A stretch of DNA of 64,000 bases, from assembly GCF_017094485.1 (NCBI RefSeq), contig NZ_CP064786.1, positions 868,001-932,000 of the forward strand. Reading direction: 5' to 3'. Each line of letters begins with the position of its first letter. Position 1 is the stretch's first letter. This document shows positions 1-64,000 of the stretch, piece after piece. A program made the position numbers and the translations under genes. The notes below the pieces were generated by a model. It did no database searches, was not told the DNA's origin, and was given only the letters and a program-made list of their open reading frames with translations. Source of the DNA: Natranaeroarchaeum sulfidigenes. Its GTDB lineage: Archaea; Halobacteriota; Halobacteria; Halobacteriales; Natronoarchaeaceae.

Positions 1-743
1 ACGGCCACAAGTGGTGGACCACCGGCGGGAGCGAGGCCGACGTACTGATCGTGATGGCACGAACCGACCAGGACGCCCACCCGTACTCGGGCACCTCGAT
101 GTTTCTCGTCCCCACCGACGCCGAGGGCGTCGAGATCGTGCGCGATATCCCACATCTCGGCCCCGACCTCGTGGAGATCGGCCACGCCGAGGTCAAGTAT
201 CACGACGTTCGGGTCCCCGAGGAGAACCTTCTGGGCGCGGAAAACGCCGGCTTCGCCATCGCTCAGCAGCGGCTCGGCCCCGCACGGCTGACCCACTGCA
301 TGCGTTTTCTGGGGATGGCCGACCGCGCGCTCGACATCGCGACGGCTTATGCAAGCGACCGCGAGGCCTTCGGCGAACCTCTCGCCGAAAAGCAGGCGAT
401 CCGCTTTGACGTCGCCGAGCATCGGATCCAGTTACACGCCGCCCGGACCATGGTGCGCCACGCCGCAGAGCAAATCAGGCAGGGCGAGGACGCCCGGATC
501 GAGGTGGCGATGTGCAAGACGTTCGCCGCGAATGCGACCCAGCAGGCCGTCGACTCGGCACTCCAGTACTGCGGCGGCACCGGGATTAGCCGTGACCTCC
601 CGCTCGCGGACTTCTACGAGAGCGTCCGCCAGTTCCGCATCATCGACGGCGCGGACGAGGTCCACAAACGGTCGATCGCCCGCGAGGCCTTCGCCGATCC
701 ACCGATGGAGGAGCTAGAGACGATTACGCGGTTCGCAAAATAA
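1..743 (+). CDS. Acyl-CoA dehydrogenase, C-terminal part (5' truncated by window edge)
   Basis: The reading frame is open from base 3 and already in mid-protein, so only about 246 C-terminal residues are present. Acyl-CoA dehydrogenases make the first double bond in fatty acyl-CoA beta-oxidation with FAD, passing electrons to ETF. Seen: the middle beta-domain (VPEENLLG, typical of the segment before the last helical bundle), then the C-terminal helical domain with QYCGGTGISRDLPLADFY and RIIDGADEVHKRSIARE. These resemble the ACAD10/11-FadE branch, where the end reads like 'GGxGxSxDxPLA...RxxDGxDEVH'. The catalytic glutamate cannot be placed confidently from this fragment. Substrate chain length is unknown. 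Thiolase, carboxylase and mutase genes elsewhere in the window fit a lipid or propionate degradation background. Confidence 0.9.
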   Translation, partial: GHKWWTTGGSEADVLIVMARTDQDAHPYSGTSMFLVPTDAEGVEIVRDIPHLGPDLVEIGHAEVKYHDVRVPEENLLGAENAGFAIAQQRLGPARLTHCMRFLGMADRALDIATAYASDREAFGEPLAEKQAIRFDVAEHRIQLHAARTMVRHAAEQIRQGEDARIEVAMCKTFAANATQQAVDSALQYCGGTGISRDLPLADFYESVRQFRIIDGADEVHKRSIAREAFADPPMEELETITRFAK

Positions 744-807
744 CGAAGCCGGTCTGGAGTTAGTACGGTTACAGAAGGTAGTACAAGAGAGCTAGTTGAA
801 CAACGTA

Positions 808-1242
808 TCAGGGGGTTTGTGCACGGATCTCTGATTGCTCGCCACTGGCTACATACAGATAGACTGCACAGACTGCGAGCACGGCCTCGGTAGCTTTCGT
901 GATCACCGCGAGTGGATTGAGAGATCCATCCATGTAGAACGCTTCTACACCCCAGCCCTGTACCGGGAACAGTGCCAGAATCGTTACGAACGCGTAGATG
1001 GCTGCGACAATAAACAACCAGCGTCGCCAGAACCGAGTCACGTACAGTACAGCCCCTCCCATAAACCCGAGACCATTGAGAATAAACAGAACAGCAAGTA
1101 GCTGACTCATTTCGACGGCATTCGTCGATGCTACAAGATGTAGTACACCCGTGATCAGTGCCATCAGAATGGCAACATACCCGATCGGGTTGGACGGACG
1201 ATTGAAAACTGACTCTTGATTCGCTGAATGGGTTGTACCCAT
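808..1242 (-). CDS. Four-helix haloarchaeal membrane protein of unknown function
   Basis: About 144 residues with four hydrophobic segments (roughly residues 17-35, 45-65, 72-92 and 115-135) and short polar loops; no catalytic or binding motif seen. I do not recognise a function; similar small four-helix proteins are common in haloarchaea. The start is set at the ATG that opens MGTTHSANQ. In-frame starts exist upstream (ATG at 1260 and GTG at 1266), but a T-rich box near 1269-1278 sits about 27-30 bp before the chosen start, and a perfect 12-bp palindrome lies just upstream of it. Base composition is more AT-rich than its neighbours. Confidence 0.75.
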   Translation of the reverse strand: MGTTHSANQESVFNRPSNPIGYVAILMALITGVLHLVASTNAVEMSQLLAVLFILNGLGFMGGAVLYVTRFWRRWLFIVAAIYAFVTILALFPVQGWGVEAFYMDGSLNPLAVITKATEAVLAVCAVYLYVASGEQSEIRAQTP

Positions 1243-1245
1243 AGT

Positions 1246-1257
1246 CACAATATTGTG
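1246..1257. promoter_or_regulatory. Perfect 12-bp palindrome at the start of the membrane-protein gene
   Basis: The sequence CACAATATTGTG is a perfect palindrome 3 bp upstream of the chosen ATG at 1242, where a leaderless or short-leader transcript would begin. This position suits a repressor operator. It shares the octamer ATATTGTG with the 24-bp palindrome at 30959-30982. No regulator can be named. Confidence 0.35.
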
Positions 1258-1352
1258 CATAACCAATAGGAAAAACTCTTGGTTCGATCATCGAATCAAA
1301 GGGGGATCACCGGTTCGCTGATAGAGTGTTACCCATATTCTACGGCATGTAG

Positions 1353-1360
1353 TTATAAAA
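1353..1360 (+). promoter_or_regulatory. TATA-like box
   Basis: TTATAAAA, with its centre 26 bp before the ATG at 1382. This is the spacing expected for leaderless haloarchaeal transcripts. It is the strongest promoter-like element in the 1267-1596 gap. Confidence 0.45.
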
Positions 1361-1381
1361 GCCACACTCTGAGCCACAGCC

Positions 1382-1537
1382 ATGGAGAGGTGTAGTGATA
1401 CACGGTATTGCAGTGTTAATCAATTATACCTCGTTATTTATCTCACTGGCGCAGCGCCGAATGCTCGGCCTCTTCCTTGCGCCCAGTTTCTGTCGGTGCA
1501 CTATATTCCCGCCCGTAGCCCACACTACAACAAATGA
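1382..1537 (+). CDS. Candidate 51-residue small protein (weak)
   Basis: A short frame starting MERCSDTRYC and ending SPHYNK. Support comes only from position: its ATG lies 26 bp after a TTATAAAA box. It has three cysteines (positions 4, 10 and 33) and a short hydrophobic run (LYLVIYLTGA). It is not acidic like most halophile proteins, which argues against it. No family is recognised. It could equally be a non-coding transcript or chance. Confidence 0.2.
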   Translation: MERCSDTRYCSVNQLYLVIYLTGAAPNARPLPCAQFLSVHYIPARSPHYNK

Positions 1538-1596
1538 AGTATTACACTACAGTTTTCGATGTGTGGCGCTTCTTCTCGCTACAACCAGAGAGCAAC

Positions 1597-2094
1597 TCAC
1601 CCGACGATCCGCAGCAGACTCTCCATTCCGTACCACGATGCGGCGGCGATCGCGGCGGACCAGAGGACGAGACTCCCCGTCATCCAGGCAAACACTCGCT
1701 GGCGCGAGGATCCAAAGGCAAGCCCCAGCACTGCGGCAAGATGTGCGCCGGTCGTTACCGGCGCGGCCAGCGCGACGCCCGGTAGGCCGTATTTGTCCCA
1801 GATCCGACGGGCGCGACGCACCGTCTTCGAGTCCGATTCGTCAGTCGGATCGCCGTATCGTCGTCGAACGAACTCGAGGCTCCAGTCGGAGGCGACGACC
1901 ACGAGGTAGACCGTCGAGAGATTCCCCGTCGCCGCGGCGAGGCCGACGAGAAGCGGGTCGAGCCCAACTGCGACGCCAAAGGGGATGACCACGAGCACCT
2001 CGACGACCGGGATCGCCGCGAAGACGAACACCAGCAGATACGCGAGGGGGCCATCTGCGCGGTCAATCGCGTCGAGTCCGGCAATGAGATCCAT
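1597..2094 (-). CDS. Small multidrug export family membrane protein (COG2426 type)
   Basis: 165 residues. Seen: an N-terminal hydrophobic hairpin (residues about 17-60, with PVVEVLVVIPFGVAVGLDP), a polar middle (YGDPTDESDS) and a second hydrophobic block after DKYGLPGVALAAPVTTG. This layout and the 'YGxxGVxLxxPxxTGxxxAxxLG' block match the Sm_multidrug_ex family, whose transport role is assigned by similarity and poorly tested. The gene starts directly after the asparagine-synthase-like gene with no spacer, and that gene follows the PHP gene by 2 bp. The three therefore look like one minus-strand operon, although the membrane protein's link to the other two is unclear. Confidence 0.8.
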   Translation of the reverse strand: MDLIAGLDAIDRADGPLAYLLVFVFAAIPVVEVLVVIPFGVAVGLDPLLVGLAAATGNLSTVYLVVVASDWSLEFVRRRYGDPTDESDSKTVRRARRIWDKYGLPGVALAAPVTTGAHLAAVLGLAFGSSRQRVFAWMTGSLVLWSAAIAAASWYGMESLLRIVG

Positions 2095-3192
2095 CTATGC
2101 AATCCGTGAGCGAATGTACTCGCTCACGTGGTCGTCCATCCGGCGTTTGAACCCGGCCTGTCTGGCGAGCCGGTCGAGTTCACGGCCCACGAGGCTGCCG
2201 TACTGGACGGCCTTCTTTTCGCGGAAAGCGATACTGTCGGGGACGAACTGGCGGGCAGCACGTCGGAACGCGCGCTTTCGCTCGCCGCGGTCGTCGACAA
2301 GCGAGTCGGCGGGTAGTTTGAGGGCCGTCTCGACGACGCCGTCGTGGAGCAGGGGTGCGACCGGCTCGACGCCCGCCGCGCGTAGCGCGAGGACGTCCCG
2401 TTCGAGCTGGTCGGGGAGAGTGAGAATCATCTCGCGCTGTGCGCCCCGGACAGTGTCCGCATCAACCCGCGGATCCTCGGGAGCGCGCGCGACTTTCGCG
2501 TAGCCACCGAACAGTTCGTCAGCGCCCTGTCCGACCGCGAGATACTCGTAGCCGTCCGCACGAGCCTGCTCGGCGACGAGATACAGCGGGAGCGCGATCT
2601 GGACCGCCATCCCGTCCGGGCGACCGATCGCCCGCGCCACCTCGGGCACCGCACGCTCGACGTCTGCGACTGTGAACTCGACGACGTGTAGCTCGCGATC
2701 CATCGCCTCGGCCGCCGTGCTCGCTGCCTCCAGGTCGTGGCTCCCGTCGAACCCGCCGACGTACAGCGGGGCATCGAAGCCCGCAGCGACGACCGACGAA
2801 TCGACACCACCGGAGAAGGCGATTGCGACAGACTCCGCGTCGTCTGGGCGTGTCGCCGCGATGCCCTCGCTGATGGCTCCGACGAGGTCACTGATTGCCT
2901 CCCGCTCGTGCTGGTACGGTGTGGGATCGGGCAAGGACCAGACCTGTTGTGGCTCCTCGCCGTCGCGCTTGACGTGTCCCGCAGGGAGAGATACTGGCTC
3001 GTAGAGATCAGTTCGGTCGGCCGACCAGTCGGGGAGAGCCATCGACGCCCGATCCTCGACAAACAGCGGATAGCGGCCGAGTACATCGCGCACGAGCGCG
3101 CCGTCGACGGGGCCGGCAAAGCCCGCGGTTCCGGGCAGGGGATCACTGGTCTCGATCGCATGGCGGACGAGCTGGGGATCGGCACCCTGCAC
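2095..3192 (-). CDS. Asparagine-synthase-related protein lacking a normal glutaminase domain
   Basis: About 365 residues from a GTG start (MQGADPQLVRHAI). The PP-loop ATP-pyrophosphatase motif AFSGGVDSSV is at about residue 126, followed by GQGADELFGGYAK, both diagnostic of the asparagine synthetase B synthetase domain, which adenylates aspartate or a similar carboxylate. AsnB normally starts with an N-terminal Cys nucleophile and a full glutamine amidotransferase domain. Here the N-terminal 115 residues are short and have no Cys2, keeping only a stretch like the second half of that fold (VRDVLGRYPLFVEDR). It may therefore use free ammonia or another amine. I chose the GTG at 3192 because it sits 2 bp after the PHP stop; the upstream ATG at 3270 would overlap that gene by 76 bp. 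Confidence 0.8.
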   Translation of the reverse strand: MQGADPQLVRHAIETSDPLPGTAGFAGPVDGALVRDVLGRYPLFVEDRASMALPDWSADRTDLYEPVSLPAGHVKRDGEEPQQVWSLPDPTPYQHEREAISDLVGAISEGIAATRPDDAESVAIAFSGGVDSSVVAAGFDAPLYVGGFDGSHDLEAASTAAEAMDRELHVVEFTVADVERAVPEVARAIGRPDGMAVQIALPLYLVAEQARADGYEYLAVGQGADELFGGYAKVARAPEDPRVDADTVRGAQREMILTLPDQLERDVLALRAAGVEPVAPLLHDGVVETALKLPADSLVDDRGERKRAFRRAARQFVPDSIAFREKKAVQYGSLVGRELDRLARQAGFKRRMDDHVSEYIRSRIA

Positions 3193-3194
3193 CG

Positions 3195-3878
3195 TCAGAA
3201 CAGCTCCCGGAGTCGGCTCTTGACGCGCCGCTTCGCTCCGCCTGCAGCCTGTCGGAAGCTGATGCGCCACGGGGTGCGTTTTCCGGCGATTTCCGTTCGG
3301 CCTGCCGCGACGGCGTCGAGGATCGCATCAGCTGATCGGTCGTCAGCGTCGATCAATGTGATTGCCTGTCCGACCATCTCGCTGATGTGGGCGTCACTGC
3401 CCGCTGTCATCGGTTTGTCGTACTCCGTGGCGAAGGTACGGGCCTGTCGATTCCCACGCCCCGTGAGCAGGCGGGAGTTGTACACCTCGATCGCGTCAGC
3501 CGCGGCGAGCGCCTCGGGCGTGATGTTGGCCATCACGCCGCTGCGTGACTCCTGATAGGGATGCGGAACGATCGCGATCCCGCCCAGTTCGTGAATCCGG
3601 TCGAGCGTCTCGCTGAAGGAGAGGCCGGGCGGGATGGCCTCTTCGATTCCGAGTCCCAGGACGTGGCCCGCTCGGCTGGTGATCTCGATGCCCGGAATAC
3701 CAACCAGCCCGTACTCGGGCGCCTTGCGGACAGCCTCCAGACTGGCGTCTATCTCGTCGTGATCGGTGACGGCGATCGCGTCCAGCCCGACGGCCGCTCC
3801 CTGTTCGAGCAGCAGATCGACCGGGTCGCGACCGTCGTGGGACAGCTCCGAATGGGTGTGTAGCTCGACCGACAGCAC
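3195..3878 (-). CDS. PHP-domain phosphoesterase
   Basis: About 227 residues. PHP metal-site motifs are visible in order: HTHSELSHDG near the N-terminus, TDHDEI at about 45, IPGIEIT, VPHPY, and SDAHI near the C-terminus. Together they form the trinuclear metal site of the polymerase-and-histidinol-phosphatase family. Close relatives include 3',5'-nucleoside bisphosphate phosphatases and RNase AM-type exonucleases; the exact substrate cannot be read from sequence. The start is a GTG (MLSVELHTH), preferred to an upstream TTG at 3905, because PHP proteins usually begin just before the HxH motif and the T-run at 3904-3908 lies about 27 bp upstream. First gene of a three-gene operon. Confidence 0.85.
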   Translation of the reverse strand: MLSVELHTHSELSHDGRDPVDLLLEQGAAVGLDAIAVTDHDEIDASLEAVRKAPEYGLVGIPGIEITSRAGHVLGLGIEEAIPPGLSFSETLDRIHELGGIAIVPHPYQESRSGVMANITPEALAAADAIEVYNSRLLTGRGNRQARTFATEYDKPMTAGSDAHISEMVGQAITLIDADDRSADAILDAVAAGRTEIAGKRTPWRISFRQAAGGAKRRVKSRLRELF

Positions 3879-3933
3879 ACCCTGTCGTTCCGGGTGTACC
3901 GACAAAAACGCCTCGGTACGGCGTATTCAGCCG

Positions 3934-4539
3934 TCAAAAAAGTAGTACGAACGCTGGCTCGAACGTATTCCCGTAAGTGTGATTGAGAATGACGTAAGTT
4001 GCAACGCCGAGAACGAGGCTCAGTATCCACGAGGCAGCGGCGATCCGGCCGATCTGTGCGTGGCGTGTCTCGCGCAGTTCGCTCGGCGTGTGTGAGAGGC
4101 CGAGCAAGAGCGCGTACACGACGACTGGCATCGCCAGCGCCGACAGCACAATGTGAATCGCGAGCATGATGAAGTAGCCGAGCGCGACGAGGTCCGGTGC
4201 GGCGTCAGCGATGGCTTTCTGGCCGCCGCCGCCGACCTTCGGGAGATACATCACGAGGAAGACGAGGATCAGGCCAAAGGCAGAGCCCATCGCCTTCCGG
4301 TGTTTATCGACCGCTCCCTTGCGGATCCAGTACCACCCGGCGACCAGACAGATCGTCGCCAACGTGTTCACTACTGCGATGGCGTGTCCCAGCAGATCGA
4401 CGCCGGATTCGGTGATGTTCGGATACGGGAACCAGCCCTCGAAGGTCCCAGCTACCAGAAAGTACCCGATAGCAGTCAGAACCACCGTCAACTCGGTCAC
4501 CCGGCCTTTGATCGGGCGGGCAGGTGTGGCTGTTGACAT
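3934..4539 (-). CDS. DUF420 membrane protein
   Basis: 201 residues with five or six hydrophobic segments (about 18-38, 48-70, 85-105, 120-150 and 168-190). Typical DUF420 features are the KHRKAMGSAFGLILVFLVMY segment and conserved histidines in the helices (GHAIAV, LAIHIVL). The family is often encoded near haem-copper oxidase or cytochrome biogenesis genes, and the histidines suggest haem or copper handling, but no reaction is proven. The oxidase subunit I gene is 5 kb away. The gene stands alone, transcribed away from mcmA2. Confidence 0.85.
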   Translation of the reverse strand: MSTATPARPIKGRVTELTVVLTAIGYFLVAGTFEGWFPYPNITESGVDLLGHAIAVVNTLATICLVAGWYWIRKGAVDKHRKAMGSAFGLILVFLVMYLPKVGGGGQKAIADAAPDLVALGYFIMLAIHIVLSALAMPVVVYALLLGLSHTPSELRETRHAQIGRIAAASWILSLVLGVATYVILNHTYGNTFEPAFVLLF

Positions 4540-4620
4540 AGTGGGCCGTTAGGAGCCTCCCGGTATTTTCCTGTCGTTTCTTGCGAGCATTCGATCGAGG
4601 CAGTGGGATCGTGATCAAAG

Positions 4621-4627
4621 TATAAAC
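4621..4627 (+). promoter_or_regulatory. TATA-like box of the mcmA2-meaB operon
   Basis: TATAAAC centred 27 bp before the ATG at 4651, so the mRNA probably begins at or next to the start codon (leaderless). Confidence 0.6.
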
Positions 4628-4650
4628 GAATCGCTAGCAAACTATCGTGT

Positions 4651-5064
4651 ATGAGCGCCGAACAGCAACGTACCATCCGGTGTCTCGTCGCAAAGGTCGG
4701 TCTCGACGGCCACGACCGGGGTGCACACGTGATCGCCCGCGCCTTCCGTGACGCCGGATTCGAGGTGATCTACTCCGGACTCCACAAAGCGCCCGACGAG
4801 ATCGTACGGGCCGCGGTCCAGGAGGACGTCGACGTGCTCGGGATTTCGATCCTCTCGGGGGCGCACAACACGCTCGTCCCGAAGGTCGTCGAAGGCCTGA
4901 AAGAGTACGGAGCGTTTGAGGACACCCTGCTGCTCGTCGGCGGCGTGATCCCGGATGACGACAGGGCGACGCTCAAGGAGGAGGGCGTCGCCGAGGTGTT
5001 CGGCCCCGGAACGGAGCTCGAAGAGACGATCGAGTTCGTGAGAGAGAACGTGCCCGAGCGATGA
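4651..5064 (+). CDS. mcmA2: Methylmalonyl-CoA mutase, cobalamin-binding (small) subunit
   Basis: 137 residues, a free-standing B12-binding domain. The signature DGHDRG (the DxHxxG motif, whose His ligates cobalt of adenosylcobalamin) is near residue 19, followed by ISILSGAH and VGGVIPDDD, the other two stretches that hold the nucleotide tail. In archaea the mutase is split, with the TIM-barrel large subunit on a separate gene; here that is the gene at 13990-15690. The complex interconverts (R)-methylmalonyl-CoA and succinyl-CoA. The stop codon overlaps the ATG of meaB by 4 bp, so the subunit is made together with its repair chaperone. Confidence 0.95.
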   Translation: MSAEQQRTIRCLVAKVGLDGHDRGAHVIARAFRDAGFEVIYSGLHKAPDEIVRAAVQEDVDVLGISILSGAHNTLVPKVVEGLKEYGAFEDTLLLVGGVIPDDDRATLKEEGVAEVFGPGTELEETIEFVRENVPER

Positions 5065-6125
5065 GCGGTGGGGAATCAGAGCTGGCCGAGGCGCTTCTGG
5101 ACGGCGAGTATCACGCGCTCGCCAGGGCGATCACCACGATCGAGAACCGCGAGGACGGGTACAGGGATCTCGTCGCTGCCCTGTACGAACACACTGGAAA
5201 CGCCGAAGTGATCGGCATTACGGGCAGTCCCGGCTCCGGCAAGTCGACGCTCGTGGACAAACTCGCGCTCGCCTACCGCGAACGCGGCGAGCGGGTTGGC
5301 ATCGTCGCCGTCGACCCCTCCTCGCCGTACTCCGGTGGAGCGGTCCTCGGCGACCGGATCAGGATGGCCTCCTCGGTCGGCGACATGGACGTCTTCGTCC
5401 GCTCGATGAGCGCGCGCGGAAGCCTCGGCGGCCTCTCGATGGCGACCGCGGACGCCGTCACCGCCTTCGACGCCTTCGGGATGGACAGAGTGATCATCGA
5501 GACGGTCGGCGCGGGACAGAACGAGATCGACGTCGTCCGGGCGGCCGACACCGTTGCGGTGCTCGTCCCACCAGGGAGCGGTGATACTGTCCAGACGCTC
5601 AAGGCTGGGATCCTCGAAATCGCGGACGTATTCGTGGTCAACAAGGCGGATCTGGACGGTGCGGATCGAACCGTCACGGAGCTCCGGGAGATGGTCGGCC
5701 TGGGCAACGACGTGAATCCAATTCTCGATCACCGCGGGAAACACGGGTATGGCACGACGGATACCACAGACGTCGACGGGGCCAGCACGGACGGCGAGGG
5801 TGATGGCTGGACGCCGCCGATCGTCGAGACTGTCGCGACACGGGGCGACGGCGTCGACGAACTTATAGCGGAGTTCGAGGCTCACGCGAGCCACCTCGAC
5901 GAGAGCGGCCACAGGGCGGAGCGCGAACGAACGCGCTCGGCCGAGGAGCTTCGGCGTCTCCTGCGAAGCGATCTCAACGGGATGGTCGAAGCGGAGATCG
6001 AACGGCGTGGTGGGATCGAGGTGCTGGTCAACGAGACCGTCGACGGCGGGCGAGATCCATACTCGCTTGCGGACGAACTGCTCACGCCGATCGAGGAGTG
6101 TCTTGCGAACCGTCGCGACGAGTGA
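5061..6125 (+). CDS. meaB: Methylmalonyl-CoA mutase-associated GTPase MeaB
   Basis: 354 residues. G3E-family P-loop GTPase with Walker A GSPGSGKST at about residue 56, VDPSSPYSGGAVLGDR (switch region), ETVGAGQNE (G3), and VNKAD (G4) at about residue 193. MeaB gates delivery of adenosylcobalamin and protects or reactivates the mutase. Length fits the family (about 330-350). A Thr/Asp/Gly-rich insertion (TTDTTDVDGASTDGEGDG, around residues 232-250) looks like a halophilic surface loop. It overlaps mcmA2 by 4 bp and is certainly co-transcribed with it. Confidence 0.95.
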   Translation: MSGGESELAEALLDGEYHALARAITTIENREDGYRDLVAALYEHTGNAEVIGITGSPGSGKSTLVDKLALAYRERGERVGIVAVDPSSPYSGGAVLGDRIRMASSVGDMDVFVRSMSARGSLGGLSMATADAVTAFDAFGMDRVIIETVGAGQNEIDVVRAADTVAVLVPPGSGDTVQTLKAGILEIADVFVVNKADLDGADRTVTELREMVGLGNDVNPILDHRGKHGYGTTDTTDVDGASTDGEGDGWTPPIVETVATRGDGVDELIAEFEAHASHLDESGHRAERERTRSAEELRRLLRSDLNGMVEAEIERRGGIEVLVNETVDGGRDPYSLADELLTPIEECLANRRDE

Positions 6126-6144
6126 ACAGGTCATCTCGTCGATC

Positions 6145-6150
6145 TTTATA
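6145..6150 (+). promoter_or_regulatory. TATA-like box of the alpha/beta hydrolase gene
   Basis: TTTATA about 29 bp before the ATG at 6177, within the spacing for a leaderless or very short-leader transcript. Confidence 0.5.
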
Positions 6151-6176
6151 AGTTCCCAGCGGTCGAACAGGAGCCT

Positions 6177-7121
6177 ATGAAGCTCCGAACAGTACTCGCT
6201 GGAGCGGTCGGCGCGCTCGGAACTGCGGCAGTGGTAAACGCTGTACTCACTCGACGAGCCGACGAGCTACCGCCAGCGATCGAGGGCGAGCAGCAGACGT
6301 ACCGCTGGCGGGGGATGGATGTCGCCTATACGGAACGAGGGGATCCGGACGACCCCGACCTCCTCTTGCTCCACGGCGTCAGTGCGGCGGGATCGAGCCA
6401 CGAGTTCGCCGAGGTGGTCGACGAGTTTGCGAAGGATCATCACGTACTCGTCCCCGATCTGCCCGGATTTGGCAGGTCGGACCGGCCCCCGCTGATCTAC
6501 TCGCCGACGTTGTACGAGGGCTTTGTTGCAGACTTCATCAACGATAACACCGAGAATCCGACAGTCGTCGGCTCGTCGCTAACGGGAGCGTATCTCGCAG
6601 CGGCGGCAGGGAAAGAGGATACCGAGGTCGCACGACTGATCCTGATCTCGCCAACGACCGAGACGATGCCGGGCCAGCGCACCTGGCTTCGGTCGCTGTT
6701 GCGTGCACCACTCGTCGGGACGGCGATCAACAACCTCGTGACGAGCAAACCGGCGATCCGGTATTTCAGTGCCGATCACGGCTACTACGATCCGAACGAG
6801 GTCACCGAGGAACAGGTCGAGTACCAGTGGCAAAGCGCCCACCAGCCCGGCGCACGGTACGCCCCCGCCTCGTTCATCAGCGGGTATCTCGATCCCGAAC
6901 TCGACCTCGCCGAGCAACTCGGCGAGCTTGACGTCCCGACCACGCTTGTCTGGGGTCGCGAAACCGAGACGACGCCGCTCTCGGAGGGACGGGCGCTCGC
7001 TGAACAGTCGGACGCTCGGCTGGTCGTCGTCGATTACGCCCGATTGCTCCCGCACGCCGAACACCCCGAAACGTTCGCTCAACTGCTCCGCGAGGAGCTA
7101 TCGCTTCCTGAAGGCGAGTAG
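6177..7121 (+). CDS. Alpha/beta hydrolase with an N-terminal hydrophobic segment
   Basis: 314 residues. The first about 25 residues form a hydrophobic stretch (VLAGAVGALGTAAVVNAVL), probably a membrane anchor or signal. Then come the hydrolase motifs: oxyanion-hole LLHGVSAAGSS at about residue 63, DLPGFGRSD at about 95, nucleophile elbow GSSLTG near 132, and a C-terminal PHAEHPE that supplies the catalytic His. The elbow has Thr where most families have Gly (GxSxG), which occurs in some C-C hydrolase and epoxide-hydrolase-like groups. Substrate unknown. The 3' end overlaps the convergent OB-fold gene by 24 bp. Confidence 0.8.
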   Translation: MKLRTVLAGAVGALGTAAVVNAVLTRRADELPPAIEGEQQTYRWRGMDVAYTERGDPDDPDLLLLHGVSAAGSSHEFAEVVDEFAKDHHVLVPDLPGFGRSDRPPLIYSPTLYEGFVADFINDNTENPTVVGSSLTGAYLAAAAGKEDTEVARLILISPTTETMPGQRTWLRSLLRAPLVGTAINNLVTSKPAIRYFSADHGYYDPNEVTEEQVEYQWQSAHQPGARYAPASFISGYLDPELDLAEQLGELDVPTTLVWGRETETTPLSEGRALAEQSDARLVVVDYARLLPHAEHPETFAQLLREELSLPEGE

Positions 7122-7493
7122 ACGCTCGCCGGTCGTCTTGCTTTTCGCGGTCGTGACGGTAACGCGATCGCCGACGGATATCGACTCGGGATCGACGCCC
7201 GGTACCTGCCCGGTCAGTCTGACCGGCCCAAAATCGGCGATCGCGAGGATGTACGGTGCATCATCCGCAAAGGCCGGGGCTGGCACCTCGGTCTCCGTGT
7301 ACGTGTCGACTGATCCGGTATCGGGTAATGGACTCTTCCGAAGATCGTCATCGCCACACTCCGGACAGAGCCGGCGCGGTGGAAGCGAGCCGTGCCCCTC
7401 GGTGCATTCGAGGTAGTAGCCTTCCCCCTCCGCAATCGCATCGATGACGTCGTCGTATTCACGGTCGCGGGCGCTCCCGTTACCGTCGCTCAT
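7098..7493 (-). CDS. Zn-ribbon/OB-fold protein (DUF35 family), thiolase partner
   Basis: 131 residues. An N-terminal rubredoxin-like zinc ribbon begins about residue 30 (CTEGHGSLPPRRLCPECG), followed by an OB-fold barrel (TYTEVPAPAF, VRLTGQV, GDRVTV). In archaea, DUF35 proteins bind thiolases and HMG-CoA synthase and tether the acyl-CoA channel, as in the thiolase/HMGCS complex of methanogens. Its ATG overlaps the end of the thiolase gene by 4 bp, which supports a stable complex. The first cysteine of the usual two CxxC knuckles is replaced (C-EGHG), so zinc binding may be incomplete. Confidence 0.9.
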   Translation of the reverse strand: MSDGNGSARDREYDDVIDAIAEGEGYYLECTEGHGSLPPRRLCPECGDDDLRKSPLPDTGSVDTYTETEVPAPAFADDAPYILAIADFGPVRLTGQVPGVDPESISVGDRVTVTTAKSKTTGERLLAFRKR

Positions 7494-8656
7494 TGGGCTA
7501 CCTCCAAGACGTGAACGATCGCACTGGCGACGGTACCACCCGCGTTGTGCGTGACGCCGACAGTTGCATGCGGGACCGCGTCGCTGTTGACGTGATCGCC
7601 ACGCAGGAGTTTGACCACGTCAGCGATCTGGCCGACGCCGGTTGCACCGACGGGATGTCCTTTCGCCTTCAGTCCGCCCGAGAGGTTTACCGGGATTGTA
7701 CCGTCGGCCGTGGTCTCACCACGCCGCGCTGCACCGATCCCCTCGCCCGGTTCGTAGAGGCCGAGCGACTCGATGGCGAGTACCTCTGCGATAGTAAAGC
7801 AGTCGTGTACCTCGGCGAGGTCGATCCGGTCCGGGTCGATCCCGGCGTCAGCGTAGGCTTCTGCGGCGGCGTCGTCAGCGGCGGGCGACGTTGCAAGGTG
7901 CTCCCGATCGTGTAGCGCTATCCGATCACCACCCTGTCCGGTACCGGTGATCGCAATCTCGGCATCGAGGTCGTGTTCCTCGGCGTACGCCTCGCTGACG
8001 AGTACCGCCGCGCTCGCTCCGTCGCTGATCGGACAGGAATCGTAGAGACCGAGCGGCGAGGATACCATCGGTGCGTCCAGCACGTCGTCGATCGTGATCT
8101 CACGCTGGTACTGCGCGTGCTCGTTTTCGATCGCGTTGGCGTGGTTCTTGACCGCAATGTGGGCCAGATCTTCGCGCGAGCCGCCGAACGTCTCGAAGTA
8201 AGCCTGCGCCATCAGCGCGTATGCGCCGGGGAAGGTCATCCCGTGTCGAACCTCCCAGAGGTCGTCGGCCGCGATGGCCAGCGCTTCGGTCGCTCCCGCA
8301 GTTCCGAGGTTCGTCATCCGTTCCGCTCCGCCAACCAGCAACACGTCTGCTTCGCCGTTCCGAACGTCCCGGACGGCTTGCCGGACCGCGGCTCCGCTTG
8401 ATGCACAGGCAGTTTCGTACCGTGTTGCCGGTGCCTGCACGCCAGCGGCTTCCGCCATTATCGGCCCCTGATGGCCCTGCTGCTCGGCGAGTTCACCCAT
8501 GAAGTTTCCGTAGTAGACTCCCTCGACGTCGTCGTGATCGATCCCAGCGTCGCGGATCGCTCCGTTTGCAGCGTCGCCGAAAAGGTCTCGTCCCGTCCGT
8601 TCGGGTGCCCGACCGAATGCAGTGACACCCACTCCCGCCACTCGTGGACCAGTCAT
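7490..8656 (-). CDS. Thiolase-family protein (acetyl-CoA acetyltransferase-like)
   Basis: 388 residues, normal thiolase length. Seen: active-site ETACASSGAA with the nucleophilic Cys at about residue 85, the His-containing loop LSGGLKAKGHPVGATG at about residue 335, and the C-terminal THNAGG loop, where bacterial enzymes have CxGGG. That last substitution (THNAGG in place of CGGG) is typical of the archaeal and SCP2-type thiolases that act with a DUF35 subunit. The likely reaction is acetoacetyl-CoA formation or cleavage. It is the first gene of a two-gene operon and overlaps the DUF35 gene. Confidence 0.9.
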   Translation of the reverse strand: MTGPRVAGVGVTAFGRAPERTGRDLFGDAANGAIRDAGIDHDDVEGVYYGNFMGELAEQQGHQGPIMAEAAGVQAPATRYETACASSGAAVRQAVRDVRNGEADVLLVGGAERMTNLGTAGATEALAIAADDLWEVRHGMTFPGAYALMAQAYFETFGGSREDLAHIAVKNHANAIENEHAQYQREITIDDVLDAPMVSSPLGLYDSCPISDGASAAVLVSEAYAEEHDLDAEIAITGTGQGGDRIALHDREHLATSPAADDAAAEAYADAGIDPDRIDLAEVHDCFTIAEVLAIESLGLYEPGEGIGAARRGETTADGTIPVNLSGGLKAKGHPVGATGVGQIADVVKLLRGDHVNSDAVPHATVGVTHNAGGTVASAIVHVLEVAQ

Positions 8657-8763
8657 ACGTTATTTAGATCACGAGCCGCATATATTCCCTTGGGTGGCCG
8701 TCATCTTCTCGAGTACCCGTGATATTTCGGTGGTTTCTATACCCTCCGGCCCAACTACCTACT

Positions 8764-9168
8764 ATGAGTGAGGAGACCCTACTCCCCGAGCAACACCGGA
8801 AGTCGAGCCCGTGGCCCATGTTGATCGCGCTCGGCGTCGTATTCTCCGAAGTGGGGATTGTCCTCGGTCTGGTCCCGGTTGCTATCGGCGGCCTTCTGCT
8901 GCTGCTCGGGAGCGTCGGGGGTATCCTTCGCGAGACGGAGTACGTTGCCAGTCCATGGACGGTGTTTGTCGGTCTCTCGGCGGTACTGGTGGCGATCGGA
9001 GTCGGGCTGTTTACGTTCGCGGGCGGGACGATCACCCAGAGTCTTACAATCTCGGCAGACAACAGTGGGATCGCAGTTCGCGGGCTCTCGATCGCGATGG
9101 CGGGACTGCTCGGTATCGTACTTACGCCACTCTTGCGGGCCCGGTTGCCCGAACAGCCGACGATCTGA
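8764..9168 (+). CDS. Cox-cluster membrane protein (DUF7541-like)
   Basis: About 134 residues starting MSEETLLPEQHRKSSPWP. Hydrophobic segments cover roughly residues 20-55 (two helices), 62-85 and 103-125. No metal-ligand pattern is obvious. Small proteins of this kind precede the cytochrome oxidase subunit I gene in many haloarchaea, which is the only hint of role. The ATG at 8764 is chosen over the upstream ATG at 8719, which would add a 15-residue leader of non-haloarchaeal composition (FRWFLYPPA). Confidence 0.75.
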   Translation: MSEETLLPEQHRKSSPWPMLIALGVVFSEVGIVLGLVPVAIGGLLLLLGSVGGILRETEYVASPWTVFVGLSAVLVAIGVGLFTFAGGTITQSLTISADNSGIAVRGLSIAMAGLLGIVLTPLLRARLPEQPTI

Positions 9169-9225
9169 CAGAGAAAACACGTCGAAGCAGAATCTATTTC
9201 AAAGAGCGAATACTACCACAGGCCA

Positions 9226-9471
9226 ATGTCACGAGAGATTTTCGATCGGGACACGCTCCTCGATCTTACGGTCAATTTCATCCCACTCGGGATTCTGGCA
9301 CTGTTTATCGCGCTGTACGTAGTGTTTAACCCGTGGGGCTGGGATCCCCTCTTTAGCACGCTCCAGTTCGGTCTCATTACGATCACGTTCGTGTTACTCG
9401 CCGTTCTCACCTATCTCTCGGGGAAAGCGATCGAAGGAGACGAACGACGCTTCGGCGGCGGCGAACACTGA
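9226..9471 (+). CDS. Cox-cluster two-helix membrane protein (DUF6684-like)
   Basis: 81 residues: a short polar N-terminus (MSREIFDRDTLLD), two transmembrane helices (about 16-35 and 45-65) and a charged His-containing tail (GGGEH). The usual position of this family, one gene before oxidase subunit I, is kept here. It may be an accessory oxidase subunit or assembly factor; this is inference from context. Confidence 0.8.
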   Translation: MSREIFDRDTLLDLTVNFIPLGILALFIALYVVFNPWGWDPLFSTLQFGLITITFVLLAVLTYLSGKAIEGDERRFGGGEH

Positions 9472-9560
9472 CTTTCTCTCCGTTATCTTTCACCTTCCGT
9501 CCCCGAGACTGAACTGAAATAACGAACCTTTCTTTACCCCGCAATGCAGAGGGTATTCAT

Positions 9561-11435
9561 ATGGTAAACGGACAAGTGGTGCTGACGGCGTTCATGGGGA
9601 TTTTCCTCGTGGCCGTCGTCGCCTGGCTGACCCGTCTTGATAGCTGGCGCACGTACTCGCCAGCCGGAGGCGGCGGCTACGGTGACGACTCCGCGACGGT
9701 TCATTCAGAAAAGCCAAGTGGCGTGATCAGGTGGTTGACGACTGTCGATCACAAGGATATCGGACTTCTCTACGGTGCGTATGCTGTCGTCGCATTCGCC
9801 TGGGGTGGGTTGTCTGTGATGGTGATGCGACTGGAACTCTCCTATCCCGGAACGACGATCATCAGCGCGGACACGTACAACGCCCTGCTGACTTCCCACG
9901 GGATTACGATGCTGTTCCTTTTCGGGACGCCGATCATCGCCGCCTTCGCGAACTATCTCCTGCCGTTGATGATCGGTGCGGATGACATGGCGTTCCCGCG
10001 GATCAACGCGATCGCGTTCTGGTTGCTCCCACCGGCGGCGTTTCTCGTCTGGGCTGGCCTGATATTCGGCCCGTTCGTCGACGGGATTGCGGGCGCGCAG
10101 ACATCGTGGACGATGTACCCTCCGCTTGCTGCCGACTCGACCGTCGCCGGAACACCGGCCGGTGACGCGGGCGCGCTCAACCCCGGCGCCGACCTGATGA
10201 TGCTCGGATTACATCTCTCGGGAATCTCCGCAACGATGGGTGCGATCAACTTCATCGCGACGATCTTCACCGAGCGCGGTGAGGACGTCGGCTGGCACAA
10301 CCTCGATATCTTCTCGTGGACGATGCTCACCCAGTCCGGGCTGATCCTCTTTGCGTTCCCGCTGCTCGGTAGCGCACTGCTGATGTTGCTGGCCGACCGG
10401 AACCTCGATACGCTGTTTTTCGATCCGGCAGGTGGAGGGCCAATCCTCTGGCAACACCTGTTCTGGTTCTTCGGCCATCCCGAAGTGTACATCCTCGTTT
10501 TGCCACCGATGGGGATCATTAGCTACGTCCTCCCCCGCTTTGCGGGCCGGAAACTGTTTGGCTTCAAGTTCGTCGTCTACTCGACGCTCGCAATCGGGGT
10601 CCTCTCGTTCGGTGTCTGGGCCCACCACATGTTCGCCTCCGGGATGGACCCACGTCTCGAATCGGCGTTCATGGCGGTGACCCTCTCGATCGCGATACCG
10701 AGCGCTGTGAAGGTGTTCAACTGGATTACGACGCTATGGAACGGCTCGATCCGGCTGAACACGCCGATGCTGTTCTGTCTCGGATTCGTCTCGAACTTCA
10801 TTATCGGCGGTGTCACCGGGGTCTTCCTCGGTGCGGTGCCGGTCAATCAGGTGCTCCACGAGACCTACTACGTCATCGGCCACTTCCATTACATCGTGAT
10901 GGGCGCGATCGGCTTTGCCGTCTTCGCCGGGCTGTACTACTGGTTCCCGCTGTACACCGGGCGGATGTACCAGCAACGCCTCGGTAAGTGGCACTTCTGG
11001 CTCTCGATGATCGGGACGAACCTCACGTTCTTTGCGATGATCTTCCTCGGCTACGGTGGCATGCCGCGTCGATACGCCAACTACACCCTGACGATCGGCC
11101 CCGAAGCGCTGTTCACCGACCTCCATCAGCTAACCACGATCGGTGCGATCATCCTCATGATCGGCCAGATCATCTTCGTCTACAACTTCATCATCTCGTG
11201 GCTCGAAGGCCCGAAGGTCCGCGACGGCGATCCGTGGAATCTGGACGAGCACGGTATGAAGACCAAAGAGTGGGAGTGGTTCGAGCAGAACAAGATCCTC
11301 CCGATGACCGACGGTGGTGAGCCCGTCAACGACGACGGATCTCCGCCAGAGCCTCGCGCTGACGGCGGCGAGGTCAGCAGCGACGAGATGGCGAGCGCGG
11401 ATGTCGGTGACGCCGGATCCGGCGACGACCAGTAA
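9561..11435 (+). CDS. coxA: Haem-copper (cytochrome c-type) oxidase subunit I
   Basis: 624 residues. Catalytic subunit of an oxygen reductase in the cytoplasmic membrane that reduces O2 and pumps protons. Ligands visible: helix II His in SHGITM (low-spin haem), CuB/cross-link region WFFGHPEVY, HHMF (two CuB His) and HFHYIVMG (high-spin and low-spin haem His). The Glu of GHPEVY marks the A1-type D-channel class. It has an extra N-terminal transmembrane helix (residues about 5-23) before the core starts at about 58 (TTVDHKDIGLLYG), and an acidic disordered tail of about 60 residues, typical of halophiles. Subunit II with CuA is not in the window. A T5 run follows the stop. Confidence 0.96.
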   Translation: MVNGQVVLTAFMGIFLVAVVAWLTRLDSWRTYSPAGGGGYGDDSATVHSEKPSGVIRWLTTVDHKDIGLLYGAYAVVAFAWGGLSVMVMRLELSYPGTTIISADTYNALLTSHGITMLFLFGTPIIAAFANYLLPLMIGADDMAFPRINAIAFWLLPPAAFLVWAGLIFGPFVDGIAGAQTSWTMYPPLAADSTVAGTPAGDAGALNPGADLMMLGLHLSGISATMGAINFIATIFTERGEDVGWHNLDIFSWTMLTQSGLILFAFPLLGSALLMLLADRNLDTLFFDPAGGGPILWQHLFWFFGHPEVYILVLPPMGIISYVLPRFAGRKLFGFKFVVYSTLAIGVLSFGVWAHHMFASGMDPRLESAFMAVTLSIAIPSAVKVFNWITTLWNGSIRLNTPMLFCLGFVSNFIIGGVTGVFLGAVPVNQVLHETYYVIGHFHYIVMGAIGFAVFAGLYYWFPLYTGRMYQQRLGKWHFWLSMIGTNLTFFAMIFLGYGGMPRRYANYTLTIGPEALFTDLHQLTTIGAIILMIGQIIFVYNFIISWLEGPKVRDGDPWNLDEHGMKTKEWEWFEQNKILPMTDGGEPVNDDGSPPEPRADGGEVSSDEMASADVGDAGSGDDQ

Positions 11436-11449
11436 CCAGCCTGTCTCTG

Positions 11450-11454
11450 TTTTT
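11450..11454 (+). terminator. Oligo-T terminator after coxA
   Basis: TTTTT 15 bp after the coxA stop codon, as archaeal intrinsic termination needs only a T-run. Confidence 0.4.
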
Positions 11455-11506
11455 GACGGCGTCGCTACAATATCCGTGGAGCCGATTGTAAAACGAGATG
11501 GGTGCC

Positions 11507-11593
11507 CTAACCCATCGCAATGACGAAACCGGTCGAAAACATCATCAGGGCGATAGTAGCCAGGATCAGCCCGAGCAGTTCTTTTTGTGTCAT
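11507..11593 (-). CDS. 28-residue single-helix membrane protein in the cox cluster
   Basis: A complete frame beginning MTQKELLGLILATI and ending FVIAMG, opposite in direction to coxA and lying between it and the next cox-cluster gene. It is one long transmembrane helix with a short charged N-terminus (Lys4, Glu5). GAGGGGT directly precedes the ATG and resembles a ribosome-binding site. Single-helix subunits of similar size exist in other haem-copper oxidases (CbaD/subunit IIa, CoxIV), so an oxidase accessory subunit is plausible; this rests on position and size only. Such genes are usually missed because they are very short. Confidence 0.55.
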   Translation of the reverse strand: MTQKELLGLILATIALMMFSTGFVIAMG

Positions 11594-11653
11594 ACCCCTC
11601 AATAAGCGGGGGAAGTGCAAAAGCCTAATCGTTCGCCACTACAATCAGCGAAC

Positions 11654-11941
11654 GTGACGGACAACGAAACGACGTTCGAAGGCGCTGACGCCTCCGCGGA
11701 TCTCACCGGCCGGCAAGCAGTATTGATACTGTATGTTATTCTCGTCGGGATTGCCGCATTCATGGGTGTCGTGCTTTCGGTCATCCTCGCTGAGGATCTG
11801 GATACGGTTGCGCTGTATGGCTTCATCGAGATGCCGCCGACCGCGCTCGGATTGGGGCTCTACGGGGCGGTCACGGTCGGTACACTACTCGGCATTCCGC
11901 TGCTGGCAATCCGGTATTACGGTCTCGGAAACGACGACTAG
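11654..11941 (+). CDS. Cox-cluster membrane protein (DUF7520-like)
   Basis: About 95 residues from a GTG start (reads VTDNETTFEGAD). Two transmembrane helices at about 20-43 and 58-82, linked by an acidic loop (LAEDLDTVALYGFIEMPP). The GTG start is chosen because the alternative at 11615 adds 13 non-acidic residues. Families like this flank coxA in haloarchaea and are usually labelled cox-cluster proteins; the role is unknown. It converges on acs, 5 bp apart. Confidence 0.75.
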   Translation: MTDNETTFEGADASADLTGRQAVLILYVILVGIAAFMGVVLSVILAEDLDTVALYGFIEMPPTALGLGLYGAVTVGTLLGIPLLAIRYYGLGNDD

Positions 11942-11946
11942 CCGAG

Positions 11947-13923
11947 CTACTCCGCGCTGACCTGTGCCTGAATTTCCTCGACGATTTCGGGGTTTCTGAG
12001 CGTTGACGTATTCCCCAGTTGCTCGCCGTTGGCGATGTCTTCGAGCAGCCGGCGCATGATCTTGCCAGAGCGGGTCTTGGGGAGTTCGGGCGTAAAGATG
12101 ATCTCCTCGGGGCGGGCGAACGGACCGATAGCCCGCTCGACGTTCTCGATGATACTGTCGTACAGTTCCTCCCCGCCCTCGGTGCCATCCTCGGTGATGA
12201 CGTAGGCGTAGACGGCTTCGCCTTTGACCTCGTGGGAGCCGCCGACGACTGCCGCCTCTGCGACGCCGGGGACGCCGACGATGGCGCTTTCGATCTCCAT
12301 AGTGCCGAGGCGATGCCCGGAGACGTTGATCACGTCGTCGACGCGCCCGAGTACGGTGATATACTCGTCCTCGTCGATCGTCGCGCCGTCCTCCGGGAAG
12401 TAGACCCATTCGTCGGCCTCGGAATCGGAGTACTCACGCCAGTACTCGTTGATGAACCGGTCGTCGTTATCGTAAAGCGTCCGGAGCATGCCCGGCCAGG
12501 GGTTGTTGATCGTCAGGTAGCCCGCGTCACCCGGACTGACTGCCTCGCCGGCCGTATCGACGATCTCGGCGTCGATGCCGGGAAGCGCCGGACCGGCAGA
12601 GCCGGGCTTCATCGTTCCGATCCCCGGCAGTGTCGTGATCATCATCCCTCCCGTTTCGGTTTGCCACCAGGTGTCGACCACCGGGCAGGACTCGTCGCCG
12701 ATGTGTTTGTAGTACCACTTCCACGCACGCGGGTTGATCGGCTCGCCGACAGTCCCGAGCAATCGTAGACTGGAGAGGTCTTTGCTGTCGGGGTACTCTT
12801 TCCCCCACTTCATGAACGAACGGATCGCCGTTGGGGCTGTGTAGAAGATGTCGACGGCGTACTTCTCGACGAGCTCCCAGAGCCGGTCTTTCTCGGGGTA
12901 GTCGGGCGTCCCCTCGTACATCACGGTCGTCGTTCCGAGCGCGAGCGGCCCGTAGACGATGTAGGAATGGCCGGTGATCCAGCCGATGTCGGCCGCACAC
13001 CAGTAGCTGTCCTCGGGCTTGATATCGAGGACCGAGTGGGATGTCCACGCCGCATAGGAGAGGTAGCCGCCAGTGGTGTGCTTGACGCCCTTCGGCTTCC
13101 CGGTCGTCCCCGAGGTGTACATGAGAAAGAGCATGTCCTCGGCGTCGCGGGAGACAGGGTCGACCCGTTCGCCCGACTGTTCGGCGACCAGTTCGTCGTA
13201 GTCGTGATGGCGCTTGCCGAGGAAATGTGTCAGCTCGTCCCCGAGGCGGTCCACGACCACGGTCTCGACGTCGGCCTCGACGCTTCGGAGTCCCTTGTCG
13301 GCTTTCTCTTTGTGGTTCAGTACATCCCCCCGGCGGTAGTAACCGTCACACGTGACCAGATACTCTGACTCTGCCGAGTTCATCCGCGTTGCGAGTGCGT
13401 CCGCGGAAAAGCCTGCGAAGACGACGGAGTGTGGCGCGCCGATACGCGCGCAGGCAAGCATCGCGATCGGTAGCTCGGGGATCATCGGCATGTACAGCGT
13501 AACGACGTCGTCTTCCTCGACGCCCATGTCGCGGAGAGCGGCGGCGAACTCGTTTACCTCGCGGTAGAGATCCTGATAGGTGTAGGTGCGCGTCTCGCCG
13601 CCTTCGCCCTCCCACTTGATCGCGGCATGATTCTTCCGACCCGACTCGACGTGCCGGTCGACGCAGTTGTAGGCCGCATTGAGTTCGCCGCCGACGAACC
13701 ACTCGTAGAACGGTGCCTCGTCGTCAACGAGCACGTCATCGTACTCTTCGTCCCAGTCAAGCAGATCTGCGGCCCGTTCCCAGCAGTCTGGCCACTCCTC
13801 TTCGAACTCCTCGTAGATATCGGGATCGGAGACGTTCGCCTGCTCGACGAACGCTTCGGGCGGGTCGAACCGCTCCTTTTCTTCGAGTCGGGCCTCCAGT
13901 TCGACGTCTGGCTCATCCGTCAT
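11947..13923 (-). CDS. acs: Acetyl-CoA synthetase (AMP-forming)
   Basis: 658 residues, standard for Acs. It activates acetate (or propionate) with ATP and CoA through an acyl-adenylate. Seen: P-loop YTSGTTGKPKGV at about residue 268, TWWQTETGG at about residue 415 (pyrophosphate and adenine site) and the C-terminal hinge and lysine region PKTRSGKIMRR, whose Lys is the catalytic residue and a known acetylation site in the family. A TATA-like TGTTTATTCC at 13951-13960 lies about 32 bp upstream of the ATG. With the mutase gene just upstream in the same direction, growth on acetate or propionate is the likely setting. Confidence 0.95.
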   Translation of the reverse strand: MTDEPDVELEARLEEKERFDPPEAFVEQANVSDPDIYEEFEEEWPDCWERAADLLDWDEEYDDVLVDDEAPFYEWFVGGELNAAYNCVDRHVESGRKNHAAIKWEGEGGETRTYTYQDLYREVNEFAAALRDMGVEEDDVVTLYMPMIPELPIAMLACARIGAPHSVVFAGFSADALATRMNSAESEYLVTCDGYYRRGDVLNHKEKADKGLRSVEADVETVVVDRLGDELTHFLGKRHHDYDELVAEQSGERVDPVSRDAEDMLFLMYTSGTTGKPKGVKHTTGGYLSYAAWTSHSVLDIKPEDSYWCAADIGWITGHSYIVYGPLALGTTTVMYEGTPDYPEKDRLWELVEKYAVDIFYTAPTAIRSFMKWGKEYPDSKDLSSLRLLGTVGEPINPRAWKWYYKHIGDESCPVVDTWWQTETGGMMITTLPGIGTMKPGSAGPALPGIDAEIVDTAGEAVSPGDAGYLTINNPWPGMLRTLYDNDDRFINEYWREYSDSEADEWVYFPEDGATIDEDEYITVLGRVDDVINVSGHRLGTMEIESAIVGVPGVAEAAVVGGSHEVKGEAVYAYVITEDGTEGGEELYDSIIENVERAIGPFARPEEIIFTPELPKTRSGKIMRRLLEDIANGEQLGNTSTLRNPEIVEEIQAQVSAE

Positions 13924-13989
13924 GTTTCATGATGACATGCAGTCCACGCCGGAATAAACATTCCCCCGAGAGCGGTGAAAGAGTCCCGA

Positions 13990-15690
13990 TCAGGTTGGGG
14001 CGACCTGCTCGGTGTAGGAGCCGTATTCATCCTCGAAGACGGTCATGATCTCGCCCATCGTGGCATAGACTTTCACCGCATCGAGGATGGCTGGCATCGT
14101 GTTCTCGCCGGACTCGATGGCGGATCGTAGATCGTCGAGCGCGCTCGCCACTGCGCCATCGTCGCGCTCATCTCTGACGTCCGCAAGTCTGTTACGCTGG
14201 CGCGTTTGAACTCCCTCGTCGACCGAGAGGATCTCCGGTTCGGGCTCCTCGTCGACCTCGTAGGCGTTGACGCCGACGACTGTCTCGGCCTCGCGCTCGA
14301 CACGTTCCTGATACTCGTAGGCGGCATCCTGAATCTCGCGGTGGAAATACCCCTGGTCGATCCCGTTTAGAACACCTGCGCGCATCGATCCGTCGCCCAT
14401 CTCCCGTATCTCTTCGAGATACGCCATCGTCTCCGCCTCGACCTCGTCGGTCAGCGCCTCGACCGCAAAGCTTCCGCCGAGCGGGTCGACGATGTCTGCC
14501 ACGCCGGACTCCTCCGCGATGATCTGCTGGGTTCGCAGGGCAACTCGCACGGCGTCCTCGCTGGGCAGTGCAAGCGCCTCGTCGTAGCTGTTGGTGTGCA
14601 GACTCTGGGTCCCGCCCATCACCCCAGCCAGCGCCTGAATCGTCACCCGCACCACGTTGTTCAGCGGTTGCTGGGCGGTCAGTGACTGCCCCGCAGTCTG
14701 GGTGTGGAACTTCAGCTGTTTCGCCGCAGCGGTCTCGGCGTCATACCAGTCGTCCAGTAGTCGTGCGTAGATCCGGCGGGACGCCCGGAACTTTGCGACC
14801 TCTTCGAAGAAGGCGTTGTGACAGTTGAAGAAGAAGGATAGCTGCGGGCCGAACTCGTCGACGTCCAGCCCCCTGTCGAGGCCGTCCTCAACGTAGGCGA
14901 AGCCGTTGGCGAGCGTAAACGCGAGTTCCTGAACCGCGGTCGAGCCTGCCTCGCGGATGTGGTAGCCCGAGATCGAGATCGGCTTGAACTTCGGCGTCTC
15001 GTCGACGGCGAACTCGAGGACGTCAGTCACGAGATCCAGCGACGGCTCCGGCGGGATCACCCATTCTTTCTGTGCGATAAACTCCTTGAGCATATCGTTC
15101 TGGAGCGTTCCCCGGAGCTTCTCGCGAGGCACGCCACGCTGGTCCGCGAGCGCGACGTACATCGCGTAGATCACCGGAGCGGAGGGGTTGATCGTGAAAC
15201 TCGTCGAGACGTCTCCGAGGTCGATACCGTCGAACAGGATTTCCATGTCCCGCAGGGTATCGACGGCGACGCCCTCCTTGCCGACTTCGCCGTCGGTGAG
15301 GTCATCGTCCGAATCCTTCCCCATCAGCGTCGGCATGTCGAAGGCCGTCGAGAGGCCGGTCTGGCCCTCATCGATCAGGTAGTGAAAGCGCTCGTTGGTC
15401 TCCTCGGCGGTGCCAAAGCCAGCGAACTGGCGCATCGTCCACGTCCGCCCCCGGTACATCGTCGGGTAGACGCCCCGTGTAAACGGCTCCTCGCCGGGGA
15501 AGCCGAGATCGGCCTCGTAATCGCGGTCCGCGACATCCTCTGGCGTGTACAGCCGGTCGACCTCGTGGTTCGAGACCGTCGCAAAGCGCTTCTGGCGCTC
15601 ACCGTACCGGTCCAGTACCGGATCAAGCCGTTCTTGCTCCCACTGCTCGCGGGACTCGCGGATCGACGCCAGATCCTCCTCGTCGTACAT
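13990..15690 (-). CDS. mcmA1: Methylmalonyl-CoA mutase, large (TIM-barrel) subunit
   Basis: 566 residues, the catalytic barrel without the C-terminal B12 domain, as usual for split archaeal mutases. Seen: YPTMYRGRTWTMRQFAGFGTAEETNERF (substrate-binding entry; only part shown in other enzymes as 'RPWTIRQYAGFS'), TAFDMPTLMGKDSDD, and TAGQSLTAQQPLNN, all conserved mutase stretches. It pairs with the 137-residue B12 subunit at 4651-5064. It runs in the same direction as acs, with a 66-bp gap. An AT-rich promoter (ATTAATCATTTTC) lies just upstream of the ATG. Confidence 0.95.
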   Translation of the reverse strand: MYDEEDLASIRESREQWEQERLDPVLDRYGERQKRFATVSNHEVDRLYTPEDVADRDYEADLGFPGEEPFTRGVYPTMYRGRTWTMRQFAGFGTAEETNERFHYLIDEGQTGLSTAFDMPTLMGKDSDDDLTDGEVGKEGVAVDTLRDMEILFDGIDLGDVSTSFTINPSAPVIYAMYVALADQRGVPREKLRGTLQNDMLKEFIAQKEWVIPPEPSLDLVTDVLEFAVDETPKFKPISISGYHIREAGSTAVQELAFTLANGFAYVEDGLDRGLDVDEFGPQLSFFFNCHNAFFEEVAKFRASRRIYARLLDDWYDAETAAAKQLKFHTQTAGQSLTAQQPLNNVVRVTIQALAGVMGGTQSLHTNSYDEALALPSEDAVRVALRTQQIIAEESGVADIVDPLGGSFAVEALTDEVEAETMAYLEEIREMGDGSMRAGVLNGIDQGYFHREIQDAAYEYQERVEREAETVVGVNAYEVDEEPEPEILSVDEGVQTRQRNRLADVRDERDDGAVASALDDLRSAIESGENTMPAILDAVKVYATMGEIMTVFEDEYGSYTEQVAPT

Positions 15691-15750
15691 AGCTAGCTAT
15701 TATCAGTGAAAATGATTAATGATTCGGGTGCCCGCGGCGGTGGCGGGTTC

Positions 15751-15966
15751 CTACCGAAAATATGCAATAGCGACTAGCAGCATACCGATCCCCGTGACCA
15801 CCAGTGCTGCGAATCTGGTAACGTGGTATCGCATCTCGGAGTCGATGGCGTCGGTCGGCCCGATCGGATACCGTTCCTGCGCTTTTACCATCCCTTCTGG
15901 CGAGTAAAATCCGGAGATCCCCATCACCATCAGTACGAGTCCGACGATGGCGAGTGCGAGTGACAT
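15751..15966 (-). CDS. Two-helix small membrane protein
   Basis: 71 residues: helix one at about 3-22 (LALAIVGLVLMVMGISGFYSP), a polar loop with AQERYPIGPTDAIDSEMRYHV, helix two at about 50-68. The start is the ATG at 15966; the longer frame upstream runs into unlikely sequence that overlaps trm56. The gene follows trm56 by 31 bp in the same direction. No family function known. Confidence 0.7.
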   Translation of the reverse strand: MSLALAIVGLVLMVMGISGFYSPEGMVKAQERYPIGPTDAIDSEMRYHVTRFAALVVTGIGMLLVAIAYFR

Positions 15967-15997
15967 ATCGACTCTGTCTCGCCCGCCTGCAAAAGTG

Positions 15998-16540
15998 CTA
16001 CTCTTCCTCGGCCGGGACGACCTTCTTGCCGGTCGGCATCGGTACGACGTGCTGGTCGGCGTCGTCCCATTCACGGTCGAGTTCGCGTCCCTCGAATAGC
16101 CGGTCGAGGAAGACGGCCAGCCCTGCAACCTCCGAGTGTGGCTGGTTCGTCACACCGACGTTCCAGTCGGCCGCTTCGTAGACATCGAACGAAACCTTCT
16201 CCGCGCCGACGACGATGAGCACCGGCTCGCCCGACGCGTGGCACTCCCTGATCGTCCCTTCAACATCCTGAACGCGCTCGCCGTACATCGTCAGATGGAC
16301 GACGACACCATCCCAGTTCCGGAGTACGCCCTTTGGGCTCTCAGTCACCTGGACTTCGAAGGGACCACCGAAACGCTCGGTAATGTCCTCGATGGTCTCG
16401 GCTGGTCCGGACGCACCGTCGAGGATCACGCGGTCGGCACCCAGCGCACGGGCAGTCAGGCCGACGTGTGTCGTCATCCGGTTATCCCGGCCGGGGCGAT
16501 GGCCGAGTCTAAGGACGGCGACCTCGGATTCGTTTTGCAT
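15998..16540 (-). CDS. trm56: tRNA (cytidine(56)-2'-O)-methyltransferase Trm56
   Basis: 180 residues. SPOUT-class (knotted) methyltransferase that 2'-O-methylates C56 in the T-loop of tRNA; found only in archaea. Family markers seen: LRLGHRPGRDNRMTTHVGLTARA at the N-terminus, VVHLTMYGERV, VGAEKVSFDVYEAADWNVGVTNQPHSEVAGLA (the SAM-binding trefoil knot; motif spans about residues 108-142). The length fits. Expressed upstream of the small membrane protein gene, perhaps as one unit. Confidence 0.93.
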   Translation of the reverse strand: MQNESEVAVLRLGHRPGRDNRMTTHVGLTARALGADRVILDGASGPAETIEDITERFGGPFEVQVTESPKGVLRNWDGVVVHLTMYGERVQDVEGTIRECHASGEPVLIVVGAEKVSFDVYEAADWNVGVTNQPHSEVAGLAVFLDRLFEGRELDREWDDADQHVVPMPTGKKVVPAEEE

Positions 16541-16713
16541 ATTACAGTAATGGCATGAGTGCTGTTAGGGCGTTTCGCTTCCACTCGACAGTGAGTTCTC
16601 TGGCATCGAACACGTCTTCTGTCGGTTACTGTCCGGCGTTGTTCGGAGTAATATTGTGTTAGAAACTATACACGAATTTTAACTAACCCGGTGATAACCA
16701 ACGAATAATCGGT

Positions 16714-16860
16714 ATGGGGTCGAAGAGTGATGCCATCGAACGATGTGCGTACTGTCGAAACTACGTGCCCGTAACGCCTGTCAAGATCGGGTCGTCCGAC
16801 GAATCGGTAATACGCGCCAGAGTAGCGGTCTGTGAACAGTGTCAAACCAGCGGGCTGTAG
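16714..16860 (+). CDS. 48-residue protein with two CxxC pairs (zinc-finger-like)
   Basis: Complete small frame beginning MGSKSDAIERCAYCRNY and ending CEQCQTSGL. The pairs CAYC (residues 11-14) and CEQC (40-43) are 25 residues apart, the arrangement of a small treble-clef or ribbon zinc finger. Haloarchaeal genomes encode many such microproteins; several act in regulation or biofilm traits, but this one is not recognised. It lies 67 bp before the Lrp gene in the same direction. An AT-rich stretch (TTTTAACTAAC, about 16677-16687) is a possible promoter. Confidence 0.6.
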   Translation: MGSKSDAIERCAYCRNYVPVTPVKIGSSDESVIRARVAVCEQCQTSGL

Positions 16861-16927
16861 CTCTCATCAGGTGACAGCTACGGCTCGCGGAGAAACCCTT
16901 TTGTGCCAGCCACGGCGTCGTTACGGT

Positions 16928-17413
16928 ATGAGTAAGCGCGAACTGCTGGAGCTCCTTCTGGAGAATGCACGGTACTCCACCGAGGACCTGGCGAGGATGA
17001 CCGGCCTCGACGAGGATACGGTCGTCACGACGATCGAATCGCTCGAAGCCGAAGGCATCATCAAAGGCTATCAGGCAGTAGTCGACTGGAACGAAGTCGA
17101 CGAGGAGCGAGTTCGCGCGTCCGTGGAGCTGAACGTCAAACTCGACAGAGAGACCAGCTACAGTGACATTTCCGAGCGACTGGCGCGCTTTCCCGAAGTG
17201 AAGACGCTGCGGCTGGTCAGCGGCGACTACGATTTCGAGATGGTCGTCGAGGGCGAGTCGATGCAGCAGGTCTCGAAGTTCATCAGCGACAAAGTCGCCC
17301 CGGTTCCGGAGATCACCCAGACTGTAACCCACTACGTGATGGATACCTACAAGGACCGCGGGATCCGTATGAGCGAAGACGACGACGACGATCGACTGTC
17401 GATCTCTCCATGA
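16928..17413 (+). CDS. Lrp/AsnC-family transcriptional regulator
   Basis: 161 residues. N-terminal winged helix-turn-helix (residues about 5-50: ENARYSTEDLARMTGLDEDTV...IESLEAEGIIKGY), linker, then the RAM ligand-binding domain (YSDISERLARFPEVKTLRLVSGDYDF). ATG at 16928 is the first start that fits the family. Its stop overlaps the aminotransferase start by 4 bp, so the regulator probably senses the amino acid made or used by that enzyme. Acidic tail (SEDDDDDRLSISP). Confidence 0.9.
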   Translation: MSKRELLELLLENARYSTEDLARMTGLDEDTVVTTIESLEAEGIIKGYQAVVDWNEVDEERVRASVELNVKLDRETSYSDISERLARFPEVKTLRLVSGDYDFEMVVEGESMQQVSKFISDKVAPVPEITQTVTHYVMDTYKDRGIRMSEDDDDDRLSISP

Positions 17414-18546
17414 AGATCAGCGAACGCGTCCAACAGGTCTCACCGTCGGGCATTCGGCGATTCTTCGAACTCGCCGAGGAGATGGACGATGTCATCTCGC
17501 TGGGCGTCGGGGAGCCGGATTTCTCTGCACCGTGGGCAGCCCGCGAGGCTGCCATCGCATCGCTCGAACGTGGGAAGACATCCTACACGGCGAATCGAGG
17601 AAAACGAGAGCTCCGCGAGGCGATTAGCGAGCACGTCGACGACCGCTACGATCTGTCGTACGATCCCGACGAGGAGATCATCGTCACTACGGGCGTCAGC
17701 GAGGGCGTCGACGTTGCACTCCGCGCGCTCGTCGATCCGGGCGATACCGTGGCCGTCCCCGATCCGTCCTACGTCTCCTATGCGCCGGGGATCACATTCG
17801 CTGGTGGCGAAGCGCTTCCCATCAAGACCAGCACCCACGAGTTCAAACTCACTGTTGAGGAGCTTCAGCGGGCCGGTGCACAGCACGCCGACGCGATCCT
17901 CTTCTGTTACCCCAACAACCCGACCGGGGCGATCATGACCAAGTCTGATCTGGAGCCGATCGCCGAGTTTGCCCGGGAGCACGATCTGACCGTACTGAGC
18001 GACGAGATCTACGCGGAGCTCACCTACGGCCGTGAACACACCTCGATCGCGACACTCCCGGGAATGCGCGAGCGTACCGTCGTGTTCAACGGCTTCTCGA
18101 AGGCCTACGCAATGACTGGCCTTCGACTTGGCTACGCGATGGGGCCGCCGGAAGCGATCGGTGGCATGAACCGTATTCACCAGTACGGAATGTTGTCCGC
18201 CCCGACAACCGCCCAGCACGCCGCGCTGGAAGCACTGGAGAGCTGTGACGACGAGGTCGAAGAGATGGTCGCACAGTACAATCGACGCCGGAACTTCGTC
18301 CTCTCCCGATTCGAGGAGATGGGGATCGACTGCTTCGAGGCCGAAGGTGCCTTTTATGTATTTCCAGAAGTCCCCGGCGGCGATGCGGAGGCGTTTGCCG
18401 AGGGACTTCTCGAAGAACAGCAGGTCGCCGCAGTTCCGGGGAACGTCTTCGGTGAGGACGGCAAGGGACACCTCCGCGTCTCCTATGCAACGGGTCTCGA
18501 CGACCTCAAAGAGGCAATGGAGCGGATCGAATCGTATATCGACTGA
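17410..18546 (+). CDS. PLP-dependent class I/II aminotransferase (AspC-like)
   Basis: 378 residues. Fold-type I aminotransferase: YPNNPTG at about residue 170 and SDEIYAELTYG at about 200 (Asp and Tyr contacting PLP), FNGFSKAYAMTGLRLGY at about 228-244 (Schiff-base Lys in SKAYAMTG), and a C-terminal LRVSYA with the carboxylate-binding Arg. This matches the Iγ aspartate/aromatic aminotransferases. Substrate is not certain; the translational coupling to an Lrp regulator supports an amino-acid biosynthetic or catabolic role. Confidence 0.9.
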   Translation: MKISERVQQVSPSGIRRFFELAEEMDDVISLGVGEPDFSAPWAAREAAIASLERGKTSYTANRGKRELREAISEHVDDRYDLSYDPDEEIIVTTGVSEGVDVALRALVDPGDTVAVPDPSYVSYAPGITFAGGEALPIKTSTHEFKLTVEELQRAGAQHADAILFCYPNNPTGAIMTKSDLEPIAEFAREHDLTVLSDEIYAELTYGREHTSIATLPGMRERTVVFNGFSKAYAMTGLRLGYAMGPPEAIGGMNRIHQYGMLSAPTTAQHAALEALESCDDEVEEMVAQYNRRRNFVLSRFEEMGIDCFEAEGAFYVFPEVPGGDAEAFAEGLLEEQQVAAVPGNVFGEDGKGHLRVSYATGLDDLKEAMERIESYID

Positions 18547-18605
18547 GATCGAGACGACGATATCGACGCGAAGCTTTTAACGCTCCGCTCGTGCCCAGTC
18601 CCAGT

Positions 18606-19394
18606 ATGGACCTTGAGATCGACGGTAACGCCGCACTGGTAACGGCATCGAGCAGCGGCCTCGGAAAGGCGTCGGCAGCGGCGCTGGCCGAGAATGGTGC
18701 GAACGTCGTCGTCAACGGACGCGACGAGGACCGACTCGAAGCGGCGGCCGACGAGATCCGCGACACAGCGACGGGGGACGTGGTCGCCGTGCAGGCCGAT
18801 CTCACCGAGAAAGACGATATCAAGCGACTGGTCGAGCGAACCGTCGAGGAGTTCGGCGGTCTCGACCACCTCGTGACCAGTGCCGGTGGACCGCCGAGCG
18901 GTCCGTTCCTTGAGACGACCGACGAAGACTGGTACGAGGCCTTCGACCTGCTGGTGATGGGCGTCGTTCGACTCGTCCGCGAGAGCGAGCCGTACCTCCG
19001 TGAGGGCGAGGGGACAATTGTGAACATCACCTCCCGGAGCGTCAAGGAGGCCATCGACCAGCTCGTGCTCTCGAACTCCGTTCGGATGAGCGTCATCGGG
19101 CTGGAGAAGACGCTCTCCAAGGAGCTTGCACCGGACGTGCGTGCCAACGCTGTCCTTCCCGGTGCACACGAAACCGCCCGCGTCGAGGAGCTGATCGAGC
19201 AGTCCATGGACCGAGGCGAGTACGATAGCTACGAGGAGGGGCTGGCCGACTGGAGCGACGGCAACCCGATGGAGCGTATCGGCGATCCGCAGGAGCTCGG
19301 TGATACAGTCGCGTTTCTCAGCTCTCCTCGATCGAGTTATATCAACGGCGTCGCAGTACCGGTCGATGGCGGCTCCGGTGCGTCGAACCTCTAG
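18606..19394 (+). CDS. Atypical short-chain dehydrogenase (SDR) lacking the Tyr-x3-Lys motif
   Basis: 262 residues. Rossmann start (ALVTASSSGLGKASA, matching TGxxxGxG with Ala/Ser replacing part of it), NVVVNGRDEDRL, and a C-terminal PVDGGSGAS typical of FabG-like SDRs. At the active site, the usual Y-S-A-S-K is replaced by VLSNSVRMSVIGLEKTLSKEL: Leu stands where Tyr is expected and Val where Lys is expected, while NITSRS keeps the Ser. A known divergent SDR branch shares this LSN-R pattern. It may use other residues or have lost reductase activity. Possible leaderless promoter CTTTTAAC about 32 bp before the ATG. Confidence 0.85.
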   Translation: MDLEIDGNAALVTASSSGLGKASAAALAENGANVVVNGRDEDRLEAAADEIRDTATGDVVAVQADLTEKDDIKRLVERTVEEFGGLDHLVTSAGGPPSGPFLETTDEDWYEAFDLLVMGVVRLVRESEPYLREGEGTIVNITSRSVKEAIDQLVLSNSVRMSVIGLEKTLSKELAPDVRANAVLPGAHETARVEELIEQSMDRGEYDSYEEGLADWSDGNPMERIGDPQELGDTVAFLSSPRSSYINGVAVPVDGGSGASNL

Positions 19395-19419
19395 GCGAGC
19401 AGGCGACGTGCTGGCCAGC

Positions 19420-19458
19420 CCGTGTGGCGACACGTCACACAACCCCTGCGCCACACGG
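19420..19458. repeat. 10-bp perfect inverted repeat between the SDR and thiR
   Basis: Arms CCGTGTGGCG (19420-19429) and CGCCACACGG (19449-19458) separated by 19 bases. A direct repeat GTGCTGGCC at 19408-19416 and 19478-19486 brackets it. It could be a stem-loop at the end of the SDR transcript or an operator for ThiR. No T-run follows, so a terminator is not clear. Confidence 0.4.
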
Positions 19459-19496
19459 CAAACGTCAGTGCATGGCGGTGCTGGCCTCCCGATCAG

Positions 19497-19503
19497 ATAT
19501 AAA
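19497..19503 (+). promoter_or_regulatory. TATA-like box for thiR
   Basis: ATATAAA, placing transcription start near 19527 and leaving a leader of about 30 bases before the ATG at 19558. Confidence 0.5.
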
Positions 19504-19557
19504 CCGCTGGGTCCAACTGTCGGGGGACTTATGTAGACTCCACCGGTATCCGCCGGT

Positions 19558-20487
19558 ATGTCGCTGGTCCTCCCAAGCGAGATCGTCATCGAGCGGTTCA
19601 TGCCGACGGCCCGCGTCATGCTCGCGGGCGAACTCGACGAGCGGGGATTCACACAGCAGGAGATCGCCGACCGGCTCGGGGTTACGCAGGCGGCGATCAG
19701 CAACCTGATCAACGATAACGTCGACGTCGAACCGCGATTCAGCGAGGACGAGCGGATGCAGGCCACAACCGAACGGATCGCCGATGGCTTCGAGTCCGGT
19801 GAGATGGACGAAGTCGACGCACTTGCGGAACTGCTGGCGCTGATCAGAGAGTTCGAGGATCGGGGGCCGATCTGTGCCGTCCACGAGGAGTTGATGCCTG
19901 AGTTAGAAGGGCTGGGCTGTGATCTCTGCGTCCGCGGACCGGAGTCACAGATGCTCGCCGAACGGGACGTGCTGCAGTCGGTCCGTCGGGCCGCCCGGCT
20001 GCTGACTGGTACCGATGCGGCCGTCGAGCACATCCCGAACGTCGGCACGAACATCGGGATGGCACTCCCCGACGCCGATGGACCAACCGACGTGGCAGCG
20101 ATTCCGGGTCGGATATATCGTATCCGCGGGACGGCCGAGCGCGCGGCAAATCCCGAGTTTGGTGCGTCCGAGCATGTCGCCCGGACGATTCTCCTCGTGA
20201 ACTCGGAAGACGACGATATCGGGGCGGCGCTCAACCTCGCAACCAGCGACGCGTTACTGGACGCCGCTCGCGATCGGGGGATCGATCCGCTGGCGTTCGA
20301 TGCGGGGTACGAGGGGCGGGACGATCGCCTTCGAGAGCGTCTTGCAGACAGGGAAACAGTCCCAGAAGTGATCTATCACCGTGGCGAGTTCGGCATCGAA
20401 CCAGTAACGTATGTTTTCGGCGAGACGGCGGTCGATGCCGCTGAGCTCGCGGTCGACCTCGTCGAAGACGTGGCCGGTGGGAAGTAG
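19558..20487 (+). CDS. thiR: ThiR-like regulator: HTH domain plus ThiN (thiamine-phosphate synthase-like) domain
   Basis: 309 residues. Residues about 30-55 form a Xre-type helix-turn-helix (FTQQEIADRLGVTQAAISNLIN). From about 150 to the end is a ThiN-like domain (NVGTNIGMALP, DVAAIPGRI, GEFGIEPVTYVFG), the fold that makes or binds thiamine phosphate. A published archaeal regulator, ThiR, has exactly this architecture and controls thiamine genes in response to thiamine phosphates. No thiamine biosynthesis gene is adjacent, so its targets must be elsewhere. The middle part (residues 80-140) carries Cys pairs (CAVHEE, CDLC) of unknown meaning. It converges on the response regulator, 17 bp apart. 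Confidence 0.8.
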   Translation: MSLVLPSEIVIERFMPTARVMLAGELDERGFTQQEIADRLGVTQAAISNLINDNVDVEPRFSEDERMQATTERIADGFESGEMDEVDALAELLALIREFEDRGPICAVHEELMPELEGLGCDLCVRGPESQMLAERDVLQSVRRAARLLTGTDAAVEHIPNVGTNIGMALPDADGPTDVAAIPGRIYRIRGTAERAANPEFGASEHVARTILLVNSEDDDIGAALNLATSDALLDAARDRGIDPLAFDAGYEGRDDRLRERLADRETVPEVIYHRGEFGIEPVTYVFGETAVDAAELAVDLVEDVAGGK

Positions 20488-20504
20488 TCGGTCAGTTGTC
20501 CAAC

Positions 20505-21077
20505 TCACCGGGCGATATCCTGAGACGCCTGGGTGTAGGCGTCGCGGTCGGACAGTTCCGCCATCGTGTCGTCGATATCGGCCCGGAGTACGGCAAGCCG
20601 ATCCTTTAGCCGACGGTACTCCTCGCTGGCCCGGAGTTCGTACTCGGGCTTTTGTTTGTCGAGGATCGCCTTCTTCGAGGCGAGTGCGTAGAACTCCTGT
20701 AACATCCCGTCGTACTCGCTGCGTAACAGCAGTTGATCGACCAGTGACCGAAGTTTCTCCCTCGATACGGGTTTGACGAGATAATCATCAAACCCCATCT
20801 CGATAATATCGAAGTCAGGCTCGACTGCAGTCACCATTGCCACACGACAGCCCAACTTCCGGTCCCGAATCGTATTCAGCACTTTGTCTCCGGACAGTCC
20901 GGGCATTCGCCGATCCAGCAGGACGACGTCGACGCTCTCGTCGATGGCGTCGAGCGCCTGACTACCGTTGTAGGCGGTCCGTACGCGACAATCCTCTTCG
21001 AGCCACGCCGTATACAGATCCGCGAGGTCAGGCTCGTCTTCCGCGATGAGAACCGTTGGATCATCCCCGTGATCCAT
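20505..21077 (-). CDS. Response regulator with HalX output domain
   Basis: 190 residues. N-terminal receiver: acidic pocket EDEPD at about residues 12-16, phosphoacceptor Asp in VVLLDRRMPG near residue 56, Thr in MVTAVEP, and Lys in YLVKPVSREKL near residue 101. C-terminal HalX domain (about residues 125-185: ALASKKAILDKQKPEYELRAS), a helical haloarchaeal output domain with no DNA-binding motif. No partner histidine kinase is adjacent. Likely promoter AT-rich at 21083-21110. Confidence 0.9.
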   Translation of the reverse strand: MDHGDDPTVLIAEDEPDLADLYTAWLEEDCRVRTAYNGSQALDAIDESVDVVLLDRRMPGLSGDKVLNTIRDRKLGCRVAMVTAVEPDFDIIEMGFDDYLVKPVSREKLRSLVDQLLLRSEYDGMLQEFYALASKKAILDKQKPEYELRASEEYRRLKDRLAVLRADIDDTMAELSDRDAYTQASQDIAR

Positions 21078-21185
21078 TATTTACAACCCCCGTATAGATC
21101 ATTGATTTAACTATCTCCGGGGAGAGACTTGAATATAACGGTGGAGACGATACACATACTCAGCAAATCGAAAGAGATGACCTCC

Positions 21186-23360
21186 TCAATCGAGCTCGCG
21201 CTCGATCACGTCACGGCGTTCGGCAACGGTCATGGCATCTACACGAATCGTTTCCTCGCCGGTGTCGATCCGCAGCGTTCCGTCATCAGTTCCGGTTCCG
21301 ACGCGTTCGACCGGAGCAACCCCATTGAAGACAGCCTCGACGGCGTCCAGATCGGTCGTCGCAACGAGCGCACGCCCCGGCTGTTCGTGGAACAGTTCGG
21401 CCGCGGGTGCGTCGCCGGGCAGGGAGACGTCGAGCCCGACATCCTCGTCGATCATTTCGGCGAGCGAGACGGCGAGGCCGCCGTGGCTCACGTCGTGGAC
21501 CGCAACAGTCGAGTCGAACTGGGCGATCTGCGAGAGGGCTTCGACGACGTCAGCAGGGTTCTCGGGAAGCTCGGGGAACGAATCGGTCCCGCCGAAGCGA
21601 GCGAGATACTCCGAGCCACCAAGTCGGGGCGTCCCTTCGTCGAGTCCGCGATCCCCGACGAGCACGAGATCAGTGTCGGCAGTAGCCGCGAGTCCCGGTG
21701 CATCGTAGCCTGCCTTCGTTCCAGCCATCGCGAGCGTCGGTGTCGGCGGAATCGGTCCGGTGGGTGAATCGTTGTACAGCGAGACGTTCCCGCCGACCAC
21801 GGGCACCGACAGTTCGGCGCACATGTCCGCGAGTCCGTCGACGATTCCCTTGAACCCGCCGTAGACGTCGGGCTTCTCGGGATTCCCACCGTTCAGACAG
21901 TCGACAGCGGCGAGCGGCGTCGCCCCTTTCGCAGCGATATTGGTTGCGTTCTCCAGTGCAACGGCGCGTGCCCCATCGTACGGCGCGGTCTCGGTCCAGT
22001 TCGGCGCGGCACCCGACGAGAGGGCCAGTCCGGTCCCAGCACCGTCCTCTCCCTCGGTCTCACGAATCGCCAGCACCGCCGCGTCATCGCCCGGCGGGAC
22101 GCTCGTGCGGACGCCGACCTCGTGGTCGTACTGCCGGTAGACCCAGCGCTTGCTGGCGGTCGATGGGGCACCGATAATGGTCTCGAACGCTTCGTCGAGT
22201 GGGACATCGGGCAGGTCGGTCTCTGGCTGCTCGGGCTCGACGTGATCGAGATCGTTCATCGGCGCACCCTCACCGAGGAACTCCGCGGGTGCATCGACCG
22301 CGACCTCGCCGTCGAATCGGCAGACGTACCAACCCGTATCCGTCACCTCGCCGATGACCGAACACCCCAGATCGAATCTGTCGGCAATCTCGGCGACGCG
22401 GTCGACGTTTCCGGGCGTGACCTCGTAGCACATCCGTTCCTGTGATTCGGCGAGCAGGATCTCCAGGGCGTTCATGTTTGGCTCGCGCTGGTGGACTGCT
22501 TCGAGGTCGATATCCGCGCCAAGCCCGCCCTTGGCGACGAGTTCGCTCGACGCTCCGCCGAGGCCCGCCGCGCCGAGGTCCCGTGCGGACTCGATCAGCT
22601 CCTCCTCGATCAATTGTTCGTTGGCCTCGATCAACAGCTTCTCGCTGTAGGGGTCGCCGACCTGCACTGCCGGCCGGTCCTCGGTTTCTGCATCCTCGCT
22701 CAGGTCCTCGCTGGCGAAGGAGGCTCCGCCGAGTCCATCCCGGCCCGTCGCATTCCCCACGAGCACGAGTTTGTTACCCGGCTTCTGGGCGATCGCTGTG
22801 ATCATTCGGTCCTCGTTCGTCAGGCCGACACAGGCCACGTTGACGAGGGGATTGCCCTCGTAGCGCTCGTGGAAGTCGACGCTCCCACCGACCGTCGGGA
22901 CGCCGATACAGTTACCGTAGTGGCTGATCCCCTCGACGACGCCCTCCAACAGGTACCTGGAGTGCTCGCGCTCGAAGTCGCCGAAGTACAGCGAGTCCAG
23001 CAGTGCGATCGGGTATGCACCCATCGAGAGTGTATCACGAACGATCCCGCCGACGCCGGTCGCCGCGCCGTCGAACGGATCGACGTAGGAGGGATGGTTG
23101 TGGCTCTCGATTCCCATCGTGATGTAGGTCTCGCTGTTTCCCTCGCCCGACGGCTCGGGGAGTGCAATGACGGCAGCGTCGTCCCCGGGACCGATGATGA
23201 CTTGCTCACCTTCACTTTCGAACGCACCCAGTAGCGGTCGTGACGAACGATACGCGCAGTGTTCGCTCCAGAGGTTCTCGAACAGCGCCGCCTCGGCCGG
23301 GGTCGGCTCCCGTCCCAGCTCGTCGACGACGACCTCCCTGTCCGAATCGGAGAGACTCAT
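21186..23360 (-). CDS. purL: Phosphoribosylformylglycinamidine synthase subunit PurL
   Basis: 724 residues, the small PurL type that works with separate PurQ and PurS. It converts FGAR to FGAM with ATP and glutamine-derived ammonia in purine synthesis. Seen: two halves with AIRS-like ATP-binding folds, [13 protein letters not shown] near the N-terminus (catalytic His in EHC), [14 protein letters not shown] at about 85, [16 protein letters not shown] at about 225, [10 protein letters not shown] at about 500. Neither purQ nor purS is adjacent. ATAAATGG (about 23384) forms a TATA-like CATTTATCC on the minus strand, upstream of the ATG. Confidence 0.95.
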
Positions 23361-23531
23361 TCATCCCCGTGTTGACTCAGAGCGGATAAATGGCTTTCCA
23401 TGTACACGAACGTGAAGGGTCTGTGGTAACCGATCAGGATGGATGGACGCCGGTGAAGCGTCACGCACGCAGTCCACGCATCGGCTCGAATCAAAGTTGG
23501 TAAATCCACCAGGACGATACGGGGAGGTAGC

Positions 23532-24311
23532 ATGACTGACGTGAGTATTATCGGCTGTGGAAACATGGGGAGCGCCCTCATTGAGGGGCTCGCCGACTCC
23601 GACGCCCACCGCGTGACGGCCATCGACGTCGACCCCGACGCGCTGGCGGCGGTCGAGGCGTACAGTGACTGGACGACCGACGATATCGACGTGGCGGCCG
23701 AGTCGGACGTCGTAATCATCGCGGTCAAGCCAGACGTCGTGGGAGCGATTCTCGACGAACTCGAACTCTCTCCGGATCACACGCTCGTCACCTTCGCCGC
23801 GGGCGTCTCGACGGATTTCGTCGCGGGACGAACCCCCGCGACCGTCGTTCGTGTGATGCCTAACCTCGCCGCGGCGACCCGGAATATGGCTGCCGCGGTC
23901 ACCGGGGATACCGTCACCGACGAGGTCCGCGAGATACTCGGAACGGTCGGCGAGTTCGCCGAAATCGACGAGGCACAGATGGACATCGCCACTGCGGTCA
24001 ACGGCAGCGGCCCCGCCTTCGTCTACTATCTCATTCAGGGGATGAAACAGGCCGGTATCGAGGGCGGACTCGACCCGGAACAGGCCGAGACGCTCGCGGC
24101 ACAGACGTTCAAAGGTGCGGCCGAAACCGCACTCCGGTCCGAGGACTCGCTCGACGAGATGATCGACGCCGTCTGCTCACCGAACGGAACGACCATCGAG
24201 GGAATGGAGGTGCTCTGGGACAGCGACGTTCACAGAGAACTCGGCGGGGCCGTCGCCGCGGCAGAAGAACGGTCCGCCGAACTCTCCGAGGAGGCGACCG
24301 AGAATGCATAA
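23532..24311 (+). CDS. proC: Pyrroline-5-carboxylate reductase
   Basis: 259 residues. Last step of proline synthesis, reducing pyrroline-5-carboxylate with NAD(P)H. Rossmann motif [11 protein letters not shown] at residues 5-15 and the C-terminal P5CR dimerisation signature ([15 protein letters not shown], ...GAAETAL, with [11 protein letters not shown]) are present. First gene of the proC-proB-proA operon; it overlaps proB by 8 bp. GGGGAGG just before the ATG could act as a ribosome-binding site. Confidence 0.96.
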
Positions 24312-25152
24312 CAGCGTCGACGGCGACTCGGTCGATAGCGAGGCGATCGAACGGACGAGAGAACTCGCAGCCGAGGCTGGTCGGGTCGTCGTCAAGGCGG
24401 GGACGAACTCGCTGACCGACGAGGAGTCGAACCTCGACGATGCGAAACTGGATAAGCTCGTCGACGACATCGCGGGGCTTCGCGAGCGGGGCAAGGACGT
24501 CTTGCTGGTCTCCTCGGGCGCGGTCGGGGCCGGGATCGGCAGGATCGACTACACCGGTGACACCGTCGAGGAGTCACAGGCACTGTCGACGATCGGCCAG
24601 AGCCACCTGATGCGTCGCTATACGGAGAGCTTCGAGCGGTACGGGCTGAAGACCGCCCAGCTGCTCCTGACACAGAAAGATCTTGACAACCCCGAGCGGT
24701 ACACCAACTTCCGGAACACTGTCGAGACGCTGCTGGAGTGGGGCGTCGTCCCCATCGTCAACGAGAACGATGCGGTCGCCACCGAAGAGATCCGGATCGG
24801 CGACAACGACATGCTCTCTGCGTCGATCGCCATTGCGGTCGATGCCGAGTTGCTGGTCACGCTCACGGACGTTCCCGGCGTCTACACCGGCAACCCCAAG
24901 CACGACGACGACGCCGAGCGCATCGAGGCGGTCGGCGAGAACTACGACTACGTCCATCAGCTCGTCGAGGAGAGCTCGACCGACGGCTTCGGCGGGATCA
25001 TGACGAAAGTCGAGGGTGCACGGCGGGTCAGCGAGCACGGCATCCCCGCCGTGATCGCCGAATCAACCGAGCCGGACGTGCTCGAAGGGATCGCTGCAAC
25101 CAAGAGCGTTGGCACGATATTTACGCCCATCAACGGTGTCGACGATGAGTAA
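24304..25152 (+). CDS. proB: Glutamate 5-kinase
   Basis: 282 residues. Amino-acid-kinase fold: [12 protein letters not shown] at about residue 28, [10 protein letters not shown] at about residue 64, NENDAV near 155, and [11 protein letters not shown] at about 198. It phosphorylates glutamate to gamma-glutamyl phosphate. Bacterial enzymes carry a C-terminal PUA domain (about 367 residues in E. coli); this one lacks it, as in other haloarchaeal ProB proteins. Overlaps both proC and proA by 8 bp, so production is coupled. Confidence 0.95.
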
Positions 25153-26473
25153 CACGGAAGCCACGGAAAAAGTACACGAGGCACAGTCCGCCGCGCTCGA
25201 ACTGGCGAACGTCTCCGAGGAGCAGCGAAACGACGCGCTGCGCTCGATCGCGGACGCTATCGAGGCAAATAGCGAGGCGATCCTCGAAGCGAACGAGAAC
25301 GACGTCCGAGCGGGCGAGGAGATGCTCGAAGCGGGCGAGTACACGCAGGCACTGGTCGATCGACTGAAACTCTCCGAGTCGAAACTCGAAAGTATCGCCG
25401 AGATGGTCCGCAGCGTTGCAGAGCAGGAAGATCCCCTCGGAAAGACGCTCTCGGCGCGCGAGCTCGATGAAGATCTCGAACTCTACCGGGTCGCAGTGCC
25501 GATCGGCGTCATCGGAACGGTCTTTGAGTCCCGCCCCGACGCGCTGGTTCAGATCGCCGCACTGAGCCTCAAATCCGGCAACGCCGTCATCCTGAAAGGC
25601 GGGAGCGAGGCGAGTCATTCGAACCGCATCCTCTACGAGACGATCGTCGAGGCAACTGAGGAGATCCCTACCGGATGGGCCCAGCAGATCGAGGCCCACG
25701 AGGAGGTCGACACAATGCTGGCGATGGACGACGAGATCGACCTGCTGATGCCACGCGGGAGCTCGGAGTTCGTGAGCTACATTCAGGACAACACACAGAT
25801 CCCTGTTCTGGGTCACACCGAGGGGATCTGCCACGTCTTCGTCGATTCCGAGGCCGATCTGGAGATGGCGGAGGAGATCGCCTTCGACGCCAAGGTGCAG
25901 TACCCCGCGGTCTGTAACGCCGTCGAGACGCTGCTGGTCCACGAAGCAGTCGCCGCAGAGTTCCTGCCGGGAATGGTCGCCAAGTACGAGAACGCCGACG
26001 TCGAACTCCGCGGCGACGAGCGCGTCCGCGAGGTCGTCGACGTCGACGCCACGACAGCCGAGGACTGGGACACGGAGTACGGTGACCTCGAACTCTCGAT
26101 CAAGGTCGTCGACTCCCTTGCCGACGCCATCGAGCACATCACGGCCCACGGCTCGAAACACACCGAGTCGATCGTCACCGAGGACGCCGACCGCGCGGGC
26201 CGGTTCATGCGGAGCCTCGACGCGGCGAGCGTCTTCCACAACGCCTCGACGCGCTTTGCCGATGGCTTCCGGTACGGCCTCGGCGCGGAGGTCGGAATCA
26301 GCACTGGCAAGATCCACGCGCGCGGTCCCGTCGGTCTGGAGGGGCTGACGACCTACAAGTACCATCTCGAAGGTGACGGCCACCTCGTCGCGACGTACGC
26401 CGGGGAGGACGCCGTTCCGTTCACCCACGAGGAGTTCGACGGCGAGTGGTCACCTGGCCGGCGCTCGCGGTAG
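25145..26473 (+). CDS. proA: Gamma-glutamyl phosphate reductase
   Basis: 442 residues from the ATG opening MSNTEATEK. Aldehyde-dehydrogenase-fold enzyme making glutamate semialdehyde with NADPH. Seen: [14 protein letters not shown] at about 130, [11 protein letters not shown] at about 160, and [16 protein letters not shown] with the catalytic Cys at about residue 256. The in-frame upstream start at 25109 would overlap proB far more. Closing gene of the proline operon. In a salt-in halophile, proline synthesis is for protein rather than bulk osmolyte, an inference. Confidence 0.95.
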
Positions 26474-26499
26474 GTCACAGACGCCAGAAACAGGGCCTC

Positions 26500-26757
26500 T
26501 CAGGCGTACCGTTTCAGCTCCATTCGAGCCTTTGCAGGATCGACGCGATACTTGAATTTCGGCGTCCCGTCGACGAGCACGTACGGGACGCGGTCGCTAT
26601 ACTCCTCGTGAAGTTCCGGATCGTCGTCGACGTCGACGAGGTCGATCTCGATCTCGACGCCTTCCGAGTCGGCGATCCGTTCGAGCGTATCGAGGGCCTC
26701 GTCACAGAGATGACAGTCCTCGCGGGTGTAGACGGTGATCGGGACGGGATTAGCCAT
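26500..26757 (-). CDS. Glutaredoxin-like thiol protein
   Basis: 85 residues from ATG MANPVPITVYTRED. Thioredoxin-fold mini protein with active-site CHLC at about residues 16-19 and the cis-proline element VPYVLVDG at about 58. It belongs to the glutaredoxin-like DUF836/NrdH group of small dithiol oxidoreductases. Haloarchaea use gamma-glutamylcysteine rather than glutathione, so the reductant is uncertain. It converges on proA, 26 bp apart. Confidence 0.85.
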   Translation of the reverse strand: MANPVPITVYTREDCHLCDEALDTLERIADSEGVEIEIDLVDVDDDPELHEEYSDRVPYVLVDGTPKFKYRVDPAKARMELKRYA

Positions 26758-26807
26758 ACCTGGCGTACTCACTGCGTGAAACAATAGGTTGTGGTTCGTG
26801 TGCCTTC

Positions 26808-27227
26808 CTATCGAACGACCGTCACTGGCACGGGCGAGCGCCGCACGACAGTTTCGGCGACGCTGCCGAGCAGGACACGCGAGACGCCCGAGCGTCCCCG
26901 GCTGCCGATCACGATCAGGTCGACATCGTGTTCCTCGGCGGCGTCGACGATTCCCGTTGCCGGTTTCCCGATAATCGTCTCAGTCGTGAGCTCGCGGTCG
27001 TGTTCTGCCGCAACCTCTTCGGCGTTGTTCAGAAGGCCCTCCGCTCGCTGTTCCTGCCCTGTTCTGATCTCCTGGTAGTCGATGTAGTGTTCGCCGTACA
27101 TCCCCGCGAGGATGTCGATGACGTGGACTGCGATCAACTCGGCCTCCGGATGCTCGACGATTGCGTGTTCGAGCGCTGCCGTGGATTGTTCGGAGCCGTC
27201 GACCGCGACGAGGACGCGTGATGCCAT
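26808..27227 (-). CDS. Universal stress protein (UspA family)
   Basis: 139 residues. Starts RVLVAVDGSEQSTAAL (strand one and the Asp of the ATP site) and ends with GSRGRSGVSRVLLGSVAETVVRRSPVPVTVV, the nucleotide-binding G-2x-G-9x-G-S/T signature (spans about residues 103-133). ATP-binding Usp type. Haloarchaea carry many paralogs and the specific role is unknown. It is the last ordinary gene before the decayed urea locus. Confidence 0.92.
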   Translation of the reverse strand: MASRVLVAVDGSEQSTAALEHAIVEHPEAELIAVHVIDILAGMYGEHYIDYQEIRTGQEQRAEGLLNNAEEVAAEHDRELTTETIIGKPATGIVDAAEEHDVDLIVIGSRGRSGVSRVLLGSVAETVVRRSPVPVTVVR

Positions 27228-27279
27228 ACTGGTACTCCGACGTGATACGCCAAAAAGTGTACTGGTGGTTCCGAACGTA

Positions 27280-27606
27280 TCAGACTGCGAGATGGTCCGC
27301 CAGATGCTCCCTGTCGTCGAGTTCGGACCCGTCCAGTTCGTCTACAATCTGCCCTTTGTCCATCGCGTAACACCGCTCGGCAAGATTCTGGACGACCGAG
27401 AGGATCTGTTCGACAAAGAGGATCGTCGTTCCCAGATCCTCATTGATCCGTCCGAGGTCCTCGGTGATCGACTGTACGATCGAGGGCTGGACACCCTCTG
27501 ACGGTTCGTCGACGAGCAGGAGATCGGGATCGCCGACCAGCGCGCGACCGATCGCCAGCATCTGCTGTTGGCCCCCGCTCATCGTTCCAGCGTCCTGATC
27601 GCCGCG
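27280..27606 (-). pseudogene. urtE: 3' stub of urea ABC transporter ATPase UrtE
   Basis: The last about 108 codons of a branched-chain-amino-acid/urea-type ABC ATPase: signature TMSGGQQQMLAIGRAL, Walker B LLLVDEPSEGVQPSIV, and the switch region ILFVEQ, ending in an acidic tail. 'DEP-EG-QPSI' is the UrtE form rather than LivF. Walker A and the whole N-terminal half are missing; upstream the frame reads into unrelated sequence that is really the opposite-strand ureF stub. The break is at about 27592-27606. The remnant cannot make a working ATPase. Confidence 0.8.
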
Positions 27607-27876
27607 GTCGCCCAGCACGAGGGGCTCACACACGAACAAGCGTGTCTCGTTCACGGCTACTCCTTCATCACGGATCTGCTCGGCGCTGCCCAGCGGCTCG
27701 GGCGGCTCAGCCACACCGAAATCCAGCGCGTCCTCGACGAATTACGGCCGATAATAGGTGAGGTCGTCGAGGAGTACCGGGACCAGCCGCTCGATGCCAT
27801 GTGGTCCTTTGCACCGACTACCGAGCTGATGGGGATGGGTCACGAACGCGCGGACAGACGGCTGTTCATGTCATAG
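27592..27876 (+). pseudogene. ureF: 3' stub of urease accessory protein UreF
   Basis: The last about 94 codons of UreF. Recognisable: VAQHEGLTHEQACLVHGYSF, TDLLGAAQRLGRL (the conserved helix), HTEIQRVLDELRPII, and the end HERADRRLFMS, which matches the UreF C-terminal 'RHExxxxRLFxS'. About the first 60% of the protein is absent. UreF works with UreD/UreG to load nickel into urease. No other urease gene is in the window. The stub starts exactly where the urtE stub on the other strand breaks off, indicating one deletion joint. Confidence 0.8.
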
Positions 27877-27923
27877 CAACTATCCAGAGACGTGGCTGTC
27901 GCTCACAGCAGTTTGAAACAGGA

Positions 27924-27959
27924 AAGCGGCACGCGCGTAAAAAGCGCGGCGTGCCGCTT
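27924..27959. repeat. 11-bp perfect inverted repeat, 3' of the ureF stub
   Basis: AAGCGGCACGC (27924-27934) and GCGTGCCGCTT (27949-27959) with a 14-base loop that contains GCGTAAAAAGCGC. It lies 47 bp after the ureF stop. It may be the original terminator hairpin of the lost urease operon, or part of a mobile-element remnant. Confidence 0.45.
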
Positions 27960-27981
27960 GCCGCCCTGAATTGGTCCCCGC

Positions 27982-28012
27982 TGACGCTTCGGCCCTCCAA
28001 AGCGAAGCGTCA
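27982..28012. repeat. 10-bp perfect inverted repeat
   Basis: TGACGCTTCG (27982-27991) and CGAAGCGTCA (28003-28012), separated by 11 bases, 22 bp beyond the previous inverted repeat. Two adjacent strong hairpins without a gene are unusual in this window. No target-site duplication or transposase is visible nearby. Confidence 0.45.
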
Positions 28013-28098
28013 CGTAGACGAAATCGCTGACGCAACATAAATGTACCGACACGGGGCAAACCAGCCGCTACCAATCGCCCGGGTCCCGCAACCAATCT

Positions 28099-28245
28099 TC
28101 ACATATGTTCCTCTTCGAGTACCCAGCCCAGCGCGCGCTTGTAGTGGCTGAATAGCTGTCTGACTCCTTCGTGACGCATCTCCTCGCTGTCAAGCTGTTC
28201 CTGAAGGTACTCGTACTGCTCCCGGATTTCGGATTCCTCACGCAT
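28099..28245 (-). CDS. 48-residue acidic small protein
   Basis: Complete frame MREESEIREQYEYLQEQLD... ending GWVLEEEHM. It is Glu-rich with haloarchaeal-style acidity and a heptad-like helical pattern (IREQYEYLQEQL), with Trp41 near the end, so a small coiled-coil or helical hairpin is likely. It lies between the decayed urea locus and the methyltransferase, divergent from the latter. No family recognised. The strong amino-acid bias makes it more credible than a random frame. Confidence 0.5.
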   Translation of the reverse strand: MREESEIREQYEYLQEQLDSEEMRHEGVRQLFSHYKRALGWVLEEEHM

Positions 28246-28348
28246 ACAGTTCGGTACTGGCGGCAGCGCCAAGAATCCGGTGACGGTCAGCGATCCCAGC
28301 GATTAAGCCGCTGGTAGCTAAAGGAGCGATCAGACGGACGAAAAACTC

Positions 28349-30550
28349 GTGCGGAACCAGACTCACGCTGACCGGCTTTCCGACCGATTCGAGCGCGGTA
28401 GCACAGCCTATCGACAGTACACAGGGCGCACCAGAGAAGCGCTCGACAACGATCCGACCGTAACCACTGCGTTCGAGATGTGGCAGTCGTTCCTCAGGGA
28501 GAGTCACGGCGACGTCTTCGGTGACCTCCCAGACGGCATCTCGGTGGAGTCGGCGTTTGCGGACGCCCTCTACTACGATTTTCTCGTCGAGCGACTACTC
28601 GCTCATGTCGAGGCGACGGTCGGCGTTACCGTGATGAACCGCGAACCAGGCTCGAATACAGGGGCGTTCGATGTCGACCTCGCCGCCGTTCACAACACGA
28701 TTGTCGGAGCCGACCTCCGACGCGTCGATGATACGATCGAATCTCTCGACATCACGGCGCTCGATGAGAGCATCCTCCATAACCTGTTCGAGTCGGTCGT
28801 CAGCCAGCAGGTCAGGCTCTCGCTCGGCGAGTACTACACGCCGCGGGGCATCGCCGATCTGGCGGTCGAAACCCTGTCTGTCGACGACTTCGCGGCGGAG
28901 ACGGTTCTGGATCCGGGCTGTGGCTCCGGCGTCTTTTGCGCGGCAGTTATCGAACACAAGCGGGCGAGCTACGCGGCGGCCGAGGACGCCCCGGCGCCCG
29001 CCCAGCAGGTCGAGGCAATCACGAACTCCGTGTTCGGTATCGACCTCAACCCGATTGCGGTCCGGAGCGCACGGCTCGCCTATCTGCTCGCGCTTTCCCC
29101 TCTACTCGACGATGCAGCGATCGATGCCGTCGAGATCCCGGTGTTCCTTACCGACGCACTCGGGCTCACGCGCTCGGACAGTCTCCAGTACGGCGGTACC
29201 AGGGTAGCATCAACCGTCGACCATCTCGTCGGCAACCCGCCGTGGCTTACCTGGAGTGCGCTCCCCGATCGGGTCAGAGCGGCATGGCGTGACGGCCCGG
29301 CGGACCGACTCGATCTCGTCACCCACCACGGTGCGGACGCAAAACTCGGCCACGCGAACGACGACATATCAGTCCCGTTCGTGCTCGCCTGTCTCGACAG
29401 GTACGCTCCAGACGACGCGGCGTTCGTGCTCAAACGCGGAATTACGAAGGGCCCAGCCGGTCGCAGACTGCGCGAACAGCGCCTGAACGACTCTCCGCTT
29501 GCCGTCGAACACGTCCACGATTTTACGGACCTGCGACCGTTCGGGGACGCGCGCGCCGGTGCGGCGATCTACTCGTTTTCCGTCGACCGGGAGCCATGTA
29601 GGCCAGTTCCGGTTACCGCCTGGTCACGGGGATCGGCGTCGCCCGCGTTCACGAGCGCCGAACGATTGACCCAGACGCTCGAACGCGAGGAGACAGGCTT
29701 CGTGCCGGTCGACGAGGAGGACCCTGCTTCCTCGTGGCTTCGACGCGACGCCGAGCGACGGGCACTCGGTGAGTGTTCCCACGAGATCCGCCACGGCGTC
29801 AAGGACGACGCCCGGGACGTCTTCGAAATCGAGCCAGAGCGCGTAACCGACCTCGAACCCGACAGGGTCTTTCCGTATCTCAAATCACGCCACGTCGTCA
29901 AGTTCGGCCTGTTCGGCCACGATTATCGGCTCGTCCCGGTCGACGTCGCAAACGAGGACAACGAGGCATGGCTTCGCGAGGCGTGTCCGCGAACCTACGC
30001 GTATCTCGACGACAACCGGGAGGCGCTTGAGGCCCGCTCGTCGTCGTGGCTCGACAACGGCACCTTCTACAACGTCTTCGGTCTCGGCGAGTACACCTGG
30101 GCCGAATACAAAGTCGTCTGGTGTCGGCTCGGCTACAAACCCCACTTCGTCGTCGTCTCGACGGTCGATGATGAGCGGCTTGGCAAGAAACCGGTCGTTC
30201 CCGGCGATCACTGCATGTTCATCGGTACGGACGACGAACGCGAGGCTCACGTTCTCTGTGCCCTGTTGAACTCCTCGATCTACCAGCGCACGCTCGATGA
30301 CGTCTCCTCGGGCGGCAAGGCGAGCCTTTCGAAATCAGTCGTCTCGCGGCTCGAACTCCCAGCGATCGAGGACGTCGACGAGGGGGTTGCCACACGACTG
30401 GCCGATCTCTCGCGGGCCGCCCACGGGATCGTGCCCGAACATACCGACGTGAGCAAGCGGGCGTACAATCGGACGACGATCGAGGAACTGGAGCCGGTCC
30501 GGGCCGAGATCGACGCGCTCGTCGAGGAGCTGCTCGCACGACGGGAGTGA
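28349..30550 (+). CDS. Solitary N6-adenine DNA methyltransferase, Eco57I-like
   Basis: 733 residues from a GTG start. Motif X/helix QVRLSLGEYYTPRGIADL (about 152-169), SAM-binding motif I LDPGCGSGVF (about 189), FGIDLNPIA (motif II) at about 230, and catalytic motif IV VGNPPW (about 294), the N6-adenine NPPW form. The C-terminal 300 residues (FPYLKSRHVVKFG, ALLNSSIYQ, LSKSVVSRLELP) resemble target-recognition domains of type IIG/BREX PglX enzymes. I see no PD-(D/E)xK nuclease motif in the 110-residue N-terminus, and no nuclease gene adjacent, so it may be an orphan methylase. Target sequence unknown. Confidence 0.85.
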   Translation: MRNQTHADRLSDRFERGSTAYRQYTGRTREALDNDPTVTTAFEMWQSFLRESHGDVFGDLPDGISVESAFADALYYDFLVERLLAHVEATVGVTVMNREPGSNTGAFDVDLAAVHNTIVGADLRRVDDTIESLDITALDESILHNLFESVVSQQVRLSLGEYYTPRGIADLAVETLSVDDFAAETVLDPGCGSGVFCAAVIEHKRASYAAAEDAPAPAQQVEAITNSVFGIDLNPIAVRSARLAYLLALSPLLDDAAIDAVEIPVFLTDALGLTRSDSLQYGGTRVASTVDHLVGNPPWLTWSALPDRVRAAWRDGPADRLDLVTHHGADAKLGHANDDISVPFVLACLDRYAPDDAAFVLKRGITKGPAGRRLREQRLNDSPLAVEHVHDFTDLRPFGDARAGAAIYSFSVDREPCRPVPVTAWSRGSASPAFTSAERLTQTLEREETGFVPVDEEDPASSWLRRDAERRALGECSHEIRHGVKDDARDVFEIEPERVTDLEPDRVFPYLKSRHVVKFGLFGHDYRLVPVDVANEDNEAWLREACPRTYAYLDDNREALEARSSSWLDNGTFYNVFGLGEYTWAEYKVVWCRLGYKPHFVVVSTVDDERLGKKPVVPGDHCMFIGTDDEREAHVLCALLNSSIYQRTLDDVSSGGKASLSKSVVSRLELPAIEDVDEGVATRLADLSRAAHGIVPEHTDVSKRAYNRTTIEELEPVRAEIDALVEELLARRE

Positions 30551-30701
30551 CGAGCGCCCGTCAGTCCGGAAGCCCCTCGTCGCCTCGCCCATCGGACCAC
30601 CGGGAACAGCCCCGCACAGCACCAGACCTGCCCTTCCCCGTTGGCGCGTCACAGGGGCGCGCCAGGCCACCCGGCGGTTGCGGTGCTGTGCTGGCACGGG
30701 G

Positions 30702-30773
30702 CTGAAGGCGTATGCTGAACCAGTACTAAAGGCGTATGCTGAGACAGTGCTGAAGGCGTGTGCTGGCACGGCG
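30702..30773. repeat. 24-bp tandem repeat, three copies
   Basis: Units start CTGAAGGCGTATGCTGA (30702), CTAAAGGCGTATGCTGA (30726) and CTGAAGGCGTGTGCTGG (30750); copies one and two differ at about four positions. A weaker partial copy ending GTGCTGGCACGGG precedes them. The 24-bp period equals 8 codons (LKAYAEPV/LKAYAETV in one frame), but no credible gene contains it. Confidence 0.7.
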
Positions 30774-30958
30774 CTTGGCCGTGCCGGCACCGCGCGAGGG
30801 GGCGTCGACCGGCGGGAGACGCCCGGTTGGGGAGGACGAGGTGCTGTGGGTGGACTGAAAGGGGCCGTCACGGTCGAGCGGGCGGGGGCTTTCGTGGACG
30901 TCACTGTTGCCTGAGTCGGTCGACCGGGTCCGTGGCGTAGCCTCCTGCTCGATCTTTT

Positions 30959-30982
30959 TGTGATATTGTGAACAATGTCACA
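30959..30982. promoter_or_regulatory. 24-bp interrupted palindrome, candidate operator
   Basis: TGTGA-T-ATTGT-GA-ACAAT-G-TCACA: 20 of 24 positions match its reverse complement. It sits 96 bp upstream of the ATG at 31079, just after a T-run (30955-30959). A two-fold symmetric regulator site is the simplest reading. It shares ATATTGTG with the palindrome at 1246-1257. Confidence 0.4.
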
Positions 30983-31078
30983 CCCCACAGACACCGCTGG
31001 AACCGCTGGTTCGCGAGCAGCCAACGAAGCCGTCCCCGAGGGAGTGGGTATTTCACTCACCCGGCGTTACACTCGCCT

Positions 31079-31801
31079 ATGGAGATCCGCGGCCAGCGGG
31101 AGTGCAAGGAGTGTGGGACACGGTGGTCCTACTACGAGACCGGGACCGTCTCGTGTCCCGAGTGTGACAGCGTCAAGAGCGTCGGTATCGACGAGGAACG
31201 GAAACGACACACGGCCTCGCCCGCGACGCTAAACCTCACCAGCGTTCGAAACATGATCGACGACGAGTCCCGCGAGGACATCGCCGCGGCGGCAGTCGAG
31301 GAGTGCCGCGACTATATCCGCAGCCACGGCTTTATCGATGCGGGAGAGCTTCAGCCCCTCGATGACGTCTACCTCGCCGCCCACGAACTACGAGGAGTGG
31401 CTGACGTTTTCGGGCGGTCACTCGATCCCACGGAGGACGAAGAGCTCTACTATCTCTCCTTGCTCCGGGGGGCCGACCACGGCGAACGCCCCGATACCGA
31501 GAGCGTCCCCGCCTCGATCCGCGAGGCGCGCGGGCTGGCCTACGCCAACGCCGTCGACGAGTATCGGGCAGAGCTGAAGACATATCTCGACGATCAGCCC
31601 CGAACGGATCACGAGGCCCTCGCCACGCTGCAGTCGCTTACGGAGCACGTCAAGCGGGTTCGCGCGCTGCAGGGTGACGTCGACCCGAAGACCGCAGAAC
31701 GGCTTGTGAAGGCGGCCCGTGCACTCGGCGAGTACCTGCGTTGGGACGACGAGGATGCCCTCGTCCGGTGTCAGGAGCGACTGGATCGGCTGTCGGCCTG
31801 A
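31079..31801 (+). CDS. Zinc-ribbon haloarchaeal protein (DUF7117-like)
   Basis: 240 residues starting MEIRGQRECKECGTRWSYY. The N-terminal ribbon has CKEC at 9-12 and CPEC at about 25-28, followed by an alpha-helical body (EDIAAAAVEECRDYIRSHGF, ...LLRGADHGERPD, LQSLTEHVKRVRALQGD). The family is conserved in haloarchaea with no known role; the TFIIB-like ribbon suggests nucleic acid or protein binding. The upstream in-frame extension to 30968 is rejected because it is not acidic and crosses the palindrome. Confidence 0.85.
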   Translation: MEIRGQRECKECGTRWSYYETGTVSCPECDSVKSVGIDEERKRHTASPATLNLTSVRNMIDDESREDIAAAAVEECRDYIRSHGFIDAGELQPLDDVYLAAHELRGVADVFGRSLDPTEDEELYYLSLLRGADHGERPDTESVPASIREARGLAYANAVDEYRAELKTYLDDQPRTDHEALATLQSLTEHVKRVRALQGDVDPKTAERLVKAARALGEYLRWDDEDALVRCQERLDRLSA

Positions 31802-31885
31802 CACGCCCACCATCCACAGACACTATACCGGAAAACCGGCCGACATCGCTGGATATCATACTGTTAAGACCCCCGAGTGGTAGCC

Positions 31886-33064
31886 ATGCGTATGGAGACG
31901 GACACCGGATCACCGCCACGTGCGGTGATCGTCGGCGCGGGCATCGTCGGCTGTGCTGCCGCACGAACCCTCGCCCAGTCACACGACGTTACCGTTCTCG
32001 AAGCGGAGTCGATCGCCGGTGGCGCGACTGGCCGCGCTGCGGGACTGATCACCGTGCGCACCGCGTACGCGGACCGCCCGGCAGTCGGCCGATACGCGTT
32101 CGACGCGTTCAGCGACTACGACGGAACCCACGGCGTATCGTTCCACGACACACCGAGTTACGAGCTACGGCGCGAGTCCGGGGACGAAGGACTGGACATT
32201 GATCGGGCCGCAGCGCACTATCGCGAAGCCGGAATTCCGATCGAACGGCTGCGCCACGATGACATCCGGACGGAGCTACCCGGAATCGACGCATCCGACA
32301 TCGAACACGGACTCAGGATCGGCGAAACTGGCTGGATCGACCCGCACGCGCTCTCCATGGCATACAGGCAGGACGCCGAAGCGGCGGGCGTCGAGTTCCG
32401 GACGAACACGCCAGTCACCGACCTGCGCGTCGAACGACAGGAGGGCGAACAAAGGATTGTCGGCGTCGATACCCCCGACGACACCGTCGAGGCCGAGACG
32501 GTCGTTCTCGCAACCGGATGGAGAACGCCCGAGCTACTTCCGGCGGACGTCGATCTCCCGCTCCGTTCGTACCGCACGCAGTGCGTCGTGGTCGAGTTTC
32601 CCGACGAACGCTCGTTCCCGATGGGATGGGTCCCGTCCGCGGACAGCTATTTCCGACCCACCGAGACGCCGGGACAGCTACTCGTCGGTGGTGGCTCAGC
32701 GCACGAGGACGAGCCCGAGACGGCCAGTCGGACTGCGGACGCGTCGTTCCGTCGCACCGCTGCGGAACTCGTCGAGGACCTGTTCGTCGACGGCGGGCAA
32801 GCACGGCTGATCGATGACTGGGCTGGTGTCGACGCGACGACGCCTGATGGCTTCCCGATTATCGATACCCCCGCGGATGGCCCGGCGGGGCTCGTACTGG
32901 CGACGGGGCTTCACGGGCGCGGGATCATGACCGCACCGGTGATCGGCCCGGTGGTCGCGTCGCTGGTAACCGACGAGGACGCACCAGTGCCGACCGATCG
33001 GTTTCGACTCGACCGGTTCGACGACCCGGACGAGGAGTTCGAGTTCGTCAACGTGAGCGCCTGA
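31886..33064 (+). CDS. FAD-dependent amino-acid oxidase-like protein (DAO family)
   Basis: 392 residues from ATG MRMETDTG. Dinucleotide-binding VIVGAGIVGCAAARTL at about 15-30, then EAESIAGGATGRAAGL, and a C-terminal ATGLHGRGIMTAPVIG that closes the FAD site. This is the DAO fold shared by glycine oxidase, sarcosine oxidase and dimethylglycine dehydrogenase. No GcvT domain is fused and no hydrogen-cyanide-synthase partner is adjacent, so the substrate (a secondary or D-amino acid) is open. It ends 2 bp before the pentapeptide-repeat gene. Confidence 0.85.
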   Translation: MRMETDTGSPPRAVIVGAGIVGCAAARTLAQSHDVTVLEAESIAGGATGRAAGLITVRTAYADRPAVGRYAFDAFSDYDGTHGVSFHDTPSYELRRESGDEGLDIDRAAAHYREAGIPIERLRHDDIRTELPGIDASDIEHGLRIGETGWIDPHALSMAYRQDAEAAGVEFRTNTPVTDLRVERQEGEQRIVGVDTPDDTVEAETVVLATGWRTPELLPADVDLPLRSYRTQCVVVEFPDERSFPMGWVPSADSYFRPTETPGQLLVGGGSAHEDEPETASRTADASFRRTAAELVEDLFVDGGQARLIDDWAGVDATTPDGFPIIDTPADGPAGLVLATGLHGRGIMTAPVIGPVVASLVTDEDAPVPTDRFRLDRFDDPDEEFEFVNVSA

Positions 33065-33066
33065 TC

Positions 33067-34983
33067 ATGACCGGTGTCCATCCGACCGCGATACCGCCGG
33101 GCGACGCCGACGGATCCTGTTCGTACCGGATCGAGGCGGACGTGTGGGCCGACCAGTACGATCGGGAACCACGACACGGTGACTGGGACTGTCCCCGGGA
33201 CGCGTGCGAGGGGTTCGACCGCTGTGTGTTCCATCTCACGGCACCCGAACGCGACGAAGCGGGGGTCACAGACGATACGCTCCAGACGTCTCTCCTTGCC
33301 GCGCTCGACGAGTCAGGAGCAGCACCGAAACAACTGATCGGCGCGAACTTGCCGGAACTCGACCTCTCACACGTCCTGCTCGACGCACCCGACAACTATC
33401 CGGTCGAACTCTCTCACGCCACGATCGACGGTGAGCTCGCGATCGACGACGCCGCGATTCGCCAGCCCGTCTACTTCGATCACTGCGAGATCGGTAGTCT
33501 TCGGATCGGTGCCAGCGATCTTCGGGGCGTGCTCACCTTCGACCATAGCGAGATTGCGGGCGAGACCGTGCTACGCGACCAGTACGACCGGTCGATCTAC
33601 TTCCGTGACGTAACCTTTCACGACGAGTTCACGGTGAAACCGGTCGTCTTCCACCGCATGGCTCGGTTCTCCGACAGCGAGTTTCACGCGCGGGCCTCGT
33701 TCTACGCGGATTTCAACGACGAGCCACATTTCAACCGCTGTGAGTTTCACGACGATGTCGACTTTTTCGTCGACATCAACGCCGACTCGTACTTCGACGA
33801 CGCCACCTTCGAGGGACGGTTCGACCTGTACGCCGCGGTCAACGGTACCCTCCGAATACGGAACGCCGAGTTCTTCGGTCCTGCTACACTCTACGCCCGG
33901 TACCGGTCGGACGCCTTCTTCAACGGGTCGACCTTTCACGACCGTGTCGGGTTCGAGAAGCCGGGATCAGACGTCGGCGCGGCCCGCTTTTACGAGTACA
34001 CGGACTTCGGCGGTGTCACCGTCGAGGGACGGGCGGACTTCTCGACCGTCGAGTTCCACGGTAGCGTTGATTTTTCGGGCTGTACCTTCGACGGCCCCGT
34101 CACGTTCGACGAGTGCCGGTTCGAGAAACGCGTCGAGTTAACCGACGTCCACTGCCGGACGCCGCCGACGTTCAGAAACGCCACGTTCACCGGTTCACCC
34201 CGACTCAGTCTGGAGGCAGAACAACCGGGACTCGTCGACTGTACAGGAGCGACGATGACCGGCGGCCTTATCGAGACCGAGGCGGACGACGACCTGCGCT
34301 ATGACTTCACCGACGGATCGCTCGGCTGTGTCGACCTCGATACGGGCGACGAGCGCGACCCGCTCGACCGCTATCGGTTCTACCGAACCGACTTCGACGG
34401 CTTCGATTTCTCGGCACACAGGAGCGAACTCGACCGGAACGACTGGCACGTCCACGAGCTCGACGCCGATGGCCTCGACACGACGGCTGACCTCGACGTC
34501 GAGGGGCTCGAAGTGACGTACAACAAGGCCAGAAACGGCGCGAACGAGACCGACGAGGACGAGGCCGCCGCGGAGTTCTTCCTCAGAGAAATGAAGTACA
34601 AGAAGCGTCGCCACGCCGAGAACGCGCTCGCAGCCGATGCGGGCGTCGTCGCCAGACTCCGAGCAGCCGGACGCCTGGTCTCGAACGCGACCCTCGATCT
34701 CACCTGTGGCTACGGGGAGAAACCGTGGCGAGTGTTCGCCGCTTCGGCTGCAACCGTCCTGCTCTTTGCCCTCGTCTTCGCCGGGATCGGGGTCGACGCG
34801 ATGGACGAAGCCTCCTCGCTGGGCTATCTGACGCTGAGTCTGGAGACGTTCGTGGCGCTCGTGCTCGGGACGCCGACCATCGACGACCCGCTCGTGAACC
34901 TGCTCACGTCGGTCGAGGCGTTCCTCGGCGCGTTCTTCATCGGCCTCTTTGTCTTCACGCTGACGCGGTCGATCAGGCGGTGA
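33067..34983 (+). CDS. Pentapeptide-repeat protein with a C-terminal channel-like membrane domain
   Basis: 638 residues. An N-terminal Cys-containing segment (CSYRIEAD, CPRDACEGFDRCVFH, about 16-60) is followed by a long right-handed beta-helix of degenerate pentapeptide repeats (about 95-440), many with aromatic centres such as FRDVTF, FSDSEF, FNRCEF, FDDATF, FSGCTF. Then a charged helical linker (KARNGANETDEDEAAAEFFLREMKYKKRRHAE, about 495-525) leads to two transmembrane helices (about 557-580 and 615-635) separated by a pore-like loop. The loop reads VLGTPTIDDP where K+ channels have TVGYGD. Family role unknown; a sensor or gated pore is possible. Confidence 0.8.
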   Translation: MTGVHPTAIPPGDADGSCSYRIEADVWADQYDREPRHGDWDCPRDACEGFDRCVFHLTAPERDEAGVTDDTLQTSLLAALDESGAAPKQLIGANLPELDLSHVLLDAPDNYPVELSHATIDGELAIDDAAIRQPVYFDHCEIGSLRIGASDLRGVLTFDHSEIAGETVLRDQYDRSIYFRDVTFHDEFTVKPVVFHRMARFSDSEFHARASFYADFNDEPHFNRCEFHDDVDFFVDINADSYFDDATFEGRFDLYAAVNGTLRIRNAEFFGPATLYARYRSDAFFNGSTFHDRVGFEKPGSDVGAARFYEYTDFGGVTVEGRADFSTVEFHGSVDFSGCTFDGPVTFDECRFEKRVELTDVHCRTPPTFRNATFTGSPRLSLEAEQPGLVDCTGATMTGGLIETEADDDLRYDFTDGSLGCVDLDTGDERDPLDRYRFYRTDFDGFDFSAHRSELDRNDWHVHELDADGLDTTADLDVEGLEVTYNKARNGANETDEDEAAAEFFLREMKYKKRRHAENALAADAGVVARLRAAGRLVSNATLDLTCGYGEKPWRVFAASAATVLLFALVFAGIGVDAMDEASSLGYLTLSLETFVALVLGTPTIDDPLVNLLTSVEAFLGAFFIGLFVFTLTRSIRR

Positions 34984-35032
34984 GACCTCCTTGGGACAAC
35001 ACCCATTTACACGCACGTACTCTGTCTAATTG

Positions 35033-35233
35033 ATGGACAGTATCGTCCGCCTGCTGTGGACGGTCCTCGTGGGCTGGTGGTTCGTCGTTCTGTGGCTCGC
35101 AACAGCCGTTCTGTTAGCCTTGCTCGTGATCTGGTACCCGCTCGGGCTCTTTATGATCGCAAACGTCTGGACCGTCCTGACGCGAAAGCGGCCGATCACT
35201 GAGGTAATCGACGATATATATGTGCTCCGATAA
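35033..35233 (+). CDS. Two-helix small membrane protein
   Basis: 66 residues (MDSIVRLLWTVLVGWW). Two tightly packed hydrophobic helices, with Trp-rich GWWFVVLWL and a WYPLGLFM turn that recalls YccF-type proteins, then a basic-acidic tail (TRKRPITEVIDDIYVLR). ATG at 35033 is preferred to the preceding TTG. It is 49 bp downstream of the pentapeptide-repeat gene. Function unknown. Confidence 0.65.
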   Translation: MDSIVRLLWTVLVGWWFVVLWLATAVLLALLVIWYPLGLFMIANVWTVLTRKRPITEVIDDIYVLR

Positions 35234-35255
35234 CATATTTATTGACCGACGCTGA

Positions 35256-35492
35256 ATGACGAATATGCTCGGTGATGAAAGACAGCGTCTACTCCGATCC
35301 TTTCGGATCGGCTTTGTCGCTCTACTCCTTGGTGGAGTTGCAATAGGCCTGTTTCAGGGGGGACTAACCATCGACGCCGCAGTTACGGGACTCGGGATCG
35401 GGATTGCAGCAGTCGTTTCGACTGCAATGATCGTTGCCGTGGTACTCCTGATACTCATCCTCGCGGATAGATGGTCGGCCAGAGTGGCGTAA
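35256..35492 (+). CDS. Two-helix small membrane protein
   Basis: 78 residues: charged N-terminus (GDERQRLLRSFR), helix one at about 17-35, helix two at about 45-70, short end RWSARVA. No recognised family. ATATTTATTG just before it (35233-35242) is a likely TATA region, so it may have its own promoter. Confidence 0.6.
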   Translation: MTNMLGDERQRLLRSFRIGFVALLLGGVAIGLFQGGLTIDAAVTGLGIGIAAVVSTAMIVAVVLLILILADRWSARVA

Positions 35493-35510
35493 AACAGTGG
35501 TAGCGAGATC

Positions 35511-36404
35511 TCAGGGCAACTCGACGTCGACGCCCTCCAAGAGACCTGCCGCCTTCGTCGTGTTGTAGAGCAACATCGCGATAGTCATCGGTCCGACGCC
35601 GCCCGGAACGGGGGTGATAGCGCTTGCGTTCGCCTTCGCGCTCTCGAACTCGACGTCACCCACGAGCTCGTAGCCCTTCTCGGTGTCGGCGTCGACGCGG
35701 TTGACGCCCACGTCGATGACGACCGTTCCCTCCGAAAGCATCTCGCCGTCGACCAGTTCCGGGACGCCACAGGCGGCGACGACGATGTCGGCCTCGCGTG
35801 TTTTTACGGTCAGATCGTCGGTTCGGGAGTGACAGACCGTCACTGTCGCGTTACCACCCTCTGCCTTCTGGATCAGCAGGTTCGCCAGCGGCTTCCCGAC
35901 GATGTTCGAGCGACCGACGATCACGACGTCTTTGCCCTCCGGATCCACGTCCGCGGATTCGAGCAGCTTCTGGACGCCGTGGGGCGTGCAGGGCTTGAAT
36001 CGTGGGTAGCCCGCAACGAGTTTGCCGACGTTCTCCGGGTGGAAGCCATCGACGTCCTTGGCGGGGTCGATCCGGTTGATGACCTCGCGCTCGTCGACGT
36101 GATCGGGCACCGGCATCTGGACGAGGATGCCGTGGACCTCGGGGTCCTCGTTCAGTTCGTCAATGGTATCGTACAGCTCCTGGGCCGGCGCGTCGGCGTC
36201 GATTTCGACGTGGATCCCGTTGATACCGACCTCCTCGCAGGCGCGCTGTTTCATCGAGACGTAGGTGTCGCTCGCACCGTCGTCGCTCATGAGCACCGTC
36301 GCCAGCCCCGGCGTAACGCCCGCGTCGGCCAGCGCGTCAATGCTTTCCGATAGCTCCGCACGTATCTCGTCGGCCACCGCGTTCCCGTCGATGATCTCCG
36401 TCAT
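35511..36404 (-). CDS. folD: Bifunctional methylene-THF dehydrogenase / methenyl-THF cyclohydrolase
   Basis: 297 residues. Interconverts 5,10-methylene-, methenyl- and formyl-tetrahydrofolate for one-carbon supply. Seen: YVSMKQRACEEVGI (catalytic Lys at about residue 53), VQMPVPDHVDE, KDVDGFHPENVGKL, CTPHGVQKLL, and VIVGRSNIVGKPLANLL (NADP site) at about 160. Standard length. Folate rather than methanopterin use is normal for haloarchaea. Confidence 0.96.
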   Translation of the reverse strand: MTEIIDGNAVADEIRAELSESIDALADAGVTPGLATVLMSDDGASDTYVSMKQRACEEVGINGIHVEIDADAPAQELYDTIDELNEDPEVHGILVQMPVPDHVDEREVINRIDPAKDVDGFHPENVGKLVAGYPRFKPCTPHGVQKLLESADVDPEGKDVVIVGRSNIVGKPLANLLIQKAEGGNATVTVCHSRTDDLTVKTREADIVVAACGVPELVDGEMLSEGTVVIDVGVNRVDADTEKGYELVGDVEFESAKANASAITPVPGGVGPMTIAMLLYNTTKAAGLLEGVDVELP

Positions 36405-36544
36405 TACGTACGTGGCCGCTCGCCAGAGCCTTCAAACCACCGGGTTTGTGTTTATTTGGCGCTTCTGAGACGAGTTGTTGTTCAAGTACATGTATATTGC
36501 AGCATCGACGACGCAGTGGCTATCGCTGGTACTCGGTTGCTGGC

Positions 36545-36551
36545 AAAAAAA
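36545..36551 (-). terminator. Oligo-T terminator of the L1-L10-L12 operon
   Basis: Seven T residues on the minus strand, about 22 bp after the L12 stop; the clearest T-run in this area. Confidence 0.55.
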
Positions 36552-36572
36552 TCGAAACTGGTCGTCGACTGT

Positions 36573-36923
36573 TTAGCCGAACAGCTCGCCGAGGCCCTCG
36601 CCGCCGGCGTCGTCGTCCTCGTCGTCGTCCTCGTCGGTCGTGTCCGGGAGGTCCTCTTCGCCTTCTTCGCCCTCGTCACCGTCGTCGGCTGCCTCGTCGG
36701 CAGCACCGGCTGCGGCACCGCCTGCCGCTGCGCCCGCTGCGGGGACGGCTGCGGCGTCGGCGACTGCCTCGTCGATGTCGACGTCTTCGAGCGCGGCGAC
36801 AAGCGCCTTGACGCGGGATTCTTCCACATCGACGCCAGCGGCCTCGAGGACGCCGGTAAGGTTGTCTTCGTTGATCTCTTCGCCCGTCTCGTTCAGGATG
36901 AGTGCTGCGTAAACGTATTCCAT
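36573..36923 (-). CDS. rpl12: 50S ribosomal protein L12 (P1)
   Basis: 116 residues. Archaeal P1 stalk protein: helical dimerisation domain [21 protein letters not shown], Ala-rich hinge ([16 protein letters not shown]) and very acidic C-terminus ending [10 protein letters not shown], the tail that recruits elongation factors. Lies 6 bp after L10; last gene of the operon. Confidence 0.97.
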
Positions 36924-36929
36924 TGTTGG

Positions 36930-37982
36930 TTACCCAAACATATCGCCGAGACCGGCCGCAGCGTCGTCGTCGTCGCCGTCGTCATCGTCGTCTTCGTCGG
37001 CGGCGTCGTCGTCTGCGTCCTCGGTCTCGTCCGCGGTTTGTTCGTCGTCCGATTCCTCAGGCTCCTCCTCGGCTGGGGCAGGCGCGTCGACGTCCTGCAG
37101 TTCCTCGGGGAGCGCTTCCTCGTCGTCGATCTGTGCGGCGAGCGCACGGACCTGGCCGTCGGCCTTGCTCACGAGGTCGCCCGCGAGATCGGGGCTCTCG
37201 ATCGACGCCTGGATACCCAGACTTTTGGCCTCGCCCGTTGCCTTCGCGATGAGCGACGGCGCGGTGGTCGCGGTCGGGTACTCGGCGTTGAGCGCGAGGT
37301 TCCGTGCGCGAGCGGCAGCCGTCTCGACGTCCGCGCGGTACTCCTCGACGTCGATGTCGAGGTCTTCCGGCGCGAACATGACGCCCTCGGAGAACACCGA
37401 GCGCAGGTCGAGTCCGACTTCCTTGGGTTCGATACCCAGCTCGCTAAGAACGTTCGAAAGGTCCGCCGAGACCTCCTCTCCGGCTTCGAGCACCGTGGAG
37501 TCCTCGGTGACCTTGATCGAACCGTCCTGGATCCGCGCAGATGCGCCGACCGTCTGCAGGTCGCCGACGAACGGCCCCGGATCGACGCCGGTGTCACCCT
37601 CGGGGATGACGATATCGTTCGGCGCGATCTCGCCTGCACCGATCGGTGCTGGCGTCTTCGAGTCTTCGAGTTGCTGGTACAGGCCAAAGGGGTTGTCGTT
37701 GGTCCCGATGAGGCCGACCTGGCCCTCGATGTGTTCGGTGAGCTCCTCGATACCGCCACCGACCTGGTCGAGCGCTCGCGCGAGCAGCGTGTTCCGGCTG
37801 ACGCGCAGTTCGGCGCTCCCGTGCAGGTCGCGGCGCATATCCTGGAGCTGTCGCGAGGGGATCCCCGCGATGTTGACGACGCCGACGCTGTCGTAGCTCT
37901 CGATGACCTCGACGAGCGCGTCGACTTCTACCTGTTTCCACTCGGGTAGGTTCTCGGTTTTGCGTTCTGCTTCGGCGCTCAT
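36930..37982 (-). CDS. rpl10: 50S ribosomal protein L10 (P0)
   Basis: 350 residues. Stalk base: N-terminal rRNA-binding domain ([32 protein letters not shown], about 25-57; [11 protein letters not shown]), inserted domain II, then helical spine for P1 dimers, and a highly acidic tail ([10 protein letters not shown]) ending AAGLGDMFG, nearly the same terminus as P1. 1 bp from the stop of L1. Confidence 0.97.
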
Positions 37983-37983
37983 A

Positions 37984-38622
37984 TCAGGCCACCTCGACGG
38001 ACGGACCCATCGTCGTCTTCACGTAGACGGAGTCCAGGTTGAGCGGGCCTTTCTCGAGATCCGCGTGGAGTCGGCGGAGGATCACGTCGATGTTGTCGGC
38101 GATCTCCTCGGCGCTCATGTCCTCGGCTCCGACGCGCGTGTGGAACGTGCGACGGTCGCCGCTACGGATCTGCACCGTATTTTTCATCCGGTTGACGACT
38201 TCGACGACGTCGTCGTCCGGCGACAGCGGCTCGGGCATCTTACCGCGAGGCCCGAGGATCGTACCGAGATAGCGACCGACGTCCTGCATCTTGGATTCCT
38301 CCGCGATGAAGAAGTCGGTTTCCTCGGCGAGATCCTTCGCCGCGTCGTCGTCGTCTCCGAGATCGGCGAGGTCGTCACCATCCAGTACGTCGTCGGCGAC
38401 GTCCTCTGCTCGAAGGCCCGTTTCGCCCTCGGCGATTACAACGATCCGTGTCTCCTGGCCAGTTCCGCTGGGCAGGACCACGGACTCGTCGACACGATTC
38501 GACGGTTCGTTAAGGTCAAGGTCGCGCAGATTAACTGCGAGGTCGACCGTTTCACGGAAGTTCCGCTCCGGGGCGTCCTCGAGTGCGCGAGATACTGCTT
38601 GCTCTAGTTCCTGATCTGCCAT
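37984..38622 (-). CDS. rpl1: 50S ribosomal protein L1
   Basis: 212 residues. L1-stalk protein, binds 23S rRNA and, in archaea, its own mRNA as translational repressor. Seen: [22 protein letters not shown] (about 19-40), [15 protein letters not shown] near 125 (the GPRGKMP signature), and [14 protein letters not shown] at the end. First gene of the L1-L10-L12 operon, preceded by a hairpin leader listed below. Confidence 0.97.
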
Positions 38623-38663
38623 CGTTCACCTCCGTAGTACGCAGGGTATGCTCCTACGGGTCA

Positions 38664-38688
38664 GTGAAACAGGCGTAGCCTGTCTCAC
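38664..38688 (-). promoter_or_regulatory. Likely L1-binding hairpin in the operon leader
   Basis: On the transcribed strand GTGAGACAGGC-TAC-GCCTGTTTCAC forms an 11-bp stem (one G-U pair) with a 3-base loop, 42-66 bases before the L1 ATG. A partly overlapping second hairpin, ACTCG-TTA-CGAGT (38687-38699), precedes it. In Halobacterium the L1 operon has a short leader resembling the L1 site in 23S rRNA, used for feedback control; this matches in place and form. Confidence 0.65.
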
Positions 38689-38710
38689 TCGTAACGAGTC
38701 CCATGTGACA

Positions 38711-38718
38711 CTTAAACT
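38711..38718 (-). promoter_or_regulatory. TATA-like box of the L1 operon
   Basis: Minus-strand sequence AGTTTAAG. It sets transcription start at about 38687-38690, giving a leader of about 65 bases that begins with the hairpin. The roughly 200 bases further upstream, to 38920, show no gene. Confidence 0.5.
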
Positions 38719-38920
38719 CGTCGTTACGGAAGCGGCATGCTGGGCGCTGTGGACCCCGCTCGGGACAGTGACCCGATTTCTAGCCGGGTGTCTGTCGTTG
38801 CCTGTTCACAGTCCCTGGTGGTGATCCGACCGTCCCACGCAAACTGTGTACACAGTCTACAAATTGTACCCGGGCAGAGTTAACAGCGATCGGCACAGTT
38901 ATACCTGCCAAGATACCCAG

Positions 38921-39376
38921 TCACCCGTCCAGAAATCGATCCGAGACGTCCTCGTCGGGGATCATGCACTGCTCTTTCTTGCCGAACCAGCGATACCGGT
39001 TGTCGGCGACGAAATCGTAGATGCGATCCCGGACGGCTTTCGGCAGAATCCGCCCGACCGAGAGCAACGACCACGGCAGTCCGAGATGACGCCCCACCCG
39101 GATCGCCGCCGAGGACTTGCGGTAGTACTCGCCGTTCTCGATCAGGACGACCGAGTCGAGGTCGCCGTGTGGTGCGCCGACGGCATCCAGGAGGGCATCG
39201 GCACTCTCCCACTGCAGGGACGCAAACGAAAAGACCCCCTCATCGTCGCGCTCGATGACGAACTGGACCGACGCATTACAGAGGTTACAGACGCCGTCGA
39301 ACAGCAGTGTCGGCCCCTCCAGATGGTCGGGGTCGACTGCGCGGTCGGAATCGTCGCGCGCGGCTGGTTCGGCCAT
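38921..39376 (-). CDS. DCC-family thiol-disulfide oxidoreductase (DUF393)
   Basis: 151 residues. Signature LLFDGVCNLCNASVQFVIERD at about 24-44 with the CxxC pair in DGVCNLC and the DCC context, then FASLQWESADALL, SVVLIENGEYYRKSSA, and a tail with YRWFGKKEQCMIPD. The family is thioredoxin-like and predicted to reduce or exchange disulfides, little studied. It sits between the L1 and L11 transcription units in the same direction; its position there is probably historical. Confidence 0.9.
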   Translation of the reverse strand: MAEPAARDDSDRAVDPDHLEGPTLLFDGVCNLCNASVQFVIERDDEGVFSFASLQWESADALLDAVGAPHGDLDSVVLIENGEYYRKSSAAIRVGRHLGLPWSLLSVGRILPKAVRDRIYDFVADNRYRWFGKKEQCMIPDEDVSDRFLDG

Positions 39377-39430
39377 ACCAGTAACTAGCGGCCGGGGAAC
39401 CTAAAAGCGGTCGATGAGAACCGGCGACGA

Positions 39431-39907
39431 TTACGCTGTGAACTGGTCGTCGTACTCGCCGGCGTCGATACGCTCTTTGAACTCTCGGGGGTTCTCGCCC
39501 TCGATCGTGACACCGAGCGAGGTGCAGGTGCCGACGACTTCCTTGGCGGCGTTTTTCAGGTCGTATGAGAGCAGATCGGAGTGTTTCTGATCCGCGATCT
39601 GTTTGACCTGATCGACCGAGAGATCGGCAACGAAGTCCTCCTGGGGCTCACCGCTGCCGGTCTCGAAACCAGCTTCGTCCTTGATCAGTTCGGCGGTCGG
39701 CGGGACACCGACCTCGATCGTAAAGGAGCCGTCGTCTTCGTATTCGACGGTGACGGGGACCTCGGTGCCGTCGAACGCTTCGGTCTCGTCGTTGATCTGC
39801 TGTACGACTGCCTGCACGTCCACGGGTGTCGGGCCGAGCTCCGGGCCGAGAGGTGGGCCGGGGTTGGCCTGGCCACCGGGGACGAGTACTTCGATAGTTC
39901 CAGCCAT
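39431..39907 (-). CDS. rpl11: 50S ribosomal protein L11
   Basis: 158 residues from ATG MAGTIEVLVPGGQANPGPPLGPELGP, the classic L11 N-terminus (PGPPLGPxLGP; Met to about residue 26). The C-terminal domain binds the GTPase-associated 23S rRNA region (SYDLKNAAKEVVGTCTSLGVTIEG). An in-frame upstream start at 40009 is rejected: the TATA-like box fits ATG 39907 exactly. Separate transcription unit from L1-L10-L12, as in other haloarchaea. Confidence 0.96.
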   Translation of the reverse strand: MAGTIEVLVPGGQANPGPPLGPELGPTPVDVQAVVQQINDETEAFDGTEVPVTVEYEDDGSFTIEVGVPPTAELIKDEAGFETGSGEPQEDFVADLSVDQVKQIADQKHSDLLSYDLKNAAKEVVGTCTSLGVTIEGENPREFKERIDAGEYDDQFTA

Positions 39908-39929
39908 ATAGGGTAGAACCGCCGCGTGA

Positions 39930-39937
39930 TTTTTAAG
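39930..39937 (-). promoter_or_regulatory. TATA-like box of rpl11
   Basis: CTTAAAAA on the minus strand, centred 27 bp before the ATG, indicating a leaderless L11 mRNA. Confidence 0.6.
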
Positions 39938-40017
39938 GATTATCTTTCTGTCGCGGGAGAGCCACAGTGTGACACCCCCACACGAGGTCGGTCGGCTCCG
40001 TGAGTCCACGCGCCGTT

Positions 40018-40332
40018 TCAGCTATCCGACGGTTCGACCGATTCCTCGCGCCAGGCCGCAAACGCGTCAAGTACCCCGGTTTCGTCGAAGCGCTCGATAC
40101 AGGGGACATCGTAGGGGTGGAGAGCCTCGACGTGCTCGACCAGTGCCGAATAGCACTCTTCGGTCGTCTTCGCCAGCAGTATCTCCTCTTCGTCCTCGTG
40201 TATCGCGCCGTCCCAGCGATACGTCGATTCGCAGTCGACCCGGTTCACACAGGCGGCCAGTCGCTCCTCGACAAGTGTTCGGGCGATCTCGTCGGCCACG
40301 TCGGATGGTGCGGTGATGTAGACTGTCGGCAT
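40018..40332 (-). CDS. cutA: CutA1 divalent-ion tolerance protein
   Basis: 104 residues from MPTVYITAPSDVADEIA. Trimeric CutA1 family: RLAACVNRVDCESTYRWDG (about 26-44), EEILLAKTT, and HPYDVPCIERF, where the conserved Tyr/Asp and Cys are found. Linked to copper tolerance in bacteria, though the biochemical role is unsettled. The longer frame upstream is not haloarchaeal in composition and overlaps the HEWD gene. Confidence 0.93.
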   Translation of the reverse strand: MPTVYITAPSDVADEIARTLVEERLAACVNRVDCESTYRWDGAIHEDEEEILLAKTTEECYSALVEHVEALHPYDVPCIERFDETGVLDAFAAWREESVEPSDS

Positions 40333-40372
40333 GGCTGGACGGTGTTTGTGAGTGCACAAAAAGTCGCTGGCC

Positions 40373-40564
40373 CTAGGCGTCGGTCGTCTCGATGGGCGTG
40401 AACGCACCCGTGATGTCCCACTCGTGGAGACAGTGTGGATCCCCGACCTGCCGCTCGTCGTCCTCGGTGACGATCGTCCATGTTCCCTTCTCGTCGCTCC
40501 AGACTTCCTGGCGACCGCAGAGCTCACATGTGCGGGACCGTGGCTTCCGGATCCTCGTGTCCAT
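40373..40564 (-). CDS. HEWD-family small zinc-ribbon protein
   Basis: 63 residues. A zinc-binding CELCGRQEVW near residue 13 and a CLHEWD motif at about 45-50 give the family its name; together the three Cys and His could bind one metal. Haloarchaeal family, function unknown. It is transcribed in the same direction as cutA, 40 bp upstream of it. Confidence 0.85.
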   Translation of the reverse strand: MDTRIRKPRSRTCELCGRQEVWSDEKGTWTIVTEDDERQVGDPHCLHEWDITGAFTPIETTDA

Positions 40565-40790
40565 ACGTTCACTATGTGCCTCATAGGTAATAATTTATGT
40601 GCCAGTGAAACCCGGATATCGTGATAGTATGTCACACAGTATCTCGATCGAGTCGCTGTTTGTAACTCGTAAGTAAAGAAAAGTGAATATCTATCGATCC
40701 TCCTCGTCAGCCAGTACTCCCATCCCGAACCATTCATTACCGCGAAGTCGGACATACAACCACTGGCAGTCTCTCACAGATATTTCACTC

Positions 40791-43700
40791 ATGAGCGATT
40801 CCGTCACTCCACCCGCAGCCGACCGACGAGCAACGTACGACTACCGGAGCGACGAGGTTCGACGAAGCGGGCTGGTCGACGATCTCGAACGGCGTATCGA
40901 CGGCGATGTCCGATTCGACGAGTACTCGAAGTCGCTATACGCGACCGACGCGAGCGCCTACGAGGTGACGCCGATCGGCGTCGTCTACCCGGATTCAACT
41001 GACGATGTCTCCACGGTGATGGCCTACTGCGCGCGACGGGAGATCCCGGTCCTGCCTCGGGGGGGCGGAACGAGCCTCGCCGGGCAGGCCGTCAACGAGG
41101 CAGTCGTGCTGGACTTCACACGCCACATGGACGGCGTGCTAGCGATCGATGCTGACGCGGGAACCGCCCGCGTTCAGGCCGGTTCGATCGTCGACGAACT
41201 CAATCGCGCACTCGCAACACACGACCTGAAGTTCGCGCCCGACCCGGCAGCGGGCAACCGGAGCACAATCGGCGGCGCAATCGGTAACAACTCGACCGGC
41301 GCACATTCACTGCAATACGGCCTGACCGATAGCTACATCGAGGAGGTCGAAGCCGTCCTCGCGGATGGCACCGTCACGACCTTCGGCGAGATCTCCCTGT
41401 CGACGCTTCGTGAGCGTGCTGACCCCGAGGGGGGGACGGAGTCGCGGATCTATGCGGGCGTCGTCGAGATCCTCGACAACTGTGAGGGCGCGATCCGTGA
41501 CGTCTACCCACAACTGAAACGGAACGTCTCGGGCTACAACCTCGACCGCCTGCTCGACGAGGCCGAGGAGGGCTCGGTCAATCTCGCGCGATTGCTGGCC
41601 GGGAGCGAGGGGACCCTCGCAATCATCACGGAGGCGACGGTCTCTCTGGAACCGATCCCCGAGACGAAGGCGGTCGCGTTGCTGTGTTACGGGGAGTTAC
41701 GCCACGCCATGGAAGACGTCGCACCGGTCCTCGACCACGATCCCGCCGCCGTGGAGGTGCTCGACGACGTCCTGCTCGATCTGGCGCGGGGGACCGCTGA
41801 GTTCGCCGACCTCGTCGAGCTGCTACCCGACGGGACTGACACCGCGTTGCTCGTGGAGTTCTACGCCGAGAGCGACGCCAAGGGGGTCCAGCGCGTTGCG
41901 GACCTCTGTGCTGACCGCGTTCCCGGCGTGACGCCCGAGGGCGATCCAGCCCCGACTGCGGCGGCCCGCACCGATGCGCCGACCACGGCCTTTGACGCCC
42001 TGGAGGCCCACGAGCCCGAGCGCCGCACAACCTTCTGGCAACTCCGCAAGTCCGGCCTGCCCATCCTGCTCTCCCGGACGTCGGACGCGAAACACATCTC
42101 CTTTATAGAGGATACGGCCGTCCCCCCGGAGAACCTCCCCGAGTTCGTGAGCGACGTCGAGGACGTGCTGGCCGAGCACGACACGTTCGCCAGCTTTTAC
42201 GGACACGCCGGACCGGGCTGTCTACACATCCGGCCGCTGATCGATACGAAGACCGCAGGGGGAATCGAGCAAATGGAGGCGGTCGCCGATGCCGTCACCG
42301 ACCTCGTCGTCGAGCACGACGGCTCGATTTCGGGCGAACACGGCGACGGCAGGGCCCGAACGGGATGGAACCGCAAGCTCTACGGCGAGAACGTCTGGGA
42401 CGTCTTCCGGGAGCTGAAGGCGGCGTTCGATCCGGACTGGCTGCTCAATCCGGGACAGGTCTGTGGCTACCGCCCGGGACACGACCGGACCGCCCCCGAC
42501 ATGACCGAGAATCTCCGGTTCGATCCCGACTACGGCTTCGAGACCGGATTCGATCCCGTCCTGTCCTGGGAGAACGAGAACGGCTTCCAGGGGATGGCCG
42601 AACTCTGCCACGGCTGTGGGGACTGTCGTGGGAGTCAGGAAACGACCGGCGGCGTAATGTGTCCGACCTACCGTGCCGCAGACGAGGAGATCACGAGCAC
42701 ACGCGGGCGTGCAAACGCGCTCCGGCGAGCAATGAGGGGAGAGTTGCCCGAAGACGAGGCGTTCTCCGATGAGTTCGTGACCGAAGTGCTCGACCTGTGC
42801 ATCGGCTGCAAGGGCTGTGCACGGGACTGTCCCAGCGAGGTCGACATGGCGAAGCTCAAAGCCGAACTGACTCACGAGTATCACCAGCGCGAGGGGGCGA
42901 GCCTGCGCGATCGCCTGTTCGCCAACGCCGAACTCGTCGCCACGGTCGGGAGCGCAATCGCTCCACTGCCGAACTGGCTCGGGAAATTCCCCGGATCGGG
43001 AATATTGGCCGAGAAAATCGTCGGGATCGCCCGCGAGCGTGACTTACCGACCTTCGAGCGCCGGTCGCTCGTCGATCAGGCGGCCGACCGTGATGTCGAA
43101 GTGAGCGAGGGAGAGGCCGATCGAAAGGTCCTGTTGTTTCCCGACACGTACACCAACTACAGCGATCCCGAGATCGGGCTGGCGACGATCCGCGTCCTCG
43201 AAGCTGCCGGGGTCCACGTCAAAGTCCCCGAAGACGTGACCGGAAGCGGCCGACCGCCGTTCTCGAAGGGCTTTCTCGGACTGGCACGCCAGCGCGCGGA
43301 AAAGAACGTCGCCGAACTCGCCCCGGAGGTGAAAGAGGGCTGGGACGTAGTGTTCATCGAGCCCTCGGACGCGGTGATGGTCCAGTCCGACTACCTGGAC
43401 TTACTCGACGGCGAGGATGTCGATCGAGTGGCCGCGAACAGCTACGGAATCATGGAGTACCTGAACGGCTTCGCGCTCGACGTCCCGACCGGCGGCGACG
43501 CGTCGGTGACCTACCACGGTCACTGCCACCAGAAGGCGACGAAACGCGACCACCACGTCGCAAACGTCCTCGAACGGGCGGGCTACGACGTGGACGAACT
43601 CGACAGCGGCTGCTGTGGTATGGCCGGAAGCTTCGGCTACGAGGCCGAACACTACTCGATGAGCCGGGCGATCGGTTCGATCCTCTTCGAACAGGTCGAG

Positions 43701-43820
43701 CGTAGCGACGGCGAGGTCGTCACCACGCCGGGAACGTCCTGTCGGAGCCAGCTGGGAGAGCGGGACGGTGCGGCCGAGAAGCCACCTCATCCCGTCGAGT
43801 TGCTTGAGCGCCTGCTATAA
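40791..43820 (+). CDS. dld: FAD-linked oxidase fused to Fe-S/CCG domains (D-lactate dehydrogenase type)
   Basis: 1009 residues from ATG MSDSVTPPAADRR. Domain order: PCMH FAD-binding (PRGGGTSLAGQAV at about 85-97; NNSTGAHSLQYG), FAD-oxidase C-terminal cap (GHAGPGCLHIRPL; SGEHGDGRARTGW), 4Fe-4S dicluster (CHGCGDC at about 605 and CIGCKGCARDCP at about 667), and two CCG domains (YHGHCHQKATK and DSGCCGMAGSFGYE). It corresponds to glycolate oxidase GlcD+GlcF in one chain, as in haloarchaeal D-lactate dehydrogenase, feeding electrons into the respiratory chain. Lactate versus glycolate cannot be settled by sequence. The stop overlaps the convergent exchanger gene by 6 bp. Confidence 0.92.
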   Translation: MSDSVTPPAADRRATYDYRSDEVRRSGLVDDLERRIDGDVRFDEYSKSLYATDASAYEVTPIGVVYPDSTDDVSTVMAYCARREIPVLPRGGGTSLAGQAVNEAVVLDFTRHMDGVLAIDADAGTARVQAGSIVDELNRALATHDLKFAPDPAAGNRSTIGGAIGNNSTGAHSLQYGLTDSYIEEVEAVLADGTVTTFGEISLSTLRERADPEGGTESRIYAGVVEILDNCEGAIRDVYPQLKRNVSGYNLDRLLDEAEEGSVNLARLLAGSEGTLAIITEATVSLEPIPETKAVALLCYGELRHAMEDVAPVLDHDPAAVEVLDDVLLDLARGTAEFADLVELLPDGTDTALLVEFYAESDAKGVQRVADLCADRVPGVTPEGDPAPTAAARTDAPTTAFDALEAHEPERRTTFWQLRKSGLPILLSRTSDAKHISFIEDTAVPPENLPEFVSDVEDVLAEHDTFASFYGHAGPGCLHIRPLIDTKTAGGIEQMEAVADAVTDLVVEHDGSISGEHGDGRARTGWNRKLYGENVWDVFRELKAAFDPDWLLNPGQVCGYRPGHDRTAPDMTENLRFDPDYGFETGFDPVLSWENENGFQGMAELCHGCGDCRGSQETTGGVMCPTYRAADEEITSTRGRANALRRAMRGELPEDEAFSDEFVTEVLDLCIGCKGCARDCPSEVDMAKLKAELTHEYHQREGASLRDRLFANAELVATVGSAIAPLPNWLGKFPGSGILAEKIVGIARERDLPTFERRSLVDQAADRDVEVSEGEADRKVLLFPDTYTNYSDPEIGLATIRVLEAAGVHVKVPEDVTGSGRPPFSKGFLGLARQRAEKNVAELAPEVKEGWDVVFIEPSDAVMVQSDYLDLLDGEDVDRVAANSYGIMEYLNGFALDVPTGGDASVTYHGHCHQKATKRDHHVANVLERAGYDVDELDSGCCGMAGSFGYEAEHYSMSRAIGSILFEQVERSDGEVVTTPGTSCRSQLGERDGAAEKPPHPVELLERLL

Positions 43821-44828
43821 CACGACGCTCGTCACGCCGACGCTTTCCAGAACCATCCAGCAGACGAACAGGCCGTACAGACAGAGCAACAGCCACGCCT
43901 CGGGATCCGTGATCTCGAAGTCGGTCCGCGCGGCCCCGAAGAGGGCGATTGTGGCGACGATCAGAAAGCCCATCATCGGCGCGGCGACCGCGAAGTCGAT
44001 TTCGGCCGCACCGATTATCAACACGCCGACCGGGATCGCCACCAGCAGATCGAAGATGTTGCTTCCGAAGACGTTCGCGAGGCTGATCGTCGAATCACCG
44101 TGCTGTGCAGCGCGAACGCTGATGATCGCATCCGGTAAGCTCGTTCCAGCGGCGATGATCGTTAGCCCCCAGAGAAAGGAGGGCGTCCCGAAGAACTCGC
44201 CGAGCCCGACGGCCGCCCGAACCAGCAATTCGACGCCGACCAGAATCACCAGCAGACCGAGCGCCAGCAAGCCCCACTGCTTGCCGACCGAGAGCGAGGA
44301 GGGTGGTGCAGGGGCGTCGAAGTCGCTCGTCTCCTGTTGCTGGATGAACAGATAGAGCCCGTACAGCGCGATTGCGGAGAGTGCGAGTGGGCGGGTGATC
44401 TCACCCACCAGCCCACCCTCCCCGTTGACCGGGTAGTAGATGACGGCAAACGAAAAGACGAGGAGAAGGGCAGCCACGGAGATAATATAGAACTGTGCCT
44501 CGCGGTAGACCAGCGCGCGACTGGACTCCAGGGTCCCCCGTCGGGCCAGCACCGAGAGAGCGGGGATCACGAGAATGTTGAACACTGCGGAGCCGACGAT
44601 CGCGCCGACGCCGAGGACGAACTCCTCGTAGAGTACGGTCGCGATCACGACGCTCGCCAGTTCGGGGAAGCTGGAGCCGACTGCGGCGATAATCGAGCCC
44701 TGTACGATCGCCGGCAGGCCGTAGTACAGCGCCAGCCTGTCGGCCGCGCCTTCGAGATAGAGACTGCCCTTCCAGACCAGTGCCGTAGCGATCGCAGAGA
44801 GGCCGAGAAGCCACAGTAACGTCAGCAT
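43815..44828 (-). CDS. Calcium/cation:sodium antiporter (CaCA family, YrbG-like)
   Basis: 337 residues, about ten transmembrane helices in two inverted halves. The alpha-repeats are visible: IAAVGSSFPELASVV (residues about 47-61) and IIAAGTSLPDAIIS (about 214-227), each with the Ser/Pro/Glu-Asp ion site; after each half GSAVFNILVIPAL and GSNIFDLLVAIPV complete the pairs. Exchanges Na+ for Ca2+ or another cation. No regulatory loop domain. Upstream gene direction suggests its own transcript. Confidence 0.92.
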   Translation of the reverse strand: MLTLLWLLGLSAIATALVWKGSLYLEGAADRLALYYGLPAIVQGSIIAAVGSSFPELASVVIATVLYEEFVLGVGAIVGSAVFNILVIPALSVLARRGTLESSRALVYREAQFYIISVAALLLVFSFAVIYYPVNGEGGLVGEITRPLALSAIALYGLYLFIQQQETSDFDAPAPPSSLSVGKQWGLLALGLLVILVGVELLVRAAVGLGEFFGTPSFLWGLTIIAAGTSLPDAIISVRAAQHGDSTISLANVFGSNIFDLLVAIPVGVLIIGAAEIDFAVAAPMMGFLIVATIALFGAARTDFEITDPEAWLLLCLYGLFVCWMVLESVGVTSVVL

Positions 44829-44873
44829 ACGTGCACGAACGGTGAGGGGGTAAAAGAAAGCCCCGGAGGTGAT

Positions 44874-45530
44874 CTAGAGCGCCAGCCAGAGCTGGACGAG
44901 GCCTGCAACGACGAGGACGCCCCCGCCGATCCGGACGAGCCGGCGGGTCGGCAGTGCCACTCTGTCGACACCGATCCCGTGACCTACCGCGGTCAGGACG
45001 GTGGTCGCCAGCATTAGCGCGCCGAACGTTCCCGCGTAGACTGCGAGCACGCCGACCGTCTGGGCCGTCGGCAGCGCGACCGACTGGAAGACGATCGAGA
45101 GGAACAGGGGAGCGACACAGCCGGCGGCCGCAAGCGCGTACAGTGCGCCGAACCCGCCGAAGCCAAGGACAGTCGTCCGACGTTCGGGAAGCGATACGTG
45201 GGGGCGAGGGCCGATATCGACAACCAGAGCGACGCCAAGCACGACCAGCGCGCCACCCACCAGTAGCTCTACAGTCGGAAGATACGCCTCGATCGACTGC
45301 TGTACGGCGACCGCCAGCACGGCCAGCACGGCGAACACGAGGACGACGCCGGCCGTCGCCGCGCCGCCCCGAAGCAACGCTCCTGACAGCGGCGGCTGCT
45401 CGTCGCCCGTCGACGCGACGTAATACCCCACATAGCCAGGAAGCAGGGCGTACGCACACGGCGAAAAGAACGTCGCGAGGCCAGCGCCCGCGGCCAGCCC
45501 TGCCGCGGCGAGAAAGCCGATCCAACTCAT
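44874..45530 (-). CDS. ccdA: Cytochrome c biogenesis membrane protein CcdA
   Basis: 218 residues, six transmembrane helices. It carries electrons across the membrane through two cysteines: FFSPCAYALLPGY at about residue 23 and AAAGCVAPLFLS at about residue 120, both preceding a proline as in the family. The substrate is likely the adjacent TlpA-type protein. Overlaps tlpA by 4 bp; last gene in SCO-tlpA-ccdA. Confidence 0.93.
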   Translation of the reverse strand: MSWIGFLAAAGLAAGAGLATFFSPCAYALLPGYVGYYVASTGDEQPPLSGALLRGGAATAGVVLVFAVLAVLAVAVQQSIEAYLPTVELLVGGALVVLGVALVVDIGPRPHVSLPERRTTVLGFGGFGALYALAAAGCVAPLFLSIVFQSVALPTAQTVGVLAVYAGTFGALMLATTVLTAVGHGIGVDRVALPTRRLVRIGGGVLVVAGLVQLWLAL

Positions 45531-46066
45531 CGTTCACCCAGCGCTCCGTCGATGCCTGACTGTAGTTCCTCGACCGTCTTCTCGCCGGTCGAACGCCACG
45601 CTACCTCGTTGTCGGCGTCCAGCACGAGCGTCGTCGGGACGGTCGAAACGTCGAACTCGGCGGTCAGGTCCAGTTCGGTGTCGACCCCGACCGACCACCG
45701 CCCATCGTTCCGGGACCACCAGTCCGCGACGTCTTCTCTGGTGACCGTCCCTCCGATGGCCTCGTTCGAGACCGAGAGAAACCGTACATCGGCGCCGTAC
45801 TCGTCGTAGACCTGTCCCAGTGCTGGCATCGACTCCGCACAGATCCGACACCACGTCGCAAAGACCGACAGGAGCGTGACGCGTCCGTCGGGGATGGTAA
45901 TCGACCCGGCCGTGCTGCCGGGGGCGTCGAGGGTTTCTATCTCGACCTGAGTGCTCTCGGCCGCCCCTGGCTGTTCACCTACATTCACCCGGTCGGTTGC
46001 GATGGCTGCACCCCCACCGAGAACCCCCACGCTCGCCGCCGCGGCGACGAACTCCCTCCGATTCAT
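45527..46066 (-). CDS. TlpA/ResA-type extracytoplasmic thioredoxin
   Basis: 179 residues. N-terminal MNRREFVAAAASVGVLGGGAAIA has an RR pair and hydrophobic core (Tat-like anchor; Tat is the main export route in haloarchaea). Thioredoxin fold follows, with active-site FATWCRICAESM at about residue 77 and cis-Pro VSTVPTTLVLD. Likely keeps apocytochrome or CuA thiols reduced with electrons from CcdA. Coupled by 4-bp overlaps to both neighbours. Confidence 0.92.
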   Translation of the reverse strand: MNRREFVAAAASVGVLGGGAAIATDRVNVGEQPGAAESTQVEIETLDAPGSTAGSITIPDGRVTLLSVFATWCRICAESMPALGQVYDEYGADVRFLSVSNEAIGGTVTREDVADWWSRNDGRWSVGVDTELDLTAEFDVSTVPTTLVLDADNEVAWRSTGEKTVEELQSGIDGALGER

Positions 46067-46749
46067 TCGAAATGGTTCCGAACTGCGGTAAGATCATCGA
46101 GCACGACATCGGGCTGGGGTGCTCCGCCGGCGTAGGCGCGTTCGACGTATCCGTCGACGTTGGTGAGCAGTGTCAGCGACTGGTGGTCGAACTCCATCTC
46201 GTGGCTGTCGCCCTCGTCGGGTGTGTACGCGTCGGTCTTCTGGAACGGAAGACCGAACGTCTCGCCGACGACTTCCTCGGCGCGCTCGTCGTTTTCTGGG
46301 CGCAGGAACTGCCAGTTCTCTGCACCTGGGTCGGCTCCTCTTGCTTCCGCGAACTCCCGGAGAACCTCCTCTGTGTCGTACACCGGATCGAACGTGATCG
46401 GCATGAGTGCAACCTCGTCGCTGTAGCCGTCCTCCGTGGCGTCGGTCTGGACCTGCGCCAGGTTCGCTGTCAGCGCCGGACAGACTTCGTGACAGCGTGT
46501 AAATAGGAAGGTGAACAGCGTGTGACGTTCACCGACGAACTCGCGGGTGTTCACTTCACGGTCGTGAATCGGAGAGGGAAGCGTGGCCTCGGGCAGCTCC
46601 TGTCCGTACGCTGGATATGCGAGATCTGCCGGATCAGCCTGCTGGTCGTCGGGCGTGTCGAGTGCAGTCGGTCCATCCTCGCCGAGACAGCCCGCAGCCG
46701 CAACGACGCCGATGCCGGCGGCCGCTCGAAGAAGGTTACGGCGATGCAT
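46063..46749 (-). CDS. SCO1/SenC-family copper chaperone, lipoprotein
   Basis: 228 residues. MHRRNLLRAAAGIGVVAAAGCLGEDG is a Tat-type signal with a lipobox Cys. SCO motif FLFTRCHEVCPAL (CxxxC copper site) at about residue 90 and the distal His in MEFDHQSLTLLTN near 187. SCO proteins insert copper into the CuA centre of oxidase subunit II. First gene of the three-gene SCO-tlpA-ccdA operon, a set for oxidase and cytochrome maturation. Confidence 0.93.
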   Translation of the reverse strand: MHRRNLLRAAAGIGVVAAAGCLGEDGPTALDTPDDQQADPADLAYPAYGQELPEATLPSPIHDREVNTREFVGERHTLFTFLFTRCHEVCPALTANLAQVQTDATEDGYSDEVALMPITFDPVYDTEEVLREFAEARGADPGAENWQFLRPENDERAEEVVGETFGLPFQKTDAYTPDEGDSHEMEFDHQSLTLLTNVDGYVERAYAGGAPQPDVVLDDLTAVRNHFE

Positions 46750-46803
46750 TATCAGCAGTTGGGGCTCCCCGAGTAAAGCCGAATTGGTGCGATCGTCGAA
46801 CGG

Positions 46804-48627
46804 CTAGTCCAGCACGACCAGCACGTCACCCATATCGACGCTGTCCTCTTCGGCGACGGCGATCTGTGTGACCTCGCCGCCGCGTTCCGCGACCACGTCG
46901 TTTTCCATTTTCATCGCCTCGAGGACGCAGATCACGTCACCAGCGGCGACTTCGTCGCCCACCTCGACATTGATCTCCAGGATTGTCCCCTGCATCTCCG
47001 CGGTGACTGTCTCGCCGTCACCCATGATCTCCGTTTCGTCGGTCCCGTCAGGCCCCACGGTATCCGGTCGGTCGTCGCCCCCCGAGGACGGCTGGGCGGT
47101 GATCGGTGTTGCGCCGCGCTCTTCGAGATCCACGTCGAACCGTTTCCCGTTGACTTCGACGGTGAACTGCCGCTCGACGACTGACTCCTCGTCCCCGTCG
47201 TCGCCGATCGTGTCGGCACCCCACTGGACCTGAGCCTCCTCGATCCGGGATGGATCCAGTTCCTCGTCGAGGTATTTCGTTGTGTGACGCCCGTCGACGA
47301 ACGCCTTGTCGCTCAACATCAGTCTGTGGAACGGAATTACGGTGGTCAGCCCCTCGATCTCGAACTCACGGAGGGCGCGCAGGCTTCGACTGATACACTC
47401 GTCTCGGTCGCTCCCGTAGACGATCAGTTTTGCGACCATCGAATCGTAGTCCCCGCCGATCTCGTCGCCCTGACGCAGGGCGTCGTCGACACGGACACCG
47501 ATCCCCCCCGGCGGATCGTAGGTTCGGAGCGTCCCCGTCTGGGGGGCGAACTCCTCGGCCGCATTCTCGGCGTTGATCCGGAACTCGATGGCGTGACCGT
47601 CGAACTCGACGTCGTCCTGCTCGAAGGCGAGTTCCTCGCCCGCGGCGACGCGGAGCTGCCATTTGACGATATCGATGCCCGTGATCTCCTCGGTGACGCA
47701 GTGTTCGACCTGAATACGGGTGTTCACTTCGAGGAAGTAGAAGTTCGTATCGGGTCCGAGCAGTTCGCCCGCCTCCCGGTCCGGGTCCTCCTCGACGAGG
47801 AACTCGACGGTCCCGGCGTTCGTGTAGTCGGCAGCCTGAACGCCGCGACGGGCCGCTTCGCCGATCTGCTCGCGCAGCTCATCCGTGAGTGCCGGGCTCG
47901 GCCCTTCCTCGATGACTTTCTGGTGGCGTCGCTGGAGCGAGCAGTCCCGTTCCCCGAGATGCCTGACGTTCCCCTCTCCGTCGGCGATGATCTGTACCTC
48001 GACGTGACGTGGGTTCTCCAGAAACCGTTCGAGATACACCGAATCGTTGTCGAAATAGGCCTCACCCTCGCGTTTCGCACTCGTCAGTTGGTCCTCGATC
48101 TCCTCGGGTCCCTCAACGATCTTCATGCCGCGTCCGCCGCCACCGCCCTCGGCCTTGATCGCGATCGGATAGCCGTGTTCCTCACCGAACGCCTCGACTT
48201 CCTCCGGTTCGGTCACCGGGTCCGTCGTCCCCGGAACGATCGGGACGCCGGCCGAATCCATCACTTTGCGCGCTTTCGTCTTCTCACCGAGTTGCTCCAT
48301 GGCGTCGGCCGAGGGGCCGATCCACGTGATCTCGGTCTCCTCGACCTTACCCGCGAACTCGGCGTTCTCCGCGAGGAAGCCGTAGCCGGGATGGATCGCG
48401 TCGGCGTTTGCCTTCCGTGCTGCCTCGATGACCGCCTCGTGGTCGAGATAGGAGTCGGCCGCCCGTGCGGGGCCGATGTTGTACGCCTCGTCGGCGTATC
48501 GAACGTGGCCCGCGTTCTTGTCGGCCTCGCTGTAGACAGCGACGGTCCCGACGTTCAACTCCTCACAGGCTCGCATCACCCGAACCGCGATCTCTCCACG
48601 GTTCGCAACCAGGACCTTCCTGAACAT
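46804..48627 (-). CDS. pccA: Acetyl/propionyl-CoA carboxylase alpha subunit (biotin carboxylase + biotin carrier)
   Basis: 607 residues. Biotin carboxylase (1-450): [20 protein letters not shown]-grasp [11 protein letters not shown] at about 160, [10 protein letters not shown] at about 300 and FRINAEN. After a linker ([11 protein letters not shown]) comes a carrier domain with the biotinyl lysine in [11 protein letters not shown] near residue 575. It carboxylates biotin for transfer by the beta subunit. The haloarchaeal enzyme is used for propionyl-CoA (and possibly acetyl-CoA) carboxylation. Same direction as pccB, with cysK and a small acc gene between. Confidence 0.95.
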
Positions 48628-48678
48628 TCTTGATCGAAATATCAGCGACCACGTACCTTACTTTTCCGGTTCGGGGAG

Positions 48679-49599
48679 TCACTCGGGCGCGTACAGATCC
48701 GTGGATAGATACCGCTCACCAGTGTCGGGGAGGATGACGACGGTGCAATCATCGGGGTTCTCCGCCGCGTATTCCCGTCCCGCGGCCAGCGCGGCACCCG
48801 AGGAAATTCCGATCATGAGTCCTTCGTTACGTCCGAACCATCTCGCGGTCTCTTTGGCACGATCGGTGTCTACATCCCGGACCTCATCGATCAGTTCCAT
48901 CCGCAGGATCTCCGGCACGAAGCCCGGACCGATCCCCTGTATGCCGTGGCTATCGTCGCTTTGCTCGGTCAGCGTTGGCGATTCGGCCGGTTCCACGGCG
49001 ACGGTCGTGACATTCGCGCCGCGTTCCTCGTCGAAGTACTCGGCAAGCCCGGTGATCGTTCCTCCCGTCCCGACCCCCGCGACGACCGCGTCGACGCGCC
49101 CGCCCGTATCTCGCCAAATCTCCGGGCCAGTCGTCTTGCGATGAGCGGTCGGGTTTGCATCGTTTTCGAACTGTCGGGCGAGGATGGCGTTGTCGTGCTC
49201 GTCGACGATTTCCGCAGCCCGTTCGTTCGCACCCGTCATGCCGTCGTCGGCCGGCGTCAGCTCCAGTTCCGCGCCCAGCGCGGCGAGCATGGCACGGCGT
49301 TCTTCGGACATCGACTCGGGCATCGTCAGCACGCAATCGTATCCACGGGCGGCAGAAATCGCGGCGAGCCCGATCCCTGTGTTGCCGCTGGTCGCCTCGA
49401 CGACGGTCCCACCCGGTTCGAGCGCACCGGAACGCTCCGCCGCGTCGATAATCTCACGGCCGATCCGGTCTTTTACTGAGTAGGGATTTTGCGCCTCGAT
49501 CTTTGCGTACAGGTTCTCACCGATGCGCAACAGTGGAGTTTCACCGATCAACTCGGCGACCGAGTCGCTGACGTTCATCTCGGATTCGGTCGTAGCCAT
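48679..49599 (-). CDS. cysK: Cysteine synthase (O-acetylserine sulfhydrylase)
   Basis: 306 residues. PLP fold-type II: Lys in YSVKDRIGREII at about 40, EATSGNTGIGLA at about 63, GVGTGGTITG at about 174 (phosphate loop), and GISSGAAL near 262. Makes cysteine from O-acetylserine and sulfide. It is inserted between the small acc gene (69 bp upstream) and pccA (51 bp downstream) on the same strand, an unusual context for carboxylase genes. Confidence 0.94.
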   Translation of the reverse strand: MATTESEMNVSDSVAELIGETPLLRIGENLYAKIEAQNPYSVKDRIGREIIDAAERSGALEPGGTVVEATSGNTGIGLAAISAARGYDCVLTMPESMSEERRAMLAALGAELELTPADDGMTGANERAAEIVDEHDNAILARQFENDANPTAHRKTTGPEIWRDTGGRVDAVVAGVGTGGTITGLAEYFDEERGANVTTVAVEPAESPTLTEQSDDSHGIQGIGPGFVPEILRMELIDEVRDVDTDRAKETARWFGRNEGLMIGISSGAALAAGREYAAENPDDCTVVILPDTGERYLSTDLYAPE

Positions 49600-49668
49600 C
49601 GATGGAAGAAACAGAGCTGATAGACATAAGCTCCGCTCCGATTCCAGCCGGTTGAGAATCCCAAACCA

Positions 49669-49980
49669 CTAGAACCGATCGCTGCGTCCGGCAGCAGTCC
49701 ACTGATCGGTCGGCGCGTCGAGCGGAACACGTCCTGTTGAGCCGCTACAGCCATCGAGCTTTCCGGCGAAGGCCCAACGCTTGCCCTGCCACGTCTCCTC
49801 CTCGCTTTCTCCACGTGCCGCGGCCAGTTCCCGGTCTCGGAGGTGTGCGCCGATCGCCGCGGCGATAGCGGCCGCCTCGGCGTCGCTCACAGTTTGGGGA
49901 AGCGACAACGAGACGTCCTGGGGCAGTACGTCCCCGAGGGAGTGGTTGACCGTCTCTGGATCGGTAGTTGTGTTCGACAT
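49669..49980 (-). CDS. Acc operon small protein (carboxylase epsilon-like)
   Basis: 103 residues from [18 protein letters not shown] helical N-terminus ([20 protein letters not shown]) is followed by [15 protein letters not shown], like the WxxxxR motif in the small epsilon subunit of actinobacterial acyl-CoA carboxylases, which bridges alpha and beta subunits. ATG at 49980 sits 3 bp after the pccB stop. A third carboxylase subunit is the best reading, and haloarchaeal propionyl-CoA carboxylase is known to need such a small subunit. Confidence 0.8.
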
Positions 49981-49983
49981 CAC

Positions 49984-51534
49984 TCAAAGCGGAATGTTAC
50001 CGTGTTTCTTGTCCGGCTGGTCCTCGCGCTTCGAGCGGAGCATCTCCAGATCCTGCACGAGCCGCGGGCGCGTCTCGGTCGGCTCGATGACGTCGTCGAG
50101 ATAGCCCCGGTCGGCAGCGGTGTAGGGGTTGGCGAACTCATCGCGGTACTCCTGGATCAGCTCCTGCCGGAGTGCCTCGGTGTCCTCGGCCGCTTCGAGC
50201 TCGTCGCTGTAAAGCAGGTTTACCGCACCCTGTGGCCCCATCACCGCGATTTCGGCCGTCGGCCAGGCGTAGTTGACGTCCGCGCCGAGGTGTTTCGACG
50301 CCATCACGCAGTAGGCTCCGCCGTAGGCCTTGCGGGTGATGACTGTGAGCAGCGGGACTGTCGCCTCGGAGTACGCATAGAGCAACTTCGCACCGTGACG
50401 GATGATTCCGCGGTGTTCCTGATCGGTCCCCGGCATGTAGCCCGGTACGTCGACGAAAGAGACGATCGGGATATTGAAGGCGTCACAGAACCGGACGAAC
50501 CGGGCTGCCTTCATGCTCGAATCGACCGTTAGCGTCCCGGCGTTGACCCGGGGCTGGTTCGCGACAACGCCGACCGAGTACCCGTCGAGTCGCGAGAAGC
50601 CGACGACGATGTTCTTTGCGAAGTTCTCGTTGACCTCGAAAAAGGACCCCTCGTCCATCACTGAATCGATGACATCGACCATATCGTACGGCTTCTGTGG
50701 GCTCGGCGGGACTATCTCGTTGAGCCGGTCGTCCTGCCGGTCGGGGTCGTCCCACGGTTCGACCCGTGGCGGATCCTCGACGTTGTTCTGCGGAAGATAC
50801 GAGAGCAAATGACGAATCCGGTCTAGTGCCGTCTCGTCGTCGGGCACGGAGAACTGCGCTACGCCCGTCGTCGAACTGTGTGTCGACGCGCCGCCCAGTT
50901 CTTCGTGAGAGACCTCCTCGCCCGTCACCGTCTTCGTGACGCCCGGTCCCGTGATGTACATGTGGCTCGTATCCTCGACCATGAAGATGAAGTCGGTAAT
51001 CGAGGGAGAGTAGACGGCCCCACCTGCACACGGGCCCATGATTCCGGATATCTGTGGGATGACACCGCTTGCCTGCTGGTTTCGGTGGAAGATTTCGGTA
51101 AAGCCCGCGAGGCTGTTGACGCCTTCCTGGATGCGTGCTCCCGCCGAGTCGTTCAGGCCGACGATCGGACAGCCGACCTCCATCGCGGTGTCCATTGCCT
51201 TGCAGATCTTCTCGGCGAACACCTCACCGAGCGAGCCGCCAAATACTGTGAAGTCGTGCGCGAAGACGAACACCTTTCGACCATCGACCTCGCCATAGCC
51301 CGTCACGACTCCATCGGTCAGTATCTTTCGCTCTTCCATCCCGAAGTTGTGGCTCCCGTGGGTCCGGAGCTTGTCGAACTCGTGGAAGGTGCCGTCGTCG
51401 AGGAAGTACTCGATACGCTCTCGGGCGGTCATCTTCCCCTTGTCGTGTTGGCGTTCGATTCGGGACTCACCGCCGCCGAGTTCGGCCTCCTCGCGGAGCT
51501 CTCGGAGCTCCGCGATCCGATCTTCCATCGTCAT
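49984..51534 (-). CDS. pccB: Propionyl-CoA carboxylase beta subunit (carboxyltransferase)
   Basis: 516 residues from ATG MTMEDRIAELRELREEAEL, typical PccB length; the longer upstream frame (to 51822) is rejected as unlike the family and overlaps the NSS gene. Crotonase-fold halves: GGSLGEVFAEKICKAMD (about 110), GLNDSAGARIQEGVNSL (about 135) and the C-terminal SFVDVPGYMPGTDQE (about 380), AYGGAYCVMASK (about 425). Transfers CO2 from biotin to propionyl-CoA. First gene of the carboxylase set. Confidence 0.95.
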   Translation of the reverse strand: MTMEDRIAELRELREEAELGGGESRIERQHDKGKMTARERIEYFLDDGTFHEFDKLRTHGSHNFGMEERKILTDGVVTGYGEVDGRKVFVFAHDFTVFGGSLGEVFAEKICKAMDTAMEVGCPIVGLNDSAGARIQEGVNSLAGFTEIFHRNQQASGVIPQISGIMGPCAGGAVYSPSITDFIFMVEDTSHMYITGPGVTKTVTGEEVSHEELGGASTHSSTTGVAQFSVPDDETALDRIRHLLSYLPQNNVEDPPRVEPWDDPDRQDDRLNEIVPPSPQKPYDMVDVIDSVMDEGSFFEVNENFAKNIVVGFSRLDGYSVGVVANQPRVNAGTLTVDSSMKAARFVRFCDAFNIPIVSFVDVPGYMPGTDQEHRGIIRHGAKLLYAYSEATVPLLTVITRKAYGGAYCVMASKHLGADVNYAWPTAEIAVMGPQGAVNLLYSDELEAAEDTEALRQELIQEYRDEFANPYTAADRGYLDDVIEPTETRPRLVQDLEMLRSKREDQPDKKHGNIPL

Positions 51535-51616
51535 GACATCACCCTCTCGATCGTCTTCATACCGCGAGTATCGGCGACCGAATGGAAAAGATTTCCGCAA
51601 CCAGCGACTGCGTATC

Positions 51617-52957
51617 TCAGGCGATAACGCCGAACTCGACGAGCTGGTTATACGCGTAAAAGACCAGCACAATGGCGACAACAAAGAGCACGACTGTTCG
51701 GACGTACCACAGCCAGAGCTGGGGGAGCCGTCCTTCAGCACCGCTTTTGAGTCCCTTCGATAGCTCGTCGTCGGAATGGGGGAACACCCAGCCGACGAAG
51801 ATGACCAGCAAGAAGACGCCAAGCGGGAGCATGAAGCCGCCGGTAATCCCGTCGATGAGATCGAGCGTTTCGAGATCCATCGCCGACGGGACGCCGAGCA
51901 GGAAGATCAGCCCAGCCATCCCGTAGGTGGCTTTCTTCCGTTCCACGCCGTACGAGTCGATCAGGTACGAGACCAGCACTTCGAGAATGCTGATCGCGCT
52001 CGACAGTGCGCCGATGGCGACCACGCCGAAGAAGAGGACGCCGACGATGTGGCTTCCCGGGATTTCGGCGATGGCACCGCCGACACCGATGAACAGCTCA
52101 CCAGGGCCGCCGTCACCCGGCGTCGCGCCGATGGCGAACAGCACCGGGAAGATGATGAGCCCGGCCATGACCGCGACCAGCGTGTCGAGACCAGCGATCC
52201 ACCCACTGTCCTCGGCGAGGTTCCGATCCTCTCCAATGTACGAGGCATACGTGATCATCACGCCCATCCCGAGCGACAGGGTGAAAAACGCCTGGCCAGC
52301 AGCCGCTGGCAGGATGGTCGTCCAGTTCTCCGCGAGGACGTCAAGGTCGGGTGAAAGGAACCACGAGTAGCCGGCCATTGCGCCATCGAGCGTCGCAGCA
52401 TATCCGATCAGCACGAGCATGACGACGACCAGTGCCGGAATCATTGCCTTGACTGCGAGTTCGATGCCGCGTTTGACTCCGGCTGCGACGATGACGGCTG
52501 TCAGGGCGATAAAGAGCCCGTGTAGCGCGATCGTCATCGTCCCCTCGGAAACCGCCGCGAAGTATGCCTCCGGGTTCTCGAAGTACGCGCCGGTCACGCT
52601 GCCACCCGTGTATCGTAGTACCCACCCCGCAGCGACGGAGTAGAAGGACATGATCATCAATCCGGTGAGAACGAACAGTCCGCCGATGTACCGCCAGCTA
52701 CCGTACCCTAACTCGGTGAACGCCTTGACGGGGCTTTGCTTGGCTCGACGTCCGATGACGAACTCGACGAGGATCACGGGAATCCCGATGAGCACGACGA
52801 AGAGGAGATAGATGAGCAGAAAGGCTCCGCCACCCTCCTGTCCGATCTGGAACGGGAACCGCCAGATGTTTCCAAGACCAACTGCGCTCCCTACTGCAGC
52901 GAGGATAAACCCAAGACGGGTCGCCCACTGTTCTCGACTGCCGGATGACTCTACCAT
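51617..52957 (-). CDS. Neurotransmitter:sodium symporter (NSS/SNF) family transporter
   Basis: 446 residues, about eleven to twelve transmembrane helices. TM1 signature AVGSAVGLGNIWRFPFQIGQEGGGAFLLIY (residues about 24-52) with the unwound Na+/substrate site, AAGQAFFTLSLGMGVM (TM6), and IALSSAISILEVLVS-like region. Prokaryotic LeuT relatives take up amino acids with Na+. The substrate is not visible. ATG at 52957 used; a GTG three codons earlier exists. Sits 82 bp upstream of pccB in the same direction. Confidence 0.92.
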   Translation of the reverse strand: MVESSGSREQWATRLGFILAAVGSAVGLGNIWRFPFQIGQEGGGAFLLIYLLFVVLIGIPVILVEFVIGRRAKQSPVKAFTELGYGSWRYIGGLFVLTGLMIMSFYSVAAGWVLRYTGGSVTGAYFENPEAYFAAVSEGTMTIALHGLFIALTAVIVAAGVKRGIELAVKAMIPALVVVMLVLIGYAATLDGAMAGYSWFLSPDLDVLAENWTTILPAAAGQAFFTLSLGMGVMITYASYIGEDRNLAEDSGWIAGLDTLVAVMAGLIIFPVLFAIGATPGDGGPGELFIGVGGAIAEIPGSHIVGVLFFGVVAIGALSSAISILEVLVSYLIDSYGVERKKATYGMAGLIFLLGVPSAMDLETLDLIDGITGGFMLPLGVFLLVIFVGWVFPHSDDELSKGLKSGAEGRLPQLWLWYVRTVVLFVVAIVLVFYAYNQLVEFGVIA

Positions 52958-53077
52958 ACGTACCACCTGTACGATGGCATTTAATAAATCTAATCTTTCG
53001 TATAAGGGGTTTCAGCAAATGTACAGATCACCGGTCTCCAAACGATTTGAAAACACGATCGTCAACTCAAAACCGAA

Positions 53078-53788
53078 TCACGCCTCCCCGTAGACCGGCA
53101 CCGCCGCGCCGCTCGTCGGACTCGCGGCGTCGCTACAGAGGAAGGCGATCACGCCTGCGATGTCCACAGGGTCAACCCACTTGTCCTGGTTCGATCCCGA
53201 CATCATCTCACGGTTCATCGGCGTGTCGATCACGCTCGGCATCACCGCGTTTGCCCGGACCACCCCCTCGTTTTCGGCCGCAATGGTTTCGGTCAGTCGG
53301 CGAATGCTCGCCTTCGATGCTCTGTAGGGACCGTCGCCTTCACCACCTTCGAGGGAGGAGCGAGAGCTGATGCTCACGATCGATCCCTCGGCGTCCTGCA
53401 GGTGGGGCAGGGTGTGTTTTGAGGCGAGGAACGCGGTTTTGAGGTTGACGTCGAACAGCATGTCGAACTCGTCGACCGGCGTCTCCTCGATTGGCTGACC
53501 GCCGCGCCAGGTTCCGGCGACGTTCACGAGATGATCGATCCCACCGTGAGCATCGGCGATCTCATCGATGCCCCGTTCGACATCCTCCTCGTCGGTGAGA
53601 TCGATCCGGTAGTAGGCGGTACGCTCGTCGAGATCGAGCAGTGCATCCTCGTCATCGGAGTCGAGCACGTCGACGGCGGCGACCCTTGCGCCCGCATCGC
53701 TGAACCGCTCGGCGACGGCGCTACCGAGCGCCCCGCAAGCACCAGTTACGACGACGACCCGATCACTGAAATCGAAGCTAACGGACAT
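53078..53788 (-). CDS. Short-chain dehydrogenase/reductase (FabG-like)
   Basis: 236 residues. Classical SDR: VVVTGACGALGSAVAERF (TGxxxGxG) at about 12-29, AAVDVLDSDDED, NVAGTW, catalytic Ser in VSISSRSS and Tyr/Lys in YRASKASIRRLTE near 147. Ends with GAAVPVYGEA (about 227). Unlike the SDR at 18606, all four catalytic residues are present. Substrate unknown. Confidence 0.9.
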   Translation of the reverse strand: MSVSFDFSDRVVVVTGACGALGSAVAERFSDAGARVAAVDVLDSDDEDALLDLDERTAYYRIDLTDEEDVERGIDEIADAHGGIDHLVNVAGTWRGGQPIEETPVDEFDMLFDVNLKTAFLASKHTLPHLQDAEGSIVSISSRSSLEGGEGDGPYRASKASIRRLTETIAAENEGVVRANAVMPSVIDTPMNREMMSGSNQDKWVDPVDIAGVIAFLCSDAASPTSGAAVPVYGEA

Positions 53789-53861
53789 ACGTCCCGTAGG
53801 GGCGGGAGCGAAATGAATTCAGGGGGCAGAATATTAAGACGCTGGCAGCCGAGCCTCGACC

Positions 53862-54533
53862 ATGCGAGTGATCGCTCACCGTGGGTTCGCCGCCGACGCG
53901 CCCGAGAACACCGTATCAGCTATCGAACGGGCGAGCCGAGTAGCCGATAGCATCGAGTTCGACGTCCGACGGTGCGGGTCAGGCGAACTCGTCGTCGTCC
54001 ACGACGAACGGATCGACCGCGTTACTGATGGAACGGGGCGCGTCGCCGATCTGTCACTTTCCGAACTTCAGTCCTTCGACGTACTCGGGAGCGGCGAGTC
54101 GATCCCGACGCTCGACGACGTTCTGGCAGCGATTGCGACGGACGTCGACATCAACGTTGAGCTCAAAGAGACTGCCATTGCGAGCGATGTCCTCGACGCA
54201 CTTGGTCGGGTCGAAAACGACTGCATGGTCTCTTCCTTTTCCGCGGACGCATTGCAAGCGGTTCGATCCCACGACCGACCCGTCGAGACGGCGTATATCT
54301 CACGGTGGCTCCGTGACCAGCCAGTTCGTCGAGCGATCGAACTCGACTGTGAGTACGTTCATCCCCGGTTCACACTCCTGCTGTACTCGCGAGTACTTTC
54401 CCGTCCGAGATCCGTGGACCTGGAGGTCAACGTCTGGACGGTCAACGAGCCGCTGCTCGCCCGTGCAATGGCGTGGCGCGGTGTCGACGGTATCGCGACG
54501 GACGCTGTGGAGGTCGCTCGGCCATACCTGTAA
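53862..54533 (+). CDS. Glycerophosphodiester phosphodiesterase
   Basis: 223 residues. TIM-barrel GDPD: VIAHRGFAADAPENTVSAIERA (His-Arg-Glu of the metal site; HRGFxxxxPENT), EFDVRRCGSGELVVVHDERIDR (second metal/acid ligands), NVELKET at about residue 104, and VNVWTVNEPLL near the C-terminus. It hydrolyses glycerophosphodiesters of lipid heads to glycerol phosphate and alcohol. No signal peptide, so cytoplasmic. Confidence 0.93.
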   Translation: MRVIAHRGFAADAPENTVSAIERASRVADSIEFDVRRCGSGELVVVHDERIDRVTDGTGRVADLSLSELQSFDVLGSGESIPTLDDVLAAIATDVDINVELKETAIASDVLDALGRVENDCMVSSFSADALQAVRSHDRPVETAYISRWLRDQPVRRAIELDCEYVHPRFTLLLYSRVLSRPRSVDLEVNVWTVNEPLLARAMAWRGVDGIATDAVEVARPYL

Positions 54534-54762
54534 CGCTCCTCGATATCGTGCGCCCTGTTCTCGGATGATATAGACCATCTAGCGTTCGCCGGTCTGGAGT
54601 AAGCCGGACCTGTGGGCGAGTATCCGATCCATAGCAAAGGGTAGCCTCGTCGAGGTTCGAGACGAGCCGTCGACGAGACGGGGGATCTACCGATGCTCAG
54701 CAGGATATCTTCGCTCCGCAACCGGTACCGAGCCTCAAAACGCCCGAACTGGGGGTTGATGT

Positions 54763-55137
54763 ATGGCTGCCGATAGCGCGATCCACAGAAACGATACAGC
54801 ATGGCTCAGCCTCGACACCGATGAGGCGGAGTCCGCCCTGTGGGTACTCGCGATCGCCTTCTACGGCGTCGGCGACCTCGTTTCGACTATTGTCGGGCTG
54901 TGGCTCGGCGCAACGGAGGGGAACCCGCTTCCCGCTGCGCTCGTCGACGCCGCCCCCGGACTGGTCGGTGCGGCGGTCGTCCTCACCGTCTGGAAGGTAC
55001 TGGTACTGGCCGGGTTCGTCCTGCTTGCGCGCAGACTCCGGAGTATCCATCGTCTCGTCGTGCCGGGGACTCTCGCAGTCCTCGGGGTGGTCGTCGTCGC
55101 GTGGAACACGACCGTGCTGGTCGTGGGATTCGCGTGA
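54763..55137 (+). CDS. Small membrane protein (DUF5658-like)
   Basis: 124 residues, three or four hydrophobic helices (about 27-50, 65-88, 100-122). The stretch YGVGDLVSTIVGLWLG...EGNPL resembles the motif of the DUF5658 family, which has a conserved Asp and Asn-Pro. Function unknown. The 228 bases before it (54534-54762) show no gene, only GC-rich short palindromes such as CTCGTCGAGG. Confidence 0.75.
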   Translation: MAADSAIHRNDTAWLSLDTDEAESALWVLAIAFYGVGDLVSTIVGLWLGATEGNPLPAALVDAAPGLVGAAVVLTVWKVLVLAGFVLLARRLRSIHRLVVPGTLAVLGVVVVAWNTTVLVVGFA

Positions 55138-55316
55138 GCGTCCGGCTCGGCCCAGCAGTCCGTGGCCGTACCGGGAGCGTCTGTCTCCTCGCGATTAGCC
55201 TTGGGGCCGTGGCGTCCGTCGATGGTGCGTCCATAGTGACGCCGCTCGTGGTCACGCCGATCGGCTCGGACGCGCTGGAGCGGCTGCTCGTCGGCAACGG
55301 CGGTACGGGATCCTGA
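55134..55316 (+). CDS. Possible 60-residue small protein overlapping the previous gene
   Basis: A GTG start overlaps the stop of the preceding gene (GTGA), a common coupling arrangement. Reads VSVRLGPAVRGRTGSVCLLAISLGAVAS... and ends NGGTGS. One modest hydrophobic stretch (VCLLAISLGAVASVDGA). Composition is neutral and no family is recognised, so it may be a chance frame. Confidence 0.3.
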   Translation: MSVRLGPAVRGRTGSVCLLAISLGAVASVDGASIVTPLVVTPIGSDALERLLVGNGGTGS

Positions 55317-55317
55317 G

Positions 55318-55719
55318 CTACTCTCCAATCACTGTCACCGACACGTCTCTGCTCCGCGGGCCGTCACACTCGACCAGCAGGACGGACTGCCAGGTGCCGG
55401 TGTCGAGATCGCCGTCCCGAATCGGGATCGTTTCGCTCGGCCCCAGCAGCGTGGTCCGGAGATGCGAGTCGGCGTTCCCGTCGAGTTCGTCGTGGCGATG
55501 TCCCTCGTCGGGGACGAGGTCGGCGAGGAACCCTTCGATATCGTCGAGCAACCGTGGTTCGGCCTCGTTGATCACGACCGCAGCGGTCGTGTGCTGAACG
55601 AAGATCGTACAGTGTCCCTGCTCGACATCGTCCGGAATCGCGCGTTCGATCCGGTCGGTCAGGTCTACGATATCGAGTCGGGCGTCGGTCGAGACGGTGA
55701 ACTGCTGACTGGTCGTCAT
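55318..55719 (-). CDS. YjbQ/UPF0047 family protein
   Basis: 133 residues from ATG MTTSQQFTVSTDARLD. Family marks: GHCTIFVQHTTAAVVINE (His and Thr of the active-site-like pocket), PDEGHRHDELDGNADSHLRTTLLGPSETIPI (about 71-100) and GTWQSVLLVECDGPR. YjbQ homologs show weak thiamine-phosphate synthase activity and sometimes bind metal; the true role is unsettled. It starts 7 bp after the rhodanese fusion gene on the same strand. Confidence 0.9.
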   Translation of the reverse strand: MTTSQQFTVSTDARLDIVDLTDRIERAIPDDVEQGHCTIFVQHTTAAVVINEAEPRLLDDIEGFLADLVPDEGHRHDELDGNADSHLRTTLLGPSETIPIRDGDLDTGTWQSVLLVECDGPRSRDVSVTVIGE

Positions 55720-55726
55720 CACATGA

Positions 55727-56878
55727 TCACTCCGCTGCACAGCGGTTCGGTCCGAGTTCGAGCTCGATCGCCTCGGTCTCGTCCTCGACGTCCTCGCGAC
55801 CCGTGTTCAGGCCGATGATCCGCTCGTAGTTCGGCGGCTTCTCGGGGCGGCGCTCGGTGACGTGCTCAACAAAGGCGTCCCGCGGGCGGCCGAGCAGATC
55901 GACAGTCGTCCGAATCGTCCCGACCGAGCCGACGATCGGCTCACCACGCGTCAGCTCGCCGGTCTCGCCCGCATCGCTGACGGCGAAATGTCCCGGCAGA
56001 ACGGTTACGTCCTCGGGCAACGCAAGCAGCGTCCCGTGCAGGGAGTCGTAGAGCTGGTCGGCACCCTCCGCGGCCTCCGCGTCGCCGAACTGGAGTTCGG
56101 TGCGTCCCACCGAGTCGACAAAGAGTGTGTCACCGGTTGCGACCGCCTCGCCGTCGAGCAGGTAGCTGACCATCTCGGAGGTGTGGCCGGGCGTGGCGAG
56201 CGCCTTGACGTCGACCTCGCCGACGGTGACGACCTCGTTTCGTGCCATGGGCGTGTACTCGTGTGCGACCCCGCGGTCGGTGGCGTCCTCGCCGAGATAG
56301 TAGGGAACGTTGAGCTGGTCCGCAAGCATCCTACCGCCGGAGATGTGATCGGCGTGAACGTGCGTGTCGAAGACGGCGGCGATCTCGTAGCCCGCCGACT
56401 CGGCGGCGTCGACGAACTCATCGACGTGTCGGGTCGCGTCGATCACGGCTGCCCGTCGCGTCTCGGTACCGCAGACGACGTAGCCGAGACAGCCCTTCGC
56501 GCGGCGCTGGACCTGCAGGAGTTCGATTCCGTCGCTCTCGGTTGGGACAGTCGTCACGTCGTACACCCGGCTCCAGGCACGCATGCCGTCCTCGATCACC
56601 GTGACGTCGTCGTAGCCCGCCGCGGCCAGTTCGTCAACGATGTCGAACGATGATTTGCCTTTCGCACAGATCGTGAGGATTCGATCGGCCGGTTCCAGTC
56701 CCGTCTCCGCCCGAAAGTCCTCGACGTCGAACTCGTGGTGGGGCTTGTACGTGTAGTTGATCGCCCCCTCGATATGCCACGACTCGAAGCTCTCTGCTGG
56801 ACGGGTATCGACGAGCGCGTACGACTCTCCCCGGTCCTGTAGATCGCGAAATTCCTCCGCGGTGAGTGATGCAGCCAT
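55727..56878 (-). CDS. Rhodanese fused to a metallo-beta-lactamase-fold hydrolase (persulfide dioxygenase-like)
   Basis: 383 residues. Rhodanese first (about 5-110) with catalytic Cys in LTICAKGKSS near 72 and an RSFESWHIEGA-like entry (SFESWHIEGA). Then the beta-lactamase fold from about 130: FDTHVHADHISGGRML (HxHxDH), TPGHTSEMVSYLL, VLPGHF, and the ETHE1-like end PPNYERIIGLNTG. The order rhodanese-then-MBL is the reverse of the usual CstB or ETHE1-rhodanese fusions. Probably handles glutathione-like or cysteine persulfides. Confidence 0.88.
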   Translation of the reverse strand: MAASLTAEEFRDLQDRGESYALVDTRPAESFESWHIEGAINYTYKPHHEFDVEDFRAETGLEPADRILTICAKGKSSFDIVDELAAAGYDDVTVIEDGMRAWSRVYDVTTVPTESDGIELLQVQRRAKGCLGYVVCGTETRRAAVIDATRHVDEFVDAAESAGYEIAAVFDTHVHADHISGGRMLADQLNVPYYLGEDATDRGVAHEYTPMARNEVVTVGEVDVKALATPGHTSEMVSYLLDGEAVATGDTLFVDSVGRTELQFGDAEAAEGADQLYDSLHGTLLALPEDVTVLPGHFAVSDAGETGELTRGEPIVGSVGTIRTTVDLLGRPRDAFVEHVTERRPEKPPNYERIIGLNTGREDVEDETEAIELELGPNRCAAE

Positions 56879-56974
56879 ACCCGCTCTTTGGGTTCAGTCT
56901 GTAAAAGGCTAGTCGGGGCCGAATCGTCCTGTACGCTGGCGGGGAACTATCGACTGCAGACGCCCCCGGTCCAG

Positions 56975-57005
56975 AAGTTATTAATATACTCGAACATTTT
57001 ATTAA
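56975..57005 (+). promoter_or_regulatory. AT-rich promoter motif shared with the paralogous flavoprotein gene
   Basis: AAGTTATTA at 56975-56983 and TTATTAA at 56999-57005, the same two elements with the same 15-base spacing as on the minus strand upstream of the gene at 59535. TTTTATTAA is a likely TATA box; its spacing would fit a leaderless start at ATG 57027. Confidence 0.5.
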
Positions 57006-57011
57006 CAGGAG

Positions 57012-58274
57012 ATGACCGAGCGACCGATGCAAGGGAGCAATCGATCGGACGTACGGAGCAGTCCACGCGTGACGATCATCGGCGGCGGCGTCCACGGCGT
57101 CCACCTCGCGATCCGGCTGCTCGACGCGAATGTCGTCGAGCACGAGGACCTGCGAATCGTCGAACCCGACGGATTGCTCGGCGGGTTTCGTCGGAAGTGT
57201 CGGCAGTGTGGCGTCGAGACGCTCAGGTCACCCTTTGTCCACCACGTGGCTCGCGATCCGTTTTCGCTGCGTGATTTCGCACGCGGGCGGGGGCGTGACG
57301 ACGAACTGCATCCGAGCAGGGTTGGCGGTGACCGGCCGACGACCGACCTCTTTTTCGATCACGCGGCGTGGGTCGTCGACCGGTACGATCTGGATTCGTC
57401 CATCGTCGAGGGCAGGGCAACCGGGATCAGAGAGCAGCGCACGGGGGTTGCCGTGGAGACGACCACGGGGCGGATCGAATCCGACTGGTGTCTCCTGGCG
57501 ACCGGCTACGGCGGCGCGACGTCGCTCCCCGAGTGGGCTGGCACGCTTCCGGAGGACGCCCCGGTCACACACGTCTGGGATCCGTCGTTCGACCGGGAAG
57601 TGATCGGCGAGACCGAACACGTCGGCATCGTTGGCGGTGGCATCACGGCTGCACAGTTAGCAGTGACAATTGCGCGTCCGTCCAGAACCGTGACGCTGTT
57701 CGCGCGCAGTCCGTTCCGCGTCGAGTCGCTAGAGGCGGGCACCGAGTGGATGCATTTTTCCAGCGTCGTGGAGGAACTCCACGATCTGCCTCCCGCCTCG
57801 CAGGAACGCCAGCAGCGCGTCGAGCAGGCGCGAAACGACGGCGCGATCCCGCCATACGCCTTCGACCGATTGCGCGAGACATTGCAGGGGGACGGCATAT
57901 CCCTCGAACGATCGGAGATTACGGTCGCCAACGAGGCGGGCGGGACCGTCGTCGTCACCTGCGAGGACGGGACTGCGGTGTGTCTCGACCGGATGATCTG
58001 TTCAACTGGCTTTGGGAATCCCTACAGTGCCAGCCTGTTCCGCTCGTTCCGTGAGACGTCACTGGCGTCTGGTTATCGCGGCGCACCGGTTCTCGACGAC
58101 GAGACGCTGTGCTGGCGATGCGAGGACGGGAGCCCCTCGCGGGTACTCGTCTCCGGAGCCGCCACGGAGCAGGTGCTTGGCCCATTCGCTCGCAACGTGA
58201 TCGGCGCGCGACGGGCGGGTGACCTGATCGTCGACCACCTGACCGCCCAGAAGGAAGCAATGGTGCCAGCGTAG
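57012..58274 (+). CDS. FAD/NAD(P)-binding oxidoreductase, paralog A
   Basis: 420 residues from ATG 57012; ATG 57027 is an alternative that fits the TATA spacing better. First Rossmann IIGGGVHGVHLAIRLL (FAD), then a conserved block FRRKCRQCGVETLRSPFVHH, a second Rossmann GIVGGGITAAQLAVT at about 200 (NAD(P)H), and ATGYGG and STGFGN (C-terminal ATGY-type motif). This is the layout of N-hydroxylating or flavin monooxygenases of class B. About 413 residues of it align with the convergent neighbour. Substrate unknown. Confidence 0.8.
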   Translation: MTERPMQGSNRSDVRSSPRVTIIGGGVHGVHLAIRLLDANVVEHEDLRIVEPDGLLGGFRRKCRQCGVETLRSPFVHHVARDPFSLRDFARGRGRDDELHPSRVGGDRPTTDLFFDHAAWVVDRYDLDSSIVEGRATGIREQRTGVAVETTTGRIESDWCLLATGYGGATSLPEWAGTLPEDAPVTHVWDPSFDREVIGETEHVGIVGGGITAAQLAVTIARPSRTVTLFARSPFRVESLEAGTEWMHFSSVVEELHDLPPASQERQQRVEQARNDGAIPPYAFDRLRETLQGDGISLERSEITVANEAGGTVVVTCEDGTAVCLDRMICSTGFGNPYSASLFRSFRETSLASGYRGAPVLDDETLCWRCEDGSPSRVLVSGAATEQVLGPFARNVIGARRAGDLIVDHLTAQKEAMVPA

Positions 58275-58293
58275 AGTACCCTCTCCCAGACGT

Positions 58294-59535
58294 TCAGGGC
58301 CCCATCGCTGCGAGGTCAGCACGCTCTAGCTGGGTCGCTATCGACGGAACGATCCGGTCTGCCGCCCGCCGTGCGCCCGGGATGTTTGGTGCATAGGGAC
58401 CGACAGTACCGAGGGCCAGCGCGCCGGTGACGAACAGGTTCGATAGCTGCCCCTGATCGTGTCGCCACGCGAGCGTCTCGTCATCGAGGAGTGGCATTCC
58501 GTCGTATCCGCGTGCGAGCGAGCACTCCTGGGCGACCCGGTCGACGAACGGATGCTCGAACACCGGCTCGAAGCCTGTCGCGAGGACTACCCGGTCGCCG
58601 ACTAGGTCCCTGACGTGGCGGATCGACAGCGCAATCCCGTCGTCTTGACGTTCAACCGTCTCGATGTCGCCGCTCTCGATGACCAGCGCACCCTCGTCGA
58701 TCCGCTCGTCCAGTTCCGCGTACAGGTACGGCGGCATCGACGCGTCGTTGCGCGCGTCCCTCGCTACCTCCAGTCGCGCTTTCGATCCCGGCGGATGCGT
58801 GTGCAGCTCCGATTCGATTCGTGACCAGTTGATCCACGGCGGCGCGGCTTCCGAGACCTCCCAGTCGAGCGGGTGTCGGCTGACCAGCCCGACCGTTTCC
58901 GACTCGCTCAGCGTGCAGGCGAGCTGGCCGGCAGTGATCCCGCCACCGACGATCAGCGTCCGGTCGACGGTTCTCGCGGGATCAAACTCGCCCCAGACGT
59001 GGACCACGTCGTCGATTCCCTGTGCCCAGTCCGGCCGGGTGTGGCGACCTCCGTGTCCCATCGCGAGGACGCAGGTGTCGGCGATCGCGCGTCCCTCCAC
59101 CGTCTCCAGTGCGAGACGATCCCTGTCTGTCGGGCGGATCGCCTCGACGTGTGTCCGGCGATGGCAGCTATCGAGACCGCTGGTCGCGATAATCTCGTCG
59201 GCGTAGTCCAGAAACAGGGACAGCGAGGGCCGGGCCGGGTAATCGATCGTCGAGACGAGTTCGTCCCTGCGATCGTATTCGTCTGCGAACCGTTCGAGGC
59301 CGAACGCCTCCGCCCCGACGTGGTGGACGAACGTAGATCTGAGTGTCTCCATCCCGCACCGCTGGGCCTTCCGACGGAACGATTCCAGCAGTTGCTCGTG
59401 TGGGTCGAAGATGGCGATATCCGCTGGGCCAAACTGGGTGTCCTCTACTAGCCGGTTCGCGAGATACGTCCCGTGGATCCCGCCACCGATGATAGCACAC
59501 CCGAACCGCTCTGGACTGTGTGTGTCGTTGCTCAC
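58294..59535 (-). CDS. FAD/NAD(P)-binding oxidoreductase, paralog B
   Basis: 413 residues from a GTG start. Same order as paralog A: AIIGGGIHGTYLANRL, FRRKAQRCGMETLRSTFVHH, IVGGGITAGQLACTL at about 207, and ATGFEP near the C-terminus; LALGTVGPYAPNIPGARRAAD near the end also parallels A (VLGPFARNVIGARRAGD). It lies convergent with A, 19 bp between stops, as from an inverted duplication. It retains RCGMETLRS where A has QCGVETLRS. Its promoter shares A's motif and abuts that of the CobW gene. Confidence 0.8.
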   Translation of the reverse strand: MSNDTHSPERFGCAIIGGGIHGTYLANRLVEDTQFGPADIAIFDPHEQLLESFRRKAQRCGMETLRSTFVHHVGAEAFGLERFADEYDRRDELVSTIDYPARPSLSLFLDYADEIIATSGLDSCHRRTHVEAIRPTDRDRLALETVEGRAIADTCVLAMGHGGRHTRPDWAQGIDDVVHVWGEFDPARTVDRTLIVGGGITAGQLACTLSESETVGLVSRHPLDWEVSEAAPPWINWSRIESELHTHPPGSKARLEVARDARNDASMPPYLYAELDERIDEGALVIESGDIETVERQDDGIALSIRHVRDLVGDRVVLATGFEPVFEHPFVDRVAQECSLARGYDGMPLLDDETLAWRHDQGQLSNLFVTGALALGTVGPYAPNIPGARRAADRIVPSIATQLERADLAAMGP

Positions 59536-59568
59536 GAGTGATCGGTACCGAGATCGATGCCCCAGAGA

Positions 59569-59608
59569 TTAATAAGAACTGTGACTTAGATAATAACTTA
59601 TATTATGA
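59569..59608. promoter_or_regulatory. Divergent promoter: shared motif and palindrome between paralog B and the CobW gene
   Basis: Minus strand carries AAGTTATTA (59591-59599) and TTATTAA (59569-59575), as upstream of paralog A. Plus strand has ATAATA-ACTTA-TATTAT (59590-59606), an inverted repeat that overlaps a TATA-like TATATTAT centred 27 bp before the CobW ATG. A single regulator could therefore control both directions. Confidence 0.5.
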
Positions 59609-59630
59609 CCAAGCCATAGGTTGTTAATGA

Positions 59631-60911
59631 ATGAGCGAAGAGACGACTCCCGTGACGGTACTGTCCGGTATGCTAGGTGCCGGAAAGACCACCACACTCA
59701 ACCACATCCTTGCACAGAGTGGCGACCGCGAGCTAGCGGTCCTCGTCAACGACATGGGCAAGGTCAACGTCGATGCGGATCTGGTCGCTGAATCCTCGGA
59801 CATCTCCGACGAGGAGGAAGAGCTAGTCGAACTGGACGACGGCTGCATCTGCTGTGAGCTTCGCGGCGATCTGCTCGAAGCGGTCGACAGGCTCACCGAG
59901 GCGGGCGAGTTCGACGCCATAGTCGTCGAGTCGACCGGCGTCGCCGAGCCACTCCCTGTCGCACAGACGTTGACGATGGGCTTTGACCAGTCCGATCTCG
60001 ATCCGACCGAGTTCTACGAAGAAACCGGTATCGAGCCGCTGTCGGGCTGTCACCTCGATACGACGGTCACCGTCGTCGACGCCCACCAGTTCCACGAGGC
60101 GATGCAATCCGACGAGGTCCTCGACGACGACGGCACCGAGAAACATCTCGGCGATCTGCTCGTCGAACAGGTGGAGTTCTGTGACGTCCTCCTGTTGAAC
60201 AAGTGCGATCTCGTCGACGAAGCGACGCTCGAGGAGATCGAAGCGACGCTCGAAGTCCTCCAGCCCCGCGCCGAGATCCTGCGGACGACTCACGGCCGGG
60301 TCGACGTCGACGACATCGTCGAGACCGAGCGCTTCGACTTCGAGGAAGCACGCGCCTCGGCTGGCTGGATGCAGGAGCTACAACAGCCACACGAGTCCGC
60401 GGAGGAAGAACACGGCGTTACTTCCTTCGTGTTCGAGGCCGACCGACCGTTCCACCCCGAACGGTTTGCCGAGCTGCTTGACTCGTTCCCCGACGAAGTC
60501 GTCCGCTCGAAGGGTCACTTCTGGCTCGCCGGTCGGGAGGACAACGCGATCATGCTCCACGTCGCGGGCCAGTCGGTCCGGGTCGCACCGGCCGGTCGGT
60601 GGGTAGCGAGTCTCCCGGCCGAAGAACAGGAAGCGCAGTTCGAGGCCCATCCCGGCCTCGAAGACGAGTGGGATGACCAGTGGGGTGATCGTGGCACCCG
60701 TCTGGTACTGATCGGCGTCGAGATGGATCACGAGGCACTCCGGACGTATCTGGAGCACAGCCTGCTCACCGACGAGGAGATGGCGGCCGACTGGGACGCC
60801 TTCGAGGATCGCTTCCCGACGTTCGAGGCCCCCGAAACCGGGGAAGCGACCGACGCGGACGAATCGGACGAAACGACCGACGGTGGCGAAGAGATCGGTA
60901 TTGCTGATTGA
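59631..60911 (+). CDS. G3E GTPase of the COG0523/CobW family (metallochaperone)
   Basis: 426 residues. Walker A SGMLGAGKTTT at about residue 11, the CxCC metal-binding motif GCICCELRGD at about 68, DDGCI nearby, ESTGVAEPLPV (switch), NKCD near 188, and a C-terminal CobW domain (DRPFHPERF, RSKGHFWLA). Acidic tail (DADESDETTDGGEE). The family delivers zinc or cobalt to target enzymes. The CxCC motif and the shared promoter with the flavoproteins suggest metal supply to that set. Confidence 0.92.
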   Translation: MSEETTPVTVLSGMLGAGKTTTLNHILAQSGDRELAVLVNDMGKVNVDADLVAESSDISDEEEELVELDDGCICCELRGDLLEAVDRLTEAGEFDAIVVESTGVAEPLPVAQTLTMGFDQSDLDPTEFYEETGIEPLSGCHLDTTVTVVDAHQFHEAMQSDEVLDDDGTEKHLGDLLVEQVEFCDVLLLNKCDLVDEATLEEIEATLEVLQPRAEILRTTHGRVDVDDIVETERFDFEEARASAGWMQELQQPHESAEEEHGVTSFVFEADRPFHPERFAELLDSFPDEVVRSKGHFWLAGREDNAIMLHVAGQSVRVAPAGRWVASLPAEEQEAQFEAHPGLEDEWDDQWGDRGTRLVLIGVEMDHEALRTYLEHSLLTDEEMAADWDAFEDRFPTFEAPETGEATDADESDETTDGGEEIGIAD

Positions 60912-60916
60912 TACAC

Positions 60917-61174
60917 ATGTCTTCAGACTTTCAGACCGCAGTCAAACGGAACGTATCGAAGGATAGCCGACGCAAAGCGATCGACAGACTCGTCGAAAAA
61001 CGGGACGCGACGAACCTCGGCGTACTGGTCCGGACCGGCGGCCTCGTCGGCGACCTCCGTCGCCACGCTCTCGAAGGGCTTGGCCGCTGTTCGGCGACGG
61101 CCGAGCTCGAATCGATCACCGAGGATAGAACCGTAGAATCGTCGCTCCGGGATCGGGCCGCCGAACTGGCCTGA
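60917..61174 (+). CDS. HEAT-like small helical protein
   Basis: 85 residues (MSSDFQTAVKRNVSKDSRR). Helical repeats resemble HEAT/PBS-lyase units: AIDRLVEKRDATNLGVLVRTGGLVGDLRRHALEGLG. It begins 5 bp after the CobW stop, so co-transcription and a partner role are likely. No catalytic motif. HEAT proteins with CobW are often linked to protein complexes or metal transfer. Confidence 0.7.
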   Translation: MSSDFQTAVKRNVSKDSRRKAIDRLVEKRDATNLGVLVRTGGLVGDLRRHALEGLGRCSATAELESITEDRTVESSLRDRAAELA

Positions 61175-61216
61175 GGGCGGCGCTCCCGCCAGACGCCGAG
61201 ACGGGACACCGACCAA

Positions 61217-63229
61217 TTATGCCAGCCAGTCGTCGGGTTTCGTATCGTAGTCGATGTCACTGGCGGCGATATCCTCGACGTCCTCCCACGGTAGCGAGCG
61301 TTCGTCGAACGTCTCGCCGTCGTACCGGATCAGTGCTCCCTGCTCGGTGGGTTCTGGCTCCTCGTTGCGACGACGCGCCACCTCACGATCGTGATCGTCG
61401 ATCCGTTTGACGATCGTCACGAGATTGACGGGTCGACCCCACAGCTCGAAGACGCGTTCGAGCGTTCGCTTTGCCTGTTCTATGTCGAGCATGACGCCGT
61501 TGTACCGGTGGGAAAGCAGTAGCTCGTTACGGTTGTTGTAGTTGCCGTCACTGACGACGATCGTCGGCTTCCCGAAGTTCGTAAAACGGAGCAGGAGTTT
61601 CTTCTTTACGTCCGCAGCGTCCCGGCTGGCGACGCGTGGCTGCCCCGTCGCGTGGGAGTGTTCGTAGGTGAAATACTCACCCTCCTCGACGAACTCGTCG
61701 GTGAGGAACTCGTCGAGGAACGTCACGTCGTTGTGGCTCTCGCGGATCTCGCGCATCCGGTCCCAGCCGGTCGTGTAGTCGACATCCTCCAGAGCCTCCT
61801 CCACGCTGTCGTAGATCGCGTCATCGAAGAGATAGCGACCAAGCCGTTCGAGTTCGGACTGGCTCACGCTCGGCAGGAAACTACGGTTCTGTGGCTTGAT
61901 CAGTGAGAAGTGTCGACGCGCCAGCCCCTCGTAGGTGAGCACTTTCCAGGGGTAGCGATCGACGTCAATATCGCCGTCACGGGCGCGCTGGAGGTTCTCA
62001 CGATCGACATATCTGTCGGGCAGGTCGGCAACCTCGTCGAGCCGGTCGCCCGTGATCAGTTTCAGCGCCGAGGGGGGTTCGAGTGTCTCCAGTACGGCAT
62101 CGAAGTCGACGGATTCCGACAGGTTCCGCCACGAGATTCCCTCGACGCGCAGCAGTTTGTCCAGCACCTCCCGACGGTTAACCGTGTTCTCAGCGTACTG
62201 CCAGAGTTCGAGGCCGAGCTTGTAGGGATTCAGACCGGGCGAGCCGAGCACACGGGCCATGTGATCGGCGTAGGTGAGGAACTCGTCAGCCTCGGCGAAG
62301 TTCTCGCCAGCCATCATGACGGATTCCCAGTAACTTGCCCACCCTTCGTTCATTATTTTTGTCATTTTCTGCCCCGCGAAGTAGTACGACTCGGTGCGCA
62401 GCATCTCCAGGACGTCACGCTGCCAAGGCTCGTACTCGCGGGCCTTCCCGGCGTCGGCATCGAACTGCTTTCCATGCTCGCCGAGGAACGCGATGACGTC
62501 TTTCTCGGGCGTCGTGGGGTCAGTCGTGTCCTCGTCGTCGGCCTGTCCTTCGAGCCATTCCTCGGAGAACACCTCCTCGCGGACTTCGTCGCTCAGCTCC
62601 AGTTCGGCGAGCTGTTCGGCAAGGTCGGCCTCCCGCTGCTCGAGCTCGCTCTCCGGGTCGCCCGGTCGCGTCGCCGAGAAGGCCTGATGCTGGTCGATGG
62701 TGTCTTCGAGCGTCAGCACGTGGTCGATCCATCGCTCGACGTCGCCCCGGTCGATCTCGGGATCCTCCATGTACTCGCGGATCTGGCGGGCGTGGCGTTC
62801 CAGCATGGCCGCCGCCTCGACAGTATCGTTGCTCCGTCCGTCGGTGAAGAGGCCGAACCACTGGTTGTTGGCGAAGAAGTCGGCGTGGGCCTCGACGTGC
62901 GTGATCACCGCTTTCTGGTCGGCGAGTTCGTTCGACTCCTGCAGGAAGGCATGGGAAGGGTTGTCATTGTTGACGATCTCGAAGGCCTTCCCGCCCATGT
63001 ACTGGCCCTGTTTTTGCTGGCGGTCGTACTGCATGCCCCAGCGCCAGTGTGGGTAGCGTTGCTGGAACCCGCCGTACGCGATCAGCTCGTTCATCTCGTC
63101 GTAGTCGACGATCCAGTAGTTGACCGGGTAGGGTTCGAGTCCGAGGCGCTCGGCCAGTTTGCGGGCCTCCTCGACTGGTGCTTGCAGTTTCTCTGCCTCC
63201 CGCTGTGCGCTGTATCGATCGAAGTTCAT
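61217..63229 (-). CDS. SpoVR family protein
   Basis: 670 residues, somewhat longer than bacterial YcgB/SpoVR (about 510), owing to acidic insertions ([14 protein letters not shown]..., about 195-240). Family segments seen: [79 protein letters not shown], and DEFLTDEFV. Role unknown, linked to sporulation, stress and kinase-associated YeaG/YeaH. Overlaps the next gene by 4 bp. Confidence 0.92.
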
Positions 63230-64000
63230 GAGTCACTCTCCGTGCTGAGGATCTCCTCGATGGCGTCGACGACGTCATCCTGTCCGGAGACGTAGGCCAC
63301 CGCGACGTTGTCGTCCTCGTCGAAATGACTTTCCAGCTCCTTGGCGTGGGTCGCGTTGACCGCGTTGCCGCTGGGCTGGGTTTCGACGTAGGCGTGGAGA
63401 TTGGCCGGAATCGATTCCATGAGCGGGATGACGCCCGATTCGGTGTCGTTCGAGGAGTTCTCGCTGTCACCGGCGGCGAAGACGTACCGGTTCCACTCGT
63501 GCCAGGGGTACTCCTCCAGCAGTGCCTCGGCGAGTTCGTAGGCGGAGGAAATCTTCGTTCCACCACCTGAGCGGATGCCGAAGAACTCCTCGCGGTCGAC
63601 CTCCCACGCCTCGGCGTCGTGGGCGATGTAGACGAACTCGGCGTTGTCGTACTTGCCCTGGAGATACCAGTCAAGCGGCGTGAACGTCCGCTCGACCAGT
63701 TCACGCTTGTTCTGGCGCATCGAGCCCGAGACGTCGCGGATGTTCACCACGACGACGTTCTTTTCTTTCTCCTCGATGATCTCGGGATGCCTGTACCGCT
63801 CGTCCTCGCGGCGCAGCGGGACGTGTTTGAGCCCTTCGCGGCGGATCTTCCGCTGGACCGGTTCGCGCTCGACGGTCGCATCGAGTTCCTCGAAGCTCTC
63901 CCACGCGCCGCGTTCGTCGCCCGGAATCTCGCTGTAGGCCTCCTCGATCCACGGCTTCGAGACGGGGATGTTCTCGCCGCGCGCCCACTCGAAGACCTGC
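63226..64000 (-). CDS. DUF444 (YeaH/YhbH) family protein, truncated by window edge
   Basis: The frame is open to the right end of the window, so the N-terminus is missing; about 258 C-terminal residues are present. Seen: [21 protein letters not shown], a von Willebrand A-like MIDAS (DVSGSM), [19 protein letters not shown] and [18 protein letters not shown], all conserved in YeaH. Together with SpoVR and a PrkA-type kinase (probably just beyond the window) it forms the conserved YeaG-YeaH-YcgB set. It overlaps SpoVR by 4 bp. Confidence 0.93.

Follow-up and report, generated by a model that had tools for sequence, protein, structure and literature searches.

Several processes that reshape gene clusters have been described in haloarchaea. 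Exchange between lineages by homologous recombination is documented in Halobacteria (PMC4500145), microhomology end joining is known in Haloferax volcanii (PMC7521656), and Natrinema carries urease without the UrtABCDE urea transporter, for which a survey suggests passive urea entry (PMC12029414). The arrangement of the transporter (urt) and urease (ure) genes most relevant here is a divergent urtABCDE/ureBCAGDEF cluster. This layout is common in haloarchaea, because at least three urt genes were present in the examined flank at 25 of the 67 ureF loci of named genomes, nearly all divergent from ure. The locus described below retains exactly the two outer ends of such a cluster, whereas everything but these outer gene tails has been deleted.

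The window analysed here is a 64,000-bp stretch (C1:868001-932000) of a haloarchaeal genome assembled as a single 3.04-Mb contig (99.3% complete). It was compared with one other species of the genus (the sister, G001), so that the sampled genus comprises two species. The initial annotation had described a minus-strand UrtE stub and a plus-strand UreF stub diverging from one joint with their 5' parts gone, and profile matches confirm this (Table 1). When mapped against the full genes, both stubs contain 3' parts only and meet at a single joint. The urtE stub lacks the 5' half of the gene and hence the ATP-binding P-loop. Both stubs align without gaps to the sister, urtE at 95.3% amino acid and 92.5% nucleotide identity and ureF, which is full length in the sister, at 94% and 94.9%, respectively. 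The ureF stub lies in a plus-strand ORF at 27568-27876. The minus-strand ORF carrying the urtE stub (27280-27714, 144 aa) is an accidental fusion, since its upstream part is antisense ureF. Both neighbours are conserved in the sister: the universal stress protein gene (usp) is 91% identical (amino acids) to a gene (G001:C2:463637-464053) that adjoins urtE there too, and the N6 methyltransferase-like gene is 87.6% identical to a homologue that likewise adjoins ureF. The latter gene also matches the MADS2 defence methyltransferase model, though weakly and only in part (52 bits against a cut-off of 720).

Table 1. Features at the scar (window coordinates).
Feature	Position	Strand	Remarks and evidence
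Universal stress protein gene (usp)	26808..27227	-	Left neighbour; PF00582, E 8.2e-38
urtE stub, last 107 codons, urea ABC transporter ATPase	27280..27601	-	TIGR03410 positions 120-230 of 230, E 1.8e-32
Deletion joint, 3 shared bases TCG	27599..27601	.	Aligned base by base to the sister on either side
Chance open frame upstream of urtE stub	27602..27714	-	Antisense to ureF stub; ORF list and joint position
ureF stub, last ~91 codons, urease accessory protein gene	27602..27876	+	PF01730 positions 99-150 of 151, E 8.6e-11
N6 adenine methyltransferase-like gene	28349..30550	+	Right neighbour; PF02384, E 2.6e-8

In the sister, the cluster is intact between the same neighbours. Given in window orientation, usp, urtE, D, C, B, A and nikR lie on the minus strand and are followed on the plus strand by metal ABC transporter substrate-binding and permease genes, ureBCAGDEF and the N6 methyltransferase gene. 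The sister UrtA and UrtB proteins score above curated archaeal cut-offs; UrtC, UrtD and UrtE each have the corresponding Urt model as their best match, below cut-off. There, usp and full-length ureF are ~13.5 kb apart on the same contig, and the piece absent from the window measures exactly 13,107 bp in the sister (G001:C2:450156-463262). DNA alignment shows the flanks of the scar to be collinear with the sister for tens of kb on either side, at ~89-91% identity. Thus, as the initial annotation proposed, one deletion took the whole divergent urt/ure cluster. The direction of change is a deletion in the host lineage, because truncated gene pieces remain there; these same remnants led us to reject an insertion event in the sister. 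An assembly artefact at the joint is extremely unlikely given a near-complete single contig, the absence of UrtA anywhere else in the assembly, and collinear flanks on both sides.

The joint itself is narrower than was first described. In the window-sister alignment the left part runs unbroken to 27609 at 91.0% identity and the right part begins at 27599 at 88.7%; base by base, left homology stops at 27601 and right homology starts at 27599. The homology overlap, placed by the initial annotation at about 15 bases (27592-27606), measures 3 bp. This short match is compatible with the end joining suggested there, although the long overlap offered in its support was not borne out. By chance, about 5-6% of random joints would share 3 bases or more, so microhomology end joining or slippage at the 3-bp match is no more than possible, the match being weak evidence for either. 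No long repeat flanking the joint was found within the window, and no sigma-70-type promoter or terminator pattern was seen at the scar, a result that is little informative for an archaeon.

The differences between the stubs and the sister genes fall nearly all at third codon positions (1/2/21 at positions 1/2/3 for urtE and 3/0/11 for ureF), so the deletion is recent when set against the species split. The initial annotation had also called the event recent, which the codon-position pattern bears out in this relative sense. Six first- and second-position changes were seen in the stubs, compared with ~32 expected under free drift over the whole branch. By a rough Poisson estimate, in which the two branches are taken as equal, the stubs have thus drifted freely for at most about 37% of the branch.

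Comparison with the sister also revealed features elsewhere in the window. Positions 57000-62000, which by eye contain genes for two FAD/NAD-binding proteins, a CobW-like protein and a SpoVR-like protein, match the sister at 96-100% identity, where the background is near 90%. This looks like recent exchange between the host and sister species. Ribosomal RNA was considered as a cause of the near-identical tracts, and no Rfam match to rRNA was found in the window or in loci L101 and L002. A segment of ~3.4 kb (31802-35224) has no counterpart at the same place in the sister and encodes a FAD-dependent oxidase-like protein (31877-33064) together with a protein of 638 aa (33067-34983) that has membrane segments and pentapeptide-like repeats.

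The initial annotation went on to conclude that the strain had lost urea use. This is not supported by the rest of the genome, in which we identified a second complete urease cluster (C1:563575-572074; 563.6-572.1 kb). Its genes are ordered ureF, E, D, G, A, C, B, metal transporter and nikR, with no urt beside them. The UreC protein aligns full length to solved ureases and retains the active-site residues, with roles named as in Klebsiella urease: the histidines that bind the metals, the lysine that undergoes carbamylation, the catalytic histidine, the flap cysteine and the aspartate. Thus, although the deletion took both the native cluster and the Urt transporter, loss of urease and urea use altogether is very unlikely in a genome with a complete second cluster and an intact UreC. 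The transporter, on the other hand, is missing, since no member of the UrtA family was found in the host genome with the sister UrtA protein and TIGR03669. A search for the urea channel PF03253 gave no match in the host, but control genomes also gave none, so this negative is no sign that the channel is absent. Judged from gene content, the host has kept urease genes at another locus and lost the Urt urea transporter. In the Halobacteria class sample, 30 of 116 UreF-bearing genomes lack UrtA (match at E 1e-60); at the same threshold, five genomes carry UrtA without UreF.

The second cluster has the same gene order as the deleted one, which might suggest that the native cluster moved, or was copied and moved, from the scar to 563 kb. 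The stub identity comparison contradicts such a relocation, making it vanishingly improbable: over the stub region the stub is 94.9% identical to the sister at the nucleotide level but only 75.5% identical to the host's own 563-kb ureF, the same value as between the sister and the 563-kb copy. With these identities, the 563-kb cluster is neither the moved native cluster nor a recent copy of it. In a UreF tree the stub groups with the sister and the 563-kb copy falls outside them, the three forming a fully supported clade apart from other haloarchaea; just 38% of columns are filled by the stub, and support for the inner fork is 100/67. By these sequence comparisons, the remaining cluster is non-orthologous to the deleted one. 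The donor search covered the class sample and the 67 ureF loci in named genomes, the latter from a later scan, as an initial scan with a two-sequence UreF alignment gave no matches. No close donor of the 563-kb cluster was found in this set, with UreF identity reaching at most 57% at the 67 loci and at most about 60% in any genome outside the genus, and no UreF was found in other sampled genomes of the host's family beyond the host and sister.

The surroundings of the second cluster show a mosaic pattern. To its left, much of 545.5-558.3 kb (tracts 545.5-552.2 and 555-558.3 kb) matches the sister at 95-100% identity, with a fall to 75-88% at 559.5-563.3 kb. To its right, values of 74-92% at 574-577.7 kb give way to 96-100% from 578.2 kb onwards (tract 578.2-579.9 kb). 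The steps at the edges are sharp (100 to 80% and 88 to 97%), and synonymous divergence is raised in the flank genes (a pot-like transporter and an amidohydrolase) much as it is in the cluster; a comparison labelled glutaredoxin in the same set paired mismatched coordinates and was left out of account. Because divergence is raised in both flanks as well as in the cluster, and the block edges are sharp, this region appears to be one exchanged block. We consider that the 563-kb cluster was probably imported by homologous recombination within this block (559.3-577.9 kb), which would have made the native cluster redundant. As an alternative, an ancestor may have had both clusters as old paralogues, with the host losing the urt-linked cluster and the sister losing the 563-kb one. 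The two clusters are indeed closest to each other relative to all other haloarchaea, with a split that predates the species split. However, the divergence shared by flank genes on both sides and the sharp edges of the block argue against reciprocal loss. The sister, moreover, joins the 563-kb flanks by a 216-bp spacer, and no urease remnant was seen in this spacer region. We therefore regard old paralogy as unlikely, if still of some weight. It could also be that the sister rather than the host received a foreign block; only one other species of the genus was sampled and the donor search was empty.

Where the urease-carrying insertion ends on the right lies a 50-bp sequence (L002:15727-15776) that recurs at many places in both genomes and, by eye, looks like one end of an IS200/IS605 (TnpB) element. 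It is absent from the window, and there is no sign of a role for it in the deletion.

If the block was imported into the host, the history of the locus may be reconstructed as follows. An unsampled lineage of or near the genus would have donated a divergent block with a urease cluster and no urea pump. The imported urease would have made the native pump-linked cluster redundant; we infer this order of import and deletion. The single 13.1-kb deletion, which fused urtE and ureF mid-gene across a 3-bp match, would then have followed. What is left is a pair of dead 3' stubs, with urease at another locus and the Urt transporter gone. The general explanation, namely one 13.1-kb deletion with dead stubs, a retained second urease and loss of Urt, is highly probable. 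We lean slightly towards the fuller account, a natural urease locus swap in which a pump-less import was followed by excision of the redundant native cluster, late enough for the stubs still to read as coding sequence, uncoupling urea breakdown from high-affinity uptake.

The processes involved are ordinary, and the case is unusually legible: the scar, the intact ancestral version and the non-orthologous replacement are all visible inside one genus, which makes the cluster displacement readable. It also illustrates that a local scar is no predictor of phenotype, because what lies elsewhere in the genome reverses the conclusion about urease. We predict that the strain is urease-positive, but weak at scavenging low urea. 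Haloarchaea with urease but no Urt are many, and for one of them the locus supplies part of the history.

Overall, each part of this history resembles a described system and departs from it. Like the large microhomology-joined deletions of Haloferax volcanii (PMC7521656), the scar has a single clean joint with short shared sequence, but here only 3 bases are shared, which is not clearly above chance. The final gene content is the same as that of Natrinema-type genomes with urease and without UrtABCDE (PMC12029414); in the host, however, the event that removed urt is itself visible. Finally, as in the displacement of a haloarchaeal cluster by a divergent homologue (PMC4500145), the function is supplied by a divergent cluster while the native one is gone, and identity is mosaic with sharp edges, whereas here the replacement lies at another locus, comes without the transporter, and is accompanied by a readable scar of the native cluster.
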